From: Oceanotoga teriensis
GTDB taxonomy: Bacteria > Thermotogota > Thermotogae > Petrotogales > Petrotogaceae
Assembly: GCF_003148465.1 (NCBI RefSeq)
Contig: NZ_QGGI01000013.1
Coordinates: 1 to 64,000 of the forward strand
DNA: 64,000 nucleotides
Direction: 5' to 3'
A program made the translations under genes and the position numbers. Below are positions 1 through 64,000 of the stretch, one piece after another (positions within the stretch are counted from its first letter, which is position 1; the number at the start of each line of letters is the position of its first letter). The notes below the pieces were generated by a model. It worked only from the letters and a program-made list of their open reading frames with translations. It did no database searches and was not told the origin of the DNA.

Positions 1-1065
1 TTAAAATCATTAATGAGAAACACATTTAGAGAATTTTATGATTTTAAAAATTTAAAAGAAATGAAGGAAAAAGAAGCAGAACTTTTTGGAGATTTGAATA
101 AAGCTTCTCCAGTAAAGATAATTTTTAAAAAAACAGATATTAAACCTTTTAAAGAATATTTATTGCCTCATAAAATTACTGAAAAAGAAAAATCACTAAT
201 GAAATGTATAAAAGATAGAAGAAAATTTAATATAATTTTTGTTTCAAATGATTATGAAAAATTAATTTGTTATTTAATTATTTTAATTCAATCTTCTATA
301 TTAGGAGGATTAGGAAAAAGATCAAGAAAAGGAAATGGAACATTTAAAATTACAAAAATTAATGAAAAGAAAATAAATTATAAAAAAGATAATAATAATA
401 ATGATAATAATGAAAAGAAAATGGGGGAAGAAAAAACAATTGAAGAAGATATTATATGTTTTGAAATTGATAAATTTTTAAATATTTCATATGAATATTT
501 GAAAAAATTTTTAAAAGAATTGGGACTTAACGAAGTAGAAGAAAAAAAATTAAATTGTTTATTATTAGAAAATTTTATAAATAATAAATTTAATATTAAT
601 GATTTAAAGGATTGTGAATGGGCAAAATTATATGAAGAAGATATAAAAAAGAAAGATGATTATAATTATATAAAAAATGTTTATATTATCGAATTAAAAG
701 AAGATACAGAATATGAAAAATTATTAAATAATATTTCAAAACTAACTCATGAAAGAGTAAGTCTTAAACAAGGAGATGATTTTTTAAAAAAATTAATGAA
801 AAATAAAAAAGATATTGATATAAAAAAAATAAATATAAATGTATTAGGTAATTACAAATCCAGAAACAGATTTGCTGCACCTGTATATGTAACTTTTTGG
901 GAAAATAAAGATAAAAAATATATGATTATAAAAGAGTTAAATTATAATTATATTTTTAAAAAATTAGGGATTGTAATTCCTCAACAGAAAGAAATTCATA
1001 TAAATTATATAAATAATTTTATAAAGTGTTTAAAAAGCATAGTAAGTAAAAGGGGGAGAAAATGA
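1..1065 (+). CDS. cmr1: Type III-B CRISPR RAMP protein Cmr1, 5' end cut by window edge
   Basis: Cmr1 is the RAMP subunit capping the spacer-distal (3' guide) end of the Cmr effector complex. The reading frame is open to base 1, and the first readable residues (LKSLMRNTFREFY) look like the family's internal 'RGALRFWFRA' helix, so the start lies upstream of the window and the first in-window ATG (position 13) is not the start. Supporting motifs are EKEAELFG with a following AS, and the glycine-rich GGLGKRSRKG segment near codon 100, both typical of Cmr1. A run of Asn/Asp/Lys codons around 385-440 forms a low-complexity insertion. It overlaps cas10 by 4 bp, so the two are translationally coupled at the head of the visible operon. 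Confidence 0.85.
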   Translation, partial: LKSLMRNTFREFYDFKNLKEMKEKEAELFGDLNKASPVKIIFKKTDIKPFKEYLLPHKITEKEKSLMKCIKDRRKFNIIFVSNDYEKLICYLIILIQSSILGGLGKRSRKGNGTFKITKINEKKINYKKDNNNNDNNEKKMGEEKTIEEDIICFEIDKFLNISYEYLKKFLKELGLNEVEEKKLNCLLLENFINNKFNINDLKDCEWAKLYEEDIKKKDDYNYIKNVYIIELKEDTEYEKLLNNISKLTHERVSLKQGDDFLKKLMKNKKDIDIKKININVLGNYKSRNRFAAPVYVTFWENKDKKYMIIKELNYNYIFKKLGIVIPQQKEIHINYINNFIKCLKSIVSKRGRK

Positions 1066-2933
1066 AATATCTTTTTGGAATAACAATAGGACCCGTTCAA
1101 TCTTTTATTATAGAATCAAGAAAATTAAAAGATTTGTACAATAGTAGTAAGATAATATCATATTTTTCTAAAGCAATAATAATTGATAAATTAAAAAATA
1201 ATGAAAAAATAAAAAAAGAAGTAATATATCCATGTATTAAAACAGATAATGTAGATTATGTAGATTATTCTAATTATTTAATAATAGAATTAGAACCCGA
1301 AAAGGAAATAAATTTAAAAGAATATATAGAAAATATTATAAATGAAGTTTTTGATGATTTAGCAGAGAAATTAAAAGAAAAAGTATCAAAAGAAAACACA
1401 TTAAAAGCATTAAAGGAAAACTTTCATGTTTTTTGGGCTGTTGTAGAAATAAAAGAAGAAAATTTATATAAAAATTCATACAATGAATTAAATACTCTTA
1501 TAAAGAGTTTAAAAAACACTTATGAATTTGATAATAAATTTGAGCAAGAAGAAGGAAAATATAAGTGTAGTATATGTGGTAAAAGAAATGGTGAAAATAA
1601 GGATAATGAAGAAATATTATGTGATTTATGCTATTTTAAAAGGAAATTTGATTTTGAAAAAACATCAACAGAAACACCAAAAAATTCATTTCCTTCAGTA
1701 TATGATATTTCAATACATAATTGGGAAAATACAATACACAAAAATGGTTCAAGTTATGAGAAAATTATAAAAAGTGAGCTTTCAAAAAATCATAATATCC
1801 ATGATAATCATAATGAGTATTTAAAATATATTAATTTTGAAAATAAAAAATATTATAACCCAGATGAGTTTAAAAAAATTATAAATATTATGGAAAATAA
1901 AGATTCAAATAATTTAAAAAAATGCGAAGAATATAAAAAAGAGATAAATAAAAGTATTAATAAATTAAACGAAAAATATTTAAATCTAATTTATAAAAGT
2001 TTGATTAATATATATAAAGATAATAAAATACCAAAACCTAACTTTGAATATTGTTTTATTCAATTTGATATAGATAGTTTAGGAAAATGGATGAGTAGTG
2101 AAAAGGTAATAAAGTCAAAAGACTTACAAAGAGAATTTTCAGAAGAATTGAGTAATTTTTCTGAAAGAATTTCATGTAAAATAAAAGATGAAGATAAAGC
2201 TAAAGATGTTAAAGTAATATATTCTGGTGGAGATGATTTTTTGGCAGTAACTTCATTAGAGAGATTAGAATATATTTTTTATATTATTGATGAATCTTAT
2301 AAAGAATTATTACCAAAGTTAAAAAAATATTTTGGATATGAAAACAAACTTACTTATTCATTAAGTGTTACCATAGCACAGTGTAAAGATCCTATGAGTT
2401 ATGCATTGGAAAAAACAAGGTTAGAATTAAATAATGTAAAAGAAAGATATGATAGTAAATATCAAAAAGATGGAGTTGCTATAAATTATATTATAAATAA
2501 CGGTAAAGAAATAACAGCTTATATGAAAAAAAGTGAATTTAAAGAACTTTTAGAATTAAAAAATTATTATAAAAACTTAAGTTTAGATAAAAATAAAATA
2601 TCATTTTCATATATAGATAAAATATTTGAAGAATTTAAAGTTTTTGACTATAAAAAAATTACTAATGATGAAAAAAATTCATTGTATGAAATAATGTCAG
2701 AAGATATTAAAAGAATTATTTTAAGGAGTATCGATAAAAAAGAATATTCTGAATATATACGTGAATTAAATTATTTTATAAGAGAAACTATAAAAAATAA
2801 TACACAAGAATATAAAAGTAATTATCTTAATATTGATTTTAAAAATATAATAAATGTTTTAAAGATTCATAAAAAAATTTGTGAAACTAATTTTATTAAA
2901 TTAAAAGATGGGAATGATAAAAATGGAATATAA
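1062..2933 (+). CDS. cmr2: Cas10/Cmr2, type III-B large subunit, cyclase-type, no HD domain
   Basis: Large subunit of the Cmr complex. On target-RNA binding this family makes cyclic oligoadenylate from ATP through its Palm domain. The protein begins directly with the Palm-1 signature GPVQSFI (about residues 11-17). It has a zinc knuckle (CxxC at 169/172 and 187/190) and the intact cyclase motif SGGDDF with GGDD at 389-392. At 623 residues it lacks the N-terminal HD nuclease found in longer Cas10 proteins; no HD pair precedes Palm-1. Loss of HD single-strand DNase activity suggests the complex relies on second-messenger effectors, which fits the CARF nuclease two genes downstream. Its 3' end overlaps cmr3. 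Confidence 0.93.
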   Translation: MKYLFGITIGPVQSFIIESRKLKDLYNSSKIISYFSKAIIIDKLKNNEKIKKEVIYPCIKTDNVDYVDYSNYLIIELEPEKEINLKEYIENIINEVFDDLAEKLKEKVSKENTLKALKENFHVFWAVVEIKEENLYKNSYNELNTLIKSLKNTYEFDNKFEQEEGKYKCSICGKRNGENKDNEEILCDLCYFKRKFDFEKTSTETPKNSFPSVYDISIHNWENTIHKNGSSYEKIIKSELSKNHNIHDNHNEYLKYINFENKKYYNPDEFKKIINIMENKDSNNLKKCEEYKKEINKSINKLNEKYLNLIYKSLINIYKDNKIPKPNFEYCFIQFDIDSLGKWMSSEKVIKSKDLQREFSEELSNFSERISCKIKDEDKAKDVKVIYSGGDDFLAVTSLERLEYIFYIIDESYKELLPKLKKYFGYENKLTYSLSVTIAQCKDPMSYALEKTRLELNNVKERYDSKYQKDGVAINYIINNGKEITAYMKKSEFKELLELKNYYKNLSLDKNKISFSYIDKIFEEFKVFDYKKITNDEKNSLYEIMSEDIKRIILRSIDKKEYSEYIRELNYFIRETIKNNTQEYKSNYLNIDFKNIINVLKIHKKICETNFIKLKDGNDKNGI

Positions 2934-4086
2934 TTTATTAAAAATCAAACCAACTGATAATACTTTTTTTGGAACAGGAAATCAGTTTAATTATGAAATA
3001 AATAATATACTTAAAAGTATGAATATAGCATATCCTTCTACTTTTTTTGGAGGTATATTTACTGCAATTTTATCTAAAAATAAAAGTTTTAGACAAGAAT
3101 TTTTTCAAAAAAAATATTATGATCATGAAAAAATATTAGAAATTAGACAGATTTATTTATACAATGAAATTGAAAACAAGTTTTATATAAAAGCTCCTTT
3201 AGATTTGTTTTTTGATAAAGACAATAAAAATGAAATTAAATTAGGTAAATTTAAAAAATGTGATGATTATACATGTTTGAAATATAATTATTATCTATCT
3301 TCTGATAAAAGTTTTGAAAAAGTAAAAGATTGTTTTATAGAATTAGAGTTTGATTTAGAATCTTATGTTAAAAATGAAATCTTTTTAATAGAATTAAAAA
3401 ATGAAAATGAAATATTTTCAAAAAACAATAAAATTGGTATTTCAATAGATAAAAAAACAAAAAATGTTGAGATGGGTAAACTTTATAAGATTCAACAAAC
3501 TGAATTTATAAAAGATGAGTGGTCTTTTGTTGTTGAGTACAAAATAAATAAAGAATATTTAAAAAACAAATATGAACTTAAAGGCTTAGATTTAGATTCA
3601 GATTTAGATTTAAAAATAGGATTCTTGAAGTTGGGTGGAGAAAATAAAGTTTGTAAATATGAAAATATAGAAAGTAAAGAAATAAAAAATTTTCAAAAAT
3701 TAATAGAAGATGATCAAAAAATTTTAAAAAAAGGATTTTATAAAATTATTCTAACGAGCGACAGTTATTTTACCAAGGATATAAATCAAATATTTGAAAA
3801 TAAAAATATAGAATTATTATCGATAGTTAATGACAAACCAATTTATATTGGTGGATATGATATGGAAAAAAGAAATAAAAAGTCAAGTAATGAAAAAGGT
3901 ATTAGAAAAATGTATAAAGGATATTCGGCTGGAAGTATTTTTTTAGTAGAAACTAAAGAAGATAATATAGATTTAAATGAATGTATAAAGAATTATATAG
4001 ATTTAAATGAATGTACAAAAAATTGTAAAGGTTTTAATAACTATATAGTAGTTGAGTGCAATAATATTGAGGAGGAAACAATATGA
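2923..4086 (+). CDS. cmr3: Type III-B CRISPR RAMP protein Cmr3
   Basis: Cmr3 is the Cas5-like RAMP that holds the 5' repeat-derived tag of the crRNA in the Cmr complex. The N-terminus (KIKPTDNTFFGTGNQF followed by YPSTFFGGIFTAI) matches the Cmr3 'PLDPLFFRDGRPF...P.P.T..GALR' pattern. I chose the ATG at 2923 because GGGA lies about nine bases upstream; an in-frame ATG at 2908 is the alternative. The last third contains a tandem in-frame duplication of ten codons (3967-3996 and 3997-4026, IDLNEC repeated). The gene overlaps cmr2 upstream and shares an ATGA overlap with the nuclease gene downstream, so all three are probably made in proportion. Confidence 0.85.
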   Translation: MEYNLLKIKPTDNTFFGTGNQFNYEINNILKSMNIAYPSTFFGGIFTAILSKNKSFRQEFFQKKYYDHEKILEIRQIYLYNEIENKFYIKAPLDLFFDKDNKNEIKLGKFKKCDDYTCLKYNYYLSSDKSFEKVKDCFIELEFDLESYVKNEIFLIELKNENEIFSKNNKIGISIDKKTKNVEMGKLYKIQQTEFIKDEWSFVVEYKINKEYLKNKYELKGLDLDSDLDLKIGFLKLGGENKVCKYENIESKEIKNFQKLIEDDQKILKKGFYKIILTSDSYFTKDINQIFENKNIELLSIVNDKPIYIGGYDMEKRNKKSSNEKGIRKMYKGYSAGSIFLVETKEDNIDLNECIKNYIDLNECTKNCKGFNNYIVVECNNIEEETI

Positions 4087-5438
4087 GCGATGGAATTGAA
4101 GCAATGGTAATATGTTCTACATTGAATCAAATAACAAATTATTTGATGATAAAAAAATATAAACCTAAAAAAATATACAATATTACATATAAAAATGATG
4201 ATGATAATAAATTTGATAATGAGAAATGGGATGAGTATTTAAAAGAACAATTAAAAAAAGATAAAGACTTTGAGAATTTTGAGAATAAAGACTGGAATAA
4301 AGTCTTAAAATATAAGTTAGAAGAAGATAAAAAATATTTTATAGACATAAAGTTATCTTTGAAAGAAACACTTCAAATAGAAAAAATAAAAAAAAGATTT
4401 GAAACCTTAAAAGATAAAGAAGAAGAAATTTATTGGCACATTACAGGGGGTCAAAGATTAATAGCTATGGTTATAAAAAATATTATAAAAGATAGAAAAA
4501 AAGATAAAATTTTATATGTAGAAGGAAATACAGAAAAATTAATAAGTTATGATTATGAATTTAATCCAACAGAAGAATCATATAATGATAATAGTTTGAA
4601 TTTTAATCAAGCTTTGAGTTTAGTTGGTTTTAATTTATCAGAAAAAAATATAAAAAAAGAAGAGTCTAAAAATAAAGATATAAGAGAGTTTATAGAAAAA
4701 GAAATTATAAGTAATAAGGAAGAATATAAATTTTATTTAAACTTATATGATTTTTTTATTGATAAAGATATGGGAAAAGACTTTAAAATAAACAAAGAGA
4801 TCTTAAATGATATTAAAACAGAAAAAGATAACATTAATTTTAATGAAGATTATTGTACAAGTTTTAAAAATGCATTAATATTTTCTAATAGAATAAAAGA
4901 TAAAGTAAAAAGAAAAGAATTTATAAAAGAGATTTTTGAAAAAATAAAAGAAATAAATAAAGAATTAGATTTTGAGTGTTGTGATTCTCGTTTTGGATAT
5001 ATTTTTGAGAAAATTATACTTTATAAAATAATTTCATTAATACAAGAAGAAGATAATAAAATTTCTGATATTATTGCAAGTATGAAAGCATTATCAAATG
5101 ATAATACTGTTAAAGGTATTGTTGATGAAATAGATATAGCTTTATTAAAAAATACTGGTAAAATAATAAATTTAGAATGTAAATCTGGAAAAATGGATGG
5201 AGATAATGCTAAAAGTAATAAATATACTACTTATAGGCTATCTGGAGTTTTTGGTATGCCGTATTTAGTAACTCCGTTACTTGAAGGGGAAGAAAATGTT
5301 AATGAAAAAGAAAATCCAGAAAAAGAAAAGTTTATTTTGAAAAAATCTATTGAAGCTTTTAATTCTGCTAAGAGAGCTGAATTAAAAGTAATAAATTTTA
5401 ATAAATTAACAAAAGAAATAATTAAAATAATAAAATAA
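4083..5438 (+). CDS. CARF-domain PD-(D/E)XK nuclease (Card1/Can2, DUF1887-like) inside the cmr operon
   Basis: Probable ancillary effector activated by the cyclic oligoadenylate made by Cas10. The N-terminal ~170 residues look like a CARF Rossmann fold, with a ligand-loop motif HITGGQRLIAM starting at H119 that resembles the 'NITGGTK' loop of Card1/Can2 proteins. The C-terminal part has a PD-(D/E)XK nuclease signature: GYIFEK helix, DEID at 348-351 and LECKSG with E365-x-K367. All acidic positions and the lysine are present, so it is likely active. In characterised relatives this fold nicks DNA or cuts RNA after cA4 binding; the actual substrate here is inferred. It sits between cmr3 and cmr4 with an ATGA overlap and an upstream GGAGG, so it is co-expressed with the complex. 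Confidence 0.85.
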   Translation: MSDGIEAMVICSTLNQITNYLMIKKYKPKKIYNITYKNDDDNKFDNEKWDEYLKEQLKKDKDFENFENKDWNKVLKYKLEEDKKYFIDIKLSLKETLQIEKIKKRFETLKDKEEEIYWHITGGQRLIAMVIKNIIKDRKKDKILYVEGNTEKLISYDYEFNPTEESYNDNSLNFNQALSLVGFNLSEKNIKKEESKNKDIREFIEKEIISNKEEYKFYLNLYDFFIDKDMGKDFKINKEILNDIKTEKDNINFNEDYCTSFKNALIFSNRIKDKVKRKEFIKEIFEKIKEINKELDFECCDSRFGYIFEKIILYKIISLIQEEDNKISDIIASMKALSNDNTVKGIVDEIDIALLKNTGKIINLECKSGKMDGDNAKSNKYTTYRLSGVFGMPYLVTPLLEGEENVNEKENPEKEKFILKKSIEAFNSAKRAELKVINFNKLTKEIIKIIK

Positions 5439-5457
5439 AGATTTAGGGGGAAATAAA

Positions 5458-6408
5458 ATGTACGATAATGCAAAAATGATTTATATAAAAACATTAACTC
5501 CAACACATGCAGGAGCAGGACAAACACTTCAAAATGTTGATATGCCTATTCAAAGGGAAACAAATACCAATATTCCAAAGATAGAAGGTTCTAGTTTAAA
5601 AGGATCTATAAAGCATAGTATATATAGAAAAATTAAAATTAATGAAAAAGATGTTAATGAAGAAGATGTTAATGAAGAAGAAAAAATGTTAAATAAAATA
5701 TTTGGTAATGATAATGGAGATTCAGCAAGTAGAATAGGTTTTACAGATGCAAAGTTATTATTTTTTCCAATAAAATCAACTACTGAAATATATAAATTAA
5801 TTACATGCCCTTATGTATTAAAAAGATGGGTAGAAGATTTAGAATATTGCGAAAAAGAAGATCTTAATTATATAAATTTTGATTCTATAAAAAGTATAAG
5901 TATAAGTGAAGGAGAATGTATATCTTTAAATAAAGGCTCACAAGTATTAGAAGAATATATATTTGAAAATAATGAAAATAACAAAAATAAAATTAATGAA
6001 ATTACAGAAATTTTAAAAAAATTTGATATAGAAATTTCTGAAATAGAAAAAAGAATTGTAATATTAAATGATACAGACTTTATTGATTTAGTTAGTATGT
6101 ACACTGAAATAATAACAAGAAATAGAATAGATCCAAAAAAGGGTGTTGCTGAAAATAAAGGGTTATTTACAGAAGAATATTTGCCAACAGAAACAATAAT
6201 GTATTTTATGGCCTTATCTTCACCTGATTTTTTTGAGAAAGTAGATGAAACAAGTATAAATCCTTTTGATTATTTAGAGAAAGAGTTAGATTATGTTTTT
6301 CATGTTGGAGGGTATTCTACTATTGGTAAAGGGTTAGTAAAGAGAACAAAAATAACAAAAACAGCTAATAAACCAGATAATTCTGAAAATGAAGATGGTG
6401 GGAAATAA
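5458..6408 (+). CDS. cmr4: Type III-B CRISPR RAMP protein Cmr4 (backbone, target-RNA cleaving)
   Basis: Cmr4 is the Cas7-like backbone subunit that polymerises along the crRNA and cuts target RNA at 6-nt intervals. The N-terminus carries the family pattern TLTPTHAGAG, then NVDMPIQRE, then PKIEGSSLKGSIKH. Asp28 in VDMPIQRE corresponds to the catalytic loop aspartate of characterised Cmr4 proteins, so slicing should be retained. A charged repeat (NEKDVNEEDVNEEE, about residues 61-74) looks like a codon-repeat expansion. The C-terminus has HVGGYSTIGKGLVK, the usual glycine-rich RAMP loop. An AGGGGGA site precedes the ATG, and the stop codon overlaps cmr5 as TAATG. Confidence 0.95.
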   Translation: MYDNAKMIYIKTLTPTHAGAGQTLQNVDMPIQRETNTNIPKIEGSSLKGSIKHSIYRKIKINEKDVNEEDVNEEEKMLNKIFGNDNGDSASRIGFTDAKLLFFPIKSTTEIYKLITCPYVLKRWVEDLEYCEKEDLNYINFDSIKSISISEGECISLNKGSQVLEEYIFENNENNKNKINEITEILKKFDIEISEIEKRIVILNDTDFIDLVSMYTEIITRNRIDPKKGVAENKGLFTEEYLPTETIMYFMALSSPDFFEKVDETSINPFDYLEKELDYVFHVGGYSTIGKGLVKRTKITKTANKPDNSENEDGGK

Positions 6409-6959
6409 TGAGCTTAAAAAATATGAATTTAGAAGTATCAAAGTATGCACTTGAATGTGTAGAAAGAGTTATAAAAAATGAAAATGACTATAATGACTAT
6501 AATAAACCAAATCCAAAGTCTGTCGATAAAAAAAGTTATAAGACTTTAGTAAAAAAAATGTCTACATTAATACAAAAAAATGGTTTCATAAATACAATAG
6601 TTTTTTTAATGTCAAAAGCAAATGAAAAAAATTATAAAAATGGAGAAAAAATAGTAAGAAATAATGATGAATTGAAAAAAATACATTCTAAACAACATTA
6701 TAATTTGATATTACAAGATATACTAAATTGGCATAAAGAAAATCCTAAAATCGAATTAGAATTACAAAATCTATCAGAAAATTATGATTTTAACACTAAA
6801 AAAGTTCAAGAATATATAAAATTTTTATATGATTTAAATTCACAGGAATACAGATTAATAACAAAAGAAATGATGACATTATTTGGTTGGATAAAAAGAT
6901 TTGCCGATGCCATGATAGAAAGTGAAGATAAAACCTCTGAAAATAATGGAGGGGATTAA
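6408..6959 (+). CDS. cmr5: Type III-B CRISPR small subunit Cmr5
   Basis: Cmr5 is the all-helical small subunit that lines the belly of the Cmr complex opposite Cmr4. At 183 residues it is somewhat long for the family. Recognisable pieces are SKYALECVERV at the N-terminus, KKMSTLIQKNGFINTIVFLMSK in the middle and EYRLITKEMMTLFGWIKRFA near the end, matching the family's 'NG(L)...FL.SK' and 'T.E...WLKRFA' signatures. It starts on the ATG overlapping the cmr4 stop (TAATG) and ends two bases before cmr6, consistent with one polycistronic operon. Confidence 0.9.
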   Translation: MSLKNMNLEVSKYALECVERVIKNENDYNDYNKPNPKSVDKKSYKTLVKKMSTLIQKNGFINTIVFLMSKANEKNYKNGEKIVRNNDELKKIHSKQHYNLILQDILNWHKENPKIELELQNLSENYDFNTKKVQEYIKFLYDLNSQEYRLITKEMMTLFGWIKRFADAMIESEDKTSENNGGD

Positions 6960-6960
6960 T

Positions 6961-7848
6961 ATGGAAATAGAAAAAACTAATAAAGATATTGTTTTTAAAT
7001 ATGATAATAATAAAAAAGAAATGATATATTATACATATAAAAAAATTCATTTGAATTTAAAAAATAGAAATAATTCAATATCTAATTTAAATTTAAAAAT
7101 TAATAAATTTACTAAAAAAAATAGATTATTAAAAGAGTATGGTTTAAATATTAATTTAAAAAAATTAAAACCAAATTTAAATGAAATAATTAATACATAT
7201 AAAAAAAGTTATATTTATATTAAACTTGTAGGAAAAATAGAGAATAAATTAATAATTGGATTAGGAGGACATTCTGTAATCGAAACAGATATTACAATGC
7301 ATCATACATATGGTATACCGTATATTCCAGGATCAGCTTTAAAAGGTGTATTAAGAAATTACATAATAAAAAAATATTATATTAATGATGAAATTAAAAA
7401 TTTAAAAGAACTAGAAAAAGAAATAAGTGAAGATAAATTATTTAATGATATATTTGGTGGAGAAGAAAATATGGGAGGATTAATATTTTTAGACAGCTTT
7501 CCAGAAGAAAAAGTAAAAATAAAAACAGATATAATGACTCCTCATTATCCTAATTATTTTGGAAGTGAAAATCAATGTCCAAGAGATGATGAAAAAGTTA
7601 ACCCAGTTAAATTTTTAGTTTTAGAAGGAGATAAAAAAGAAGAATACGATTTTGAATTTAATCTATTTATTGATAAATTAAAAGTTAATAAAAAACTAAG
7701 CGATTACAAAAAATCTGAAATTTCAAACTCTGAAAATGAAAATAAAACATTAAAAGAATTTATAGAACTAAATTTAAAAGAAGCATTAGAATTAAATGGA
7801 ATTGGTGGAAAAACATCTGTTGGATACGGATTTTTTTCATTTGACTAA
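6961..7848 (+). CDS. cmr6: Type III-B CRISPR RAMP protein Cmr6
   Basis: Cmr6 is a RAMP subunit next to Cmr1 at the spacer-distal end of the Cmr complex. Diagnostic motifs are TYGIPYIPGSALKGVLRNYI (about residues 116-135), FNDIFGGEENMGGLIFLDSFP and the closing GIGGKTSVGYGFF loop. The ATG at 6961 is chosen because AATGGAGGGGAT lies just upstream; the same frame extends back to an ATG at 6922 but that one has no ribosome-binding site and overlaps cmr5. It is the last gene of the operon and its stop codon runs into an intrinsic terminator. Confidence 0.93.
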   Translation: MEIEKTNKDIVFKYDNNKKEMIYYTYKKIHLNLKNRNNSISNLNLKINKFTKKNRLLKEYGLNINLKKLKPNLNEIINTYKKSYIYIKLVGKIENKLIIGLGGHSVIETDITMHHTYGIPYIPGSALKGVLRNYIIKKYYINDEIKNLKELEKEISEDKLFNDIFGGEENMGGLIFLDSFPEEKVKIKTDIMTPHYPNYFGSENQCPRDDEKVNPVKFLVLEGDKKEEYDFEFNLFIDKLKVNKKLSDYKKSEISNSENENKTLKEFIELNLKEALELNGIGGKTSVGYGFFSFD

Positions 7849-7880
7849 AAAGAAGATTTAAATCTTCTTTTTGGTTTTTT
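7847..7880 (+). terminator. Intrinsic terminator of the cmr operon
   Basis: A perfect 26-bp palindrome (7847-7872; arms AAAAAGAAGATTT and its complement) overlaps the cmr6 stop codon and is followed by GG and six T residues. It separates the cmr transcript from the CRISPR leader. Confidence 0.85.
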
Positions 7881-7908
7881 ATAATAAAAAATTTCCAGGT
7901 GATGGAAG

Positions 7909-8064
7909 TTGAAAAACTGATAGAAATAGTATATAATAATAATTAGGAAAGAAAAAAGGAAGAAATTTTAATTGAGATGAAATCGCTGGAACTAAAATCA
8001 GTAAATGTATTGATAATAAGTGTTTTAGCATATTGATGATTTCTGGAATCCTTTATTCATGACT
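7909..8064 (+). promoter_or_regulatory. CRISPR leader with near-consensus promoter
   Basis: The 184-bp gene-free stretch before the first repeat contains TTGAAA (7909-7914) and TATAAT (7932-7937) with a 17-bp spacer, a near-consensus sigma-70-type promoter pointing into the array. The predicted start is about 120 bp before the first repeat. This direction agrees with the array polarity shown by degenerate repeats at the far end. No further repeat copy is visible in the leader. Confidence 0.65.
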
Positions 8065-8560
8065 CTCTAACAATAACAAGAATTGTATTTAAATGCTACC
8101 ATCTAAGCTTTCCACAATCTTGTGATTATCCTCTAACAATAACAAGAATTGTATTTAAATAGAAAATCCAACGCATTTATACCCCAGTCCCTCATGCTCT
8201 AACAATAACAAGAATTGTATTTAAATTTAGCACTTTTTGTGCTAAATCCGTCGGGGTATCTAACTCTAACAATAACAAGAATTGTATTTAAATAGCTTTT
8301 GAAAGACTTGATATTTCTTTTTCTGATAGACTCTAACAATAACAAGAATTGTATTTAAATACAATAGCCTCTTTTAAAGATGTGTTTATTTCTAAACTCT
8401 AACAATAACAAGAATTGTATTTAAATATTTCCCTCCTCTGACTTGTTCACTTAGTATGCACATCCTCTAACAATAACAAGGATTGTATTTAAATTCTTCT
8501 GAATAAGTTTCCTTTCCGTATGGATTTTTGCTCTAACAATAACAAGAATTGTATTTAAAC
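8065..8560 (+). CRISPR. CRISPR array, 8 repeats of 30 bp and 7 spacers of 36-38 bp
   Basis: Repeats start at 8065, 8131, 8197, 8264, 8331, 8397, 8465 and 8531. The unit begins CTCTAACAATAACAAG and ends GTATTTAAAT. Repeat 7 has one A-to-G change (position 17 of the unit) and repeat 8 ends in C instead of T, so the leader-distal end is on the right. The terminal ATTTAAAT would be the 8-nt 5' handle after Cas6 cleavage, as in type I-B arrays of clostridia and their relatives. Spacers are 36, 36, 37, 37, 36, 38 and 36 bp. Spacer 3 (8227-8263) contains an internal inverted repeat TTAGCAC...GTGCTAA. Confidence 0.98.
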
Positions 8561-8658
8561 AGTTCTTCTTTCATGTTTCTTTCCTAATCTTATTTAATCT
8601 ATTAAGCCTATAAAATTCCAATAAAAATTTATTTTTTAATTTTATTAATATTGTGTTA

Positions 8659-8676
8659 TTTGTGTGTTATAATTAA
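8659..8676 (+). promoter_or_regulatory. Extended -10 promoter of the cas4-cas1-cas2-cas6 operon
   Basis: TTTGTGTGTTATAATTAA contains a perfect extended -10 (TGT-TATAAT, 8665-8673). No good -35 hexamer is seen at 17 bp, as often with extended -10 promoters. The same 18 bases occur again at 12261-12278 before the acetyltransferase gene. Confidence 0.55.
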
Positions 8677-8690
8677 AAAGAGGTGACATA

Positions 8691-9182
8691 ATGGATATAA
8701 ATGGTACATTAATTAATTATTATTTCCATTGTAAGAGACAATGCTGGTTACATGCAAATAGAATAAATTTAGAAAATGAATTTGAGTTAGTTGATATTGG
8801 AAAAGCTATGCATGAAATAAAATTTAACAATAAAAAAAATTCGGAAATAAAAATTGATAATATTTCTATTGATAAGTTAACTAATGATTATGTTATAGAA
8901 TATAAAAAATCTGATGCAGATATTGAAGCTGCAAAGTGGCAACTTTTATTTTATTTGAAAGTACTTAAAGAAAAAGGTATTGATAGAACAGGAAAATTAA
9001 TTTTTGCTGAAAAGAATAAACAAAGCAAAAAGACAATAGTTGTTAAATTAGATAAAGAAAATGAAAATGAATTATTGAATATTATGAAAAACATAAATGA
9101 ATTAATTAAAGGAGATATACCAGAAGTTAAATTAATCAAAGGTTGTAAAAAGTGTGCTTTTTATGAATATTGTTTTTTATAG
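8691..9182 (+). CDS. cas4: Cas4, CRISPR adaptation exonuclease (RecB-like, Fe-S)
   Basis: Cas4 trims pre-spacers and sets PAM choice with Cas1-Cas2. At 163 residues it is the usual size for type I-B Cas4. Visible features are the N-terminal YYFHCKRQCWLH with the first cysteines, GKAMHEI with the RecB motif I histidine, the nuclease motif VIEYKKS (E-x-K), a QLLFYL motif III and the C-terminal cysteine cluster CKKCAFYEYC that completes the iron-sulfur site. GAGGTGA precedes the ATG. It is the first gene of a four-gene operon with its own promoter immediately after the array. Confidence 0.93.
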   Translation: MDINGTLINYYFHCKRQCWLHANRINLENEFELVDIGKAMHEIKFNNKKNSEIKIDNISIDKLTNDYVIEYKKSDADIEAAKWQLLFYLKVLKEKGIDRTGKLIFAEKNKQSKKTIVVKLDKENENELLNIMKNINELIKGDIPEVKLIKGCKKCAFYEYCFL

Positions 9183-9193
9183 GAGATGTTTTT

Positions 9194-10189
9194 ATGAAAA
9201 CAAAATATTTAATGAGCATGGGAACATTATCGAGAAAAGATAATTCTTTAGATTTTAAAAATGAAAAAGGTCATAATTATATTCCAATAACAGAAATTAG
9301 AGAAATATATTTAATGAATGAAATTTCTCTGAATACTAAATTATTATCATTTTTATCTCAAAATAATATTATTGTACACTATTTCGATTATTATGGTTTT
9401 TATAGAGGAACTTTCTTTCCTAAAGAACATTATATATCAGGAAAATTATTATTAAAACAAATTAATGCTTATGAAAACAAAGGAATACTTATAGCTAAAA
9501 AAATAGTTTTAGCTATAAGTATTAATATATATAATACTCTTTACCATTATTATAGACATGGAAATAACGAAATTTATGATTATTTGAATTATTTAAAAGA
9601 TGATTGTAAAAATAAAATAGAAAAATCTAAAACTATTAATAATTTGTTAGCTGTTGAAGGAGAAATATGGCAATTATTTTATAAAAATATAAAATATATT
9701 ATAAATCAAAATATTGATTTTAGTAGAAGAGTTAAAAGACCACCAGATAATCCGATGAATGCTATGATATCTTTTGGTAATTCTTTGCTTTATACTAAAA
9801 CAATAACTCAAATATATCATACTCATTTAAATCAGTCCATAAGCTACTTACATGAATTATCTAAGAGTAGATTTTCATTAAGTTTGGATTTATCAGAAGC
9901 TTTTAAACCAATAATTGTTTTTAAAACTATTTTTGATTTGATAAATAATAAAAAAATAAATTTAAAAGAACATTTTAATAAAAAAGTTAATTATTGTGTT
10001 TTAAATGAGAAAGGTAAAGAAATTTTTTTAATAAATTTTGAAAAAAGATTAGATAATAAATTTGATCATAAATCTTTAAAAAGAAAAATTTCTTATAATT
10101 CTGCTATAAAATATGATGGATATAAATTAATAAAATTTTTATTAGAAGAAAAAGATTTTATGTTTTTTAATGATAAGGAGAAAAAATAA
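9194..10189 (+). CDS. cas1: Cas1, CRISPR integrase
   Basis: Cas1 forms the spacer integrase with Cas2. The metal-site residues can be assigned: E155 (VEGEIWQ), H220 (YLHELSKSRF) and D232 in LSLDLSEAFKP. Length (332 residues) and sequence fit type I-B/III Cas1, with no reverse-transcriptase or other fusion. I start at ATG 9194, preceded by AGGAG; the frame extends back to 9170 inside cas4, which would be an unlikely start. The stop codon overlaps the cas2 start as TAATG. Confidence 0.96.
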   Translation: MKTKYLMSMGTLSRKDNSLDFKNEKGHNYIPITEIREIYLMNEISLNTKLLSFLSQNNIIVHYFDYYGFYRGTFFPKEHYISGKLLLKQINAYENKGILIAKKIVLAISINIYNTLYHYYRHGNNEIYDYLNYLKDDCKNKIEKSKTINNLLAVEGEIWQLFYKNIKYIINQNIDFSRRVKRPPDNPMNAMISFGNSLLYTKTITQIYHTHLNQSISYLHELSKSRFSLSLDLSEAFKPIIVFKTIFDLINNKKINLKEHFNKKVNYCVLNEKGKEIFLINFEKRLDNKFDHKSLKRKISYNSAIKYDGYKLIKFLLEEKDFMFFNDKEKK

Positions 10190-10470
10190 TGTCTAAAAAT
10201 ATAAATTATAATTATGCTATACTGATGTATGATATAAATGAAAAAAGAGTCCAAAAAGTATTCAAAATATGTAAGAAATATTTAGAACATTATCAAAAAT
10301 CTGTTTTTATTGGAAACATTACTCATTCTAATTTGATTAGATTAAAAAATGAAATCAATAATATTATAGATGAATCAGAAGATTTTGTTTCAATAGTTAA
10401 ATTGTATAATGAATCAAGTTTTGAAATAGAATCATTTGGCAATAAAGAGAATGATGACTTAATTTTATAA
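10189..10470 (+). CDS. cas2: Cas2, CRISPR integrase scaffold
   Basis: Cas2 is the small ferredoxin-fold dimer that bridges two Cas1 dimers during spacer integration. The 93-residue product contains ILMYDINEKRVQKVFKICKKYL, with the beta-1 aspartate of the Cas2 fold, then the QKSVFIGNIT segment that corresponds to the usual 'Q.SVF.g.l' motif. Its start overlaps the cas1 stop, so the two are translationally coupled. Confidence 0.95.
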   Translation: MSKNINYNYAILMYDINEKRVQKVFKICKKYLEHYQKSVFIGNITHSNLIRLKNEINNIIDESEDFVSIVKLYNESSFEIESFGNKENDDLIL

Positions 10471-10490
10471 AAATATGAGAAGGTGAAAAA

Positions 10491-11189
10491 TTGAAATATT
10501 ATGAATTAATAACTACAGTTATGCTAAAAAAAGATTTGTTTTTTGATGAAATAAATTGGAGAATAGGACAATTAATCAATCAATCTATTTATTTTTCTAA
10601 AGAATTAAGAACAATACATAAAAAAAATGAATTTAAATATTATGTGTTTTCGGGATTAACTCCAATAGAAAAAGAAAAGGTATATAAAAATGGGAATATA
10701 TATATTTTTAGAATAAAATCAATAGATGAAAATATATTAAAAGAAATAAAAGAAAATTTTGTAAATGTTAAGAATAACTATTTTCATATAATATCAAAAG
10801 AGATAAGTATATATGGTGAAAAATATATAAATAATTTATATACTTTAAATGCAGCTATTTGTACAAAAGAAAATATAAAAGATGGATATTGGAAAAAAGG
10901 AGATGATTTAGATTATTTAAGAGAAAGAATAACAAAGAATATAGTTAGAAAATATAAAAATTATTATGGGGAATTAATAGAATTAAAATCAGATTTTATT
11001 GAATATATAGAAATACTAAATAGAAAACCAATAGTGTATAAGTATAAAGATACAAAAATATTAGGAAATAAGTTTAATCTAAAAGTATCGACAGAAGAAA
11101 ATGCACAAAAATTAGCTTTTTTGGCGAGTGCAGTGGGAATATTAGAAAAAGGAACATCTTTAGGTGCGGGATATTGTATAGCAAAATAA
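10491..11189 (+). CDS. cas6: Cas6, CRISPR repeat endoribonuclease (adaptation-operon copy)
   Basis: Cas6 cuts the CRISPR transcript inside each repeat to leave the 8-nt 5' handle. The 232-residue protein ends with the glycine-rich loop GILEKGTSLGAGYC typical of Cas6 RAMP proteins. It starts with TTG at 10491, preceded by GAGAAGGTGA at good spacing. It follows cas2 with a 20-bp gap and is the last gene of the operon; the convergent methyltransferase gene begins only 6 bp later. It is clearly different in sequence and length from the second Cas6 at 43025-43813. Confidence 0.82.
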   Translation: MKYYELITTVMLKKDLFFDEINWRIGQLINQSIYFSKELRTIHKKNEFKYYVFSGLTPIEKEKVYKNGNIYIFRIKSIDENILKEIKENFVNVKNNYFHIISKEISIYGEKYINNLYTLNAAICTKENIKDGYWKKGDDLDYLRERITKNIVRKYKNYYGELIELKSDFIEYIEILNRKPIVYKYKDTKILGNKFNLKVSTEENAQKLAFLASAVGILEKGTSLGAGYCIAK

Positions 11190-11195
11190 TTTTAC

Positions 11196-11876
11196 TTAAT
11201 CTACAAATAATTTTTTGTTTTTTAATAACCAAATTCTATTTTTTTGATTATATTTTTTGAACTCGATATCAAATCTATCTTCTATTTCAAAGTAAGGTGA
11301 AATCAATTCATCAAATAAGTAGTCAGATATATTATAAAGATATAATCCACTTGTTTCTTTATAAAAATTCTTTTCTAATTCTTTTTCAAAAGTTTCTTTG
11401 TTGTTTAAGATATTTTTATCAGATATAAAATCATTTAATTTAATGAATATTTTAGCATCTTTTTTAAGTATTCTATTTAATTCCTTTAATAATAATTTGG
11501 CATCTTTTGGAGATATATTATCTAAAATATTTGATAATATAGCACTATCAAAAGAATTATCTTTTGAATTATATAATGTTTCTATACCGCCATTATTAAA
11601 AATAAAATTTTTAGCATTATTTAATTTAGCAGATTTTATACTGGCTTCAATTGCTTTTTTACTTATATCTATTCCCAGACCTGAATTTATACCCAAATAA
11701 AAACATCTTAATATTAAAATACCGTTGCCACATCCGAATTCTATAACATTTTTCGAGTCTTTTGATAACCATTCTAATGATTTTTCTATTTCTTTATATG
11801 GTAAAGGTTTTTTTAATTGTATTTCTTTTTTATTTTCAAAAATATTATCCCAAAAATTAGAAATTTCTTCATACAT
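11196..11876 (-). CDS. Class I SAM-dependent methyltransferase
   Basis: A 226-residue Rossmann-type methyltransferase. Motif I is VIEFGCGNGIL, followed by an acidic post-motif (LGIDISKKAIEAS) that should bind the SAM ribose, then FDSAILSNILDNI at the motif II/post-II position. The substrate cannot be told from sequence; it resembles the generic small-molecule or protein methyltransferase group (Methyltransf_11/25). The gene is monocistronic, converges on cas6 with a 6-bp gap and has a GGAGG site and an extended -10 promoter upstream. A role in CRISPR is not implied. Confidence 0.8.
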   Translation of the reverse strand: MYEEISNFWDNIFENKKEIQLKKPLPYKEIEKSLEWLSKDSKNVIEFGCGNGILILRCFYLGINSGLGIDISKKAIEASIKSAKLNNAKNFIFNNGGIETLYNSKDNSFDSAILSNILDNISPKDAKLLLKELNRILKKDAKIFIKLNDFISDKNILNNKETFEKELEKNFYKETSGLYLYNISDYLFDELISPYFEIEDRFDIEFKKYNQKNRIWLLKNKKLFVD

Positions 11877-11906
11877 AATTTATCCTCCTGTCTTGAATAT
11901 AAAATG

Positions 11907-11915
11907 ATTATAACA
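11907..11915 (-). promoter_or_regulatory. Extended -10 promoter of the methyltransferase gene
   Basis: On the minus strand TGTTATAAT lies about 30 bp before the ATG, a perfect extended -10; no convincing -35 is seen. The same TGTTATAAT core precedes cas4, the acetyltransferase and the solitary cas6. Confidence 0.45.
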
Positions 11916-12003
11916 TAATTTTTATCAAAAAATATATATGAAAATTCGATTGTTTGAAAAATAATTATAATATTGAATTTTATTTAAAAATTTTACTTCA
12001 ATA

Positions 12004-12206
12004 TTGACAGAATTAAGAAATGGAGCAACAAATGCAAATGAAACAACATTAAAAATGGCTAATATGATAATATATCAGAACAAATAAAAAAATCAGTACA
12101 AGCTATAAATCTCCAAACTGAAGGTGCTCAAAATATATCGGCTAATTCTGAAGAATTAAAAGAACAAGTAGAAAATAAAGCGTCTTCAAAAGTCTCACCT
12201 TCATAG
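12004..12206 (+). pseudogene. Decayed fragment of a methyl-accepting chemotaxis protein
   Basis: Within the 530-bp gene-poor gap 11877-12407, two frames together read like the signalling-domain C-terminal helix of a chemoreceptor. The first frame gives ELRNGATNANETTLKMAN (from about 12007). A one-base shift near 12065 leads to DNISEQIKKSVQAIN, LQTEGAQNISANSEELKEQV, ending at TAG 12204-12206. No start, transmembrane or ligand domain remains, so it is a relic, possibly left by a rearrangement at this boundary of the CRISPR locus. The other parts of the gap hold only the methyltransferase promoter and the acetyltransferase promoter and leader. Confidence 0.7.
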
Positions 12207-12245
12207 TCTGCTCTTAAAATTTTTAATTAAATTATTTTTTATATG

Positions 12246-12275
12246 TTAACATTTTATTTTTTTGTGTGTTATAAT
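12246..12275 (+). promoter_or_regulatory. Promoter of the GNAT acetyltransferase gene
   Basis: TTAACA (12246-12251) and extended -10 TGT-TATAAT (12267-12275) with 18 bp between hexamers. It implies a 5' leader of about 125 nt before the GTG start. No stable hairpin is seen in that leader. Confidence 0.55.
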
Positions 12276-12407
12276 TAAGTAGAATTAATATCAATAATGC
12301 AAATGAAATATTAATAATTATATGACTTTAGAGGATGGAGAATTTTTGAACTCATGAGAAAATGAATGGTATTTAAAAAATTTATAATAAGAAAGTGAGG
12401 ATTTAAA

Positions 12408-12833
12408 GTGATTAGATTGGAGAATATTAGTGAAGATAATTTTTATAAATGTATTAATTCAAAATTTGCTGAATATTGTGCACCAAATATGTATTCATTA
12501 GCACAAGCATATTTATATCCTGTAGCAAAACCTTTTTGCCTTTTTAATGATGATGAATATGTGGGTTTTGTTATGTATCTTAGAGATCCAGATGATAATG
12601 AGGTTTGGATTTGGAGATTTAATATAGATGAAAAATTTCAAGGAAAAGGTTATGGAAGAAAGGGTATGGAAGAAGTTTTAAAGAGAATTATTGATGAATA
12701 TGATGACTTAGATAAGATATATTTGAGTACTGAATCGGAAAATGAAAAGGCTATAAAACTTTATGAAAGTCTTGGCTTTATAAATACAGGAAAAGTTGAA
12801 GAAGGAGAAGTTGTTTTTATTAAAAAGATTTAA
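12408..12833 (+). CDS. GNAT family N-acetyltransferase (spermidine/BltD-like)
   Basis: A single-domain GNAT enzyme of 141 residues transferring acetyl from acetyl-CoA to an amine. The acetyl-CoA loop is QGKGYGRKGM (Q/RxxGxG/A) at about residues 78-87; ENEKAIKLYESLGF forms the last conserved helix. The N-terminal CAPNMYSLAQAYLYP and the DDEYVGFVMY strand resemble BltD/PaiA-type polyamine acetyltransferases, so spermidine or another polyamine is a fair guess. The GTG start at 12408 is supported by GTGAGG seven bases upstream. It is monocistronic, between its own promoter and a bidirectional terminator. Confidence 0.8.
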   Translation: MIRLENISEDNFYKCINSKFAEYCAPNMYSLAQAYLYPVAKPFCLFNDDEYVGFVMYLRDPDDNEVWIWRFNIDEKFQGKGYGRKGMEEVLKRIIDEYDDLDKIYLSTESENEKAIKLYESLGFINTGKVEEGEVVFIKKI

Positions 12834-12856
12834 TTTTAAGAATTTCGTTTAATAAT

Positions 12857-12895
12857 AAAAAAGTATTGTAATTATTTTAGTTACAATACTTTTTT
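12857..12895. terminator. Bidirectional terminator
   Basis: A perfect 15-bp stem (AAAAAAGTATTGTAA, 12857-12871, with its complement 12881-12895) and a 9-nt loop, with A-rich and T-rich ends on both sides, lies between the convergent acetyltransferase and CDP-alcohol phosphatidyltransferase genes. Confidence 0.85.
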
Positions 12896-13433
12896 ATTTA
12901 TTATCAAAGAATAATCCTTTATAATCAGCATCAGAGATATTTTTTATTGTTAATATTATACTTTCTTCAATAGTAGCAATTAAAGATAAAGATATTAAAG
13001 TTAATATAATAATATTATTTGTTTTGAATAGTATTATTAATGGAAAAAATATTCCATAAAGTATTCCTATTGATTTATTTAGATAAGTATGATATATTAA
13101 AAATTTTTTATATTTTATATACGCTATTATTATATTTAATAATCTTATAAAAACAATTATTAATATATACAATAAAAAATCAATTATTAAATATGGGTTA
13201 AAATAATATATAAAATATAATGTAGATATGTACAGTATTAAATCACCAAATGAATCTAATTTTTGACCTAATTTTGTAATTTTATTAAATTTTCTTGCTA
13301 TATAACCATCTAATATATCGGTAACGCATGCAATTATATAGAATATCAGAAATAAAAAAATATTTTTTTTGAATAAAAACATTAGTATAACAAATAAAAT
13401 TCTCATTATTGACAAAGTATTTGGAATGTTCAT
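12894..13433 (-). CDS. CDP-alcohol phosphatidyltransferase family membrane protein
   Basis: An integral membrane enzyme that swaps CMP from CDP-diacylglycerol for an alcohol in phospholipid synthesis. The complete family motif D-G-x2-A-R-x8-G-x3-D-x3-D is visible from DGYIARKF (about residue 41) to GQKLDSFGD. The 179 residues contain about five to six hydrophobic segments. Length and motif suit PgsA-like (phosphatidylglycerophosphate) enzymes, but the alcohol acceptor is not decided by sequence alone. The gene lies 4 bp after the zinc-ribbon part of the broken glycosylase gene and may share its transcript. Confidence 0.85.
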   Translation of the reverse strand: MNIPNTLSIMRILFVILMFLFKKNIFLFLIFYIIACVTDILDGYIARKFNKITKLGQKLDSFGDLILYISTLYFIYYFNPYLIIDFLLYILIIVFIRLLNIIIAYIKYKKFLIYHTYLNKSIGILYGIFFPLIILFKTNNIIILTLISLSLIATIEESIILTIKNISDADYKGLFFDNK

Positions 13434-13437
13434 TTTT

Positions 13438-14251
13438 TTAAATCTTTTGACATTTTGTACAAAAATATGAAGTTGAACCTAATATGCTTTTGGCTTGTAT
13501 TAAATTGCCACATTTTATACAAGGTTGATTTTTTGCTCTTTTCCCAGGATAATGAATATATTCGCCTTTATTTCCAAATAGATCGGTTTCATCGATACTA
13601 CCATTTAATTTTATTGATTTTTGTATTATTTCTTTTGTAAAATAATACATTGATTCATAGTCATTATTATTTAAATTTTCTTTTTGGATTTATCCCACTA
13701 TGATAAAGTATTTCTGTCCAATAACCATTACCAATTCCAGCTATTTTATATTTAACACCATATAAGTTCATTTGTTTTACTATTTTTCTTTTATCTTCTT
13801 TAAAGCAATTTATAATATAATCTACTGTAAATTTTTCATCTAAAGGAGATATACCTGTAGATTTGATTTCTTTTTTTAGGTTTTTTTTATCAAAAGCATA
13901 TGCAAGACCATATAACGTTGGATTATATGATATTTTTGTATTATCTTCTAATATTATTATGGCTTTTGAATTTTTAGGGTATTGTTCATTTTCTTTATGA
14001 AAGAGTATTTTTCCAATCATTTCTCCGAATTTTAATGCAAAGTTATCTAATTCGAGGAATATATGATCACCATTATGAATGATATTGTTTATTTTTTGAT
14101 TTTTTATATCTATTTTATGTAAATTTAAAAAGCCCCATTGTATAGTTTTTGTTTTGATATCTGGTATTATTACATCTATAATTTTTTTTCTTAATAAGTT
14201 TTTTTTCATTTGATTAGCTATGATCATAGCTTCTGTGAATTCTATAGCCAT
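13438..14251 (-). pseudogene. Fpg/Nei-family DNA glycosylase gene split by a frameshift
   Basis: Two adjacent minus-strand frames make up one Fpg/Nei-like protein. The first (14251 down to 13667, 194 residues) has the N-terminal domain and the H2TH helices ending in GYWTEILYHSGINPKRKF. The second (ending at 13438) carries EIIQKSIKLNG, a DLFGNKGEY segment and the C-terminal zinc ribbon with CIKCG and CTKCQ. Removing one A near 13670 would join them into a protein of about 270 residues. The canonical Pro2-Glu3 catalytic start (MPELPE) is not present; the protein starts MAIEFTEA. It is either a real pseudogene, a member of an Fpg-like branch with an altered start, or a sequencing error in an A-rich run. 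Confidence 0.75.
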
Positions 14252-14346
14252 AATTTCCCCCCTTTTTCTTTTTAAAAAAATTAAACCAAAAAATAGAATA
14301 TTTTAGATGATATAATGAATATATATGATAAAAGGATGGTGTCAAA

Positions 14347-14976
14347 ATGAAGTTTGAAAATTTTATATGGGATTTTGATGGAACTCTTTTTAATACATAT
14401 CCAGCAACTCTTGATGCTTTTGAAATCACTTTGAAGGACTTTGGAGTTTTTGAATATTCAAGAGATGAAATTTATGATGATACAAGAAAGACTATAACTT
14501 TTGCTTTAGAGAATCTTATAAAAAAGTACGATTTAAATAGAATTTTTGTTGATAAATTTTGGGAAAATGCAAATAAAGTTCATCCGAAATATAATGTGCC
14601 TTTTGAGAACGCTATTATCTGTTGTAAAAAAATAAAGGATAATAATTTAAATAATTTCATAATAACTCATAGAGACAAAAGATCTACGCATGAAATATTG
14701 AGGTATTATGGGGTATTTGATTTATTTAAAGAAATAATCACTGAAGAAAATGGTTTTGAAAATAAACCTAATCCAGAGAGCTTTCTATATGTTATAGATA
14801 AATATGATTTAATTTTGTCTAAGACTTTGTGTATAGGAGATAGAGAACTTGATATAAAAGCTGGTAAGAATAGTAATATAAAAACTTGTTTTATGAATTT
14901 TGATAATTCTGATAATTTATTGGAAGCTGATTTTGTTTTTAATAGTTTTAATGAATTTATTAATAAGTTTATTTAG
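14347..14976 (+). CDS. HAD-superfamily hydrolase, phosphoglycolate-phosphatase-like
   Basis: A 209-residue HAD-IA phosphatase. Motif I WDFDGTLF gives the nucleophile and acid aspartates (residues 9 and 11). Motif II is FIITHRD, motif III the lysine of ENKPNPESF, and motif IV CIGDRELDIKAG. The helical cap between motifs I and II is of the beta-phosphoglucomutase/phosphoglycolate phosphatase type. The substrate is not predictable; sugar phosphates or phosphoglycolate are usual. AAAGGATGGTG lies before the ATG. It is divergent from the broken glycosylase gene and ends before a bidirectional terminator. Confidence 0.82.
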   Translation: MKFENFIWDFDGTLFNTYPATLDAFEITLKDFGVFEYSRDEIYDDTRKTITFALENLIKKYDLNRIFVDKFWENANKVHPKYNVPFENAIICCKKIKDNNLNNFIITHRDKRSTHEILRYYGVFDLFKEIITEENGFENKPNPESFLYVIDKYDLILSKTLCIGDRELDIKAGKNSNIKTCFMNFDNSDNLLEADFVFNSFNEFINKFI

Positions 14977-15032
14977 TATTCCTATGTATAAGAATATTAT
15001 ACTACAAAAAAATAATGAATCAAAATAATGAT

Positions 15033-15066
15033 AAAAATACCTCCAAAATAATTTGGAGGTATTTTT
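15033..15066. terminator. Bidirectional terminator
   Basis: A 15-bp stem (AAAAATACCTCCAAA, 15033-15047; complement 15052-15066) with a 4-nt loop and T-run sits between the convergent HAD gene and hydrolase gene. Confidence 0.85.
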
Positions 15067-15068
15067 TT

Positions 15069-15878
15069 TCAAGTATTTTTAATTATGAATCCAAGAAGAA
15101 TTGAATTTAATTCTTTATATTTTTCAAATATTGCTACATGTCCACAATCAGGAATTGTAATATATTCTGAATTTGATATATTATCAGAAATTATTTTAGA
15201 GAATTTTTTAGGTTTTAATATATCTTCTTCTCCACATATTATAAGTGATGGACATTTTATTTTTGATAGTTCTTTTGTCATTTCAACATCATTTAAGAAT
15301 GTATTATATAGTTCTATCTGACCTTCGAAATAATCTTTTGATATTTTTTCTAATGCTTCTGCTCTTTTATCAAGAATTTTTAAATTATTTTTTATAAAAG
15401 TATTGCTATAAATAGAAGGCATCATACCATAAAAGAAATCTTTTCCATTTTTATTAGCTGCTAATTTTTTCCAACCTTCTAAAAAATATTTTAAAGTTTC
15501 ATCTAATTCACTTACTGAATCTATTATAGATATACTTTTGACATATTGGGGATAGTCTATTGCAAATCTTAAAGCTACTTCTCCACCATAAGAAGTTCCT
15601 ATTATGTGAACTTTTTTTATGTCTAATTCGTCCATTAATAGTTTTGATTCATAAGCATGTTCTTTGAATGAATAAGGTCCTTTAGGTTTTTCAGATTTTA
15701 ATTGACCTTTAAAATCATGTAATAAAATTTTGTAATTCATTTTTTCAAAAATAGGTATTTGATAGTTCCAACTATTTGTTGAAGCCATTACTCCATTAAA
15801 AAAAACTATTGTTTCTTTACTTTCAAGATTTCCTTTTAATTCATAATATAAATCAATTCCATTGATATTTTTTATCAT
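15069..15878 (-). CDS. Alpha/beta hydrolase (tandem copy 2)
   Basis: A 269-residue alpha/beta-fold hydrolase. The nucleophile elbow is GTSYGG, the catalytic histidine sits in PDCGHVAIFE near the C-terminus, and CGEEDILKP provides the acid. The oxyanion region is FFNGVMASTNSW. The cap helices resemble BioH/3-oxoadipate-enol-lactonase-like esterases. It follows a homologous gene by 26 bp, sharing the N-terminal pattern of NGxMxSTxSW, so this pair arose by tandem duplication. Substrate unknown. GGGGGAT precedes the ATG. Confidence 0.82.
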   Translation of the reverse strand: MIKNINGIDLYYELKGNLESKETIVFFNGVMASTNSWNYQIPIFEKMNYKILLHDFKGQLKSEKPKGPYSFKEHAYESKLLMDELDIKKVHIIGTSYGGEVALRFAIDYPQYVKSISIIDSVSELDETLKYFLEGWKKLAANKNGKDFFYGMMPSIYSNTFIKNNLKILDKRAEALEKISKDYFEGQIELYNTFLNDVEMTKELSKIKCPSLIICGEEDILKPKKFSKIISDNISNSEYITIPDCGHVAIFEKYKELNSILLGFIIKNT

Positions 15879-15904
15879 AGAATCCCCCTTATATTAAATT
15901 GTAA

Positions 15905-16693
15905 TTATTTCATAAATTTATTTATTAAGTCGCAGAACTCTGACATTGTTTCAAAAAATAAAGCATGACCAGTATCTTTTAGTTCTATATATTCAGAATT
16001 TTTCATTTTAGAATGCATATCTTTTATATTTTCTGGTGGAGTTATTATATCTTTTTCTCCTGCTATTAATAATATTTTATGATCTATTAAATGAATTTTA
16101 TTTTTAATATTAAAAGTTTCATTAGAAGAAGCAAGGCGAGTAAAAGATTCAAACCAACTTTTAGTTAAAGAATCTTTAAACATTTTTCTTCTGTTCATTA
16201 ACCATTCCATATTTTCATTATAGAATTTGGGTGAATATATATAAGGTAAAGATATATCAAAAAATTTTTCTCCATCATTTAAAGAAGCTGCAACTTTCCA
16301 AGCATTTCCAATAGAAGATAAATAATTATCTACATGATCTGTTGAATTTGGAAGGATCATTTTTTCTATTCTATTAGGATATTTTAATGCAAATAATTGA
16401 GCTACTTGTGAACCATAAGAAACACCAAGTATATTTACTTTTTGTATTTGCAGATGGTCGAGTAATATCTTTAAGTCTTCTACATGAATATCGATATCAT
16501 AAGTATTGTTTAATTTTGATGATTTACCTTGATCTCTCATATCATATCTAATTATTTTTAAATCTTTATCAAATTTTGGAATTAATTCATTCCAACTTGC
16601 AGTACTCATCATTATTCCATTTAAAAATATTAAAGGAGTTCCATCTTTGTTTCCATCAATTTCATAGTATATCCCTGGATTTTCTAAAAACAT
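15905..16693 (-). CDS. Alpha/beta hydrolase (tandem copy 1)
   Basis: Paralogue of the next gene downstream. The nucleophile elbow is GVSYGSQ, the acid lies in AGEKDIITPP and the histidine in DTGHALFFE; the oxyanion region is FLNGIMMSTASW. I start at the ATG 16693-16691 because GAGAGGTGA is six bases upstream; the longer frame begins with a GTG inside that site. First gene of a two-gene minus-strand operon with a good promoter. Confidence 0.82.
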   Translation of the reverse strand: MFLENPGIYYEIDGNKDGTPLIFLNGIMMSTASWNELIPKFDKDLKIIRYDMRDQGKSSKLNNTYDIDIHVEDLKILLDHLQIQKVNILGVSYGSQVAQLFALKYPNRIEKMILPNSTDHVDNYLSSIGNAWKVAASLNDGEKFFDISLPYIYSPKFYNENMEWLMNRRKMFKDSLTKSWFESFTRLASSNETFNIKNKIHLIDHKILLIAGEKDIITPPENIKDMHSKMKNSEYIELKDTGHALFFETMSEFCDLINKFMK

Positions 16694-16721
16694 ATGAATC
16701 ACCTCTCATTTAGTCTTTTAT

Positions 16722-16750
16722 ATTTTATCACTTTTAAGATATATTGTTAA
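16722..16750 (-). promoter_or_regulatory. Promoter of the hydrolase pair
   Basis: On the minus strand TTAACA (16750-16745) and TAAAAT (16727-16722), 17-bp spacer, with TGA just before the -10 (extended). It lies about 30 bp before the ATG of the first hydrolase gene. Confidence 0.6.
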
Positions 16751-16853
16751 ATATCAATTTTAATAGTTTTAAGTATTTATAAATAAATATTTATGTTTAA
16801 AAGATTAAACCTCGAGCTTATTTAATAACTATATTATATAATACTTGAACGAA

Positions 16854-16909
16854 AGAGTTATTTTCATATAGAGAAAATAACTCTTGGTGAGCTATAAATA
16901 CCAAGAGTT
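16854..16909 (-). terminator. Two overlapping, mutually exclusive hairpins at the 3' end of fliK
   Basis: On the minus strand the first hairpin (16909-16900 with 16888-16879, 10-bp stem) includes the fliK stop codon. A second hairpin (16884-16873 with 16865-16854, 12-bp perfect stem, 7-nt loop) shares six bases with it. Only one can form at a time. There is no strong U-run after either, so termination efficiency is uncertain. Confidence 0.55.
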
Positions 16910-18910
16910 AGTCTTGAGTTGTATTTTGTTTTCATTTTTTGATATATTTAGAGTTTCAATTTTATAATTTATTTTTTCTATATTGTTTTTTAAGTTATCT
17001 ATATCTGAGTTGAATAAATCTATATTTTGATCGAGTCCTATTTTTAAGTTTACGTTTTTTTCTACAATGAATAGGTTTATATCTACTACTCCGAAAGTTT
17101 TTGTGGGTAATATTAATCTTAATTTACCATAATCTTTGTTTTGACTATAATTTGTGTCATTCTTTACTTTATTATATGAAAAGTATACAGGATAATTCAT
17201 TATGTTAAATAAAAAATAATTGTTTTCATTATTAGTTTTTATATTTTCTAAGTTTTTATATGCTGATATTGCTTTTTCTAAATTTTTTGATATTAAAGTG
17301 CTTTCTGATTTATTATTTAATAATTCATTGGAGTTTTGTTTTATGACTTTTTCTGAATTTTGTTGAATTTCATCAGATTTATGAAATATTAATTTTAAAT
17401 TATTTTTTAATATATTTTGTTGATCATTTTTTAATGGAATGTTTTGTTCTTTATTTGTTAAAATAAATTTTATAGTGTTTTTTATAGTTTGATTTGCATT
17501 TTGATTTTTTATTAATTGTTTTTGATTAGTTTCGGTATTTTGATTTATATTTTTAAAGTTATTTGTATTTTGGTTTTTTATTTGATTTGGTTTTAAAGTT
17601 TTTTGAGGATTTGATAGCAATATTTGTTGGTTTTTATTTATATTTGTATTTGTAGATAAATTTTCTTTTAGAGTTTGTTTAGGGATTTTTATATTTAAAT
17701 TTTCTTTTGATAATGGAAGTAATAATTTTTTTAATGTTTTATTTTTTATGTTTTCAAAATTGTTTTCGTTTGTCGAAATGTTTTTTTCTGAATTTGTTAT
17801 TATTGTATTTTTCAATAATGATATTAAATCTTTTTTTGAAATATTTTGTAAGATATTTTTAAATTGGTTTATTGAAATGGATTTTGTTTGATTATTTTTA
17901 TTTACTTCAACATTTATATTTTTTAATATATTATTCGTTTTTTGCTCTGTTATATTTTGAGTATTTAACTTATTTTTATTTATGTTTGTATTTGTTTGAT
18001 TATTTTTATTTTGAATATTTTGATTTGTTTTATTTGTATTATTACTGATGAATTTATTTTGATTTTTTATATCATTTTTTTGTAGAGTATTAGAATTGCT
18101 ATTTTGTATTTTTGATTCATTTGTTTTTTTATTTAAATTGTTTTGTTTTGATAATAATTCTTTTTTTTCTGGATTTAATATTGTTTTTTGTTTTTGATTA
18201 TTTAAATTGTTTTGATCAGATTGGATATTTTTTTGTGCTTCATTATTTTTATTTTGAAGATTAATATTGCTATTAGTATTATTTTTGTTTTGAGTATTGT
18301 TGTTATTTTTAGTGTCATTTTCTTTCATATTGTTTTCTTTTTGTATATAATTTGATATCATTTTTCCCAAATTTTTTGCAAAAGTTATAGGATCTGGATA
18401 GGTTATTTTGTTTTGTTTAAATACTTTTGAAAAATCATCCATGATTTTTATGAGGAAATTTTTTATATTATTTTTTGTATTATCAGACATATTTTCTTTT
18501 ATGTTTTCTGGTATTTCATTGTTTAAAGTTTTTATGAAATCTGAAATCCAATGAAGTATTTTATTTTGGTCTGAAAATTTTATTTGTGATAAATCAAATT
18601 CAATAGGTATTTTTTGTCCAAGTTCAAGATTCATTAGCAATTTACCATTAAATAATTCTCCCAATTCTTTTGTTAAGATTGCATCTATATTGTTGGAGCT
18701 ATTTTTATCGAGTACAAGGTTTATGAACTGGCCTTCTTTTAAGCTAATGTTATTTAAATTGTTTAGTAATATTAATTTTCCTTTTAAATCTACTATTGCT
18801 GTATCTTTATTGGCAAATATAACTTTCCCAATATTTTTTTCTTGGTTATTCGTATTTAAATATTTTTTTAGCATATTATCTATATTTTTAAGATTTATAC
18901 TTATATTCAT
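16892..18910 (-). CDS. fliK: FliK-like flagellar hook-length control protein, Asn-rich
   Basis: Probable secreted molecular ruler of the flagellar export apparatus. The 672-residue protein has a conserved-looking N-terminal part (GKVIFANKDTAIVDLKGK), a very long low-complexity middle (about residues 195-540) dominated by Asn, Lys, Gln and Thr, and a compact C-terminal domain from about 570 with GKLRLILPTKTFGVVDINLF, matching the 'LP..LG.v.v.l' core of FliK C-terminal domains. It is a lone gene, not in a flagellar cluster. The identification rests mainly on architecture and the C-terminal domain; a different surface or export protein is possible. Confidence 0.65.
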   Translation of the reverse strand: MNISINLKNIDNMLKKYLNTNNQEKNIGKVIFANKDTAIVDLKGKLILLNNLNNISLKEGQFINLVLDKNSSNNIDAILTKELGELFNGKLLMNLELGQKIPIEFDLSQIKFSDQNKILHWISDFIKTLNNEIPENIKENMSDNTKNNIKNFLIKIMDDFSKVFKQNKITYPDPITFAKNLGKMISNYIQKENNMKENDTKNNNNTQNKNNTNSNINLQNKNNEAQKNIQSDQNNLNNQKQKTILNPEKKELLSKQNNLNKKTNESKIQNSNSNTLQKNDIKNQNKFISNNTNKTNQNIQNKNNQTNTNINKNKLNTQNITEQKTNNILKNINVEVNKNNQTKSISINQFKNILQNISKKDLISLLKNTIITNSEKNISTNENNFENIKNKTLKKLLLPLSKENLNIKIPKQTLKENLSTNTNINKNQQILLSNPQKTLKPNQIKNQNTNNFKNINQNTETNQKQLIKNQNANQTIKNTIKFILTNKEQNIPLKNDQQNILKNNLKLIFHKSDEIQQNSEKVIKQNSNELLNNKSESTLISKNLEKAISAYKNLENIKTNNENNYFLFNIMNYPVYFSYNKVKNDTNYSQNKDYGKLRLILPTKTFGVVDINLFIVEKNVNLKIGLDQNIDLFNSDIDNLKNNIEKINYKIETLNISKNENKIQLKTNSWYL

Positions 18911-19028
18911 GTTTTAACTCCTTATTTTATAGTCATTATATTATCGTCTTTTATATTTTGATTTGTAATTATATATTATTTTATTATATAATACTTATAA
19001 GAAAAAAATTTTTTTAGGAGAGAATTTT

Positions 19029-19853
19029 ATGATAAAAACTTATATTAAGGGTATATTTAATACTTTGTCTGAAAAAGAGAAAGAAATTGCAAATTTTATA
19101 TTGAATAACTCTGAAGAGATATTAAATTGTACTATTTCAGAGTTTGCCAAGAAAGCTAAAACCAGTGATTCAACTGTTTATAGGTTTATTAGAAAAATAG
19201 GTTTTTTGGGTTATCATGATTTTAAATTATCTTTAGTAAAAGAGTTATCTTCCGAAGTCCCTGACTCAGTTTCAAATGATTTGCCAGAGGAACTTGTTAG
19301 TGTTATTAATAAAAATATTCATCTTATAGATGAGACTTTATCTATTATAGATTATAAAAAATTAATGGAAACTGTAGATAAAATTTCCATTGCTGATAGG
19401 TTGTTCTTTGTTGGGGTTGGTAGTTCAGCTTTTATTTGTGACTATGCATCAAAAAAATTTAATGTTCTTGGTAAAACAGCAATTTATTATTCTGACTTAC
19501 ATACTTTTAATTCATTAATTCCAATAATTAATGAAGATGATCTTGTTATATTTATAAGTCATACTGGAGTTACTAAAGATGTTGTATCACTTGCAAAAGC
19601 TGTTCATGATTATAATGTTACTACTATTTCTATAAGTTCAGGAATTGAATCTGATTTGGCAAAAAATACAGATATACTTTTGAGTACTTCTTTTGCTAAG
19701 GATGATTCTAAAATTGAATTCTTGAGTTCAAGAATAAGTGAATTTATGGTAATTGAAATATTAATTAATTCTTATTATAATAAAATAGAGAGAAATTCTC
19801 CAAAAGAACTTGAAAAAATTCTTTCTAAAATAAATGCAAAAAGGTTTTTATGA
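19029..19853 (+). CDS. MurR/RpiR family transcriptional regulator
   Basis: A sugar-phosphate-responsive repressor or activator. The N-terminal RpiR helix-turn-helix (about residues 1-75) shows EKEIANFILNN and SEFAKKAKTSDSTVYRFIRKIG. The C-terminal SIS domain (about 120-245) has FFVGVGSSAFICDYASKKF and VIFISHTGVTKDVVSLAKAV, the usual phosphosugar-binding loops. The ligand is unknown. It is divergent from fliK and not next to sugar genes, though glgX lies about 1.1 kb away. AGGAGAG precedes the ATG. Confidence 0.9.
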   Translation: MIKTYIKGIFNTLSEKEKEIANFILNNSEEILNCTISEFAKKAKTSDSTVYRFIRKIGFLGYHDFKLSLVKELSSEVPDSVSNDLPEELVSVINKNIHLIDETLSIIDYKKLMETVDKISIADRLFFVGVGSSAFICDYASKKFNVLGKTAIYYSDLHTFNSLIPIINEDDLVIFISHTGVTKDVVSLAKAVHDYNVTTISISSGIESDLAKNTDILLSTSFAKDDSKIEFLSSRISEFMVIEILINSYYNKIERNSPKELEKILSKINAKRFL

Positions 19854-19870
19854 ATTAATATAAAAAACTT

Positions 19871-19921
19871 AATCGTTTTTAAAAAATAACATGTTATTAA
19901 AATAAAATTAAAGTAACGATT
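19871..19921. repeat. Nested inverted repeats after the rpiR-type gene
   Basis: AATCGTT (19871-19877) pairs with AACGATT (19915-19921), and between them lies a 14-bp palindrome AATAACATGTTATT (19885-19898). It is placed downstream of the regulator gene, upstream of a TATAAT and terminator, so it could be an operator or an RNA hairpin. Confidence 0.5.
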
Positions 19922-19922
19922 G

Positions 19923-20004
19923 TATAATTAATTCAAAGCATGCAAATTCCCCTAACCCCCAATATAGTATAAATTATACTTCCCGGCTAAAGCCGGGATT
20001 TTTT
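19923..20004 (+). ncRNA. Candidate small RNA with C-rich seed and strong terminator
   Basis: A TATAAT (19923-19928) is followed about 50 bases later by a GC-rich terminator (TCCCGGCT/AGCCGGGA, 19981-19998, then six T). In between is a C-rich, probably unpaired stretch (TTCCCCTAACCCCC, 19948-19961) and a small hairpin AGTATA/TATACT. In a genome whose ribosome-binding sites are runs of G, such a C-run could base-pair with Shine-Dalgarno sequences. No good -35 is seen, so it could instead be the 3' UTR of the regulator gene. Confidence 0.35.
19981..20004 (+). terminator. Intrinsic terminator (GC-rich)
   Basis: An 8-bp stem TCCCGGCT/AGCCGGGA with a 2-nt AA loop followed by TTTTTT. It points in the + direction, 128 bp after the RpiR-type gene, and abuts the 3' end of the convergent gene at 20003. 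Confidence 0.85.
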
Positions 20005-20485
20005 ATTCTTCATCATCAAAAAGTCCAAGTTTTAAAGATTTTTCAATAGATTTATATCTTTTTATTTTTGAAGTGATTATTTTATCTTCATTTACAATCT
20101 TTTCTTTTAGCATCATATACCTTACTTTTTCAGGTTCTGTAAAATACCAATTGTTTTTTGCTGAAAATTCTGGAACATTTACTTTGAATTTTGTTCCTAT
20201 AACAGCTCTTGATTCTATTTTTTCAATAGCTTTTATTTTTTTAAAATATGATATGGCATTATGAGTTCTACCAACTGAAATATTTAAATTTTTTGCTATT
20301 TCTCTAACAGATGTATGAAATACTGTATAATTTTTGCCTATTCCATAACTTAAATTGTATAAGTATAAATATACTTTAGCAAATGATGAAGGAGTTAAAT
20401 TTAATATATACATCATTACTTTTTCAGGGATTTGAATAAAAGGTCTTACAGGTCTGTAATCTGGTTCTAAATTATCTTTATTCAT
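20003..20485 (-). CDS. Uncharacterised protein with helix-turn-helix
   Basis: I do not recognise a named family. The 160-residue protein has a likely winged helix: SFAKVYLYLYNLSYGIG, then REIAKNLNISVGRTHNAISYFKKI, an HTH-type recognition helix followed by KAIEKIESRAVIGTKF as a wing. The arrangement recalls replication-initiator or DnaD-like HTH domains. It is highly charged, without membrane segments. It overlaps the preceding zinc-ribbon gene by 8 bp, so the two are likely expressed as a pair. Confidence 0.6.
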   Translation of the reverse strand: MNKDNLEPDYRPVRPFIQIPEKVMMYILNLTPSSFAKVYLYLYNLSYGIGKNYTVFHTSVREIAKNLNISVGRTHNAISYFKKIKAIEKIESRAVIGTKFKVNVPEFSAKNNWYFTEPEKVRYMMLKEKIVNEDKIITSKIKRYKSIEKSLKLGLFDDEE

Positions 20486-20777
20486 TTTTCCACTCTTCTT
20501 TAGTTATCACTGTTCCATTAATTAATTCAAATGATGTTTCTTTTAGGTTTTCTTTAAATGTAGCTTTTAATTGTATTTTGTTATTACAATTACTTCCTAT
20601 ATATTCTTTTTCTATTTTGAATCCTCCGTTTTCATAGTCTCTTAATAAATCATATGAAAGTCTTAGATGACTTATAAATTTTTCATCACATTTATTACAT
20701 TTGAAATATAAAATTAAAGCATCTTTTTCTCTATAAAAATTTTTTTTAGTTTTGTTTTTTTTGAAGAAATTAAACAT
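20478..20777 (-). CDS. Small uncharacterised protein with a CxxC knuckle
   Basis: A 99-residue protein of unknown function. FKCNKCDEKF near residue 27-36 gives a CxxC, and a single later cysteine in IGSNCNNKIQ could complete a partial metal site. The N-terminus (MFNFFKKNKTKK) is basic and aromatic. GGGAGAGAAAT precedes the ATG. First gene of a two-gene unit with the HTH protein; an inverted repeat overlaps its promoter. Confidence 0.6.
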   Translation of the reverse strand: MFNFFKKNKTKKNFYREKDALILYFKCNKCDEKFISHLRLSYDLLRDYENGGFKIEKEYIGSNCNNKIQLKATFKENLKETSFELINGTVITKEEWKNE

Positions 20778-20815
20778 TTTATTTCTCTCCCTTTATTTTT
20801 AAATTATTATTTATT

Positions 20816-20848
20816 CTATTGTATATTTTATCATAAAAAATACAATAG
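20816..20848 (-). promoter_or_regulatory. Promoter with flanking inverted repeat (candidate operator)
   Basis: CTATTGTAT (20816-20824) and ATACAATAG (20840-20848) are perfect 9-bp arms around 15 bp that contain a minus-strand extended -10 (TGA-TAAAAT, TAAAAT at 20830-20825). The position over the -10 suggests a repressor site for the small two-gene unit. The half-site TATTGTA also occurs in the inverted repeat before the TetR gene. Confidence 0.45.
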
Positions 20849-20977
20849 CTTAGATTTGATATTATTTTTGAATTATTTAATAATACTTGAACGATATTTA
20901 TTTTTTCATATTAAAAAAATAATTTTGAGAATATGAAAGAACATTCGTATATAGTATAATAATATTGAGGTGATAAT

Positions 20978-23101
20978 ATGATAGATTTTATTGTAAAAAG
21001 AGGGTACCCAACACCTGGGGCTACTGTTGATTCTGAAGGCGTTAATTTTTCTATTTTTACAAGAAATGGGACTAAGGTTACATTAGAATTGTATGAGAAT
21101 TTTTATGATGAAGAGCCAATTTTTAAATATGATTTACAAAAAATTAAAAATAAAACTGGTGATGTATGGCATATTTATGTTAAAGGTGCAAAACATAATA
21201 TGTTTTATGGTTGGAGAATAGATGGTGTTTATGATCCTGAAAGTGGACATAGATTTAATTATAATAAGTTACTTATAGATCCTTATGCAAGAGCTATTTC
21301 ATCTACTTTAGATTTTAGTGATGATTATATTTATGGATATTCTAAAGATTCAAAATATAAAGATTTATCTTTTTCTAAAAAGAATTCTGCTATTTCTAAT
21401 TGTAAAAGTATTATCATCGATGAATCTATTTATGATTGGGGAGAAGATAGAAAACCAGATATAAAAATGAGAGATACTATAATTTATGAAATGCATGTAA
21501 GATTGTTTACTATTAATGCAAATTCTGAGGTTGATAATAGGGGAACTTTTGATGGTATTATTCAAAAACTCAAACATCTCAAAGAACTTGGGATTACATC
21601 TATAGAACTTATGCCTGTTTTTGAATTTAGTCCTAATTCTAATACAAATATTAATCCACTTAATGGGGAAGCACTTAAAGATATTTGGGGCTATAATCCT
21701 TTAAGTTTTTTTGCGGTTTCTGGTAATTATTCTTATGGTGTTAAACTTGGAGAACAAGTTTTTCAATTTAAAGATTTTGTTAAAATATTGCATAAAAATA
21801 ATTTTGAGATTATTTTAGATGTTGTTTATAATCATACAGGTGAGGGAAGCGAACTCGGACCTACTTTATCTTTTAGAGGTGTAGACAATTCTATTTATTA
21901 TATATTAGATAATAATAGAAGATTTTATGCAAATTATTCTGGTACTGGAAATACTTTGAATTGCTCACATTCTGTTGTTAAACAAATGATATTAGATTCT
22001 TTAAGATATTGGGTTACAGAAATGCATGTTGATGGTTTTAGATTTGATCTTGCAGCTATACTTGGAAGAGATTCTAAAGGTAATTGGATTGGAGATTTAT
22101 CTTTGTTAAAAGATATAGCAGATGATCCTATTTTATCTGGAACTAAGCTTATAGCTGAGGGATGGGATGCTGCTGGAGGATATTATGTTGGAGAATTTCC
22201 AACTGGTTGGGCAGAATGGAATGGAAAGTTTAGAGATACTGTTAGACGTTTTGTTAGAGGAGATAATGGTCAGGTTGGAGATTTGGCAACAAGAATAGCT
22301 GGTAGTCCAGACTTATTTCAAAAATCTGGTAGACATCCATGGAGTTCTGTAAATTTTATAACTGCTCATGATGGGTTTACTTTATGGGATCTTGTTTCTT
22401 ATAATAGAAAACATAATCATATGAATGGTGAAAATAATATGGATGGTGCTAATGATAATTATTCTTATAATCATGGTGTTGAAGGTTATACAGATGATTT
22501 AAATATTATTTCTTTGAGAAAACAACAGATTAAAAATTTTATAGTTATTCTTATGCTTTCTCAAGGAGTTCCTATGATTTTAATGGGAGATGAATTTTGT
22601 AGAACTCAATATGGTAATAATAATACATATTGTCAAGATAATAATATAAGTTGGGTAGATTGGTCTTTTAAAGATAAAAATTATGATATTTTTGATTTTT
22701 ATAGAAAAATGATAAAATTTAGAAAAAATTATAGTTCTTTAAGAAGAAAACATTTTTTTACGGGAAAAGATTTGAAAGGTGATGGTTTTGCAGATATTAC
22801 TTGGCATGGAATTGAACCTTATAAACCAGATTTTGGTTTTTATTCACATTCTTTAGCTTTTATGATAAATGGTGAAGAATATATTTCAAAAGATGGTAAT
22901 ATTAATGATGATATATATGTTGCTCTTAATTCTTATAATGAGCCTTTAAAATTTACTTTGCCAAGATTAAATAATAAAAATTGGTATTTGATTGTAGATA
23001 CTTCAAGATCTCATCCGAATGATTTTTTAGTTTCTCCGGAATACATTGAGAATGATTACACATTACAACCCAATAGTTCTGTTATAATGATAGGTAAGTA
23101 A
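20978..23101 (+). CDS. glgX: Glycogen debranching enzyme GlgX / isoamylase-type (GH13)
   Basis: Hydrolyses alpha-1,6 branches of glycogen or limit dextrins in the cytoplasm. The N-terminal CBM48 domain (residues 1-150) starts YPTPGATVDSEGVNFSIF. The GH13 barrel shows DVVYNHT, the nucleophile D357 in DGFRFDLA, the acid E394 in LIAEGWDA and D465 in FITAHDGFT. MNGENNMDGANDNYSYNHG matches GlgX/isoamylase rather than type I pullulanase; 707 residues is the usual length. No signal peptide. It is a single gene; fhs follows after 25 bp and could be partly read through. Confidence 0.92.
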   Translation: MIDFIVKRGYPTPGATVDSEGVNFSIFTRNGTKVTLELYENFYDEEPIFKYDLQKIKNKTGDVWHIYVKGAKHNMFYGWRIDGVYDPESGHRFNYNKLLIDPYARAISSTLDFSDDYIYGYSKDSKYKDLSFSKKNSAISNCKSIIIDESIYDWGEDRKPDIKMRDTIIYEMHVRLFTINANSEVDNRGTFDGIIQKLKHLKELGITSIELMPVFEFSPNSNTNINPLNGEALKDIWGYNPLSFFAVSGNYSYGVKLGEQVFQFKDFVKILHKNNFEIILDVVYNHTGEGSELGPTLSFRGVDNSIYYILDNNRRFYANYSGTGNTLNCSHSVVKQMILDSLRYWVTEMHVDGFRFDLAAILGRDSKGNWIGDLSLLKDIADDPILSGTKLIAEGWDAAGGYYVGEFPTGWAEWNGKFRDTVRRFVRGDNGQVGDLATRIAGSPDLFQKSGRHPWSSVNFITAHDGFTLWDLVSYNRKHNHMNGENNMDGANDNYSYNHGVEGYTDDLNIISLRKQQIKNFIVILMLSQGVPMILMGDEFCRTQYGNNNTYCQDNNISWVDWSFKDKNYDIFDFYRKMIKFRKNYSSLRRKHFFTGKDLKGDGFADITWHGIEPYKPDFGFYSHSLAFMINGEEYISKDGNINDDIYVALNSYNEPLKFTLPRLNNKNWYLIVDTSRSHPNDFLVSPEYIENDYTLQPNSSVIMIGK

Positions 23102-23126
23102 ATATTTTATTAAAGGGGGATAATAA

Positions 23127-24800
23127 ATGTTAAGTGATATTGAAATTGCAAAAAATGCTAAATTAAAAAATATCTATGAAATATCTGAAAGGTTAGAGAT
23201 ACCTGATGATTATATTAATCCTTATGGAAAGAATATAGCAAAGATCTCACATCAGTATTATGATAAGATAAAAGATAAAAAAGATGGCAAATTAATATTA
23301 GTTACAGCAATTACCCCTACTCCAGCTGGAGAAGGTAAAACTACCACAAGTATAGGCTTAACAATGGGATTAAATAAAATAAACAAAAAGTCTATAGTTA
23401 CTCTAAGGGAACCTTCTCTTGGGCCAGTAATGGGTATAAAAGGTGGAGCTGCTGGAGGAGGATTTGCACAAGTCTTACCTATGGAAGATATAAACTTACA
23501 TTTTACGGGAGATATACATGCTATTACAACTGCTCATAATTTGATATCAGCAGTACTAGATGCACATATAAAATTTGATAATGAACTTGGAATAGATCCA
23601 ACAGAAGTATTTTGGAAAAGAGCAATGGATATGAATGATAGATCTTTAAGAGAGATAATAATAGGTACGGGTGGAAAAGCCAATGGAGTTCCAAGAGAAG
23701 ATGGTTTTATAATAACTGCAGCATCGGAAATAATGGCTGTACTATGTTTATCGAGAAATATAGAAGAATTAAAAGAAAAATTATCTAAAATAGTAATAGC
23801 AAGAGGATATGATAAAAAGCCAATAACAGTTGGAGATTTAAAAATAGAAGGTGCTCTCGCATTAATTTTAAAAGATGCGATAAATCCTAATTTAGTACAA
23901 ACAATAGAAAATACACCTGCCATAATACATGGAGGTCCGTTTGCAAATATTGCACATGGTACAAATTCCATAATAGCAACCAAGATGGGTCTTAAAATGT
24001 CAGATTATGTAGTTACAGAAGGTGGATTTGGAGCTGATTTAGGGGCTGAGAAATATCTTGATTTTGTAGCACAAAATTATAATTTGAAACCTTCTACTAT
24101 AGTTATAGTAGCTACGATAAGAGCTTTAAAATATCATGGTGGAATGAAATTAAATGAATTGAAAAATGAGTCATTAGAAAATCTAAAAAAAGGTATAGAA
24201 AATCTTGGAGTTCATATAGAAAATATGAAAAAATTTAATATACCAGTAGTTGTAGCAATTAATAAATTTTATAGTGATACAGATAGTGAAATTGAATTTG
24301 TAAAAAATTATGCTGAAGATAAAGATGTTTTTGTTTCTGTAAATGAATCATTTGAAAAGGGATCAGAAGGAGCTGTGGATCTTGCACAGAAAGTTGTAAA
24401 TTCCTGTAATAAAAACAATGAAGAAAAGATGACGTTTGTATACCAAAATACTGATGAATTGGAAGTTAAAATAGAAAAAATAGCTAGAGAAATTTATAGA
24501 GCTGGAAATGTAGAGTTTTCTATTAATGCAAGAAAAAAGATAAAATTTTTAAAAAAATATGGATATGATAAACTTCCTGTAATCATTGCAAAAACACAAT
24601 CTTCTATTTCTGATGATAAGAGCAAGTTAGGAGCACCGAAAGGATATGAATTTACTGTAAGAGATTTTGAACTTTCTGCTGGTGCTGGATTTGTTGTTGC
24701 TTTAGCTGGGGATATAATGCGTATGCCAGGACTCTCAAAAGTTCCAAATGCTGTTAATCTCAATATAGATAATTCTGGTAATATAGAAGGGTTATCTTAA
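23127..24800 (+). CDS. fhs: Formate--tetrahydrofolate ligase
   Basis: Joins formate to THF using ATP to make 10-formyl-THF. The P-loop [15 protein letters not shown] is near residues 61-75; [28 protein letters not shown] and [21 protein letters not shown] are family hallmarks. The 557-residue length is typical. It lies 12 bp before folD, so formate can be carried to methylene-THF by adjacent gene products. AAAGGGGGAT is the ribosome-binding site. Confidence 0.97.
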
Positions 24801-24812
24801 GGAGGAATTGAT

Positions 24813-25631
24813 TTGATAATTAAAATAGATAAAGTTTTAGAAAAATTAGAAGATGAAATAGATATTATTAAATCTAAACTCATTAAAACACCAAAAATGA
24901 TATCTATATCTGATAATTTAACTTCAGCTACAAGATCTTATTTGAAAAGCCAAAAAAAGATAGCAAATAAGTATGGAATAGATTTTTCTGTTATAGAAAC
25001 AGATGATATAGTCAAAGATTTGAATAAATATAATAATGATAAAAATATAGATGGAATATTTGTATCAAGACCTTTAAAAAATAAGAATTATCAAGAGATA
25101 GATATAGCAAGATTATTGAATCCTAACAAAGATATAGAAGGATTGAGTGTTTATAATATGGGAGAAATGGTTTATGAAAACGAATATTTTGTTCCTTGTA
25201 CAGCAGAATCTGCTATAAAGATATTAGAGAATTGTATGGATTTAGAAGGTAAAAATATAGTAGTTATTGGAAGATCTATTAATGTAGGAAAAGCAGCAGC
25301 TATAATGCTTGAAAGAAAGAATAGAAGTGCTACTGTGACAATAACAAATTCAAGGACTAAGAATTTAAAAGAATTGACAATGAAAGCTGATGCGGTTATT
25401 GTTGCTATAGGAAAAGCAGAATATTTAACTAAAGATTTTATAAAAGAAGGTACATATATAATAGATGTTGGAATAAATTTTAAAAATGGAAAGCTTTTTG
25501 GAGATGTTTCAAAAGATCTGTATGATAAAAATTATTATATAACACCTGTACCTGGAGGAGTTGGAACTATAACTTCAACTATATTAATGAGAAATGTCTT
25601 TAGAGCTGCTATAAAGAATATTAAACAATAA
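24813..25631 (+). CDS. folD: Bifunctional methylene-THF dehydrogenase / methenyl-THF cyclohydrolase FolD
   Basis: Interconverts 10-formyl-, 5,10-methenyl- and 5,10-methylene-THF. The NAD(P) site is VVIGRSINVGKAAAIML; the C-terminal PGGVGTITSTIL is diagnostic, and NPNKDIEGLSVYNMG is the substrate loop. In the usual catalytic Y-x3-K region the protein reads SYLKSQKKIANKYG (K at the canonical place, tyrosine near). It begins with TTG at 24813, six bases after GGAGG. Second gene of the fhs-folD-peptidase operon. Confidence 0.93.
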   Translation: MIIKIDKVLEKLEDEIDIIKSKLIKTPKMISISDNLTSATRSYLKSQKKIANKYGIDFSVIETDDIVKDLNKYNNDKNIDGIFVSRPLKNKNYQEIDIARLLNPNKDIEGLSVYNMGEMVYENEYFVPCTAESAIKILENCMDLEGKNIVVIGRSINVGKAAAIMLERKNRSATVTITNSRTKNLKELTMKADAVIVAIGKAEYLTKDFIKEGTYIIDVGINFKNGKLFGDVSKDLYDKNYYITPVPGGVGTITSTILMRNVFRAAIKNIKQ

Positions 25632-25653
25632 TTAATTTTAAGGGGGAAATATC

Positions 25654-26679
25654 ATGGAAAAATACATAGATTATTCTATTGATAAGATTATAGAGCTTTG
25701 TAAAACTCCAAGTCCTACTGGATTTACAAAAAAAGCTATAAAAAAATTGGAAAAAATATTTAAAGAAATAGGATATGAATATAATATTACAAATAAAGGG
25801 TCTTTAATAGTAGATCTTGGTGGGGAAGGAAATGCAGTAGCTTTTGCAGCACATATTGATACATTAGGTGCAATGGTGAGAAGTATTAAAGATAATGGGA
25901 GAATAAGGCTTACACGTTTAGGAGGATTCCCTTTAAATTTTGTTGAAACTGAAAATTGTATAATTCATACAAGAGATTTAAAAGAATACAGCGGAACTAT
26001 TCAAGTTATTCATCCAGCTGTTCATGTTTATTCAGATGCAGGATCTATGAAAAGAGAAGAACAAAACATGGAATTAATTATAGATGAAAAAGTATTTAAT
26101 AAAGAAGATGTGCAAAAGTTAGGAATTCAAACCGGAGACTTTGTATCATTTGATTCAAGAAGTGTTTATACAGAATCTGGTTTTATAAAAAGTCGTCACT
26201 TGGATGATAAAGCATCTGCTGGTATTCTTATAGGAATTGCAAAATATATAAAAGAAAATAATATAAAATTGAATAGAAAAGTTTATATTATTTTTACAAC
26301 ATATGAAGAAGTTGGGCATGGTGGTTCATTTGTTCCGGCTGATATTAAAGAAATGATATCAGTTGATATGGGGGCTGTGGGAGAAGATCTTGAAACTAAT
26401 GAATTTAAAGTATCTATATGTTCTAAAGATTCTGGCGGACCTTATGATTATGAAGTTACTACAGATTTGATAAATATAGCAAAAAAACTTGATTTAAATT
26501 ATGCAATAGATGTATATCCATATTATGGTTCTGATGTTGAAGCTACTTTGAGAGCAGGATATGATATAAAACATGCATTAATAGGACCTGGAGTATTTGC
26601 TTCTCATGGTTATGAAAGAACTCATAAAGAAGGAATAGAAAATACTTTTAAATTGATTTTAGATTATATAAGCAAATAA
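25654..26679 (+). CDS. M42 family metallo-aminopeptidase
   Basis: A cytoplasmic binuclear zinc aminopeptidase of the tetrahedral M42 family. Metal ligands are visible: AAHIDTLG (H, D), SRHLDDKAS (D), TYEEVGHGG (catalytic and ligand E) and the C-terminal GVFASHGYERTH histidine. The 341-residue length suits the family. It follows folD with 22 bp and a GGGGGAAAT site, so it is probably co-transcribed, though no metabolic link to folate is evident. Confidence 0.9.
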   Translation: MEKYIDYSIDKIIELCKTPSPTGFTKKAIKKLEKIFKEIGYEYNITNKGSLIVDLGGEGNAVAFAAHIDTLGAMVRSIKDNGRIRLTRLGGFPLNFVETENCIIHTRDLKEYSGTIQVIHPAVHVYSDAGSMKREEQNMELIIDEKVFNKEDVQKLGIQTGDFVSFDSRSVYTESGFIKSRHLDDKASAGILIGIAKYIKENNIKLNRKVYIIFTTYEEVGHGGSFVPADIKEMISVDMGAVGEDLETNEFKVSICSKDSGGPYDYEVTTDLINIAKKLDLNYAIDVYPYYGSDVEATLRAGYDIKHALIGPGVFASHGYERTHKEGIENTFKLILDYISK

Positions 26680-26688
26680 TGAGAAAAT

Positions 26689-26719
26689 AAAAGGACTGAC
26701 CTTATTGATCAGTCCTTTT
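26689..26719. terminator. Bidirectional terminator
   Basis: Stem AAAAGGACTGA (26689-26699) with TCAGTCCTTTT (26709-26719), 9-nt loop and a T-run, between the M42 peptidase and nadE genes. Its stem is identical to that of the terminator at 52607-52639. Confidence 0.85.
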
Positions 26720-27559
26720 TAAACTAATATTTTTTATTTTTCTTTTAATATTACTTTGTAATATTTTATCTACTCTTTGAACTTTTTTAGGATCTTCATC
26801 ATTTAAAGAAATGTTTTTTTCTTTTTTTATGAGTATTCTGTCTAAATCTTTATAACTTATACCCATTGCAAATTCATCTGTTATACCAGGTATAAGATCT
26901 GGTGATGGAGATTTATTTATTATTTTATCTGGTATATTCAAAAAATTAGCCATTTCTATTACTTCTGTTTTGTATAAATGAATTAATGGCTCTATATCAC
27001 TGGAATCGTCACCATATTTGACATAAAAACCACTTTTTTCTTCAGTTTTATTTGTAGTGCCTGCAACACAATATCCTTTTTTTTCTGCTTCAAAGTAGAG
27101 AAGATTAAGTCTTACTCTATGTTTTACTCTATAATATGCTAATCCTTCTAAAAAAGATTTATTTCCTTCATCTTTTAAGTCTGATATAAAAGTATCTGGA
27201 GATTCATTTGCCCATCTTTTTTTTACATATTTTTCTTGAATTTTTCTCGGTATAAAAAACGAAGGAGGTTGTAATTTATAGACTTTCATTGATTTCAATA
27301 TAGGTTTTAAATTTATTATTTTATATTTTATATTTAGATGATCACATACTAATTTAGAATCAGATATAGTTTGTTTATCAGAATCTCTTTCGGGAAGTAA
27401 AAGACCAAAGACAGACTCTTTTCCAACTGAATCAACACATAATTTTGCACATACAGCAGAATCAATTCCGCCACTTATACCTATAATTATTCCATTATAT
27501 GAATATTTACTATAAAACGAATATATAAATTCTTTAATTTTTTGTACTTCTTTTTCCAT
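26702..27559 (-). CDS. nadE: NAD synthetase (ammonia-dependent type)
   Basis: Makes NAD from deamido-NAD, ATP and ammonia. The PP-loop IGISGGIDSAV is near residues 29-39; later YCVAGTTNKTEEKSGFYVKYGDDSSDIEPL is the deamido-NAD and Mg site. No glutaminase domain, so it uses free ammonia. I start at the ATG 27559-27557 because GGGGGGA lies six bases before it; the longer frame would begin inside that site. It is 22 bp after the recombinase gene. Compared with archetypal NadE it has an insertion (about residues 95-140) around FFIPRKIQEKYVKKRW. Confidence 0.9.
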   Translation of the reverse strand: MEKEVQKIKEFIYSFYSKYSYNGIIIGISGGIDSAVCAKLCVDSVGKESVFGLLLPERDSDKQTISDSKLVCDHLNIKYKIINLKPILKSMKVYKLQPPSFFIPRKIQEKYVKKRWANESPDTFISDLKDEGNKSFLEGLAYYRVKHRVRLNLLYFEAEKKGYCVAGTTNKTEEKSGFYVKYGDDSSDIEPLIHLYKTEVIEMANFLNIPDKIINKSPSPDLIPGITDEFAMGISYKDLDRILIKKEKNISLNDEDPKKVQRVDKILQSNIKRKIKNISLKRTDQ

Positions 27560-27581
27560 AACTAGTCCCCCCATATTTTAT

Positions 27582-28439
27582 CTATATATTATCTAATAAT
27601 GATGTGTGATTTTCAGATCTTATATATATACCTGTTGTAGATATATTTGTATGTCCAAGTATATATCTAACTTCTTCGAGATTTTTTCCAGAATTTAATA
27701 GTTTTTTAGCACAGGTATGTCTAAGAGCATGAGGTGTTGCATTTATATAATTTATATTTTTACCAGATTGTTTTAAAATATCTATTTTTTGATTTGCCAT
27801 TAGAACATATTTTTTAAATCTTCTTTGCATAGTTCTTTGTGTTGGCAATGAGTCAGATATTTCAAATACATAATCTTTTCCAGAAGTTTTTATGAGATTT
27901 TCTGCATATTCTAAAGTTATTTTTAAGATTCTTTCCTTTGCACCTTTACCTGTTATTATCAATTCAGCATGATCATTATAAAAAATTATATTTTCTTTCT
28001 TTAGATTTAAAGCTTCTGAAATTCTTAATCCTACTTTCAATAATAGATTAAAAAATATATAGTCAAATTTGTTTTCTTTTTGTATTATATCAAATAGTAT
28101 TGTTTCTTGAACATTATTTATGCCTTTAGGAGATTGTTCAGGTATTTTAGCATTAGCGTCTTTCCAATAGTTTAAACCATTAATATAATTATTTTCATAT
28201 AAATAATTTAGAAAAGATCTCAGAACAACAATACGAAGTTTTATAGTTCTTGGCGAGAGTTGTGAAGAGTCTTCTAAATATTTTAAAAAGGCTATTTTAT
28301 TTAATCCATATTTTTTCATATACTTATTATAATTATTTAGTATTTTTTTATACTCTTTAATTGTAGAGTCTGCTCTTCTTTTTATAAATTTCAAATGAGA
28401 CAAAAATTCTTCTATATAATTATCTGTTAATTCATTCAT
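27582..28439 (-). CDS. Tyrosine recombinase (XerC/XerD-like)
   Basis: A 285-residue site-specific recombinase. The N-terminal SAM-like domain (about 1-95) contains EFLSHLKFIKRRADSTIKEYKKIL. The catalytic set is seen: R in LLKVGLRISEALNL, K in TGKGAKERI, H-x2-R in PHALRHTCAKKL, H in LGHTNISTTGIY with the tyrosine Y. All key residues are present. A chromosomal-dimer-resolving XerA/XerD role fits because no phage genes flank it; an integrase of a mobile element is less likely. Confidence 0.9.
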   Translation of the reverse strand: MNELTDNYIEEFLSHLKFIKRRADSTIKEYKKILNNYNKYMKKYGLNKIAFLKYLEDSSQLSPRTIKLRIVVLRSFLNYLYENNYINGLNYWKDANAKIPEQSPKGINNVQETILFDIIQKENKFDYIFFNLLLKVGLRISEALNLKKENIIFYNDHAELIITGKGAKERILKITLEYAENLIKTSGKDYVFEISDSLPTQRTMQRRFKKYVLMANQKIDILKQSGKNINYINATPHALRHTCAKKLLNSGKNLEEVRYILGHTNISTTGIYIRSENHTSLLDNI

Positions 28440-28589
28440 TTTATATACATCTTCCTTATTATAAGTTATAAGATTTAAAATTAAAGATCTTTTATAAATT
28501 ATATCAAATTTTTTTAAATATAATATTCTTATTTTTATGGTAATATAGTTAAGAATGCTAATTAATATAAATTGTTGGAGGATAAAACT

Positions 28590-29516
28590 ATGAATAATAA
28601 TAAAATTCTTACAAATAAGTATATGGTTATTTTTCTTGCTTTCATTTGTTGTATTTTATGGGGAAGTGCTTTTCCAGTATTGAAAATATCATATTCTGAG
28701 ATGAATCTAAACTCTAATGATATTTGGGAAAAAGTAGTTTTTGCAGGTATAAGATTTTTAGGATCAAGTATAATTCTTTTTACATATTTAATTTTTAATA
28801 AAAAAGGAATAAATAATCTAAAAATTAAAGATAGAAATATTTTATTTGAACTTTTTTTGTTAGGACTTTTACAAACAACTATTCAATATTTTTTCTTTTA
28901 TAATGGATTGGCAAATACTTCTGGAATGAAAGGGGCTATTTTACAATCTTCAAGTACTTTTATAACTGTTATATTAGCTCATTTTATATATAATAATGAT
29001 AAAATAAATTTTAATAAAATTATAGGACTTTTAACAGGCATTTTAGGAATTATATTTTCAAATTGGGGCAAAGACTTTAGTTTTGATTTTAATTTTTTTG
29101 GAGAAGGGTTTTTAATTTTTGCTGGTATTATATCTTCTTTTGGTACTTTTCTTGCTAAAAGATTATCTAAAAATATACATCCTTTTTTAGTTTCTGCTTG
29201 GCAAATGTTTATGGGATCTATTCTTATGATAATTATTGGTGTTTTTCATATGAAAAAACCACTTGAATTTACTACTTTATCATTAACTCTTTTAATCTAT
29301 TCTTCTTTTTTATCTGCAATAGCTTTTGGGTTATGGTATTCCTTACTTAAATATAATAAAGCAGGAGAAGTTAGTATTTATAGATTTATGATTCCAGTTT
29401 CAGGAAGTATACTTTCTGTTTTGTTTATTCCAGATGAAAAATTTAGTATTCAAATTTTATTTGCACTATTTATGGTTGCAATAGGTATCTTTGCAGTTAA
29501 TTATAAAAAGAAATAA
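28590..29516 (+). CDS. EamA/DMT-superfamily transporter
   Basis: An inner-membrane transporter with ten hydrophobic helices and two EamA repeats. The first repeat starts FLAFICCILWGSAFPVLKISY and the second is about residues 155-300 (FLIFAGIISSFGTFLAKRLS). Substrate unknown, usually metabolites or amino acids for export. The ATG at 28590 is chosen for the GGAGG nine bases upstream; the same frame can start at TTG 28572 but without a site. It is monocistronic, divergent from the recombinase gene. Confidence 0.87.
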   Translation: MNNNKILTNKYMVIFLAFICCILWGSAFPVLKISYSEMNLNSNDIWEKVVFAGIRFLGSSIILFTYLIFNKKGINNLKIKDRNILFELFLLGLLQTTIQYFFFYNGLANTSGMKGAILQSSSTFITVILAHFIYNNDKINFNKIIGLLTGILGIIFSNWGKDFSFDFNFFGEGFLIFAGIISSFGTFLAKRLSKNIHPFLVSAWQMFMGSILMIIIGVFHMKKPLEFTTLSLTLLIYSSFLSAIAFGLWYSLLKYNKAGEVSIYRFMIPVSGSILSVLFIPDEKFSIQILFALFMVAIGIFAVNYKKK

Positions 29517-29543
29517 ACCTCCGCTTAAGGCAGAGGTTTATTT
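29511..29543. terminator. Bidirectional terminator overlapping two stop codons
   Basis: AAATAAACCTC (29511-29521) pairs with GAGGTTTATTT (29533-29543). It includes the end of the EamA gene and of the convergent aldo/keto reductase gene. Confidence 0.75.
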
Positions 29544-30490
29544 CTTGATAATGTATATAGTTTATACCATTCTTTTCTTGTTAATTCTATAGTTTCACAA
29601 TCTTTAACTAATTTTATCCTTTCTGGATTGCTTGTTCCTATTACAGGATTTATATTTGAGGGATGTTTTAGTATAAAAGATAATACTATGGAATCTGGTG
29701 TTGTGTTTTTTTCTTGAGCTAATTTATATATATATTTTTTTGTTTTTGAAATACTTTCTATTGATTCTTTTTCATCGAGAATTTCAAAATTTTTTCCAGT
29801 GTATAGACCTCCAGCCATAGGGCTCCAAGCTTGTATTTCTATATTGTTTGTCATCATATATTCCAAAAGACCTGGAGTAAAAGAACTTTTGAATCCTTCA
29901 TCATTGTTTATACCTATTGTAGAATCTAACCAATCAAGTTTTTTTAAACTTATTTCAAGTTGATTTATTGAAATTTCAGTATTAGTTGATTTTTTTATAT
30001 ATTCTATTTGATATTGATTCATGTTTGAAACTCCAATTTTTTTTACTATTTTATGATCTAAAAGATATTGAAAAGCATTTTTTAAATCTTTTATATTCAT
30101 TAAGGGATCAGGTCTATGTAATAATAATGTATCTATATAATCTGTATTTAATCTTTTTAATGAATCTTTTACAGAATCTATAATATGTTTTTCAGAAAAA
30201 TCATATCTTGCTACACCATCGATATTTTTTAAAATAATTCCAACTTTAGTTTGAATTATAATTTCTTTTCTGATATTTGAATTGTTTTTTAAAAAGGCTC
30301 CGAATACTTCTTCTGATTTCCCATTTTGATATATATCTGCTAAGTCAAATTTTGTTATTCCTATAGAAAGAGCTGTTTGAAGAGCTTTTTCAGCTTGTTC
30401 TATACTTTTTTTTGTTATTTTTGGTTCATCCCATCCTCCACCAAGACCCATAGTGCCATAGTAAATTCTTTTTAATTTAGTTTTTGACAT
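29525..30490 (-). CDS. Aldo/keto reductase
   Basis: NAD(P)H-dependent oxidoreductase with a TIM barrel, YdhF-like. The catalytic tetrad can be placed: D in KFDLADIYQNG, the Y in the same loop, K in IIIQTKVG and H in LLHRPDP. The C-terminal cofactor part includes PVIGTSNPERI. The 321-residue length is typical. Physiological substrate unknown. A hairpin terminator for the upstream pgm unit lies between the two genes, so it is likely separately transcribed; no clear promoter was assigned. Confidence 0.88.
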   Translation of the reverse strand: MSKTKLKRIYYGTMGLGGGWDEPKITKKSIEQAEKALQTALSIGITKFDLADIYQNGKSEEVFGAFLKNNSNIRKEIIIQTKVGIILKNIDGVARYDFSEKHIIDSVKDSLKRLNTDYIDTLLLHRPDPLMNIKDLKNAFQYLLDHKIVKKIGVSNMNQYQIEYIKKSTNTEISINQLEISLKKLDWLDSTIGINNDEGFKSSFTPGLLEYMMTNNIEIQAWSPMAGGLYTGKNFEILDEKESIESISKTKKYIYKLAQEKNTTPDSIVLSFILKHPSNINPVIGTSNPERIKLVKDCETIELTRKEWYKLYTLSRNKPLP

Positions 30491-30512
30491 TTGAGTACAT
30501 CTCCTTTTATAA

Positions 30513-30551
30513 AAATCGTCTCCAAAATATTTGAATAAATGGAGACGATTT
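30513..30551 (-). terminator. Terminator after phosphoglucomutase gene
   Basis: A 12-bp stem AAATCGTCTCCA (minus strand 30551-30540 with 30524-30513) and a 15-nt loop, followed on the minus strand by T-rich sequence. Confidence 0.7.
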
Positions 30552-30574
30552 ATTTTATTTTAATGGTATAGGAT

Positions 30575-32299
30575 TTATATGTTATTTAATTCTTTTAATA
30601 TAGATTCTTTAAACAATTTAAGTTTGTTTTCTGATTCTTTTAAAGTTTTTCCTTTTGAATATATATAAACTTTTATTTTAGGTTCTGTTCCAGAAGGTCT
30701 TACTGCATACCAAGAGCCGTCTTCAAACCAGAATCTTAAAACATTTGATTTTGGTATATCAACTTCTGAATTTTTATTATTTATTATATCATATTCTTTT
30801 TCTTCTTGATAATCAACATATTTTATTAGTTTTATATCATTTACGTTTTTTGGAAAATTTTTTCTATAATTTATCATCATATTAGAAATTTTTTCTTTTC
30901 CTTCAAGACCTTCAAGAACTATTGAAAAATTATTTTCTCTATAATATCCATATTTTATATATATCTCTTCTAATACATCTAAAAGAGTTTTGCCTTTTGT
31001 TTTATAATAAGCAGCTGCTTCAGAAAGGAACATTGAAGATATTACTCCATCTTTATCTCTTACAAATGTACCTGTTACATATCCAATGCTTTCTTCATAT
31101 CCAAAATGAAATGTCTTGTTTTGTTTTAAAAGTTCATTTTCTTTTCCACATATATTCTTAAATCCTGTTAATGTTTCATATGTTTTTACACCATAACTTT
31201 CTGCAATAACTTTTCCGAGATCTCCAGTGACAATAGATTTAACAATAAAACCATCATTGTTTATCAAATTTTTTTCATTTTTACTTTCAAGAATATAATT
31301 TATTAGAATAGCTCCAGTTTGATTACCATTTAATGGAATATATTCTCCATTTCCATCTTTAACTTCAACTGCTAGTCTGTCACAATCTGGATCTGTAGCT
31401 ATAAGTATTTCAGCATTTTCTTTTTTTCCTAAACTTTCAGAATATTTAAAAGCTTTTGTATCTTCTGGATTTGGATATCCTACAGTTGTAAAGTTTGGAT
31501 CTGGATTTTCTTGTTCTGGTACAACTATAACATTTTTAAATCCTCTTTCTTTTAATACTCTTCTAACGGGAATATTTCCTGTACCATTTAATGGAGTATA
31601 TATTATTTTTATATCTTTATCTAATTCTTCATCTCTTATTGCTAATGATTTTACTAATCTTGTATATTCGTCATCTACTTCTTTTCCTATTATTGTTAAT
31701 AAATTTTCTTCTTTAGCTTTCTCTAAATCTAAATATTTTATTTCTTCAAATGATTTTATATTTTTTATATTGTTGGTTATTCCATCTGCAACTTCTGATA
31801 ATATTTGAGAACCTTCTTCCCAATAAACTTTATATCCATTGTATTCTTTTGGATTATGACTCGCAGTTATAACTATTCCAGAAGTAGCTTTAAAATATCT
31901 TATAGCAAATGAAAGTTCAGGAGTTGGTCTTATATCTTCAAATAAATATACTTTTATTCCATTTGCAGTTAAAACGGATGAAGCTATTTCAGAAAATTCT
32001 TTAGAAAAATGCCTAACATCATAAGCTATAGCAACACCCTTCTTAGCATATTCTTTTCCTCTAAAATTTATATAATCGGCTAATCCTTGTGTAGCCTTTG
32101 CAACTGTATATATATTCATTCTATTGCTTCCAGCACCCAATATACCTCTTAAACCAGCAGTGCCAAATTCAAGATCAAATATAAATCTGTTTTTAATTTC
32201 TTCTTCATCGTCTTTTATAGACAACAATTCTTGTTTTGTTTGCTCATCAATTACAGGACTGTTTAACCATTCCAAATATTTTTCTTTGTAGTTCATCAT
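30575..32299 (-). CDS. Phosphoglucomutase / phosphomannomutase (PgcA-like)
   Basis: Interconverts glucose-1-phosphate and glucose-6-phosphate (or mannose forms). The 574-residue alpha-D-phosphohexomutase has GTAGLRGILGAGSNRMN at the N-terminus, the phosphoserine loop TASHNPKEYNGYK, the Mg loop DPDCDRLAV, the sugar loop GYEESIGY and the phosphate-binding RPSGTEPKIK at the end. Length fits the Bacillus PgcA group. It overlaps the upstream aminotransferase by 4 bp. Together with glgX and the debranching enzyme it would feed glycogen glucose into glycolysis. Confidence 0.92.
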   Translation of the reverse strand: MMNYKEKYLEWLNSPVIDEQTKQELLSIKDDEEEIKNRFIFDLEFGTAGLRGILGAGSNRMNIYTVAKATQGLADYINFRGKEYAKKGVAIAYDVRHFSKEFSEIASSVLTANGIKVYLFEDIRPTPELSFAIRYFKATSGIVITASHNPKEYNGYKVYWEEGSQILSEVADGITNNIKNIKSFEEIKYLDLEKAKEENLLTIIGKEVDDEYTRLVKSLAIRDEELDKDIKIIYTPLNGTGNIPVRRVLKERGFKNVIVVPEQENPDPNFTTVGYPNPEDTKAFKYSESLGKKENAEILIATDPDCDRLAVEVKDGNGEYIPLNGNQTGAILINYILESKNEKNLINNDGFIVKSIVTGDLGKVIAESYGVKTYETLTGFKNICGKENELLKQNKTFHFGYEESIGYVTGTFVRDKDGVISSMFLSEAAAYYKTKGKTLLDVLEEIYIKYGYYRENNFSIVLEGLEGKEKISNMMINYRKNFPKNVNDIKLIKYVDYQEEKEYDIINNKNSEVDIPKSNVLRFWFEDGSWYAVRPSGTEPKIKVYIYSKGKTLKESENKLKLFKESILKELNNI

Positions 32300-33480
32300 A
32301 TTAAACCTCCATTTTTAAAAGATGTTTTTATTTTTTTTAATGATTTTAAAAGGATTTCTTTAGGAGTTGCAATATTCATTCTAAAAAAACCTTTTCCATC
32401 TTCTCCAAATATACTACCTTCTTCTAATCCTATATTAGCTTTGTTTATTAAAATATCCTTAATTTCTTCTTCAGAAGCAATATTTTTTAAGTTTATCCAT
32501 AATAAATAAGTACCTTCTGGAGTTATTATTTTTGAATTAGGTATTTCTTTATTAAAAAAATCGATAGTAATGTTAATGTTTTCTTTTAGATATTTTATTA
32601 AGTATTCTAACCATAATTCACCGTGTTTGTATGCTGCAATAAATGCTTCTTGACTTAATGCATTGATCATTGAATTTCCTATTTTTTCTATAGTTTCATC
32701 GAATTGTTTTTTTAAATATTCATTTGGAATTATAGCATTGGAAGCTTGTAATCCAGCAATATTAAATGTTTTACTTGGCGAATAAAAAGTTATAGAATTT
32801 TCTTTTATATTATTGTTTAAATTTGCTATTGGTTCATGTTTATTATTTTCATATATTAAATCTGAATGTATTTCGTCGGATATCAATAATACATCATTAT
32901 CAATACATATATTTGAAATTTTTATTAAGTCATCTTTAGACCAGACTTTTCCAATTGGATTGTGAGGGTTACATAATATCATCATTTTTACATCATATTG
33001 TTTTATTTTATTTTCAAGATCTTTAAAATCAATACTATAAATATTGTCTGAATATATTAATGGATTTGTGACTATATTTCTGTTTAAATTTTTTATAACA
33101 TTAAAAAAAGGATAATAGACAGGAGTTTGAATTAATATATTATCTTTTTCTTTGGTATAAGTATATATTGCAAGTTTTAATCCTGGAACAACTCCTGGTA
33201 CATAACTTATCCAATTTTTATCTATTTTCCATTTGTGTTTTTTATAGATCCAATTTATAAAAACATCATAATATTCATCAGAGGTTTTTGTATATCCAAA
33301 TATTCCATGCTCTGTGCGTTTTGATAATGCTTTTATTATATCATTACTTGATTTAAAGTCCATATCAGCAACCCACATAGGAGTAATATTTTCTTTTCCA
33401 AATATTTGCTCGAGATTGTCCCATTTTATACAATTGGTATTTTTTCTTTCTATTATTTTATCGAAATTTATATTTTCCAT
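32296..33480 (-). CDS. MalY/PatB family PLP aminotransferase / C-S lyase
   Basis: A fold-type I PLP enzyme of the MalY/PatB group, commonly cystathionine beta-lyase active. The N-terminus (NTNCIKWDNLEQIFG then TPMWVADMDFKS) is diagnostic. The PLP lysine is in FYSPSKTFNIAGLQ near residue 234, and LCNPHNPIGKVW plus ISDEIHSDLIY are the expected cofactor motifs. The 394-residue length is normal. AAAGGGGGAAA precedes the ATG. Co-transcribed with phosphoglucomutase by a 4-bp overlap. Confidence 0.9.
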   Translation of the reverse strand: MENINFDKIIERKNTNCIKWDNLEQIFGKENITPMWVADMDFKSSNDIIKALSKRTEHGIFGYTKTSDEYYDVFINWIYKKHKWKIDKNWISYVPGVVPGLKLAIYTYTKEKDNILIQTPVYYPFFNVIKNLNRNIVTNPLIYSDNIYSIDFKDLENKIKQYDVKMMILCNPHNPIGKVWSKDDLIKISNICIDNDVLLISDEIHSDLIYENNKHEPIANLNNNIKENSITFYSPSKTFNIAGLQASNAIIPNEYLKKQFDETIEKIGNSMINALSQEAFIAAYKHGELWLEYLIKYLKENINITIDFFNKEIPNSKIITPEGTYLLWINLKNIASEEEIKDILINKANIGLEEGSIFGEDGKGFFRMNIATPKEILLKSLKKIKTSFKNGGLI

Positions 33481-33608
33481 TTATTTTTCCCCCTTTATAT
33501 AAAGTATATCAAAAAAATTTGTATTATTGAATTTTAAGAAAAATAGAGATATTTAAAGATAAAATGATTTTAAATAAACTCTTTCAATCTAAACAATTTA
33601 TTTAGAAT

Positions 33609-33637
33609 TTAACTTATCTTTATAAAAATGGTAAAAT
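33609..33637 (+). promoter_or_regulatory. Promoter of the psuK-psuG operon
   Basis: TTAACT (33609-33614), 17-bp spacer, TAAAAT (33632-33637) with TGG just before it (extended -10). The predicted start near 33643-33645 places the leader RNA structure right at the 5' end. Confidence 0.65.
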
Positions 33638-33641
33638 ATAA

Positions 33642-33732
33642 GTGTCTCAGGGTAGATTTCTCTCTTTAAAACATTCATAAAATATAAACAGTGGGATCTG
33701 TTAAGTGCTTCTTAAAAAGAAGCACTTTTTTT
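33642..33732 (+). promoter_or_regulatory. Structured attenuator leader (candidate riboswitch) before psuK-psuG
   Basis: The ~90-nt leader has an initial GTGTCTCAGGGTAGATTTC segment, a small hairpin AACAG-TGGGAT-CTGTT (33687-33702) and a strong terminator (stem AAGTGCTTCTT 33703-33713 with AAGAAGCACTT 33717-33727, T-run to 33732). The loop GGGAT can pair with ATTTC (33656-33660), and the first bases AAGTGT could compete for the right terminator arm. The terminator lies before the SD of psuK, so it must be regulated by read-through. I cannot assign a known riboswitch class from memory. Confidence 0.5.
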
Positions 33733-33756
33733 ATAATTATTAATGGAGGTATTTAT

Positions 33757-34725
33757 ATGTCTTATGTTTCTGTTATAGGGGGTATTAACATTGATTTAAA
33801 TGCTAAAACTGATTATAATTATAAATTTAATTCTAATCCTGGAAATATATTTTATTCTGCTGGCGGTGTTGGAAGAAATATTGCGGAAAATATTTCAAAG
33901 TTAGGAATTAAAACATATTTATTTGGGGTTGTTGGATTGGATATATTTGGGGAGTATGTTATTGATACTACTAAAAATATTAATTTGGATTTAAGTAGAA
34001 TTTTGAAAACGAAAAAATATAGTACAGGAATTTATCTTTCTATTTTAAATAATGATAATGATATGAGTTATGCTATTTCTGATATGAAAATAAATTCTTT
34101 AATAGATAGGAATTATATAAAAAATAATTTAGAAATTTTATTAAATTCAAAATTATGCATTATAGATACTAATTTAGATTATGAAACTATATTATATATT
34201 GTACATTTTTTAAATTGCAATAAAATAAAATATATAATTGAACCTGTATCTATACAAAAAATTAACAAACTTTATAATATAAAAGAAAATATACAATGTA
34301 TAACACCAAATATAGTAGAATTAAGAAATTTTATTGATGAAGATTTTGTTTTTAATAATGAGAAAGAGGATAATGATAATGATATAAAAAAAATTTTTGA
34401 TTTGATAAAATATAAAATTAATTTTATTGATGATATTATAGTAACACTTGGTAAAGATGGTGTATTATTTTTTGATATAATTAATGATGAATATTTTTAT
34501 GAAAAATCTTTTAGTATAGAGGTTATTAATGCAAATGGGGCAGGTGATGCATTTTTAGCTGGATATTCTTATGGGATTTATAATGAATTTGATAAAATAA
34601 AAAGTGTTAGATTGGGTATTTGTAATTCTTTAATAAATTTACAATCTGATGATACTGTTAGTAAGTTATTATCTGAAGATCTTCTTAAAAAAACTTATTG
34701 GAGGTTTTATAATGAATTTATTTGA
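33757..34725 (+). CDS. psuK: PfkB-family kinase, probable pseudouridine kinase
   Basis: A ribokinase-fold sugar kinase, called pseudouridine kinase because the next gene is a clear pseudouridine-5'-phosphate glycosidase. Features: GGINIDLNAK at the start, SAGGVGRNIAENISKLG sugar-binding loop, IVTLGKDGVLFF and the C-terminal NANGAGDAFLAGYSYG with the catalytic aspartate. I start at ATG 33757 (GGAGGT seven bases before); an upstream extension would run through the terminator hairpin. The 3' end overlaps psuG by 14 bp. Confidence 0.85.
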   Translation: MSYVSVIGGINIDLNAKTDYNYKFNSNPGNIFYSAGGVGRNIAENISKLGIKTYLFGVVGLDIFGEYVIDTTKNINLDLSRILKTKKYSTGIYLSILNNDNDMSYAISDMKINSLIDRNYIKNNLEILLNSKLCIIDTNLDYETILYIVHFLNCNKIKYIIEPVSIQKINKLYNIKENIQCITPNIVELRNFIDEDFVFNNEKEDNDNDIKKIFDLIKYKINFIDDIIVTLGKDGVLFFDIINDEYFYEKSFSIEVINANGAGDAFLAGYSYGIYNEFDKIKSVRLGICNSLINLQSDDTVSKLLSEDLLKKTYWRFYNEFI

Positions 34726-35638
34726 AAAGTATATTGATGTTTTACCAGAAATTAAAGATGCACTTGATAATAATAAACCTGTTGTTTCACTGGAATCTAC
34801 AATCATATCTCACGGGATGCCTTATCCAAAAAATGTTGAGACTGCTACTGAAGTTGAAAATATAGTTAGAAAAAATGGGGCTATTCCTGCAACTATAGCG
34901 ATAATTGATGGTAGAATTAAGATAGGACTCGATAAAAAACAACTCGAATTTATGGGGAATTCTGAAAATATTTTAAAAGCGAGTAGAAGAGATATACCTT
35001 ATATTATAGCGAATAAACTTAGTGCTGCTACAACAGTTTCGGCAACTATGATATGTTCCAATTTATCCGGCATTAGAACTTTTGCAACTGGTGGTATTGG
35101 AGGTGTCCATAGAAATGCTTCTGAAACTTTTGATATATCAGCAGATTTACAAGAGTTATCAAGTACAAATGTTTGTGTTATTTGTGCAGGAGCTAAGGCT
35201 ATTTTAGATCTAAAATTAACTTTAGAATATCTTGAAACTTTAGGAGTTCCTGTATTGGGTTATAAAACGGAAGAATTGCCGGCATTTTATTCGAGAGAGA
35301 GTGGTTTAAAGGTTAATTATAAAGTTGAAAGTCCTGAAGAAATAGCTTGTATAATGAAATCTAAATGGGATTTGAATATTAATGGAGGAGTTTTGGTAAC
35401 TAATCCTATTCCCAAAAAAATGTCTATGAATACAAATTTTATAAATAAAGCTATAGATGCTTCGATTGAAGAGGCAGATAGCTTAGGAATAGAAGGTAAA
35501 GAATTGACTCCTTTTTTATTGGCAAAGATAAAAGATTTAACAGGTGGAAGTTCTTTGGAATCGAATATTGCATTAGTTTATAATAATGCTGAATTGACTG
35601 CTAAAATAGCTTTAGAGTATTCCAATTTATTAAAATGA
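34712..35638 (+). CDS. psuG: Pseudouridine-5'-phosphate glycosidase
   Basis: Cleaves the C-C glycosidic bond of pseudouridine 5'-phosphate to give uracil and ribose-5-phosphate. SLESTIISHGMPYPKN, FATGGIGGVHRNA and the catalytic-lysine region CAGAKAILDLKLTLEYLET are family hallmarks; VTNPIP and SLESNIALVYNNA close the protein. The ATG at 34712 is supported by GGAGG; the frame extends further back inside psuK. With psuK it completes pseudouridine salvage. Confidence 0.95.
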   Translation: MNLFEKYIDVLPEIKDALDNNKPVVSLESTIISHGMPYPKNVETATEVENIVRKNGAIPATIAIIDGRIKIGLDKKQLEFMGNSENILKASRRDIPYIIANKLSAATTVSATMICSNLSGIRTFATGGIGGVHRNASETFDISADLQELSSTNVCVICAGAKAILDLKLTLEYLETLGVPVLGYKTEELPAFYSRESGLKVNYKVESPEEIACIMKSKWDLNINGGVLVTNPIPKKMSMNTNFINKAIDASIEEADSLGIEGKELTPFLLAKIKDLTGGSSLESNIALVYNNAELTAKIALEYSNLLK

Positions 35639-35655
35639 AAACAAAAATAATTTTT

Positions 35656-35682
35656 AAATGAGATTTTATATCTCATTTTTTT
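35656..35682 (+). terminator. Terminator of psuK-psuG
   Basis: AAATGAGAT (35656-35664) pairs with ATCTCATTT (35670-35678), 5-nt loop, followed by a T-run. Confidence 0.8.
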
Positions 35683-35753
35683 ATTTTTATTATATAATTG
35701 TATTGTCAACTATTATTTATGAAAAATTAACTCTTTAAAGGGGGGATCTTTTA

Positions 35754-36443
35754 ATGGAAGATAGTTTTAGTATTGAAAATTTTGTAGGTATTTTAAAAAA
35801 TAAAAAAAAGGATGAAGCTATACTTTATTGTATAGAATATTTAAAGTCTTTTCCTAACATTAATCCTTTAAATGTTTATGAGAAATTTATACTTCCTTTT
35901 TTAAGTAATTATCAATGTTTTTATGAAGAAGAGTTTTGTGTTTGGGAAGAGCATTTTATTAGTTCTACTTTTAATTCTATCATAGGGTCTGTTTATCCTT
36001 ATCTAATAAGTTATAGAAAAGTTTTATTAGATAAAAATGAAGTGACTTTGAAAAATAAAACGATTTTATTTGCTTGTCCAAGTGAAGAATATCATGAGTT
36101 AGGGATTAAAATTGTTAGTGATTATTTTTATATGGAAGGATTTAATGTTTATTATTTGGGTGCGAATACTCCACAAGAAGAAATTTTTAGAGGGGCTAAA
36201 ATTTTAAATGTAGATTTTATAGCTCTTAGTGTTAGTAATCCGTATAATATTTTAACTTTGAAAAGAACTATAAAATATTTAAAAAGAAATATTAATGAAA
36301 TGAATTTGAATATGAAAATAATAGTTGGTGGAGGAGCTTTTAAGAATAATAAAACTCTTGTTGATGAAGTTGATGCAGATTTTTTTGTAGATGATATATC
36401 AAATATTAATGAATTTTCTGATAGAATGTTTAAGGAGGGGTGA
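35754..36443 (+). CDS. Cobalamin (B12)-binding domain protein
   Basis: A 229-residue two-domain protein like the B12 module of methionine synthase or CarH without the DNA-binding head. The helical cap (about residues 35-95) includes VWEEHFISSTFN. The Rossmann part contains CPSEEYHELGIKIVSDYF, an E-x-H-x2-G variant of the D-x-H-x2-G cobalt-ligand motif, then YYLGANTPQEEI, and ends with VGGGAF. It may be a light or cobalamin sensor or a corrinoid carrier. It is directly followed (1 bp) by ABC transporter genes, so it may sense or serve what that exporter handles. GGGGGGATC precedes the ATG. Confidence 0.82.
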   Translation: MEDSFSIENFVGILKNKKKDEAILYCIEYLKSFPNINPLNVYEKFILPFLSNYQCFYEEEFCVWEEHFISSTFNSIIGSVYPYLISYRKVLLDKNEVTLKNKTILFACPSEEYHELGIKIVSDYFYMEGFNVYYLGANTPQEEIFRGAKILNVDFIALSVSNPYNILTLKRTIKYLKRNINEMNLNMKIIVGGGAFKNNKTLVDEVDADFFVDDISNINEFSDRMFKEG

Positions 36444-36444
36444 T

Positions 36445-37596
36445 ATGAGACTTTCTTTTGATATTGCATGGAGATTTTTGAAAAAAAGTGGAGGACAAAC
36501 TTTTTTAATAGTAGCTGGAATTTCTATTGGTGTTGCTATACAAATATTTATTGGACTGCTAATACAAAGTTTACAGATTAATTTGATAGAAGATCTTATA
36601 GGAAATTCACCTCATATTATTTTAAAGGCAAAAGATAATTATATTAAAGATTATAAAAATATTATTGAAGAATTTAGAATTTATGATGATATTACTTTTA
36701 TTAATGAGAGTAATGTAGAACCTTTAACATTGGTTGTAAATGATGAAAATTTTAATATGATAATGAAAGGAATAAATTTTGAAGAAGGTTATGAAATTTA
36801 TGATTTAAAGGAAAAAATAGATACTGATTTGAATGAAGAAGGTATATATTTGGGAGCAAATTTTAAAGATGATTATGGTTTAAAAGTTGGAGATGATGTA
36901 GAGTTTTTTGTAGTTAAATTTAGAAAATTATTTAAAGCTAAAATTGTTGGTTTTTTTGATTTTGATAATTCTAATTTAAATAGTTCTTGGATGATCGCAT
37001 CAAATAAATATATGAGTAGTTTATTTGATTATGATAATAATTTTTCTATAATAGAAATGCAAATTGATAAGCCTCTTGATGTTGAATTGATCTATAATTC
37101 ATTGATTAATGATAATAATATAAATTATTCTGATTTAGAATTAACTAATTGGAAATTAGAAAATGAAAGTTTTGTTGGAGGTCTTAATGGCCAAAGCGCT
37201 TCAAGTTTGATTATACAAATTTTTGTAATTGTTTCTGTAGCTTTAGCTATTTCAAGTGTTTTGACTATAAGCGTGTTGCAAAAATCTAAAGAAATAGGTA
37301 TTTTAAAGGCAATGGGTATAAACAATAACAGTGCAAGTTTTATTTTTATTTATCAAGGATTTCTTTTAGGGGTTATAGGAGCTATAGTAGGATTAATTTT
37401 TGCTTTCTTACTTTTATGGATGTTTTCAACTTTTGCTATTAATTCTGATGGAAGTCCCGTAGTTAAAATAACTATTAATTATTTTTATATTTCTTTATCT
37501 GTTTTAATTGCAATTTTTTCATCTACAATTGCCTCAGTAATTGCAGCAAGAAAATCTTCAAAATTAAGTCCAATTGAGGTGATAAAGAATGGATAA
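36445..37596 (+). CDS. ABC transporter permease, MacB/LolC (FtsX-like) family
   Basis: A 383-residue inner-membrane permease with one N-terminal helix (about residues 20-42), a large extracytoplasmic domain (MacB-PCD, residues 45-235) and three C-terminal helices in the FtsX domain (IQIFVIVSVALAISSVLTISVL onward, with KEIGILKAMG). This is the type VII mechanotransmission ABC architecture used for lipoprotein release, lipid or peptide export. I start at ATG 36445, after AGGAGGGG; the frame extends back into the B12-binding gene. It overlaps the ATPase gene by 8 bp. Confidence 0.88.
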   Translation: MRLSFDIAWRFLKKSGGQTFLIVAGISIGVAIQIFIGLLIQSLQINLIEDLIGNSPHIILKAKDNYIKDYKNIIEEFRIYDDITFINESNVEPLTLVVNDENFNMIMKGINFEEGYEIYDLKEKIDTDLNEEGIYLGANFKDDYGLKVGDDVEFFVVKFRKLFKAKIVGFFDFDNSNLNSSWMIASNKYMSSLFDYDNNFSIIEMQIDKPLDVELIYNSLINDNNINYSDLELTNWKLENESFVGGLNGQSASSLIIQIFVIVSVALAISSVLTISVLQKSKEIGILKAMGINNNSASFIFIYQGFLLGVIGAIVGLIFAFLLLWMFSTFAINSDGSPVVKITINYFYISLSVLIAIFSSTIASVIAARKSSKLSPIEVIKNG

Positions 37597-38278
37597 TGTA
37601 ATAATTTTAAGTAAAATAAATAAAGAATATGGATCAAAAATTAAAACTAAGGTATTATATGATATAGATCTTGAAATAGAAGAAAAAAGTTTTAATTCTA
37701 TTGTTGGACAATCGGGGTCTGGAAAATCAACATTATTGAATATAATGGGAACGCTTGATAACCCTACATCAGGGGATGTTATTATAAATGGAAATAATGT
37801 CAAAGACTTTGGTAAAAAAGATTTGTCTATATTGAGAAATAGAAATATTGGTTTTATATTTCAATTTCATTATCTTATAAATGAATTTACAGTGCTTGAA
37901 AATATTTTGATCCCTTATAGGATGTATAATAGAAAAATAGATGATATAATAATAAACAAGGCTTATGAGTTGATGGATTATGTTGGCATTTATAAGTATA
38001 AAAATAATTATGCAAATCAAATTTCAGGTGGTCAACAACAAAGAACAGCAATAGCGAGATCTTTAATTAATTCTCCTGAAATTGTTCTTGCAGATGAACC
38101 AACGGGAAATTTAGATTCTGTTACTACTGAAGAAGTTTATAAACTTTTTAGAACTATATATAATGATTTTGGAACTTCTTTTGTTATAATAACTCATGAT
38201 AAAAAAGTTGCAGAGAGAACAGATAGAATTATAGAAATTACAGATGGGAAAATTTCTTCTGATATCAAAATTATATAA
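37589..38278 (+). CDS. ABC transporter ATP-binding protein, LolD/MacB-like
   Basis: ATPase partner of the upstream permease. Walker A is GQSGSGKSTL (about residues 38-47), the signature ISGGQQQR, Walker B IVLADEPTGNLD and H-loop ITHDKKVAER. The 229-residue length and FQFHYLINEFTVLENIL segment are typical of the LolD/MacB group. Last gene of the three-gene unit with the B12-binding protein, closed by a terminator. Confidence 0.92.
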   Translation: MDNVIILSKINKEYGSKIKTKVLYDIDLEIEEKSFNSIVGQSGSGKSTLLNIMGTLDNPTSGDVIINGNNVKDFGKKDLSILRNRNIGFIFQFHYLINEFTVLENILIPYRMYNRKIDDIIINKAYELMDYVGIYKYKNNYANQISGGQQQRTAIARSLINSPEIVLADEPTGNLDSVTTEEVYKLFRTIYNDFGTSFVIITHDKKVAERTDRIIEITDGKISSDIKII

Positions 38279-38292
38279 TGTATATTTTTTAT

Positions 38293-38332
38293 ACAAAGTA
38301 TATCTTTTTATATAAAGATATACTTTGTTTTT
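38293..38332 (+). terminator. Terminator of the B12-ABC operon
   Basis: A perfect 15-bp stem (ACAAAGTATATCTTT, 38293-38307; complement 38314-38328), 6-nt loop and T-run. Confidence 0.88.
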
Positions 38333-38668
38333 AATGTATAAATAGAAAAAATAATATATATCATATATATATTGTAAATTAAATAAAAAATAAAATTTTG
38401 ATTATATAAAATAATTTATCATAAGCGAACCATCTATTCAAACTAATTTCTTAAGATTCCAGTCGGAAAACCTAAGTTTTCCGACAAAGATTTATAGATT
38501 TTATGAAATTTTTTTAATTTTATAAAAATAACCTCCCTTTATATTGCTTTTAGAAAGCTTTTTTTGGTAAAATATGTATAATCTATTTAAAAAGAGGGTG
38601 TTTTTGATTTAAAAGCATTTTAAGGCGTTGTTTTGGTTTTTAAAGATTTTATTATATTGATCAATATT
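38333..38668. other. Gene-free region with two hairpins
   Basis: Between the ABC operon terminator and the TetR operator there is no credible gene. It holds a GC-rich 10-bp hairpin GTCGGAAAAC/GTTTTCCGAC (38462-38485), a CCTCCC motif (38532-38537) and a terminator-like GCTTT-TAG-AAAGC followed by seven T (38546-38565). An extended -10 TGG-TAAAAT (38565-38573) and TATAAT (38577-38582) may start the tetR transcript. The first part could encode a small RNA on the + strand. Confidence 0.4.
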
Positions 38669-38700
38669 TATGTATTGTATAGTTTTTTGTACAATACATA
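38669..38700. promoter_or_regulatory. Inverted repeat before the TetR gene (candidate auto-operator)
   Basis: TATGTATTGTA (38669-38679) and TACAATACATA (38690-38700) are perfect 11-bp arms separated by 10 bp. The repeat ends four bases before the tetR Shine-Dalgarno site. As DNA it is a likely TetR-dimer operator; as RNA it would be a hairpin near the ribosome-binding site. Confidence 0.6.
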
Positions 38701-38715
38701 ATTGGAGGTTTTTTG

Positions 38716-39300
38716 ATGAAAAAACATTATTCAAAAAAAAGTACTGAAAAAAAAATAGAAAAATTGTATAATTTTTCTAGATCAGAATTAATTGAAAATG
38801 GAATTCAAAAATATAATTTTGAAAAGGTCATAAAATATGCCGGACTAAGTAAAGCAACTGTTTATAAAAAATTTAAAAATAGAAAAAATTTTATAATAGA
38901 AACTATAAAATTTTTGATTGATGATTACATAGAACCTTTTAAAAAATTATTAGACGATGTTGAGTCTTTTGATGAAGTTTTTGATTTTCTTTATGGTTTA
39001 AATATAGATTTTAAAGAAATTTTAGATATTTATCCTATTGAAGATCTTTTTTCTGATTTTGAAATTTTAGATTTTATAAACAATTATTATTATGAAAAAT
39101 TTGGTATTATTATTAAAAATAAAATTGAAGAATTTAAAATTAAAGGTGAAATTCGTAATGATATAAAAACAGATTTTATTTTTGAATATATTACTTCTGT
39201 TACAAAAAGTATTGGAAATCTTTTGTCTAAATATGAGTATAAAGAAGTTATTGAAAGTTTTTCTATTTTAATAAATTCTTCTTTAAAAAATGATTTTTAA
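38716..39300 (+). CDS. TetR/AcrR-family transcriptional regulator
   Basis: A 194-residue repressor-type protein. The N-terminal helix-turn-helix (about residues 10-55) shows SRSELIENGIQKYNFEKV and IKYAGLSKATVYKKFKNRKNF, the TetR recognition helix 'G.s..t.Y..F..K..l'. The C-terminal ligand domain is acidic and not assignable. The ATG at 38716 is seven bases after GGAGG; a TTG one codon earlier is possible. It likely controls its own promoter and the following methyltransferase and carboxypeptidase genes (22-bp gap). Confidence 0.85.
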   Translation: MKKHYSKKSTEKKIEKLYNFSRSELIENGIQKYNFEKVIKYAGLSKATVYKKFKNRKNFIIETIKFLIDDYIEPFKKLLDDVESFDEVFDFLYGLNIDFKEILDIYPIEDLFSDFEILDFINNYYYEKFGIIIKNKIEEFKIKGEIRNDIKTDFIFEYITSVTKSIGNLLSKYEYKEVIESFSILINSSLKNDF

Positions 39301-39322
39301 TTTATAAGGATGTGATTTTTGA

Positions 39323-40432
39323 ATGAAATTAGTGGCCTTGTTTAATGCGGGTTTAGAAAAATTAGTTAAAAATGAATTGAAGAGTAATGGTATCAATTCT
39401 ATGGAAAATTCAAGAGGTATGATTTTTTTTGACGGTGATTTAGATTTAATTTATAAACTAAATTTGAATTCAAGATTAATAGAAAAAATTTTAATATGTG
39501 TTGGAGAGTTTAAAGCAGAGACTTATGATGAACTTTTTGATAATATATATTCTTTAAATTGGTATGATTTTATAAAAAAAGATGATGGTGTTATTATTAA
39601 CAAAATTTCATCTAAAAGATCTAAATTATTCTCTGAAAAAACTATTCAATCTATAGTTCAAAAGGCTATTTATAAAAAACTTATGGATAAATACTCTTTA
39701 AATTATATACAAGAAAATAGTAAAATAAATATTAGAATTTATTCTTTTAAAGATAACTTTATGATTTTACTTGATACAACAGGTATACCTTTAAGTAAAA
39801 GAGGTTATAGAAAGTTAATTTCTCAAGCTCCATTGAAAGAAACTTTAGCTGCTTCTTTATTATTTTTTTCTCATTGGAAAAGGAAATATCCATTATATGA
39901 TCCGTTTTGTGGCAGTGGAACTATACCAATTGAAGCTGCTTCTTATGCTTTTAATATTCCTCCAGGAATAAATAGAAATTTTGATTTTTCTTTATTAAAA
40001 AATTTTGATGTAGATCTTTTTAATATCATAAAAAAAGATCTTAAAGGTAAAATAAATACTTCTTATGAAATAAATATTTTTGGAAGTGATAAAGAACAGC
40101 ATATGATTGAAACTTCTTTTAAAAATTCTGAATATTATGAAATAAATGATAAAATTAATTTCTATAAATGTTCAATGGAAGAAATCAGAAATAAAGGATT
40201 TGATTTTGGTTATGTTATTTCTAATCCTCCTTATGGTGAAAGATATAGAGATTCTAATTATGCAATAAAGATATATGAACAAATGAGATTTTTTCATAAG
40301 GAATTTAAAAATTGGAATTATTGTTTTATAACTTCTAGAGATGATTTTGAAAAACACTTTAATTTGAAAGCTACTTTTAAAAAAGGAATTTCAAATGGTA
40401 AAATGAATAACATTATTTATTATTTTAAATAA
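39323..40432 (+). CDS. THUMP-domain class I RNA methyltransferase (RlmL/YpsC-like)
   Basis: Probable 23S rRNA guanine-N2 methyltransferase. The N-terminal THUMP region (about residues 1-160) has KLVALFNAGLEKLVKNEL and IIINKISSKRSKLF; the C-terminal UPF0020 domain has DPFCGSGTIPIEAASYA (SAM site) and the NPPY motif VISNPPYGERY. The 369-residue length fits the bacterial YpsC/RlmL N-half group; it lacks the second RlmK domain of the E. coli fusion. Between tetR and the carboxypeptidase gene in one unit. Confidence 0.88.
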   Translation: MKLVALFNAGLEKLVKNELKSNGINSMENSRGMIFFDGDLDLIYKLNLNSRLIEKILICVGEFKAETYDELFDNIYSLNWYDFIKKDDGVIINKISSKRSKLFSEKTIQSIVQKAIYKKLMDKYSLNYIQENSKINIRIYSFKDNFMILLDTTGIPLSKRGYRKLISQAPLKETLAASLLFFSHWKRKYPLYDPFCGSGTIPIEAASYAFNIPPGINRNFDFSLLKNFDVDLFNIIKKDLKGKINTSYEINIFGSDKEQHMIETSFKNSEYYEINDKINFYKCSMEEIRNKGFDFGYVISNPPYGERYRDSNYAIKIYEQMRFFHKEFKNWNYCFITSRDDFEKHFNLKATFKKGISNGKMNNIIYYFK

Positions 40433-40449
40433 TGATGGGAGTGATTTTT

Positions 40450-41769
40450 GTGAAATATTTTAAAAAAATATTTTTAATTACAATCTTATTATTGATTTCT
40501 TTACAAGCTTTTTCTGCCTATATTGAAAAATATAAAAGATATGATGAATATAATGATATTTTAACAGATTCCTTAAAAAAAAATAACTATGAAGAAAATA
40601 AAAAAGAGGTTGAAAAAAAATTGGAAGATTTTGATAATAATTTGAAGGTTATTAATAATGATGATATTATAATTGATGAGATTCTTTTAAATAAGTTAAA
40701 AAATTTTGAAGGTTTTTCTTCTTTAGAAATCAGAAATATGGATAATGATATTATTTTTGGATATAATAATTATAAATATTTTATACCGGCTTCTTTAACT
40801 AAATTATTTACTTCTTACGTAACCCTTGAAAAACATTCTAAAGATTTTTATTTTAAAACTTTTTTATATTCTGATTATAATATAAGTAGTAATTTTACGG
40901 GAAATCTTTATATTAAAGGAATGGGTGATCCAGTTTTAAAACTTGAAGATGTTGAAAATATGATAAAAAGTATAAAATCAGCAGGTATTAAAAAAATTTA
41001 TGGTGATTTTATAATAGATTTTAGTTTATTTAATGATGAAGGTTTTGGAAGAGGTTGGATGTGGGATGATCCTCAACCACAAATTGCTTCTTTTAATATA
41101 CATTTAAGTTCTCACGAAGTATTTAAATATAAAACTAATATGGAAATTAAAGATTATATTTTATTTGTTATTTCTAATTTATTTGATAAATATGATATTA
41201 AATTTTATGGGGAATTTAAATTTGAAAATTTTGATGAAAAAAATTTAAATATTTTATATGAAAATAATTCGGATAATCTTTTAAATATAATAAAAGAAAT
41301 GCTTGAAAAAAGTGATAATCAAATAGCTGAAATGCTTTTTAGATATAATGGAATTAATAATGGTATTTCTAATATAGAATCATCCATAAAAAATAATTCG
41401 AAGATTTTATCAAAAGTTATTGATGATGATTTTATTATTTATGATGGTTGTGGACTTTCTATGTATAATTTAGTAACTCCTAATATGGTTAATGAAATTA
41501 ATGTTTTACTTCATAAAAATTTTAAAGATGATTATTTAAAGATTCTTGCTTCTCCTTATGAGAATAGTACTATTGAAAATAGGTTTAATTATTCTATATG
41601 GGCAAAAACAGGAACTTTATATTCAGATTCTGGAATTAGTGGAATTATAAAAACAAAAAAGAATAATTATTTTTATTTTACAATGATTGAAAATAACTAT
41701 GTTTTTGATAAGTATGAAGTTAAAAAATTCGAAAATGATATTTTAAATTATATTTATAATAATTATTAA
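40450..41769 (+). CDS. dacB: D-alanyl-D-alanine carboxypeptidase / endopeptidase (PBP4, S13)
   Basis: A periplasmic peptidoglycan peptidase. The N-terminal hydrophobic segment FLITILLLISLQAFSA is a signal peptide or anchor. The active-site motifs are S115-L-T-K118 (PASLTKL), S288-D-N290 and K386-T-G388 (WAKTGTL). The 439-residue length is typical. GTG at 40450 is preferred because GGGAGTGA precedes it; the ATG at 40432 lacks a site and overlaps the upstream stop. Last gene of the tetR unit, with its stop codon in a terminator. Confidence 0.88.
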   Translation: MKYFKKIFLITILLLISLQAFSAYIEKYKRYDEYNDILTDSLKKNNYEENKKEVEKKLEDFDNNLKVINNDDIIIDEILLNKLKNFEGFSSLEIRNMDNDIIFGYNNYKYFIPASLTKLFTSYVTLEKHSKDFYFKTFLYSDYNISSNFTGNLYIKGMGDPVLKLEDVENMIKSIKSAGIKKIYGDFIIDFSLFNDEGFGRGWMWDDPQPQIASFNIHLSSHEVFKYKTNMEIKDYILFVISNLFDKYDIKFYGEFKFENFDEKNLNILYENNSDNLLNIIKEMLEKSDNQIAEMLFRYNGINNGISNIESSIKNNSKILSKVIDDDFIIYDGCGLSMYNLVTPNMVNEINVLLHKNFKDDYLKILASPYENSTIENRFNYSIWAKTGTLYSDSGISGIIKTKKNNYFYFTMIENNYVFDKYEVKKFENDILNYIYNNY

Positions 41770-41799
41770 AAAAGAAGAGACTAAAGTCTCTTCTTTTTT
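41768..41799. terminator. Bidirectional terminator
   Basis: Perfect 15-bp stem AAAAAAGAAGAGACT (41768-41782; complement 41785-41799) with a 2-nt formal loop, shared by the convergent dacB and phosphofructokinase genes. Confidence 0.88.
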
Positions 41800-43003
41800 A
41801 GAGTTTGTAATATAAAGGAATACCATTTTTATATTCCGGATAACTTTCACCTTTTATTAAAGGTTTTGCATATTCTATAAATTTTTCATTTACATCCATA
41901 CCATCTTCTGTTATATATTCATCAGGTATAAATTTAGTTTGATTTGCTATCATATTTAGATCTATGTAATCGAAAGTTATTTCATATGGTTTATTTGAAA
42001 TTCTTTTAAAGGTTACCATTTTTCCATTAATGCCTTTTAAAGCATATTCTACCGCGTATTCTCCAGCTTTTATAGCTTCTTTTACATCGCATAAACTTGA
42101 TATATGTCTTCCAGATCTTTGAAGATAATCAGGTATTGCAACATGAGATTTTTCACCTAATTCTTTCATTAGTATTGTAGATAATGTCTTTCCTACAAAG
42201 CCTAATTGAGTATTTCCAAAATTATCATTATAACCTAAATCAGATAAAAAATTGTTTTGTTCATCTTTAATTCCTTCTGAAACAGCTATACTACAATAAC
42301 CATATTCAGATAATGTTTTTTTTACTTTCATTAAAAATCTTTCTTTGTTAAAGGCTCTTTCAGGTATAAGGATTATATGAGGACCAAAATCGGAATTTAA
42401 TCTTGCTAAAGCTGTGGAAGCTGTTAACCATCCCGCATGTCTACCCATTGTTTCTAAAATGAAAATTCTTGTTGAATCATAACACATACTTTTTACATCG
42501 ATACTGCCTTCTAATGCAGATATTGCTAAGTATTTTGCAGTGGACCCATAACCTGGTGTGTGATCAGTAAAACACAGGTCATTATCTATGGTTTTAGGTA
42601 TTCCAATAACTTTTAAATCGAATTTTATTTTTTTTGAATATTCATATATTAAATTAGCTGTATCCATTGAATCATTTCCGCCATTATAGAAAAAATATCT
42701 TATGTTATTTTTTTTGAAAGTATCAAAAATTTTTTTTAAATATCCTTCATCATTTAAAGATAATTTTTTTCTACAAGAACCAAAAGCACTTGATGGAGTA
42801 AACTCTAAAAGATTTATTTTATCAATATCTTGAGAGTTTAATATTATTAGATTATTTTCAGCTATACCATTAATACCATTAATACCTATGAATAAATTTT
42901 CAATAGTATCTTTATTATCAATTATCTTTCTATAAACGCCTAAAGCAGAAGCATTTATTACACTGGTTACACCACCAGACTGAGCATAAACTGCATTTAC
43001 CAT
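41798..43003 (-). CDS. pfp: Diphosphate-dependent 6-phosphofructokinase
   Basis: Phosphorylates fructose-6-phosphate, probably using pyrophosphate. The phosphoryl-donor loop is YNGGNDSMDTA (GGND instead of the ATP-type GGDG), and the catalytic loop PKTIDNDL has the lysine typical of PPi enzymes where ATP enzymes have glycine. Other motifs: ETMGRHAGWLTAS and LGYLQRSGRHISS-like DYLQRSGRHIS. I start at ATG 43003 after GGAGG; the longer frame begins inside that site. Two genes upstream is none; cas6 ends 21 bp before it and may be co-transcribed. Confidence 0.9.
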   Translation of the reverse strand: MVNAVYAQSGGVTSVINASALGVYRKIIDNKDTIENLFIGINGINGIAENNLIILNSQDIDKINLLEFTPSSAFGSCRKKLSLNDEGYLKKIFDTFKKNNIRYFFYNGGNDSMDTANLIYEYSKKIKFDLKVIGIPKTIDNDLCFTDHTPGYGSTAKYLAISALEGSIDVKSMCYDSTRIFILETMGRHAGWLTASTALARLNSDFGPHIILIPERAFNKERFLMKVKKTLSEYGYCSIAVSEGIKDEQNNFLSDLGYNDNFGNTQLGFVGKTLSTILMKELGEKSHVAIPDYLQRSGRHISSLCDVKEAIKAGEYAVEYALKGINGKMVTFKRISNKPYEITFDYIDLNMIANQTKFIPDEYITEDGMDVNEKFIEYAKPLIKGESYPEYKNGIPLYYKL

Positions 43004-43024
43004 AGATTTTTCTACCTCCAATTT

Positions 43025-43813
43025 TTATAAGTAAGCTATATTTTCATCATTTAATTCTATATTATTTGTATTTTTTTCGTCTGCGGGAATTACCATTCCA
43101 AATCCTTGAGCATTTTTAGCACCTAAACCTGAATTTATTGCTAACTCAATCAGTTTTTTGTTTCCTACTAATTTAAAATAGCCTGTCCAACCTTTTATAA
43201 TAATTCCTTTATAAAATAATAATTTCTCGTTTTTTTCTGTTATTCCATAAGGTTCTATACTAAATTTTTCTTCATCAAGTTCAAGATTCATTGCATTAGC
43301 TTTTCTTTTTAAATTATCTTCTACAAGTTTTTTAAAATCTGTTGAATATGGAGAAAAATAATGAGTATATCTATTTCCGTTTGGTAGTATAATAGTAGAG
43401 TAAGTTGTTATAGGCGATAAGGTTTTAACTAATAAGGAATCTTCAAATTCGTTTACTAATATTTCTGATTTTTCTAAAATAAAGTAATTTTTTTCAATTC
43501 TAAAGGTCTCTTCTTTTTCAATTGACTCGTAAATAGCATTTAAGATCTCTCTCATTGGAGATGCAAAATAAACTACAAAAGGACCATAAAACTTCATTCT
43601 TTTATTTACTACTTTAAAAGAATCTAAAGGATAAATTCTAGAAAATGTGAATAGTTTTAATTTCTTGTTTTCTATCACAGTACCATCATCGTGATAATCT
43701 GGCATTATTTTCCCCATTAAATTGTAAAATAGACCTTGTAATGGTCGGTTATAATGCACAGGTAAATTTACTTCTTCGTTGTTTATAGGCTGAAATACTA
43801 ACTTCAAAATCAT
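43025..43813 (-). CDS. cas6: Solitary second Cas6 CRISPR endoribonuclease
   Basis: A 262-residue RAMP-fold repeat endonuclease. The N-terminus MILKLVFQPINNEEVNLPVHYNR has the Cas6 beta-1 and the following 'Q..iY' region, and the C-terminal GLGAKNAQGFGMV is the canonical Cas6 glycine-rich loop. H-Y and other candidate catalytic histidines (VHYNR, near residue 20) are present. It is unlike the adaptation-operon Cas6 (232 residues). No array or other cas gene is next to it; the next gene is PPi-phosphofructokinase. It could process arrays of another CRISPR system elsewhere. AGGGGGGT lies before the ATG. Confidence 0.88.
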   Translation of the reverse strand: MILKLVFQPINNEEVNLPVHYNRPLQGLFYNLMGKIMPDYHDDGTVIENKKLKLFTFSRIYPLDSFKVVNKRMKFYGPFVVYFASPMREILNAIYESIEKEETFRIEKNYFILEKSEILVNEFEDSLLVKTLSPITTYSTIILPNGNRYTHYFSPYSTDFKKLVEDNLKRKANAMNLELDEEKFSIEPYGITEKNEKLLFYKGIIIKGWTGYFKLVGNKKLIELAINSGLGAKNAQGFGMVIPADEKNTNNIELNDENIAYL

Positions 43814-44124
43814 AAAATACCCCCCTTACTGGATTGGTGAAACTTGTTAGCTTTGTTAATTAAAATATACTATTTATTATTCCTATGAAAATTATAACAA
43901 ATAAAAGATCAAATAAAAATATTTTTTTCTATATTTAATCTATTTGTTATATAAAACAGCATTTCTTAATAAATCCCCAATTAAAAATAAAATTAATAAA
44001 TTATATTAAAGTGCTTATATTATTTATTATAACATAAAGTTACTTATATGCAATGCAATATTAAAAGAACTGTTTATAAACAAAAAGGAGCCTTTAAAAG
44101 GGCCCCTTTTTATTTAAATTTATT
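43814..44124. other. Intergenic region upstream of solitary cas6 and after the MsmX gene
   Basis: About 310 bp with no gene. It contains the minus-strand extended -10 TGT-TATAAT (43899-43891) for cas6, implying a ~78-nt leader, and the terminator of the ATPase gene. I see no CRISPR repeat, degenerate repeat or spacer-like spacing here. Confidence 0.5.
44082..44112 (-). terminator. Terminator after the MsmX/UgpC-type ATPase gene
   Basis: On the minus strand AAAAAGGGGCCC and the complementary GGCTCCTTTTT with a short A/T loop form an imperfect hairpin ending in a U-run; it lies 13 bp after the stop codon. Confidence 0.7.
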
Positions 44125-45228
44125 TTAAAATAATGCTTTTTCTGTCTCTTTATCAAATGCGTGTATTGCATTTAAATCAAATACTAAATCAAATTCTTGT
44201 TCTGCAACAGCTTCTGTTTTAGGATTTACTTTGGCTGTTATTGATTGACCATCTATATTTACATGAAGTAATGTTTCACTTCCTAATGGTTCTACTACTT
44301 CTACTTTTGACTTAATTTCTGATGATGCATTTGATGTTGGATCAACAAAGTTTTTATCATAAATATCTTCAGGTCTTATTCCAAATACTATTTCTTTTCC
44401 ATCATAATTTTCAAAATATTTTTCAAATTTTTCTGGAACTTTTATATTTACAGAATCACTATTTAGAAAAAATCCATTATCTTTTTTAACTTTTAAATTT
44501 AAGAAATTCATAGCAGGCGTTCCTATAAAACCAGCAACAAAAATATTTTCTGGCCTATGGTAAACATCGTGAGGATTTCCTATTTGTTGTATATAGCCAT
44601 CTTTCATTATAACAATTTTATCAGCCATTGTCATAGCTTCAACTTGGTCATGAGTAACATAAGCTATTGTTGCATTTAATCTTAGATGAAGTTTTTTTAA
44701 TTCTGCTCTCATCTGTACTCTTAATTTTGCATCAAGATTTGATAATGGTTCATCGAATAAGAAGACTTTTGGATCTCTAACTATAGCTCTACCAACTGCA
44801 ACTCTCTGTCTTTGCCCACCTGAAAGTTGTTTAGGTCTTCTATCTAATAGATGTTCTATATCTAAAATTTTAGCAGCATTTTTTACTCTTTGATCAATTT
44901 CATCTTTCGGAAGTTTTCTTAATTTTAACCCAAATGCCATATTATCATATATTGTCATATGTGGGTATAAAGCATAGTTCTGGAAAACCATAGCAATATC
45001 CCTATCTTTAGGTTCTACATCGTTTACAACTTTATCATCAATTTTTATAGTTCCTCTTGATATATCTTCAAGTCCTGCTATCATTCTCAATGTGGTTGTT
45101 TTTCCACATCCAGAAGGTCCTAATAGTACTACGAATTCTTTGTCTAAAATTGTAAAATTTGCGTCTTTTACAGCATGGAATCCATTAGGATAAATTTTAT
45201 TAATATTATCTAATATAACATCAGCCAT
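44125..45228 (-). CDS. Carbohydrate ABC transporter ATP-binding protein (MsmX/UgpC/MalK-like)
   Basis: ATPase for sugar importers. Walker A GPSGCGKTTTLRM (about residues 37-49), signature LSGGQRQRVA, Walker B VFLFDEPLSNLD and H-loop YVTHDQVEAMTMADK; C-terminal TOBE-type regulatory domain from about residue 240 (FGIRPEDIYD). 367 residues. No permease or binding protein is nearby, as for shared ATPases such as MsmX. It follows the Phd/YefM gene by 18 bp and probably depends on that gene's autoregulated promoter. Confidence 0.92.
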   Translation of the reverse strand: MADVILDNINKIYPNGFHAVKDANFTILDKEFVVLLGPSGCGKTTTLRMIAGLEDISRGTIKIDDKVVNDVEPKDRDIAMVFQNYALYPHMTIYDNMAFGLKLRKLPKDEIDQRVKNAAKILDIEHLLDRRPKQLSGGQRQRVAVGRAIVRDPKVFLFDEPLSNLDAKLRVQMRAELKKLHLRLNATIAYVTHDQVEAMTMADKIVIMKDGYIQQIGNPHDVYHRPENIFVAGFIGTPAMNFLNLKVKKDNGFFLNSDSVNIKVPEKFEKYFENYDGKEIVFGIRPEDIYDKNFVDPTSNASSEIKSKVEVVEPLGSETLLHVNIDGQSITAKVNPKTEAVAEQEFDLVFDLNAIHAFDKETEKALF

Positions 45229-45246
45229 TTGTTACACCTCCGGATT

Positions 45247-45501
45247 TTAATCTTCAAAGTTATTAAAAAATTCTTTTATTTGTTTATAGTTTGTCACTTC
45301 ACTCGCATCTAAAAGAGAGAGATCTTTTATTTCTTCTAAGAAATTCATCATATTTTTAAATTTTTCATAATTCATTATTATAGATTCTGGTTTTCCATTT
45401 TTGGTTATTATTATTTCTCCTTTTTTACTCGATTCTATTACTTTTGAAAAATTTGCTTTTGCCTGAGCAACACTTTGAAATTCATAATTGGATAAATTCA
45501 T
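45247..45501 (-). CDS. Phd/YefM-family antitoxin without a toxin gene
   Basis: An 84-residue DNA-binding antitoxin. The N-terminal Phd/YefM fold reads FQSVAQAKANFSKVIESSKKGEIIITKNGKPESIIM, with the conserved 'i..ar..f..l...' and 'iT.nGkp.avl' blocks. The C-terminal ~25 residues (LLDASEVTNYKQIKEFFNNFED) would normally bind a RelE/Doc toxin. No toxin is adjacent on either side: an ABC ATPase follows and a debranching-enzyme gene lies upstream. GGAGG precedes the ATG. It may now act only as a local transcription regulator. Confidence 0.85.
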   Translation of the reverse strand: MNLSNYEFQSVAQAKANFSKVIESSKKGEIIITKNGKPESIIMNYEKFKNMMNFLEEIKDLSLLDASEVTNYKQIKEFFNNFED

Positions 45502-45513
45502 AAATATTCCTCC

Positions 45514-45550
45514 TGACTACAATTATAGTCATTTTATGTTTTTTAGTCAA
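45514..45550 (-). promoter_or_regulatory. Promoter and operator of the antitoxin-ATPase unit
   Basis: On the minus strand TTGACT (45550-45545), 17-bp spacer and TATAAT (45527-45522). The -10 is embedded in a perfect inverted repeat TGACTA-n6-TAGTCA (45514-45531), the placement expected for a Phd/YefM auto-operator. Confidence 0.7.
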
Positions 45551-45586
45551 GTATATTGAATAACAGAAATAACATAATATTTGTTT

Positions 45587-47494
45587 TTAATCATTAATAA
45601 TTGAGTATATTCTTATTATTTCAGATACAGACCATGCTTGAGAAAAACATCCTTTTTTATTGTGTGGCCAATTACCTTCTAATATTTCTGGAATTGTTGA
45701 ACACCACTCATTTTGAATCATATTTTCTAAAGGTTTTAGTAATTCTTTGATTAATTTTTTTATTTCAAATGAATAATTATTAGTTTTTAATAAGGCTTCA
45801 TAAAAAGGACCTAAAAGCCAAGGCCATACATTTCCTTGATGATAAGAACCATCTCTTGTTGTTCTATTTCCTGTATAAATTCCTATATAAGATGGATCTT
45901 TTTGAGATAGAGTTTTTAAGCCAAATGGTGTAAAAAGTTCATCAAATACTTTTTTTACTATTTGTTTAGATTTTTCATCGTTTAATAAATTGAAAGGTAA
46001 GGAGACTGAAAATATTTGATTAGGTCTTATGCTTTTATTTTTTTCATTTTCATTTATATAATCATATAAACAATTTTCTTTTTCATTCCAAAATATTTTA
46101 TTAAAAGAATCTAATATTTTATTAGAAATTTTATTTTTAAATTCTAAATGGAATTTTTCTGAGAAAAATTCCATTATTTTTATACTGTTGAACCATAAGG
46201 CGTTTATTTCAACGGCTTTTCCATATCTGGGTGTCACAACCCAATCATCTACTTTTACATCCATCCAAGTTAATTGTGTTTCTTTATTTCCAGTATAAAG
46301 CAAATAGTCTTTATCCATATATATATTATATTTTGTACCTTTTATATGTTTTTCAATTATATTTTCCATTTTTTTATAATATTTTTTTATAAAAGATTCA
46401 TCATTTGTTTTTATATAGTATTTATACATTGCTATAAATAACCATAGTGTACCATCAGCAGTATTATATCCTCCAGGTTTTCCTGTATAATCATCAAAAA
46501 CATTAGGTATTAATCCTTCTGATTCATTTTCTAGAAACGTTTCCATTATTTCTTTAAATAAAGATATTTTATTTTGAGATAGAGTAAGACCTTCTAAAGC
46601 GATCATTGTATCTCTTCCCCAATCAGTAAACCAAGGAAATCCAGCCATTATCGTGTGTTTTTTTGTGCTTTTTCTGTAAGATATAAAATTTTTTGAATTT
46701 ATTTTTAAAATATCATCAATTTTTTCTGATTTTTGTTTATCTTCGCTTTCTTTTATAAATTTATCTATAAAGTCAAAATTATCTATTTCATATATACTTT
46801 CTAATGATGAAAATGTTATATATAGTTTTTCATTAGGCATTAACACTTTTTCTATTTTATTTTTAGATATTATTTCTTCATACGCAAATAATCCTCTTTC
46901 ATTTTCTTGATCATAAAATATATTATTAATTTTATGATCATTTTCTAATATTAATCCATTTGTATTTATGCAGATCTTATTATTAAAATTGGTATTTATT
47001 AAATTAAAATTTTTTTTAGATTCTGTTATTTTTAAATTTAATTGATTTGGTAGAGTATTTTTATGAATATCTCTATCATTTAAATAAGGAATTATTGTTA
47101 ATTTAGTCGGTTCATTTGAAAAATTTTCATATATTAAAGCAACTAAATTTTTCTTTTCTAACATTATTATTTTTTTATTTATAAATATATTATTTATTTT
47201 TATCAACCATTCTGGATAAGATATATGTTTGAAAGAGATTATTTTATCAAAACCTTTTTCTTTATAACCATTTGCATCTTTTAAGGTTGAAATATAGTGT
47301 TTTTCATTTTTATTTTCAACTATTTCACTAACTCTTGATACTAATATTCTTCTATCTACAGGAGGATTTAAAGATACAGATAATATAGAATGATATCTAC
47401 TTGTATTATTTGAAATTCCTGTTGATGATGATGTCCCACCAAGATTGTTTGTTAAAAGGTATTCCATTTGAGAATAATTTGTTAAAGTGTTCAT
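45587..47494 (-). CDS. Amylo-alpha-1,6-glucosidase-type glycogen debranching enzyme (GDE_C)
   Basis: A GH133-like debranching enzyme. The N-terminal sandwich domain begins EYLLTNNLGGTSSSTGISNN, and the (alpha/alpha)6 barrel has GFPWFTDWGRDTMIALEGL, with the catalytic region EITQLTWMDVKV-like ETQLTWMDVKVDDW, and GVKLEG-equivalent GNWPHNKKGCFSQAWSVSEI at the end. About 635 residues. I start at the ATG 47494 after AAGGAGG. With glgX it is a second, unrelated way to open alpha-1,6 branches. Last gene of the tsaC-coaX-radical SAM-fliT-like unit. Confidence 0.88.
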   Translation of the reverse strand: MNTLTNYSQMEYLLTNNLGGTSSSTGISNNTSRYHSILSVSLNPPVDRRILVSRVSEIVENKNEKHYISTLKDANGYKEKGFDKIISFKHISYPEWLIKINNIFINKKIIMLEKKNLVALIYENFSNEPTKLTIIPYLNDRDIHKNTLPNQLNLKITESKKNFNLINTNFNNKICINTNGLILENDHKINNIFYDQENERGLFAYEEIISKNKIEKVLMPNEKLYITFSSLESIYEIDNFDFIDKFIKESEDKQKSEKIDDILKINSKNFISYRKSTKKHTIMAGFPWFTDWGRDTMIALEGLTLSQNKISLFKEIMETFLENESEGLIPNVFDDYTGKPGGYNTADGTLWLFIAMYKYYIKTNDESFIKKYYKKMENIIEKHIKGTKYNIYMDKDYLLYTGNKETQLTWMDVKVDDWVVTPRYGKAVEINALWFNSIKIMEFFSEKFHLEFKNKISNKILDSFNKIFWNEKENCLYDYINENEKNKSIRPNQIFSVSLPFNLLNDEKSKQIVKKVFDELFTPFGLKTLSQKDPSYIGIYTGNRTTRDGSYHQGNVWPWLLGPFYEALLKTNNYSFEIKKLIKELLKPLENMIQNEWCSTIPEILEGNWPHNKKGCFSQAWSVSEIIRIYSIIND

Positions 47495-47504
47495 TTTTTC
47501 CTCC

Positions 47505-47840
47505 TTATCCACTTCTATCTATTTTTTTTCTTATTAAGCCTTCTTGTACGCCATAATATCCTTTTTGTATTGCTTTTTTGCCTATTTGTATATTTTTTTG
47601 ATTGTTTTTTAGAGTATTTATTTTTTCATTTATTTTTTCATTTCTATTTTTATCATTTTCTATTATTTTTTTTATGATTATTTTTACTTTTTCATCAGAA
47701 AATTTTTCTATTTTTTTAATTTCTTGAAGACGTTCATCAAGAAGATTGTTGAATTCTTCAAATTTTTCTTCTTGAATAAGGATATTTAAATTTGTTTCTA
47801 TTGTTTCTAAATTATTTATTAGTTCATTTAAATCATTCAT
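47505..47840 (-). CDS. FliT-like coiled-coil protein (possible flagellar chaperone)
   Basis: A 111-residue, almost entirely helical, charged protein. NLLDERLQEIKKIEKF recalls the 'LL.eR..li..l' region of FliT, and the C-terminal GKKAIQKGYYGVQEG resembles the 'gk.a..aY' tail of FliT-like proteins. Homology is weak, so the call is tentative; an unrelated coiled-coil protein is possible. It overlaps the radical SAM gene upstream by 8 bp and is followed 10 bp later by the debranching enzyme gene. Confidence 0.4.
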   Translation of the reverse strand: MNDLNELINNLETIETNLNILIQEEKFEEFNNLLDERLQEIKKIEKFSDEKVKIIIKKIIENDKNRNEKINEKINTLKNNQKNIQIGKKAIQKGYYGVQEGLIRKKIDRSG

Positions 47841-49182
47841 TTTTTACCTCCATCCTTTTCTTTTTTAAATATAATTTTATTTTGGAAATTTCTTCTTCAG
47901 TCATTCCCTTATCCCACCAATAAGGTATGAATGTATTATTTAATAATAATGGGTCTAAATTATCTTGGATTTGTTTGTTTTCAACCATTTTTTTATAGTC
48001 TTCTGTACCCGGTATTGGTGTAAATTCATTTACATTTGCCTGTATTCCCAAATCAAAACAAAAATCTATGGCATTATATATATCGTCTATTTTTTGTCCA
48101 GGTAAATTTGATATTATATATGCTCCAATATCTTTTAAATCTAAATCAGATTTTTTAAAACAATTTACAGCGTTTATTAAATCTGCATTAGTTACTTTTG
48201 CTCCAGTATTTTTTTGCAAATTGGGATCTGAAGTTTCATATCCCAATTTTATAGTTTTGAAATTTGCATTTTTTAGTAAATCTGATATTTCTTGATTAAC
48301 TCTATGGGCATGTATTCCATTTGGCAAATGATAATTAACTTTTATGTTGGCAAGGTCTTTTAACAATTCTTTTAAATCTCTTCTTAATAAAAATGCATCA
48401 TCAAAAAAAACTATATTTTTTAAATTTGGCCATTTTTCTTTTATATTATATATATTTTCAATTAAATTTTTTTTAGATCTATAATTGTATTTCCACATAT
48501 TATGAGTTACGCAGTATGAACAGTTATAAGGACATCCTATTGAAGCTGTAATAACTGCATATGGCATTTTTCCATTATATACAGAATAGTCTGGGTCTAA
48601 TTCTTCAAACCAATTATATTCCTTTAAATCATAATTTAATTCTTTTAACATATTTTTTATTGGTATTAATCCTGTTCCATTTAAAACTTTTACGTTTAAG
48701 TCTTTAAATGTTTTTTTTGCATGTTCTGTATATATATTTGTATATATACCGCCAAGATATATCTTTGTGTCATTATGTATTTTTCTTATGAAATCTATCG
48801 TCTTTTTTGCTCCATAATACCAATATGTCATTGTGACTCCAACCAATATTGCATCTACTTTTCCAATTTCTTTTAACTTTTGTTCGAATAGTTCCTCGGG
48901 TAATCCATATTTTTTAAATTTTCTTGGTATAAATTGTATAATTTCAGGTTTTTTTACTTCTTTAGATATAAATTTTCCTGTTCCATAATATCTGTCTTTT
49001 ATATTTTTGTATTTTTCTAGTTCTTCATCATGTCTATACATTAAATCAATGAAATGAACTTCATGACCTTCTTTTTTTAATATAGAAGAAATATAGAGTA
49101 ATCCTAAAGGTTTTAACCAAAAATCATATGCTGCAGAGTCATATATCCAGGGATTGATTATCAAAAATTTCAAATTATTCAC
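47833..49182 (-). CDS. B12-binding-type radical SAM protein
   Basis: A 449-residue radical SAM enzyme with an N-terminal cobalamin-binding-like Rossmann domain (residues 1-160; LGLLYISSILKKEGHEVHFID, then ILVGVTMTYWYYG). The 4Fe-4S motif is CPYNCSYC (CxxxCxxC). The catalytic reaction cannot be named; relatives modify RNA, lipids or natural products. It overlaps both coaX upstream and the FliT-like gene downstream by 8 bp, so it is part of that operon. Confidence 0.85.
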   Translation of the reverse strand: MNNLKFLIINPWIYDSAAYDFWLKPLGLLYISSILKKEGHEVHFIDLMYRHDEELEKYKNIKDRYYGTGKFISKEVKKPEIIQFIPRKFKKYGLPEELFEQKLKEIGKVDAILVGVTMTYWYYGAKKTIDFIRKIHNDTKIYLGGIYTNIYTEHAKKTFKDLNVKVLNGTGLIPIKNMLKELNYDLKEYNWFEELDPDYSVYNGKMPYAVITASIGCPYNCSYCVTHNMWKYNYRSKKNLIENIYNIKEKWPNLKNIVFFDDAFLLRRDLKELLKDLANIKVNYHLPNGIHAHRVNQEISDLLKNANFKTIKLGYETSDPNLQKNTGAKVTNADLINAVNCFKKSDLDLKDIGAYIISNLPGQKIDDIYNAIDFCFDLGIQANVNEFTPIPGTEDYKKMVENKQIQDNLDPLLLNNTFIPYWWDKGMTEEEISKIKLYLKKKRMEVKNE

Positions 49183-49942
49183 CTCTTAAATATTTCATAT
49201 AATATGATATCCCTTTTAAAGTAAGATTTTCATCAAAATTTTTAAATATGTATGAATTTGTTTTTAAGTTTTTTGCCATTCCTCCTGTAGTTATTATTTT
49301 GTAATTTATACTATCTTGTTCTTTTATTTTTTCTATTAATGTTTCAAGACCATACAAAATAGTTTTTATTATTCCTATTTGTACATTATCATCAGTATTT
49401 GTTCCATAATTATAATCAGGAATATTTAATTCTATTTGTGGTACTTGAGCTGTATTGGAAAATAAAGCCATCATAGAAGTTTTAAAACCAGGGGTTATAG
49501 ATCCTCCAACAAAATTACCATTTTTTAATACATCTAAAGTTATTGCAGTACCAAAATCTAAAGTTATACAATTTTGACCATATTCTAATTTACTTGCAAT
49601 TACATTAGATATTCGATCTGCACCTATTTGTGCTGGATAATCAGCCATATATTTTATGTTATATACATTTTGAAATGGAGATACAAATATAGAATCTAAA
49701 GAAAAATATTTTTTGGAAAATTTTTCTAAAATATAAGCTTTAGAAGGTACAACATTTGAAATACCGATATCTTTAATAGTATCTATTTTAATATTTTTAT
49801 TATCAAATAATATTTTTATTATAGAGAATAATTCATCTTCCGTTTCAAAGCTTTTTGTTCCTATACGCCATGTTGTAAAATTATTATTATTTTTAACTCC
49901 TAATACGGTATGAGAATTTCCTATATCGAATAATAATTCCAT
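49175..49942 (-). CDS. coaX: Type III pantothenate kinase
   Basis: Phosphorylates pantothenate in coenzyme A synthesis. The ASKHA-fold motifs are LFDIGNSHTVLGV at the N-terminus, ADYPAQIGADRISN and TLDFGTAITLDVL, with the GGSITPGFKTSM loop and ITTGGMAKNL near the end. The 255-residue length is typical. GGAGG precedes the ATG. It is 15 bp after tsaC. Confidence 0.93.
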   Translation of the reverse strand: MELLFDIGNSHTVLGVKNNNNFTTWRIGTKSFETEDELFSIIKILFDNKNIKIDTIKDIGISNVVPSKAYILEKFSKKYFSLDSIFVSPFQNVYNIKYMADYPAQIGADRISNVIASKLEYGQNCITLDFGTAITLDVLKNGNFVGGSITPGFKTSMMALFSNTAQVPQIELNIPDYNYGTNTDDNVQIGIIKTILYGLETLIEKIKEQDSINYKIITTGGMAKNLKTNSYIFKNFDENLTLKGISYYMKYLRGE

Positions 49943-49957
49943 AAAAACCTCCTATTT

Positions 49958-50989
49958 TTATCTTATTATTGTGGATGCTTTTCTTATCCTATTCATTATA
50001 CCAATACCAATACCTTTATCTTTTATGCCAGATATTATTATATTCTCAGAAATTTTATCATATTTTCTCAGTAAATAAAATAATTTTACAGATATTTTAT
50101 AGTATTCGAATCTTTTTGAGATTATTTCATAATTAAGGTTATTTTTTTTATAAAATTCTTCTAATTCTTCATAACCTAGAACTATTGAATTGGATCTTTT
50201 TTTATATTCATCTAATATTATTTTTTTTTCATCTTCGATATTATTTTTTTCTTCTATTAATATTACGGGAATATCTGGAGAATAATGTTTGTATTTCATG
50301 CCAGGTGCCAAAGCTATATCAGCTTTTACTTTGCCAAAAACAAAATCAGGTATTTTTATACTTCCAAATATTTCTTCAAGTTTTTCAGGTGGAATTGGCC
50401 CTGGTCTTAATATTGTTGGTACATCATTTGATAAATCTAATACAGTTGATTCTATTCCGTATTTTAATTCTTCAGCAGTTATAATCATGTCAACTCTATT
50501 ATTCATATCTTCAATAACATGTTCAGGTCTTGTTGGACTTGGTTTTCCAGATAAATTAGCACTTGGAGCAGCAATTGGTAAATCAGTCATTTTTAATAGT
50601 TTATTAGCTATTGGATGTACGGGTATTCTTATTGCAACAGTCTTTCTACCACCAGTTGCAGCATTAGGAACTATATCTTTTTTATTTAATACAAAAGTTA
50701 TAGGACCAGGTGTTAAAATTTTTATTTTTTTTAATAATGAATAATCTATATAACAAATTTCTGACATTTTTTCTAATTTATTTATATGAAGTATTAAAGG
50801 ATTATCTGAAGGTCTTCCTTTTGCATTATATATTTTTTTTATTGCTATTTCATTTAACCCGTTTGCTCCAAGTCCATAAACAGTTTCTGTTGGAAATACT
50901 ACAGTTCCATTATTTTTTAGTATTTTTGAAGCTTCTTTTAATTCATTTTCTTCGAAATCAAAAGAGTTCATTTTGATTATTTTTGTCAT
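49958..50989 (-). CDS. tsaC: L-threonylcarbamoyladenylate synthase (Sua5/YwlC type)
   Basis: First enzyme of tRNA t6A37 synthesis. The YrdC domain (residues 1-210) shows VVFPTETVYGLGANG, SDNPLILHI, PGPITFVLN and RIPVHP; ESTVLDLS and ILRPGPIPPE follow. The ~130-residue C-terminal Sua5 extension (APGMKYKHYSPDIPV) makes it the long form, 343 residues. First gene of the unit continuing through coaX to the debranching enzyme. Confidence 0.93.
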   Translation of the reverse strand: MTKIIKMNSFDFEENELKEASKILKNNGTVVFPTETVYGLGANGLNEIAIKKIYNAKGRPSDNPLILHINKLEKMSEICYIDYSLLKKIKILTPGPITFVLNKKDIVPNAATGGRKTVAIRIPVHPIANKLLKMTDLPIAAPSANLSGKPSPTRPEHVIEDMNNRVDMIITAEELKYGIESTVLDLSNDVPTILRPGPIPPEKLEEIFGSIKIPDFVFGKVKADIALAPGMKYKHYSPDIPVILIEEKNNIEDEKKIILDEYKKRSNSIVLGYEELEEFYKKNNLNYEIISKRFEYYKISVKLFYLLRKYDKISENIIISGIKDKGIGIGIMNRIRKASTIIR

Positions 50990-51096
50990 TTTTATAAGTC
51001 CCCTTTTTAATTTAATCTATTTATAATTTTATCAAATAAATTTTTCTTTTAATTGAAGTAAAAATAGTTATTTTAATAATTAATCTTTTTTTCATT

Positions 51097-51134
51097 TTTT
51101 ATAAATATTGAAATATTTTTCAATATTTATAAAA
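51097..51134. repeat. Perfect 17-bp inverted repeat upstream of glnA
   Basis: TTTTATAAATATTGAAA (51097-51113) and its exact complement (51118-51134) around TATT. It lies between divergent tsaC and glnA genes, upstream of the glnA promoter, so it is not an mRNA terminator for either gene; a protein-binding site or cruciform is more likely. Confidence 0.65.
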
Positions 51135-51145
51135 TTTCACCTATA

Positions 51146-51201
51146 TTCAAATCTAATTATTCATATATAAGATTTGAAAACTTTTTCAATGATGATAAAA
51201 T
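51146..51201 (+). promoter_or_regulatory. glnA promoter with overlapping inverted repeat (candidate operator)
   Basis: TTGAAA (51174-51179) and extended -10 TGA-TAAAAT (TAAAAT 51196-51201), 16-bp spacer. A 9-bp inverted repeat TTCAAATCT (51146-51154) / AGATTTGAA (51170-51178) overlaps the -35, the usual position of a nitrogen-control repressor site. The regulator is not identified in this window. Confidence 0.6.
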
Positions 51202-51234
51202 TTTCATAGTAATTAAATAAAGGGGGAGATTATT

Positions 51235-52602
51235 TTGGAGTTAAAAAAAATTGATTTTGAAAATTTTGATATAGAGGAATTAGATTTTTTAGATTTAATG
51301 ATGATAGATATTGAAGGTAATATAAGACATGTTAGTATAGCTAAAGGTTTTATAAATGAAAAATTATTCGAAGAAGGAATAGGTTTTGATGCTTCTAATT
51401 TAGGATTTGCTAAAGTAACAAAATCTGATATGGTTGCAATACCAGATAAAAATATGTCTTTTTTGGAATACAAAGATGAGTTTTCTATTTTACATATGTT
51501 TTGTGATGTTGTAGATCCTTTTGATAATTCTAATGTTTTTGCTCAATATCCTCGTAATATTATTAAACTTACTCATAAGTATTTATTAGAAAACAATATT
51601 GCTGAAAATGTTAAAATGCTTGTGGAACTTGAGTTTCATGTTTTTGATGATGTTTCTTATTCAAGTAATTTTTCACATTCTTATTATCAAGTTATGAGTA
51701 GTGAAGGTATTGGTGAATATTATGATAATCAACCAAGAATGCGTAATAATAGGGGTTATCATAATATTTATCCAACAGAAAAATATTTTACTTTTAGAAA
51801 TCAAGTAGTTAATGTTATGGAAAGTATTGGAATTCCTGTTAAGTATCATCATCATGAAGTTGGAACTGCACAGCTTGAAATTGAATTAAATTTTATTGGC
51901 ATAGATAAAGTTGCTGATTATGTAACTCTTTCTAGATGGATTATAAAAAATATTGCAGAGGAAAATAATTTGTTTGTTACTTTTATGCCTAAACCAATAT
52001 ATAATATGCCTGGAAATGGAATGCATGTTCATCAGTTTTTAGAAAAAGATAATAAAACACTTTTTGTTGGTGATAAAGAGCATGGACTTAGTGAATTAGC
52101 ATTAAATTATTTAAGTGGAATATTAGATCATAGTTTAACTGGATCTTTATTAGCTTTTACCAATCCAAGCACCAATTCTTTTAAAAGACTTGTACCTGGA
52201 TTTGAAGCACCAATAAGTGCTACTTTTGCAAAAGGAAGTAGATCTGCTGCTATAAGAATACCAGGTTATTTAAAAGAAGATAATGTGAGAATTGAATTTA
52301 GAACTGGAGATGCTACTGCCAATCTTTATTATTCTTTATCTGCAATGGTCTTGGCAGGTATAGATGGAATTTTGAATAAATCGAATCCTATTGAAAAAGG
52401 ATATAGTTCTATTGATCATTTAGAAGATAAACAATTTCCTCTTTCTTTAGATAAAGTATTATTAGGCCTTAAAAATGATAATGAATATTTACTTAGAGTT
52501 TTTCCGAAAGATTTAATAGAATTATGGATTAATAATAAGTCAAAAGAAGCTTCTTATGTATATAATGCACCAACTCCTCAAGAGTATGAGCTTTATTTTT
52601 AA
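51235..52602 (+). CDS. glnA: Glutamine synthetase type I
   Basis: Makes glutamine from glutamate, ammonia and ATP. GFDASNLGFAKVTKSDM, VELEFHVFD (metal site), NMPGNGMHVHQFLE, FTNPSTNSFKRLVPGFEAP and RSAAIRIP are the expected signatures; 455 residues suits the GSI-alpha/gamma group. The C-terminal adenylylation tyrosine region (NLYY) is not clearly present. It starts with TTG at 51235 after AGGGGGAGA. A pair of inverted repeats sits upstream. Confidence 0.95.
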   Translation: MELKKIDFENFDIEELDFLDLMMIDIEGNIRHVSIAKGFINEKLFEEGIGFDASNLGFAKVTKSDMVAIPDKNMSFLEYKDEFSILHMFCDVVDPFDNSNVFAQYPRNIIKLTHKYLLENNIAENVKMLVELEFHVFDDVSYSSNFSHSYYQVMSSEGIGEYYDNQPRMRNNRGYHNIYPTEKYFTFRNQVVNVMESIGIPVKYHHHEVGTAQLEIELNFIGIDKVADYVTLSRWIIKNIAEENNLFVTFMPKPIYNMPGNGMHVHQFLEKDNKTLFVGDKEHGLSELALNYLSGILDHSLTGSLLAFTNPSTNSFKRLVPGFEAPISATFAKGSRSAAIRIPGYLKEDNVRIEFRTGDATANLYYSLSAMVLAGIDGILNKSNPIEKGYSSIDHLEDKQFPLSLDKVLLGLKNDNEYLLRVFPKDLIELWINNKSKEASYVYNAPTPQEYELYF

Positions 52603-52606
52603 ATTT

Positions 52607-52639
52607 GAAAAGGACTGATAATATTTATCAGTCCTTTTC
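52607..52639. terminator. Bidirectional terminator
   Basis: Perfect 15-bp stem GAAAAGGACTGATAA (52607-52621; complement 52625-52639) with a 3-nt loop between convergent glnA and fliJ. The inner 11 bp are the same as in the terminator at 26689-26719. Confidence 0.88.
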
Positions 52640-53074
52640 TCTATTTATATACATTTTTTGAGCTATTTCATCCATTTCTTTTGCTTCTATTATTTTTTCT
52701 TGTGATAAATATTCTTCATATTTTCTAAATTTTAATTTTTCTATTATATCTTTTTCTTTTTTTGCTTCTAAAAATTTTTTTCTGGCTTTTTCTTCTTCTC
52801 TTAATTTTTTTTGATATTGTTTTATTAATTCTATTCTTTTTTGTTTTAAAAAATGTCTATATTTGATCAATTCTTGGACTTTTGTAGAGGATAATGAATT
52901 TTTTAGTTCATTATCAAAATAAAGTCCATAATCATTTATTTTTTTATCTAAATTTGATATAGAATTTTCTACCTGCATTCTTTCATTTATCTTTTTGGAC
53001 AGGTTTTCTTTTTCAATATTTTCAAATTTTTCTTTTAAATCTAATATGCGTTGTAAATTAAAATTAAATTTCAT
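52628..53074 (-). CDS. fliJ: FliJ-like flagellar export coiled-coil protein
   Basis: A 148-residue coiled coil of the FliJ type, which stabilises the FliI ATPase in the flagellar export gate. It begins MKFNFNLQRILDLKEKFEN, the typical FliJ start, and continues as an uninterrupted charged helix pair. No FliI or FliH gene is next to it; it ends a long non-flagellar operon, consistent with scattered flagellar genes. Identification is by start motif, size and coiled coil. Confidence 0.75.
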   Translation of the reverse strand: MKFNFNLQRILDLKEKFENIEKENLSKKINERMQVENSISNLDKKINDYGLYFDNELKNSLSSTKVQELIKYRHFLKQKRIELIKQYQKKLREEEKARKKFLEAKKEKDIIEKLKFRKYEEYLSQEKIIEAKEMDEIAQKMYINREKD

Positions 53075-53090
53075 TTATTTTATCTCTACT

Positions 53091-54728
53091 TTATTTTATT
53101 TCATATCTATCTAATTTATAATATAAATTTCTAACTGTTAATCCTAATCTTTTTGAAGCTTCTGTTTTGTTTCCATGACAAACTTCAAGCATTTCTAATA
53201 TTATTTTTTTCTCATAATCTTCAACCATTTCTTTTAAAGTTCCTGTAGATTTTTCAGAACTTTCTAATATTTCTGGAATATGTGATGAAGTTATTATACT
53301 ATCTTGATTTTCCATATTTAGAATAGCTCTATCTATAACATTTTCTAATTCTCTTATATTTCCAATCCAAGAATAATTTTTTAATTTTGTTAAGGCATCT
53401 TCAGTAAAATCATAAATTACTCTACCATATTTTTGATTTAAAGAATGTAATATTTGTCTTGAGAGTGAAGGAATATCTTCTTTTCTTTCTCTTAAAGCTG
53501 GTATATGTATAGTCACAACAGATATTTTATAGAATATTTCTCTTGAAAACTTTCCTATACTTACAAGAGTTTTTAAATCTTCTGTGGTTGAAAGAATTAA
53601 TCTAACATCTGGTTTGTAATTATAATAATCACTTTCGAATTCGCCTTCTTTTAGATATTTTAAAAGTTTTTCCTGTACTTCATCATTTGCAGAGTGTATA
53701 TTTTCTATAAATAATGTTCCATTATGAGTCTTATGAAAATAACTCTTTTGACCAAAAAGAATATCTTCTTGTTTATCTTTCGGTACTAAAGAAAGATTAA
53801 TTCTTAAATATGTATTATCTTTTCTATCACTTGAATTATGTATCGCTTGAGCTAAAACTTCTTTTCCTACCCCATATTCTCCAGTTATTAATATGTTTAC
53901 TTTTGTTGCAGAAGCTTTTTGAGCTTGTTTTATTACTTTTGTCATTTCTATTGAATCTGCAACTATGTCATCAAAATTATATTTTGCTCTTTGTTTTTTT
54001 AGCATTCTTTTGGTAGCTTCTAATTCATTTAAAAGTCTTTCTATTTCTGATACATCATGTATTACAGCAACACTTCCTTTGAAATCATTTTTTACAAAAT
54101 ATGGTGTTACCGAAGCAATTACATCTTTCTTACTTGAAGATATTTTTTTCTTTACATTGAATATAGGCTTTTTTTCTCTAGCACATTTAATATGAAGGCT
54201 TTCACCTTCTGCTAAATCAACTGAAGCTGGTTTTCCTATTACTTCTCTTGGTGTTAATCCGGTTATTTTTGTATAAGCCCTGTTTACCATTACAACTCTA
54301 CCTTCTTGATCAGCTACTGATATTGCATCTGAAGTAGAGTCTATTATTGATGTTAACATTGCTTCCATTTCTCTAAGATTTGTTACTTCTTCTGCCAATT
54401 TTTGAACAGTTGTTATGTCTCTAAATACTGCAGCTGTTGCAATTGTTTCATTATTTTTATTTTTTATTGGAAATCTTGAAGTTATTATAACTTTATTTCC
54501 AAGATTTTGAAGCCTGTCTAATTCTGATTCACCTGTTCTAAGAAGAATATGTAGTCTTGTATTTGGAACAGTTTCTACTACATTTTTATTTAAAATATCT
54601 TCTTTTTTAAGGTTTAATATTTGACATGCTGAATCATTTATAAAAAATATATTTTCTCTTTCATCAACAGCTATAACCCCTTCTAATAATTGATCTAATA
54701 TGGATCTTATTAGTTCATCCTGAGTCAT
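53091..54728 (-). CDS. PAS-AAA+-Fis transcription regulator lacking the GAFTGA sigma-54 motif
   Basis: A 545-residue NtrC-like regulator. Two PAS domains lie at about residues 5-115 and 120-240, a short coiled coil to 250, the AAA+ domain 255-480 and a Fis-type HTH at the end (NKTEASKRLGLTVRNLYYKL). Walker A is GEYGVGKE (283-290), and Walker B is TLFIENI, with E/N in place of the usual D/E. Between them the ~20-residue block with GAFTGA is missing (residues 315-340 read EDILFGQKSYFHKTHNG). Such TyrR-like proteins act without sigma-54. The signals sensed by the PAS domains are unknown. Confidence 0.85.
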   Translation of the reverse strand: MTQDELIRSILDQLLEGVIAVDERENIFFINDSACQILNLKKEDILNKNVVETVPNTRLHILLRTGESELDRLQNLGNKVIITSRFPIKNKNNETIATAAVFRDITTVQKLAEEVTNLREMEAMLTSIIDSTSDAISVADQEGRVVMVNRAYTKITGLTPREVIGKPASVDLAEGESLHIKCAREKKPIFNVKKKISSSKKDVIASVTPYFVKNDFKGSVAVIHDVSEIERLLNELEATKRMLKKQRAKYNFDDIVADSIEMTKVIKQAQKASATKVNILITGEYGVGKEVLAQAIHNSSDRKDNTYLRINLSLVPKDKQEDILFGQKSYFHKTHNGTLFIENIHSANDEVQEKLLKYLKEGEFESDYYNYKPDVRLILSTTEDLKTLVSIGKFSREIFYKISVVTIHIPALRERKEDIPSLSRQILHSLNQKYGRVIYDFTEDALTKLKNYSWIGNIRELENVIDRAILNMENQDSIITSSHIPEILESSEKSTGTLKEMVEDYEKKIILEMLEVCHGNKTEASKRLGLTVRNLYYKLDRYEIK

Positions 54729-54739
54729 TTTTGTTCACC

Positions 54740-55672
54740 TCAATCCTCTAAAAGTTTATGATGTTGTGTCCATCCATTTTTAAGGTCTAAATCTATCATT
54801 GTTTGAACAACTTCTTCATATTCATTTTTTTTCAAAAATCTACCAAGTTTTTCTGAATTTTTTGCTTTATATACAGGTACATATTGATCCATTAAACTTA
54901 TTCTAATATTTTCAGATATTTCATATTTTAAAAATTTAAGAGCTTCTTTTGCTTGGTTTATATAATTTGGCAATACTAATATTCTTACTATTATCCCTCT
55001 TTTTAGAATTCCTTTTTCTTCTATATAATCATTTCCAATTTGTTTATAAATTTCTCTTAATGTAGATTGCATACTATCTTGGTAATTTTTAACATTCGAT
55101 AATCTTTTTGCAATTATATTACTTGTATATCTTATATCGGGCAAATAAATATCTACTATATCTCTTAATAGTTCTATTATTTCAACATTTTCATATGATG
55201 AAGTATTCCAAACAATTGGTAACCTAAACCCTTCTTCAATAGCTAATATTAAAGCATCAATTATAAAAGGAAGATAGGCTGTAGCTGTTATTAAATCTAA
55301 ATTTACAGCTTTTTTATTATTTTGTATATCAAGATATATATTTTTTAAGTCTTCAACTGTTATATTTTTTCCAAGGCCTTCTTGGCTGAACTTAAAATTT
55401 TGACAATATATGCAATTCATACTACAATTTGAGAAGAAAATTCCTCCAGCGCCCGTATTTCCCGTTAATGGAGGTTCTTCGCCTGGGTATAAAACAAATT
55501 CGGAAATTTTTATTTTATCATTTGCTCCACATAACCCATTATTTTTATATCTATTTATATTGCATTTTCTTGGACATAAATCACATTTTTCTAATTTTTT
55601 ATATAGGACTTCTTTTATTTCTTTTAATTTGCCATTTTCATATAATTTCATATATGATGGTTCAAAATTCAT
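54740..55672 (-). CDS. PflX-like radical SAM protein (COG1313 type)
   Basis: A radical SAM protein of the PflA-like class with an extra N-terminal cysteine cluster (CDLCPRKCNINR and GLCG), then EEPPLTGNTGAGGIFFSNC, and the 4Fe-4S motif CSMNCIYCQN (CxxxCxxC). This layout is that of uncharacterised PflX-type activases. I start at the ATG 55672, after GGAGG; the longer frame overlaps the previous gene and lacks a site. The target enzyme is not in the window. Follows another radical SAM gene. Confidence 0.8.
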   Translation of the reverse strand: MNFEPSYMKLYENGKLKEIKEVLYKKLEKCDLCPRKCNINRYKNNGLCGANDKIKISEFVLYPGEEPPLTGNTGAGGIFFSNCSMNCIYCQNFKFSQEGLGKNITVEDLKNIYLDIQNNKKAVNLDLITATAYLPFIIDALILAIEEGFRLPIVWNTSSYENVEIIELLRDIVDIYLPDIRYTSNIIAKRLSNVKNYQDSMQSTLREIYKQIGNDYIEEKGILKRGIIVRILVLPNYINQAKEALKFLKYEISENIRISLMDQYVPVYKAKNSEKLGRFLKKNEYEEVVQTMIDLDLKNGWTQHHKLLED

Positions 55673-55689
55673 TAAAAAATAACCTCCAA

Positions 55690-56508
55690 TTATAAAGCGC
55701 AACATTCATATTTATAGTTTATTTTGTAATTCATATTTTTAATTAATATTTCTGTTTCTTTTAATGGTTGTACTAAACCATCTAAATATGGAATTAAATT
55801 TTTTTGAAGCTCTTTTCGATATGTACCTTTTGGATGCATACAACCTAAAATTATTTTTTTATCGTTGTACATTTTTTTTGCAATTTTTATGATATTTAAT
55901 ACTTCATCTATTTTTGGTATTAAATTATTTTCATATTTGCTTCCTTTTGTAGGAATAAGAACAAGAAAAATTATCCTATCAAAATATTCTATGTATTTTT
56001 CTAATTTTTCTAAAGCTTCTATTTCATGGTAGATTTGTCCTTTATAAAGTCCTATTGTAATATGAGGTTTTATAGGTATTTCATATTTGATAATATTTTC
56101 AATAGTTTTAAAAGACTCTTCATAATTTTTTATATGATAAACTTCTTCTAAAGTTTTCTTATTTCCAATTATATCAATTGAAGCTGTGTCAATTATATCT
56201 TTTATATCAATAATATTTTCTTCATTCATAAAACCAAAATGAGCATTGTATTTTAAATCGTATTTTTCTTTTAATTTTCTCAATTCATTTTTATGAATGT
56301 TGATAGGAATTTCAAGTTTGTTATTCATTCCGCCACTTAAAAGAAATGATTTATAACCTTGTTTGACAAGAGCTTCTATATCTTTTATGGTTTTCATATT
56401 TTTTAAATAATGTTTATTGCAATGAGAGCAATTTAAATAGCAATAATCTCCAGTTAAACTTATAGATTTTGTTTTATTTAATTTTATTAGATCTATTGTT
56501 TTTTTCAT
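55690..56508 (-). CDS. Biotin-synthase-like radical SAM protein of unknown function
   Basis: A 272-residue radical SAM protein. The cluster motif is CYLNCSHCNKHYL (CxxxCxxC) close to the start, preceded by KSISLTGDY. The end reads YECCAL with adjacent cysteines. The pattern resembles the COG1856 group of small biotin-synthase homologues; I cannot assign a substrate (lipoyl synthase-type partners are one possibility, from memory only). It sits between rnc and the PflX-like gene with short gaps, so the two radical SAM proteins are co-expressed. Confidence 0.75.
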   Translation of the reverse strand: MKKTIDLIKLNKTKSISLTGDYCYLNCSHCNKHYLKNMKTIKDIEALVKQGYKSFLLSGGMNNKLEIPINIHKNELRKLKEKYDLKYNAHFGFMNEENIIDIKDIIDTASIDIIGNKKTLEEVYHIKNYEESFKTIENIIKYEIPIKPHITIGLYKGQIYHEIEALEKLEKYIEYFDRIIFLVLIPTKGSKYENNLIPKIDEVLNIIKIAKKMYNDKKIILGCMHPKGTYRKELQKNLIPYLDGLVQPLKETEILIKNMNYKINYKYECCAL

Positions 56509-56513
56509 TTTGA

Positions 56514-57251
56514 TTATTCCTTTCTTATTTTTTTACAAGCCTCTCTTGCAGCAATTTGTTCAGCTATTTTTTTTGAATGGCCTTCTCCAATGCCATATAT
56601 TTTTCCATCAACTTTAACACCAATTTTATAATATCTTATATGGGAAGGTCCTTTTGCTTTTATTATTTCATAATCAGGTAGAACTTTAAATACATCTTGA
56701 GTTATTTCTTGTAATTTAGTTTTATAATCTAAAAATAATTCACCAGCTACAGCTTTTTCTATATGTTCATTTAGATTTTTTATTATAAAATTTTGAGTAA
56801 ATTCGTATCCTAAAGATAAGTAAATAGAAGCTAATAATGATTCAAAAGCATCTGCTAATATTGAATGTTTTTTTCTTCCACCATGTTTATCTTCACCAGT
56901 TCCTAAAAATAAAAAATTATTTAATCCTATACTTAAAGCTACTTCTGATAATATTAATTCACTTGCAACTGTGGCTCTTATTTTTGACATATCTCCTTCA
57001 GTTAATGAATAATTTGAATAAAGGAACTCGGAGATTACGAGTTCCAAAACTGAATCTCCGAGAAATTCTAATCTTTCATTAGAGTTTAATTTTCTTCCTT
57101 TATTTTCTTTTTCAAATACATATGAAGTATGGCATAAAGCATTGAATAATATTTTTTTATCCATGATTTCTGGTAGATTTAAATATTTTATTGCATTTTT
57201 AACTTGATTTTTCTCATTTTTGTTTAAATTAAATGATTCTTCACTTTTCAT
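56514..57251 (-). CDS. rnc: Ribonuclease III
   Basis: Double-stranded RNA endonuclease for rRNA and mRNA processing. The signature NERLEFLGDSVLELVISEFL (about residues 59-78) carries the catalytic acidic residues; DAFESLLASIYL supplies the second site. The C-terminal dsRNA-binding domain (residues 170-243) includes HSKKIAEQIAAREACKKI. 245 residues. Its ATG overlaps the transketolase stop (TAATG). Confidence 0.95.
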   Translation of the reverse strand: MKSEESFNLNKNEKNQVKNAIKYLNLPEIMDKKILFNALCHTSYVFEKENKGRKLNSNERLEFLGDSVLELVISEFLYSNYSLTEGDMSKIRATVASELILSEVALSIGLNNFLFLGTGEDKHGGRKKHSILADAFESLLASIYLSLGYEFTQNFIIKNLNEHIEKAVAGELFLDYKTKLQEITQDVFKVLPDYEIIKAKGPSHIRYYKIGVKVDGKIYGIGEGHSKKIAEQIAAREACKKIRKE

Positions 57252-59146
57252 TATCCTAAAAACTCCTTGATTTTATTTGCAAAAGCTTCTGTATCAAAGC
57301 CATAAATTTTTCTTATTAATTCAGAAGATCCAGAAGGAGCATATTCATTAAATCCAAAATTTTCCATACCATTTATATTTATATTATTTTTTACTATAGT
57401 TTTACTTATTTCATTTGCAATTCCATTTTCTACATTATGATCTTCTAATGTTATTATTTTGTTGTTCATAAGGTATGGTATTAATTTTTCATCATTATAG
57501 TGTAAAGGTGAAGCTATACCTATTACATTTATTTTGATACCTTCTTTTTTTAATATATCTGCAGCATCTACAGCTATATGTGCAAATGTTCCATAGGTAA
57601 TTATAGTTAATTTTTCGCCTTTTCTAAATTCATCTATACTACCATATTCATATTTATAATTTTTGTCAAAGAACGGTTTTCCTTCTTCTGTTTTTATTAT
57701 ATCTATTTTAGACCTTCCCATAGTAATTACTATATTTCCTTCATTTTGAGCAGCATATCTAACTACTCTATCTGTTTGAGTTGGATCTGATGGAACTATT
57801 AATTTTGTATTATACATACTTCTAATTAATCCCATATAATTTACTTCTTGATGAGTTTTTCCATCTTCTCCTACATCTGTTCCAGAATGAGTTATAGCTG
57901 TTTTTAAATTTGAATGATTTATATCATTTAATCTTTGTTGATTAAAAGGTTCATCTAATCCAAAAACTCCAAAATCAGCAAAGAAAGTTAAAACACCACT
58001 CGCAGATAATGAACCAGATATTGTTGCAGCATTGTGTTCTTGTATACCTATTTGTATGTAACCTTCAGGATTGACTTTTTTAAATTCTCCAAGTTTTACC
58101 GAAGGTAATAAATCACAATCTATTGCAGCAACAGGAAATTTTTCTTTATTTGATTTTGCTATATCAGCTAAAGCATTTCCAAAAGCACTTCTATTATCTG
58201 TTTTTTTATTTTCGTAAGTTATAGGTGTTCCGTATTCAACATTTAATTTTTCATTTGGATAATTTTTTTCAGATTTTTTCAAAGGTAATTTTTCTCTGGC
58301 AGTTCTAAATTTTTGAATATCATTTTCTATATTGAGTTCTTTTAAAGCTTTTTCTAATTCTTCATCTGATAAAGGTGAACCGTGATATTCATGTCTGTTT
58401 TCCATGAATGATACGCCTTTTCCTATTATTGTATGAGCTATTATAACTGTTGGACCTAATTTATAATTTTCAGCTATTTCTAATGCTTCATTTATTTGTT
58501 CAAAATCATGACCATTTACTTCTATTATATTCCATCCAGCAGATTTGTATTCAGCTTTTAAATCAACATATAATACATCTCTTGCTCTTCCTGAAATTTG
58601 TATATCATTATAATCAAGTATAACTATAAGATTATTTAAATTTTCTTTTTTTGCTGTTCTTCTTGCTTCTGCAATTTGTCCTTTAGGACTTTCTCCATCA
58701 GAAGAAAAAACATAAACTTTTGAATCTTCATTTTTTAATTTTGCTGCAAGTGCAAATCCTACTCCTACTGATAATCCTTGACCAAGATTTCCGGTAGTCC
58801 ATTCTATACCTGGTATTCCTCTTGTTACATGGCCTTCAAATATACTTGATGGATGTCTAAAACCAGAAATTACTTCTTCTATATTAAAGAAACCAAATCT
58901 TGCCAAAGCAGAATAAACTCCTGGTGAAGTATGACCATGACTAATAACAGTTTTATCTCTCACCTTTTTAAAAGGTTGTTTAGGGTCTATATTTGCTCTG
59001 TTAAATACACTTAAGTATAGATCTATCGATGACATAGAACCACCTGGATGACCTGATTTTGATACAGATGTCATTTTTAATATGTCACCTCTACATATTT
59101 TTGATAAATCTTTTAATTCTTTAATACTTTGTTTCATTAGAGACAC
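57251..59146 (-). CDS. tkt: Transketolase (single-chain)
   Basis: ThDP enzyme of the pentose phosphate cycle. The N-terminal domain has SGHPGGSMSSIDLYL, GHTSPGVYSALARFG, TGNLGQGLSVGVGFALA and the ThDP/Mg motif FSSDGESPKGQIAEA...NNL. The C-terminal half contains FADFGVFGLDEPF and THSGTDVGEDGKTHQ. 631 residues in one chain, slightly shorter than E. coli TktA. The ATG has GGAGGTGTG upstream. Coupled by overlap to rnc. Confidence 0.92.
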   Translation of the reverse strand: MSLMKQSIKELKDLSKICRGDILKMTSVSKSGHPGGSMSSIDLYLSVFNRANIDPKQPFKKVRDKTVISHGHTSPGVYSALARFGFFNIEEVISGFRHPSSIFEGHVTRGIPGIEWTTGNLGQGLSVGVGFALAAKLKNEDSKVYVFSSDGESPKGQIAEARRTAKKENLNNLIVILDYNDIQISGRARDVLYVDLKAEYKSAGWNIIEVNGHDFEQINEALEIAENYKLGPTVIIAHTIIGKGVSFMENRHEYHGSPLSDEELEKALKELNIENDIQKFRTAREKLPLKKSEKNYPNEKLNVEYGTPITYENKKTDNRSAFGNALADIAKSNKEKFPVAAIDCDLLPSVKLGEFKKVNPEGYIQIGIQEHNAATISGSLSASGVLTFFADFGVFGLDEPFNQQRLNDINHSNLKTAITHSGTDVGEDGKTHQEVNYMGLIRSMYNTKLIVPSDPTQTDRVVRYAAQNEGNIVITMGRSKIDIIKTEEGKPFFDKNYKYEYGSIDEFRKGEKLTIITYGTFAHIAVDAADILKKEGIKINVIGIASPLHYNDEKLIPYLMNNKIITLEDHNVENGIANEISKTIVKNNININGMENFGFNEYAPSGSSELIRKIYGFDTEAFANKIKEFLG

Positions 59147-59158
59147 ACCTCCGGTTTT

Positions 59159-60019
59159 TTAAAGTTCGTCTGTTTTATTTTCTTCATTTGAATTTTCATT
59201 AAAATATTTAAAAGGTATTTTTATCAATAGTGGTTGATTATCTTCTATTACTTGTAAAGTTACTTCTTTTAAGAATACATTTACAGTTATTACCTTAGCA
59301 GGTTTTCCATCATATTCAATAGTAGAATTTTCATTTGGAACATTTTTTAATACTTCTTCATAAAAATCATTTTCATATCTTAAACAACATAATAATTTTC
59401 CACATCTTCCAGATATTTTAGCTGTGTTTATCATCATTTGTTGTGTTTTTGCAAGTTCCATTTTTATAGATGAAAACTCTCTTAAAAATCTTGCACAACA
59501 AGCAACTTGGCCACATAATCCTAAAGAACCTTTTATTTTTACTTCATCTCTTATTCCAACTTGTCTTAATTCAATTCTTACTTTATATTTTTTTGCAAGT
59601 ACTTTTACCAATTCTCTGAAATCTACTCTTGAATCTGCTCCAAAAAATATTATAAGTTTAGATCTATCAAATGTATATCTTGCTTGAAGTACTCTCATTT
59701 GTAAGTTCATTTCTTCTGATTTATTTTGAGTATATTCTTCTACTTCCTTTATTTCTTGTTTTATTTTTTGAAATTCTTCTTCATCTTCTTCGGTTAAAAT
59801 TCTTATTATTGGGTTTGGTTCATATCCCATTTCTTCTATTGATAAAAATTTTGTTTTTGTAATTATTTTACCAACTTCTAACCCTAATTCTGAATTAACA
59901 AGAACTAATGTATTTATTGAATAATCATCATCATTTTCTTCTTCTAAGAAAGTGTAATAAATTATTGGTTCTCTTTTTTCTAATTCTACCCCTATGACTT
60001 TTATTTTTGGATCAGGCAT
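59159..60019 (-). CDS. yaaT: PSP1-domain protein (YaaT/RicT-like)
   Basis: A PSP1 C-terminal-domain protein. In Bacillus the relative YaaT (RicT) is an RNase Y specificity factor. Recognisable blocks are RYTFDRSKLIIFFGADSRVDF, GIRDEVKIKGSLGLCG and the cysteine-rich CGQVACCARFL and SGRCGKLLCCLRYE (Fe-S or zinc ligands). The start ATG (60019) overlaps the holB stop (TAATG) with AGGAGG upstream. Part of the conserved yaaR-holB-yaaT order. Confidence 0.88.
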   Translation of the reverse strand: MPDPKIKVIGVELEKREPIIYYTFLEEENDDDYSINTLVLVNSELGLEVGKIITKTKFLSIEEMGYEPNPIIRILTEEDEEEFQKIKQEIKEVEEYTQNKSEEMNLQMRVLQARYTFDRSKLIIFFGADSRVDFRELVKVLAKKYKVRIELRQVGIRDEVKIKGSLGLCGQVACCARFLREFSSIKMELAKTQQMMINTAKISGRCGKLLCCLRYENDFYEEVLKNVPNENSTIEYDGKPAKVITVNVFLKEVTLQVIEDNQPLLIKIPFKYFNENSNEENKTDEL

Positions 60020-61038
60020 TATTTTCTCCTCCTGAATAAAGAATAACATCTATGTATTCTTAATAGATGTGTGTAAATCTCAATTTCAAATTTAAAATTT
60101 GATAATTTTGAGTTTATAATTCCATTATAATATTCATAACTGTCCTCAATATATTTTATATCAAAATTATAATCTTCTATACCAAAAAACTCACTCATAT
60201 ATAATAGATCTATCGTAGACCAATTTTTACTTGTTTTTGTTATTATAGAATCTTTTATTAATACTAATGAAATTTTAGATAGGAATTTTAAAAAAATTCC
60301 AGTATTTATATTTTCTTTTTTCTTTATTATTATTTTTGAAATTTTTAATACTTCATTTACATCATTTTTTATAATATTTTTTATTATTTGTGTATATGCA
60401 AATGTACTATTTATTTTGTTTAAAGGATTTTCTTGGTTTAAAGTCAATATCTCACAGAGTTCTTCTATATTTTTTTGTTTTATAATATTTATTTGCTCCA
60501 ATATTATATCTTCAGAATTCTCATATAAAAATTTTGTAATTTGAAAATCATTTTCTACAAAATATTTTATATATTGGTGTGTATTTTTATATTTTTCATA
60601 TATTTTGTTTTTGAAATTTGAGTCTAATTTTATATTTATTTTATTTAATCTACTTTTTATTGTTGGAAGTAATTTGTTCCATAAATTAGTATTAGTTATT
60701 ATTATAGTATGTTCTGGAGGTTCTTCTAAAGTTTTTAATATAGCATTGGATGCTTGGATATTCATTTTTTCAATTTCATTTATAACAACTATTTTATATG
60801 AAGAATAATTAGGCTTATAAGAAATAAATTCTTGAATATCCCTTATGTAATCTATTTTAATATTAAAATTTTCTGGATTTATTTCTAGTAGATCATATTT
60901 ATTAAAATCTTTTAAGTTTTTTATTAGATCTTTACAAAAATAAGTGTTTAAATATTTGTCGTTTGATGTAAAACATAAAGACCTACCTTTATAATCCGAT
61001 ATGTTATCTATTATACCATTTAAAATTTTATCATACAT
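60019..61038 (-). CDS. holB: DNA polymerase III delta-prime subunit-like protein
   Basis: Clamp-loader delta' subunit. The protein shows the truncated AAA+ core with KIVVINEIEKMNIQASNAILKTLEEPPEHTIIITNT and LPTIKSRL, the 'sensor 1' SRL and the lid typical of HolB. The N-terminal P-loop is degraded (as in delta'). 339 residues. It is between yaaR and yaaT, as in Firmicutes. No zinc-binding cysteine set is seen in this copy. Confidence 0.85.
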   Translation of the reverse strand: MYDKILNGIIDNISDYKGRSLCFTSNDKYLNTYFCKDLIKNLKDFNKYDLLEINPENFNIKIDYIRDIQEFISYKPNYSSYKIVVINEIEKMNIQASNAILKTLEEPPEHTIIITNTNLWNKLLPTIKSRLNKINIKLDSNFKNKIYEKYKNTHQYIKYFVENDFQITKFLYENSEDIILEQINIIKQKNIEELCEILTLNQENPLNKINSTFAYTQIIKNIIKNDVNEVLKISKIIIKKKENINTGIFLKFLSKISLVLIKDSIITKTSKNWSTIDLLYMSEFFGIEDYNFDIKYIEDSYEYYNGIINSKLSNFKFEIEIYTHLLRIHRCYSLFRRRK

Positions 61039-61061
61039 TATTTTTTCCTTTCATAAATTAT

Positions 61062-61529
61062 TTATCTGTATAAGTCAAGTAATAATCCATTTATTTCTTC
61101 GACTTTAGATGCAAAGTTTAAAGTGTTTTTTTCTTTATTTATTAATGCTTTTGTTATATCTTGTATTTTTTGATCTACTACTTCAGCTATTATATGAAGT
61201 CTTGGATTTCCATTATCTATATTTATATCTTCTTTTACTTTATAAAGTTTTTTTTCTATTTTTTTTAAATATTCTTTTATAGATCTTTTATATTGATTTA
61301 AATTAATTTGAGTTGGAGATTTTACAAATCTATTCCCTTGATTTAATATTTCATCTACAAGTTTTTTTAATTCTTTTTGAGAAATTTCATATTCTTTTTC
61401 TGTTAAAATATCGAAAAAACCTATATCTTCAGTTGAAGAATTTTTTTTTGATGAACCATTTTTTTTAATTTTTTTAGTTTTTCCTTTTGATTCAGATTTT
61501 TTATTGTTTCCGAGAGGGTTTATGTTCAT
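61062..61529 (-). CDS. yaaR: YaaR-like DUF327 protein
   Basis: A 155-residue protein of the DUF327/YaaR family. After a basic low-complexity start (residues 1-35, with KTKKIKKNGSSKKN), the conserved region reads RFVKSPTQINLNQYKRSIKEYLKKIEKKLYK followed by NPRLHIIAEVVDQKIQDI. Function unknown. It is coupled to holB by its position. Confidence 0.82.
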   Translation of the reverse strand: MNINPLGNNKKSESKGKTKKIKKNGSSKKNSSTEDIGFFDILTEKEYEISQKELKKLVDEILNQGNRFVKSPTQINLNQYKRSIKEYLKKIEKKLYKVKEDINIDNGNPRLHIIAEVVDQKIQDITKALINKEKNTLNFASKVEEINGLLLDLYR

Positions 61530-61535
61530 TTTGAA

Positions 61536-62582
61536 TCACTCCCATTTATAATTATTTAATAAGTTTATTAATTCATTTTCTAATTCATCTTTTTTTACAT
61601 TTTTATAAAACTTTCCTTTTTGATATATTGCTGCAGTTTGTCTTGAACCAGCTATTGCTATATCAGAATGTTTAGCTTCACCAGGACCATTTACAATGCA
61701 TCCCATGACAGCAATATTTATATTTTTATTAGTTTGTATATTGTTTGTTAGTTTTTTTACTTTTTTTACTAATTCTTCAATATTAATTTCTGTTCTTGCA
61801 CAAGTAGGACATGAAATTACTCTTATTCCTTTTTTTAATCCTAATAAAGTCAATAATTTATTGGCTGAAATTACTTCTTTTATTGGATCTCCTGTTATAG
61901 AAATTCTTATTGTATCTCCTATATCATTTAATAATAAAGCACCTATACCAGCTGAAGATAGTATTAATGAATCTTCATATATTCCAGCTTCTGTTATTCC
62001 AATATGTAAAGGATAATCTACTTTTTCTTTGATATACTTATAAGCTTTAAATGTTTGAATTGCATCTGATGATTTTGCAGAAATGAATATATCTTCAAAT
62101 TCAAATTTTTCCAACAATTTTACTTGTTCTAAAGCACTTTCTGCTAGAGCTTTTTCTGGAGAGATGTTTAGAAATTTTTTTGATATTGAACCTGAATTTG
62201 AACCTACTCTTATTGGAACTTTGTATTCTTTAGCATATTTAACTATTTCTTTTATTTTATCTTTTTTATCGATATTTCCTGGATTTATTCTTATTTTTGA
62301 AATTCCGGCTTTTATTGATTCTATAGCCACTTTATAATTAAAGTGAATATCTGCTATTAAAGGTATTTTAACATTCTTTATTATTTTTTTTAAGGGTTCT
62401 ATATCTTCTAAATCTCTAACAGATAGTCTTACTATTTGTGCGCCTGCATTTGAAAGATTATTTATTTGATTTACAGTAGATAGTACGTCTTTAGTATCAG
62501 TATTTGTCATACTTTGAATTACTAAAGGGTTTTCTCCACCAATTTTTATATTTCCAACATTAACTACTTTTTTTGAAAACAT
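61536..62582 (-). CDS. ispG: 4-hydroxy-3-methylbut-2-enyl diphosphate synthase (flavodoxin/ferredoxin)
   Basis: Fe-S enzyme of the MEP isoprenoid pathway. PLVIQSMTNTDTKDV is the N-terminal signature; RVGSNSGSISKKF and GITEAGIYEDSLILSSAGIGALL are barrel motifs. The C-terminal 4Fe-4S ligands are in ISCPTCARTEINI and VMGCIVNGPGEAKHSDI. 348 residues, the bacterial short form. It follows rseP by 13 bp. Confidence 0.95.
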   Translation of the reverse strand: MFSKKVVNVGNIKIGGENPLVIQSMTNTDTKDVLSTVNQINNLSNAGAQIVRLSVRDLEDIEPLKKIIKNVKIPLIADIHFNYKVAIESIKAGISKIRINPGNIDKKDKIKEIVKYAKEYKVPIRVGSNSGSISKKFLNISPEKALAESALEQVKLLEKFEFEDIFISAKSSDAIQTFKAYKYIKEKVDYPLHIGITEAGIYEDSLILSSAGIGALLLNDIGDTIRISITGDPIKEVISANKLLTLLGLKKGIRVISCPTCARTEINIEELVKKVKKLTNNIQTNKNINIAVMGCIVNGPGEAKHSDIAIAGSRQTAAIYQKGKFYKNVKKDELENELINLLNNYKWE

Positions 62583-62595
62583 TATAAACTCCTTT

Positions 62596-64000
62596 TTATT
62601 TTATTATTCTTGAGATATCATTGAAAGTTACATATATTGCAAATCCCATCAATAGTATAAATCCTATGAAATGAATAATACCTTCAATTTTTGGATTAAC
62701 TCTTTTTCTTGTTATTATTTCATATAATGAAAAAACTATTCTTCCTCCATCTAAAGCTGGCAAAGGTAATAAATTAAATACCCCTAGATTTATAGTTATT
62801 AAAGCTATTAAATTCAGTATGGATTCTAAACCTGCTTTAGAAGCTTGACCAACTATATTAACTATTCCAACAGGTCCAGATAATTCATCTGTAGAAGTTT
62901 GACCGGTAAAGAGTTGAGAAAATACCTGTATAACAGATTCTATAAGAGATTTTGCCCAACTAAATGACATAGGAATTATTTGACTTAATGTTGGATGTAA
63001 TCTTTCTGAATTATCTATAAATCCCGGAATTGATAAATAATTAAATAATTCTTCTTTAGTCATATTTAACTCTATTATTTCATTATTTCTAGATATTTTT
63101 AATAATAAATCATTTTTAGAACTTCTATTTATTTCTTGTATTTGATTTCCATATGTCGTAATTAATATAGTGTTTTCTGGTATATTTAGTGTTTGAATTG
63201 TACTTATTAATTGTGTTCCATTATTTATATTTTTTTCGTTTATTCCCACTATTAAGTCATTTTTTTGAAAAATATCTACATCTTTCATTATTTTATTTGA
63301 AAATAAATTAAAGGTTATACCTATTACTGGTTTTTGATCATTTATCATATAATTTGAAATAAATCCAGAATATATAGAGTTTTTATAAGAAATTTTTGTT
63401 AAATCATTTTTTTCCATTTTATTTAAAATATTATAAAAATTTGCAGAATCATTTATTTTTAAATCATTTTCAATTTTATTTGATTCTTTTATTTCATAAT
63501 CATATAAATATATTAAACTCTGTTTTTCTGATAATACAGGAGAAACTTTTAAATCCTTTAATATTCCATTTCTATCTACAGTTAAATTTATTGGTTTATT
63601 ATTTCTCAATTCTATTGCAAGAATTGAAGGATCAAAAATATAATCACCATTTATTTTTAAAATAGTATCATTTTCTTGTAATCCTGAAATATAAGCTGGC
63701 GAATTTTCTTGAACTTGTGCTATTCCAACTTTTGGAAATCCATATCCAATACCTATTATAATAATAATTATAAGTCCAAGTAAGAATGAAAATAAAGGAC
63801 CTGCAAAAGATATCAAGAATTTTTGCCAAGGTTTTTTATTTAAATACAAAGTTTTATCATTTTCATCATATTCAGGGCTTTCAATATCTTCTCCAGCAAG
63901 TCTCACATATCCACCAAGTGGTATTGAATTAAATCTAAAAGTGGTATTTTTCCCTTTTATATTAAAGAGTTTTGGACCAAATCCAACAGCAAATTCTTCT
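62596..64000 (-). CDS. rseP: Site-2 protease, RseP/MucP-like, 5' end beyond window
   Basis: Membrane metalloprotease for regulated intramembrane proteolysis. The frame is open to the window edge; it starts EEFAVGFGPKLF, the segment just after the HExxH zinc helix, so the catalytic start is missing here. A first GTG at 63906 is internal (GGYVRLAGED) and not the start. It contains PDZ-like segments (GYGFPKVGIAQVQENSPAYISGLQENDTILKING; second in the middle), and the C-terminal LGVFNLLPLPALDGGR with the third zinc ligand (NLLPxPxLDGG). Followed 13 bp later by ispG. Confidence 0.93.
   Translation of the reverse strand, partial: EEFAVGFGPKLFNIKGKNTTFRFNSIPLGGYVRLAGEDIESPEYDENDKTLYLNKKPWQKFLISFAGPLFSFLLGLIIIIIIGIGYGFPKVGIAQVQENSPAYISGLQENDTILKINGDYIFDPSILAIELRNNKPINLTVDRNGILKDLKVSPVLSEKQSLIYLYDYEIKESNKIENDLKINDSANFYNILNKMEKNDLTKISYKNSIYSGFISNYMINDQKPVIGITFNLFSNKIMKDVDIFQKNDLIVGINEKNINNGTQLISTIQTLNIPENTILITTYGNQIQEINRSSKNDLLLKISRNNEIIELNMTKEELFNYLSIPGFIDNSERLHPTLSQIIPMSFSWAKSLIESVIQVFSQLFTGQTSTDELSGPVGIVNIVGQASKAGLESILNLIALITINLGVFNLLPLPALDGGRIVFSLYEIITRKRVNPKIEGIIHFIGFILLMGFAIYVTFNDISRIIK

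Follow-up and report, generated by a model that had tools for sequence, protein, structure and literature searches.

The leader at 33640-33732 of the window (the whole 64,000-nt stretch of Oceanotoga teriensis DNA that was analysed) probably forms the 5′ leader of the mRNA for psuK-psuG and acts there as a narrow-range, conditional attenuator of transcription. As it stands, this is an ordinary attenuator; it is real and narrowly distributed, and the claim that it is a riboswitch is unsupported. The preliminary description had proposed an attenuator that might be a riboswitch. The first half of this proposal stood, given the position of the terminator, the strand logic and the second genome in which the arrangement was found, whereas the second half did not. 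Below, G000 denotes the window genome and G004 its nearest relative among the genomes searched.

The intergenic region (33480-33757) is flanked by psuK-psuG and by a divergent gene for a C-S lyase of the PatB family (32296-33480, minus strand; TIGR04350 above the cut-off); psuK (33757-34725) and psuG (34709-35638) are both on the plus strand. The psuK gene has orthologues in genomes of the same family, encodes a PfkB-family pseudouridine kinase without an N-terminal HTH, and is preceded on the plus strand by the Shine-Dalgarno sequence GGAGG (33745-33749). The earlier recognition of a psuK-psuG context was confirmed. The identity of PsuG as pseudouridine-5′-phosphate glycosidase is secure (PF04227 match; PDB 4gij, E = 6e-113). 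PsuK is a PfkB kinase, and its best NCBIfam model is pseudouridine kinase, with a score under the cut-off of the model; the name is supported because the gene adjoins psuG. In addition, the psuK frame stays open in the 5′ direction through the terminator to GTG 33691 (33691-34725), which gives a possible 344-aa form, and this GTG has no visible Shine-Dalgarno sequence. In the leftmost part of the window, a cluster (1062-11189) resembles by eye type III CRISPR-Cas genes with Cas4, Cas1 and Cas6-like ORFs.

The terminator that had been described before psuK was borne out by both the scan and the folding energy. It consists of AAGTGCTTCTT-AAA-AAGAAGCACTT plus a T-tract (33703-33732, plus strand), and its hairpin (33703-33727) has 11 bp with 4 GC, is followed by the T-run, and has an energy of −12.7 kcal/mol. 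With the T-tract included, it ends 25 nt 5′ of the psuK start. This is far above chance, with one terminator found versus 0.0 ± 0.2 in shuffles. There are nine terminator-like hairpins on the plus strand of the whole window, and the one at 33703 alone is in a 5′ position; the other eight lie behind a same-strand gene (six) or within genes (two). Because the upstream gene is divergent, the terminator can act solely on RNA running into psuK and cannot serve that gene. Furthermore, G004 has a terminator of different sequence (GGTGCTGAAAAGCACC) at the equivalent place, and the spacing to psuK is close in both genomes. Thus an intrinsic terminator lies between a promoter and the first gene on the same strand, and this position is kept in a second genome.

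The predicted promoter (33609-33637, plus strand) has a −35 box TTAACT, a 17-nt spacer and a −10 box TAAAAT with TG upstream, that is, a sigma-70-like promoter with an extended −10. The hexamers alone were not significant (3 sites in the scan versus 2.5 expected). However, the promoter was kept in G004 at 30 of 38 positions without gaps, and none of 1000 shuffles reached 30, the best being 29. In the aligned sequences, GTGT at the predicted transcript start (33642-33645, plus strand) was common to both genomes (AxGTGT). From these motifs the transcript start is expected at about 33643-33645, which is roughly where the preliminary description had placed it, at the very first base of the leader. 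The promoter given there holds through its conservation in G004, although the hexamers by themselves are at chance level.

The leader between promoter and terminator is about 60 nt long (33640-33732 with the terminator) and includes two blocks on the plus strand that match the G004 leader (L020) exactly: block 1, TTTCTCTCT (33657-33665), and block 2, TTCATAAAAT (33674-33683). The blocks (9 and 10 nt, 19 nt in total) are colinear, and 5 of 20,000 shuffles were as good, in a test that does not model shared ancestry; the divergence between G000 and G004 is large nonetheless. FTHFS is 75% identical between the two genomes and PsuK only 38%, and at this PsuK divergence a leader without selection would be expected to be largely scrambled. 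When a relaxed block pattern was run against G000 and G004, there were 22 matches, and among the 20 that were read there was no other promoter-leader-terminator unit. On sequence comparison, the conserved parts of the leader look linear rather than helical.

A search of 101 genomes for PsuK homologues gave a clear orthologue in 18 genomes of the family to which the window belongs, counting G000, and among these G004 alone has a similar leader. G004 matches the whole layout, with a divergent patB-like gene (by eye), the order psuK-psuG, the promoter, the leader and the terminator. An exact search for the block pattern in 103 genomes of the class, which more diverged leaders could escape, returned real leaders in G000 and G004 only; its three further matches were all in unrelated sequence. 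A plasmid search for the leader gave no match. A scripted scan of the sequence upstream of psuG at 66 more loci, spread over many phyla, with some of these regions also inspected by eye, found no such leader either. Meanwhile, other relatives showed different arrangements of psuK: kinases extended by an N-terminal HTH (L012 and L015-L019, by eye), a LysR gene divergent from psuK (L004), or a psuK gene closely preceded by another gene (L005-L009 and L013, by eye). Since relatives control psuK in other ways, through an HTH-fused kinase or a divergent LysR, the leader fits as a local replacement.

The leader ends in a real terminator, and psuKG is thus probably switched on by polymerase read-through. 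We propose that a constitutive promoter would start the RNA near 33643, and that by default the polymerase would halt at the hairpin 33703-33727, leaving psuKG off. Under a need for pseudouridine salvage, formation of the terminator would be blocked and the operon would be transcribed. We infer variable read-through and a signal related to pseudouridine. If the leader is an attenuator, a trans-acting factor recognising the linear sequences UUUCUCUCU and UUCAUAAAAU has a little less than an even chance of being the sensor. It is favoured because the conservation is linear and there is no shared structure. A metabolite aptamer in the RNA itself is less likely than such a factor, though within the attenuator case it deserves some weight. 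A pair of sequences is too small a sample to decide between the aptamer and the linear-factor reading, and covariation in these two leaders lends no support to a riboswitch.

The aptamer could be a small lineage-restricted riboswitch, in which the ligand of the leader (up to 62 nt) would be a pyrimidine, pseudouridine or pseudouridine monophosphate, and its binding would block the terminator. We regard this as unlikely. It agrees with the gene context, with the presence of a terminator and an own promoter, and with the conserved, unpaired-looking nucleotides from promoter to terminator. Furthermore, block 1 can be placed within a weak 5′ helix in each of the two genomes (AGUGU/ACAUU and GUGUAG/CUAUGU). 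However, the folding of the leader speaks against it. The preliminary description had reported a structured leader of about 90 nt, and this is true of the terminator hairpin, whereas the remainder shows no excess of structure. The whole leader has a folding z-score of −3.2 because of the terminator, and 33640-33703 alone (64 nt) folds like shuffles (z = −0.15). RNAalifold on the two leaders returned the terminator pairs only and no other common helix, and when all helices of the same two leaders were tabulated according to homologous segment, the only candidates were weak and GU-rich. An antiterminator helix overlapping the terminator was not found in G000, and G004 gave a weak one (AUCAU/AUGGU).

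The pairings that had been proposed for such a switch did not hold up either. In the MFE fold, a small hairpin AACAG-TGGGAT-CTGTT (33687-33702, plus strand) lies directly 5′ of the terminator and would carry the proposed pseudoknot between GGGAT and ATTTC. This pairing is at chance level, since the best run of the hexaloop is 6 nt and 57% of shuffles reach 6 too, and a comparison of helices showed that G004 has no equivalent of the hairpin. The proposed competition of the 5′ bases AAGTGT for the 3′ arm of the terminator is a 6-bp match that about 12% of shuffles equal and that is weaker in G004; it is far too weak against the 11-bp terminator.

The preliminary description had matched the leader to no known class by eye, and the Rfam search of the G000 leader agreed. 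At gathering and permissive thresholds, including the preQ1 class, nothing credible was found for either leader. A Histone3 hit on L020 (1426-1471, minus strand; E = 1e-7, 31.6 bits versus a gathering cut-off of 34) was rejected, being on the wrong strand and from a eukaryotic family; its source is a short GC stem in the AT-rich DNA of the G004 leader. The 66 other psuG loci, which have no similar leader, also count against a riboswitch, as does the literature searched, with few subscription journals covered, in which we found neither a psuK leader nor a riboswitch or other RNA sensor for pseudouridine, a base that is abundant in cells. We think it rather improbable that the leader is an undescribed, very small RNA sensor of pseudouridine or pseudouridine-5′-phosphate which, in one bacterial branch, has taken control of psuKG from protein regulators.

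The main rival outside attenuation is a second promoter past the terminator. According to this explanation, the 90-nt unit would be a separate small RNA, and psuK would be transcribed from its own promoter with the −10 box TATAAT at 33732-33737. This perfect TATAAT follows the T-run, 25 bases before the ATG, and would give a transcript start some 12 nt upstream of this codon. However, the best properly spaced −35 box (TTCTTA) is poor, the site was not called in the scan, and G004 reads TATATC there. In addition, psuK follows closely on the terminator in G004 as well as in G000. We consider this explanation improbable.

Two further explanations are very unlikely. In one, PyrR bound to the leader would favour termination at high UMP. 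Uracil is a product of pseudouridine breakdown, and PyrR was above the cut-off in 4 of 21 family genomes (G000, G004, G007 and G011), so that a clear PsuK orthologue and PyrR occur together in the leader genomes G000 and G004 and in no other of these. These two are close relatives, and the co-occurrence may thus be due to descent. The PyrR binding loop has the consensus ARUCCNGNGAGGYU. The psuK leader has no such loop even at one mismatch, while canonical loops (AGUCCAGAGAGGCU, AGUCCAGUGAGGCU) are present before uraA, which makes PyrR control of psuK very unlikely. The loop AGUCCAGAGAGGCU and its variants lie directly before the Shine-Dalgarno sequence of a uracil-permease-like gene in G000 (C13:66465-66591, equal to L128 1501-1627, just beyond the window), G004 (L129) and G011 (L131). 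The G000 match scored 38.3 bits and the others lower; none reached the RF00515 gathering cut-off (54). A loop without a terminator at this place looks like translational PyrR control. In the other explanation, which we find still harder to credit, a leader peptide is translated from a near-leaderless ORF whose stop codon in both genomes is the TAA within TTCATAA (length 12 codons in G000, starting at GTG 33642, and 13 in G004, starting at ATG); the frames are open in both, but there is no Shine-Dalgarno sequence, block 1 is in different frames by eye and so is not conserved as peptide, and such a peptide has no logical tie to pseudouridine.

If the attenuator answers to pseudouridine, directly or via a protein, it would be a first regulatory handle on the salvage of this product of RNA turnover. 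It would also be an example of relatives exchanging protein control (HTH-fused kinase or LysR) for a leader.

Several known systems can be compared with the psuK leader. ANTAR control calls for two hairpins whose hexaloops have A1 and G4 and for an ANTAR protein in the genome. The hairpin 33687-33702 resembles these dual-hexaloop attenuators in lying before a terminator and in having a hexaloop with G at position 4. However, the loop TGGGAT has T1 instead of A, and there is a single hairpin, which is absent in G004. These features do not agree with ANTAR control, which also fails because G004 is without an ANTAR protein. The ANTAR response-regulator match in G000 (C3:118995-119141; L148 796-942) is in a frame of 64 aa, whereas relatives have about 200-220 aa. 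It neighbours a transposase-like ORF (L148 21-725, minus strand), and an insertion element seems to have cut the gene short. PyrR-dependent pyr attenuation (RF00515) is similar to the psuK case in that the operon is pyrimidine-related and PyrR is encoded in both leader genomes. It differs in that the psuK leader is without the PyrR loop that uraA has in the same genomes.

In the guanidine-IV and Gd4v riboswitch motifs, the second loop, which belongs to the terminator hairpin, carries essential conserved G/U residues that pair with a loop further upstream (PMC7736828, PMC9788692). The psuK leader shares with them the small size, a terminator as the 3′-most hairpin and a proposed pseudoknot from a loop to an upstream sequence. 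However, its terminator loops, AAA in G000 and GAAA in G004, lack the required G/U residues, so that this class was rejected; the pseudoknot is at chance level and the gene context differs as well. The leader can also be compared with the general class of attenuators with a terminator in the 5′ leader, whose control is by a riboswitch, a protein or the ribosome. The psuK leader, seen in two genomes, differs from these in having no recognisable sensor and, in G000, no overlapping antiterminator helix. It is like them in having a promoter, a short leader and an intrinsic terminator before the first gene of a catabolic or salvage operon, with no co-directional gene upstream.
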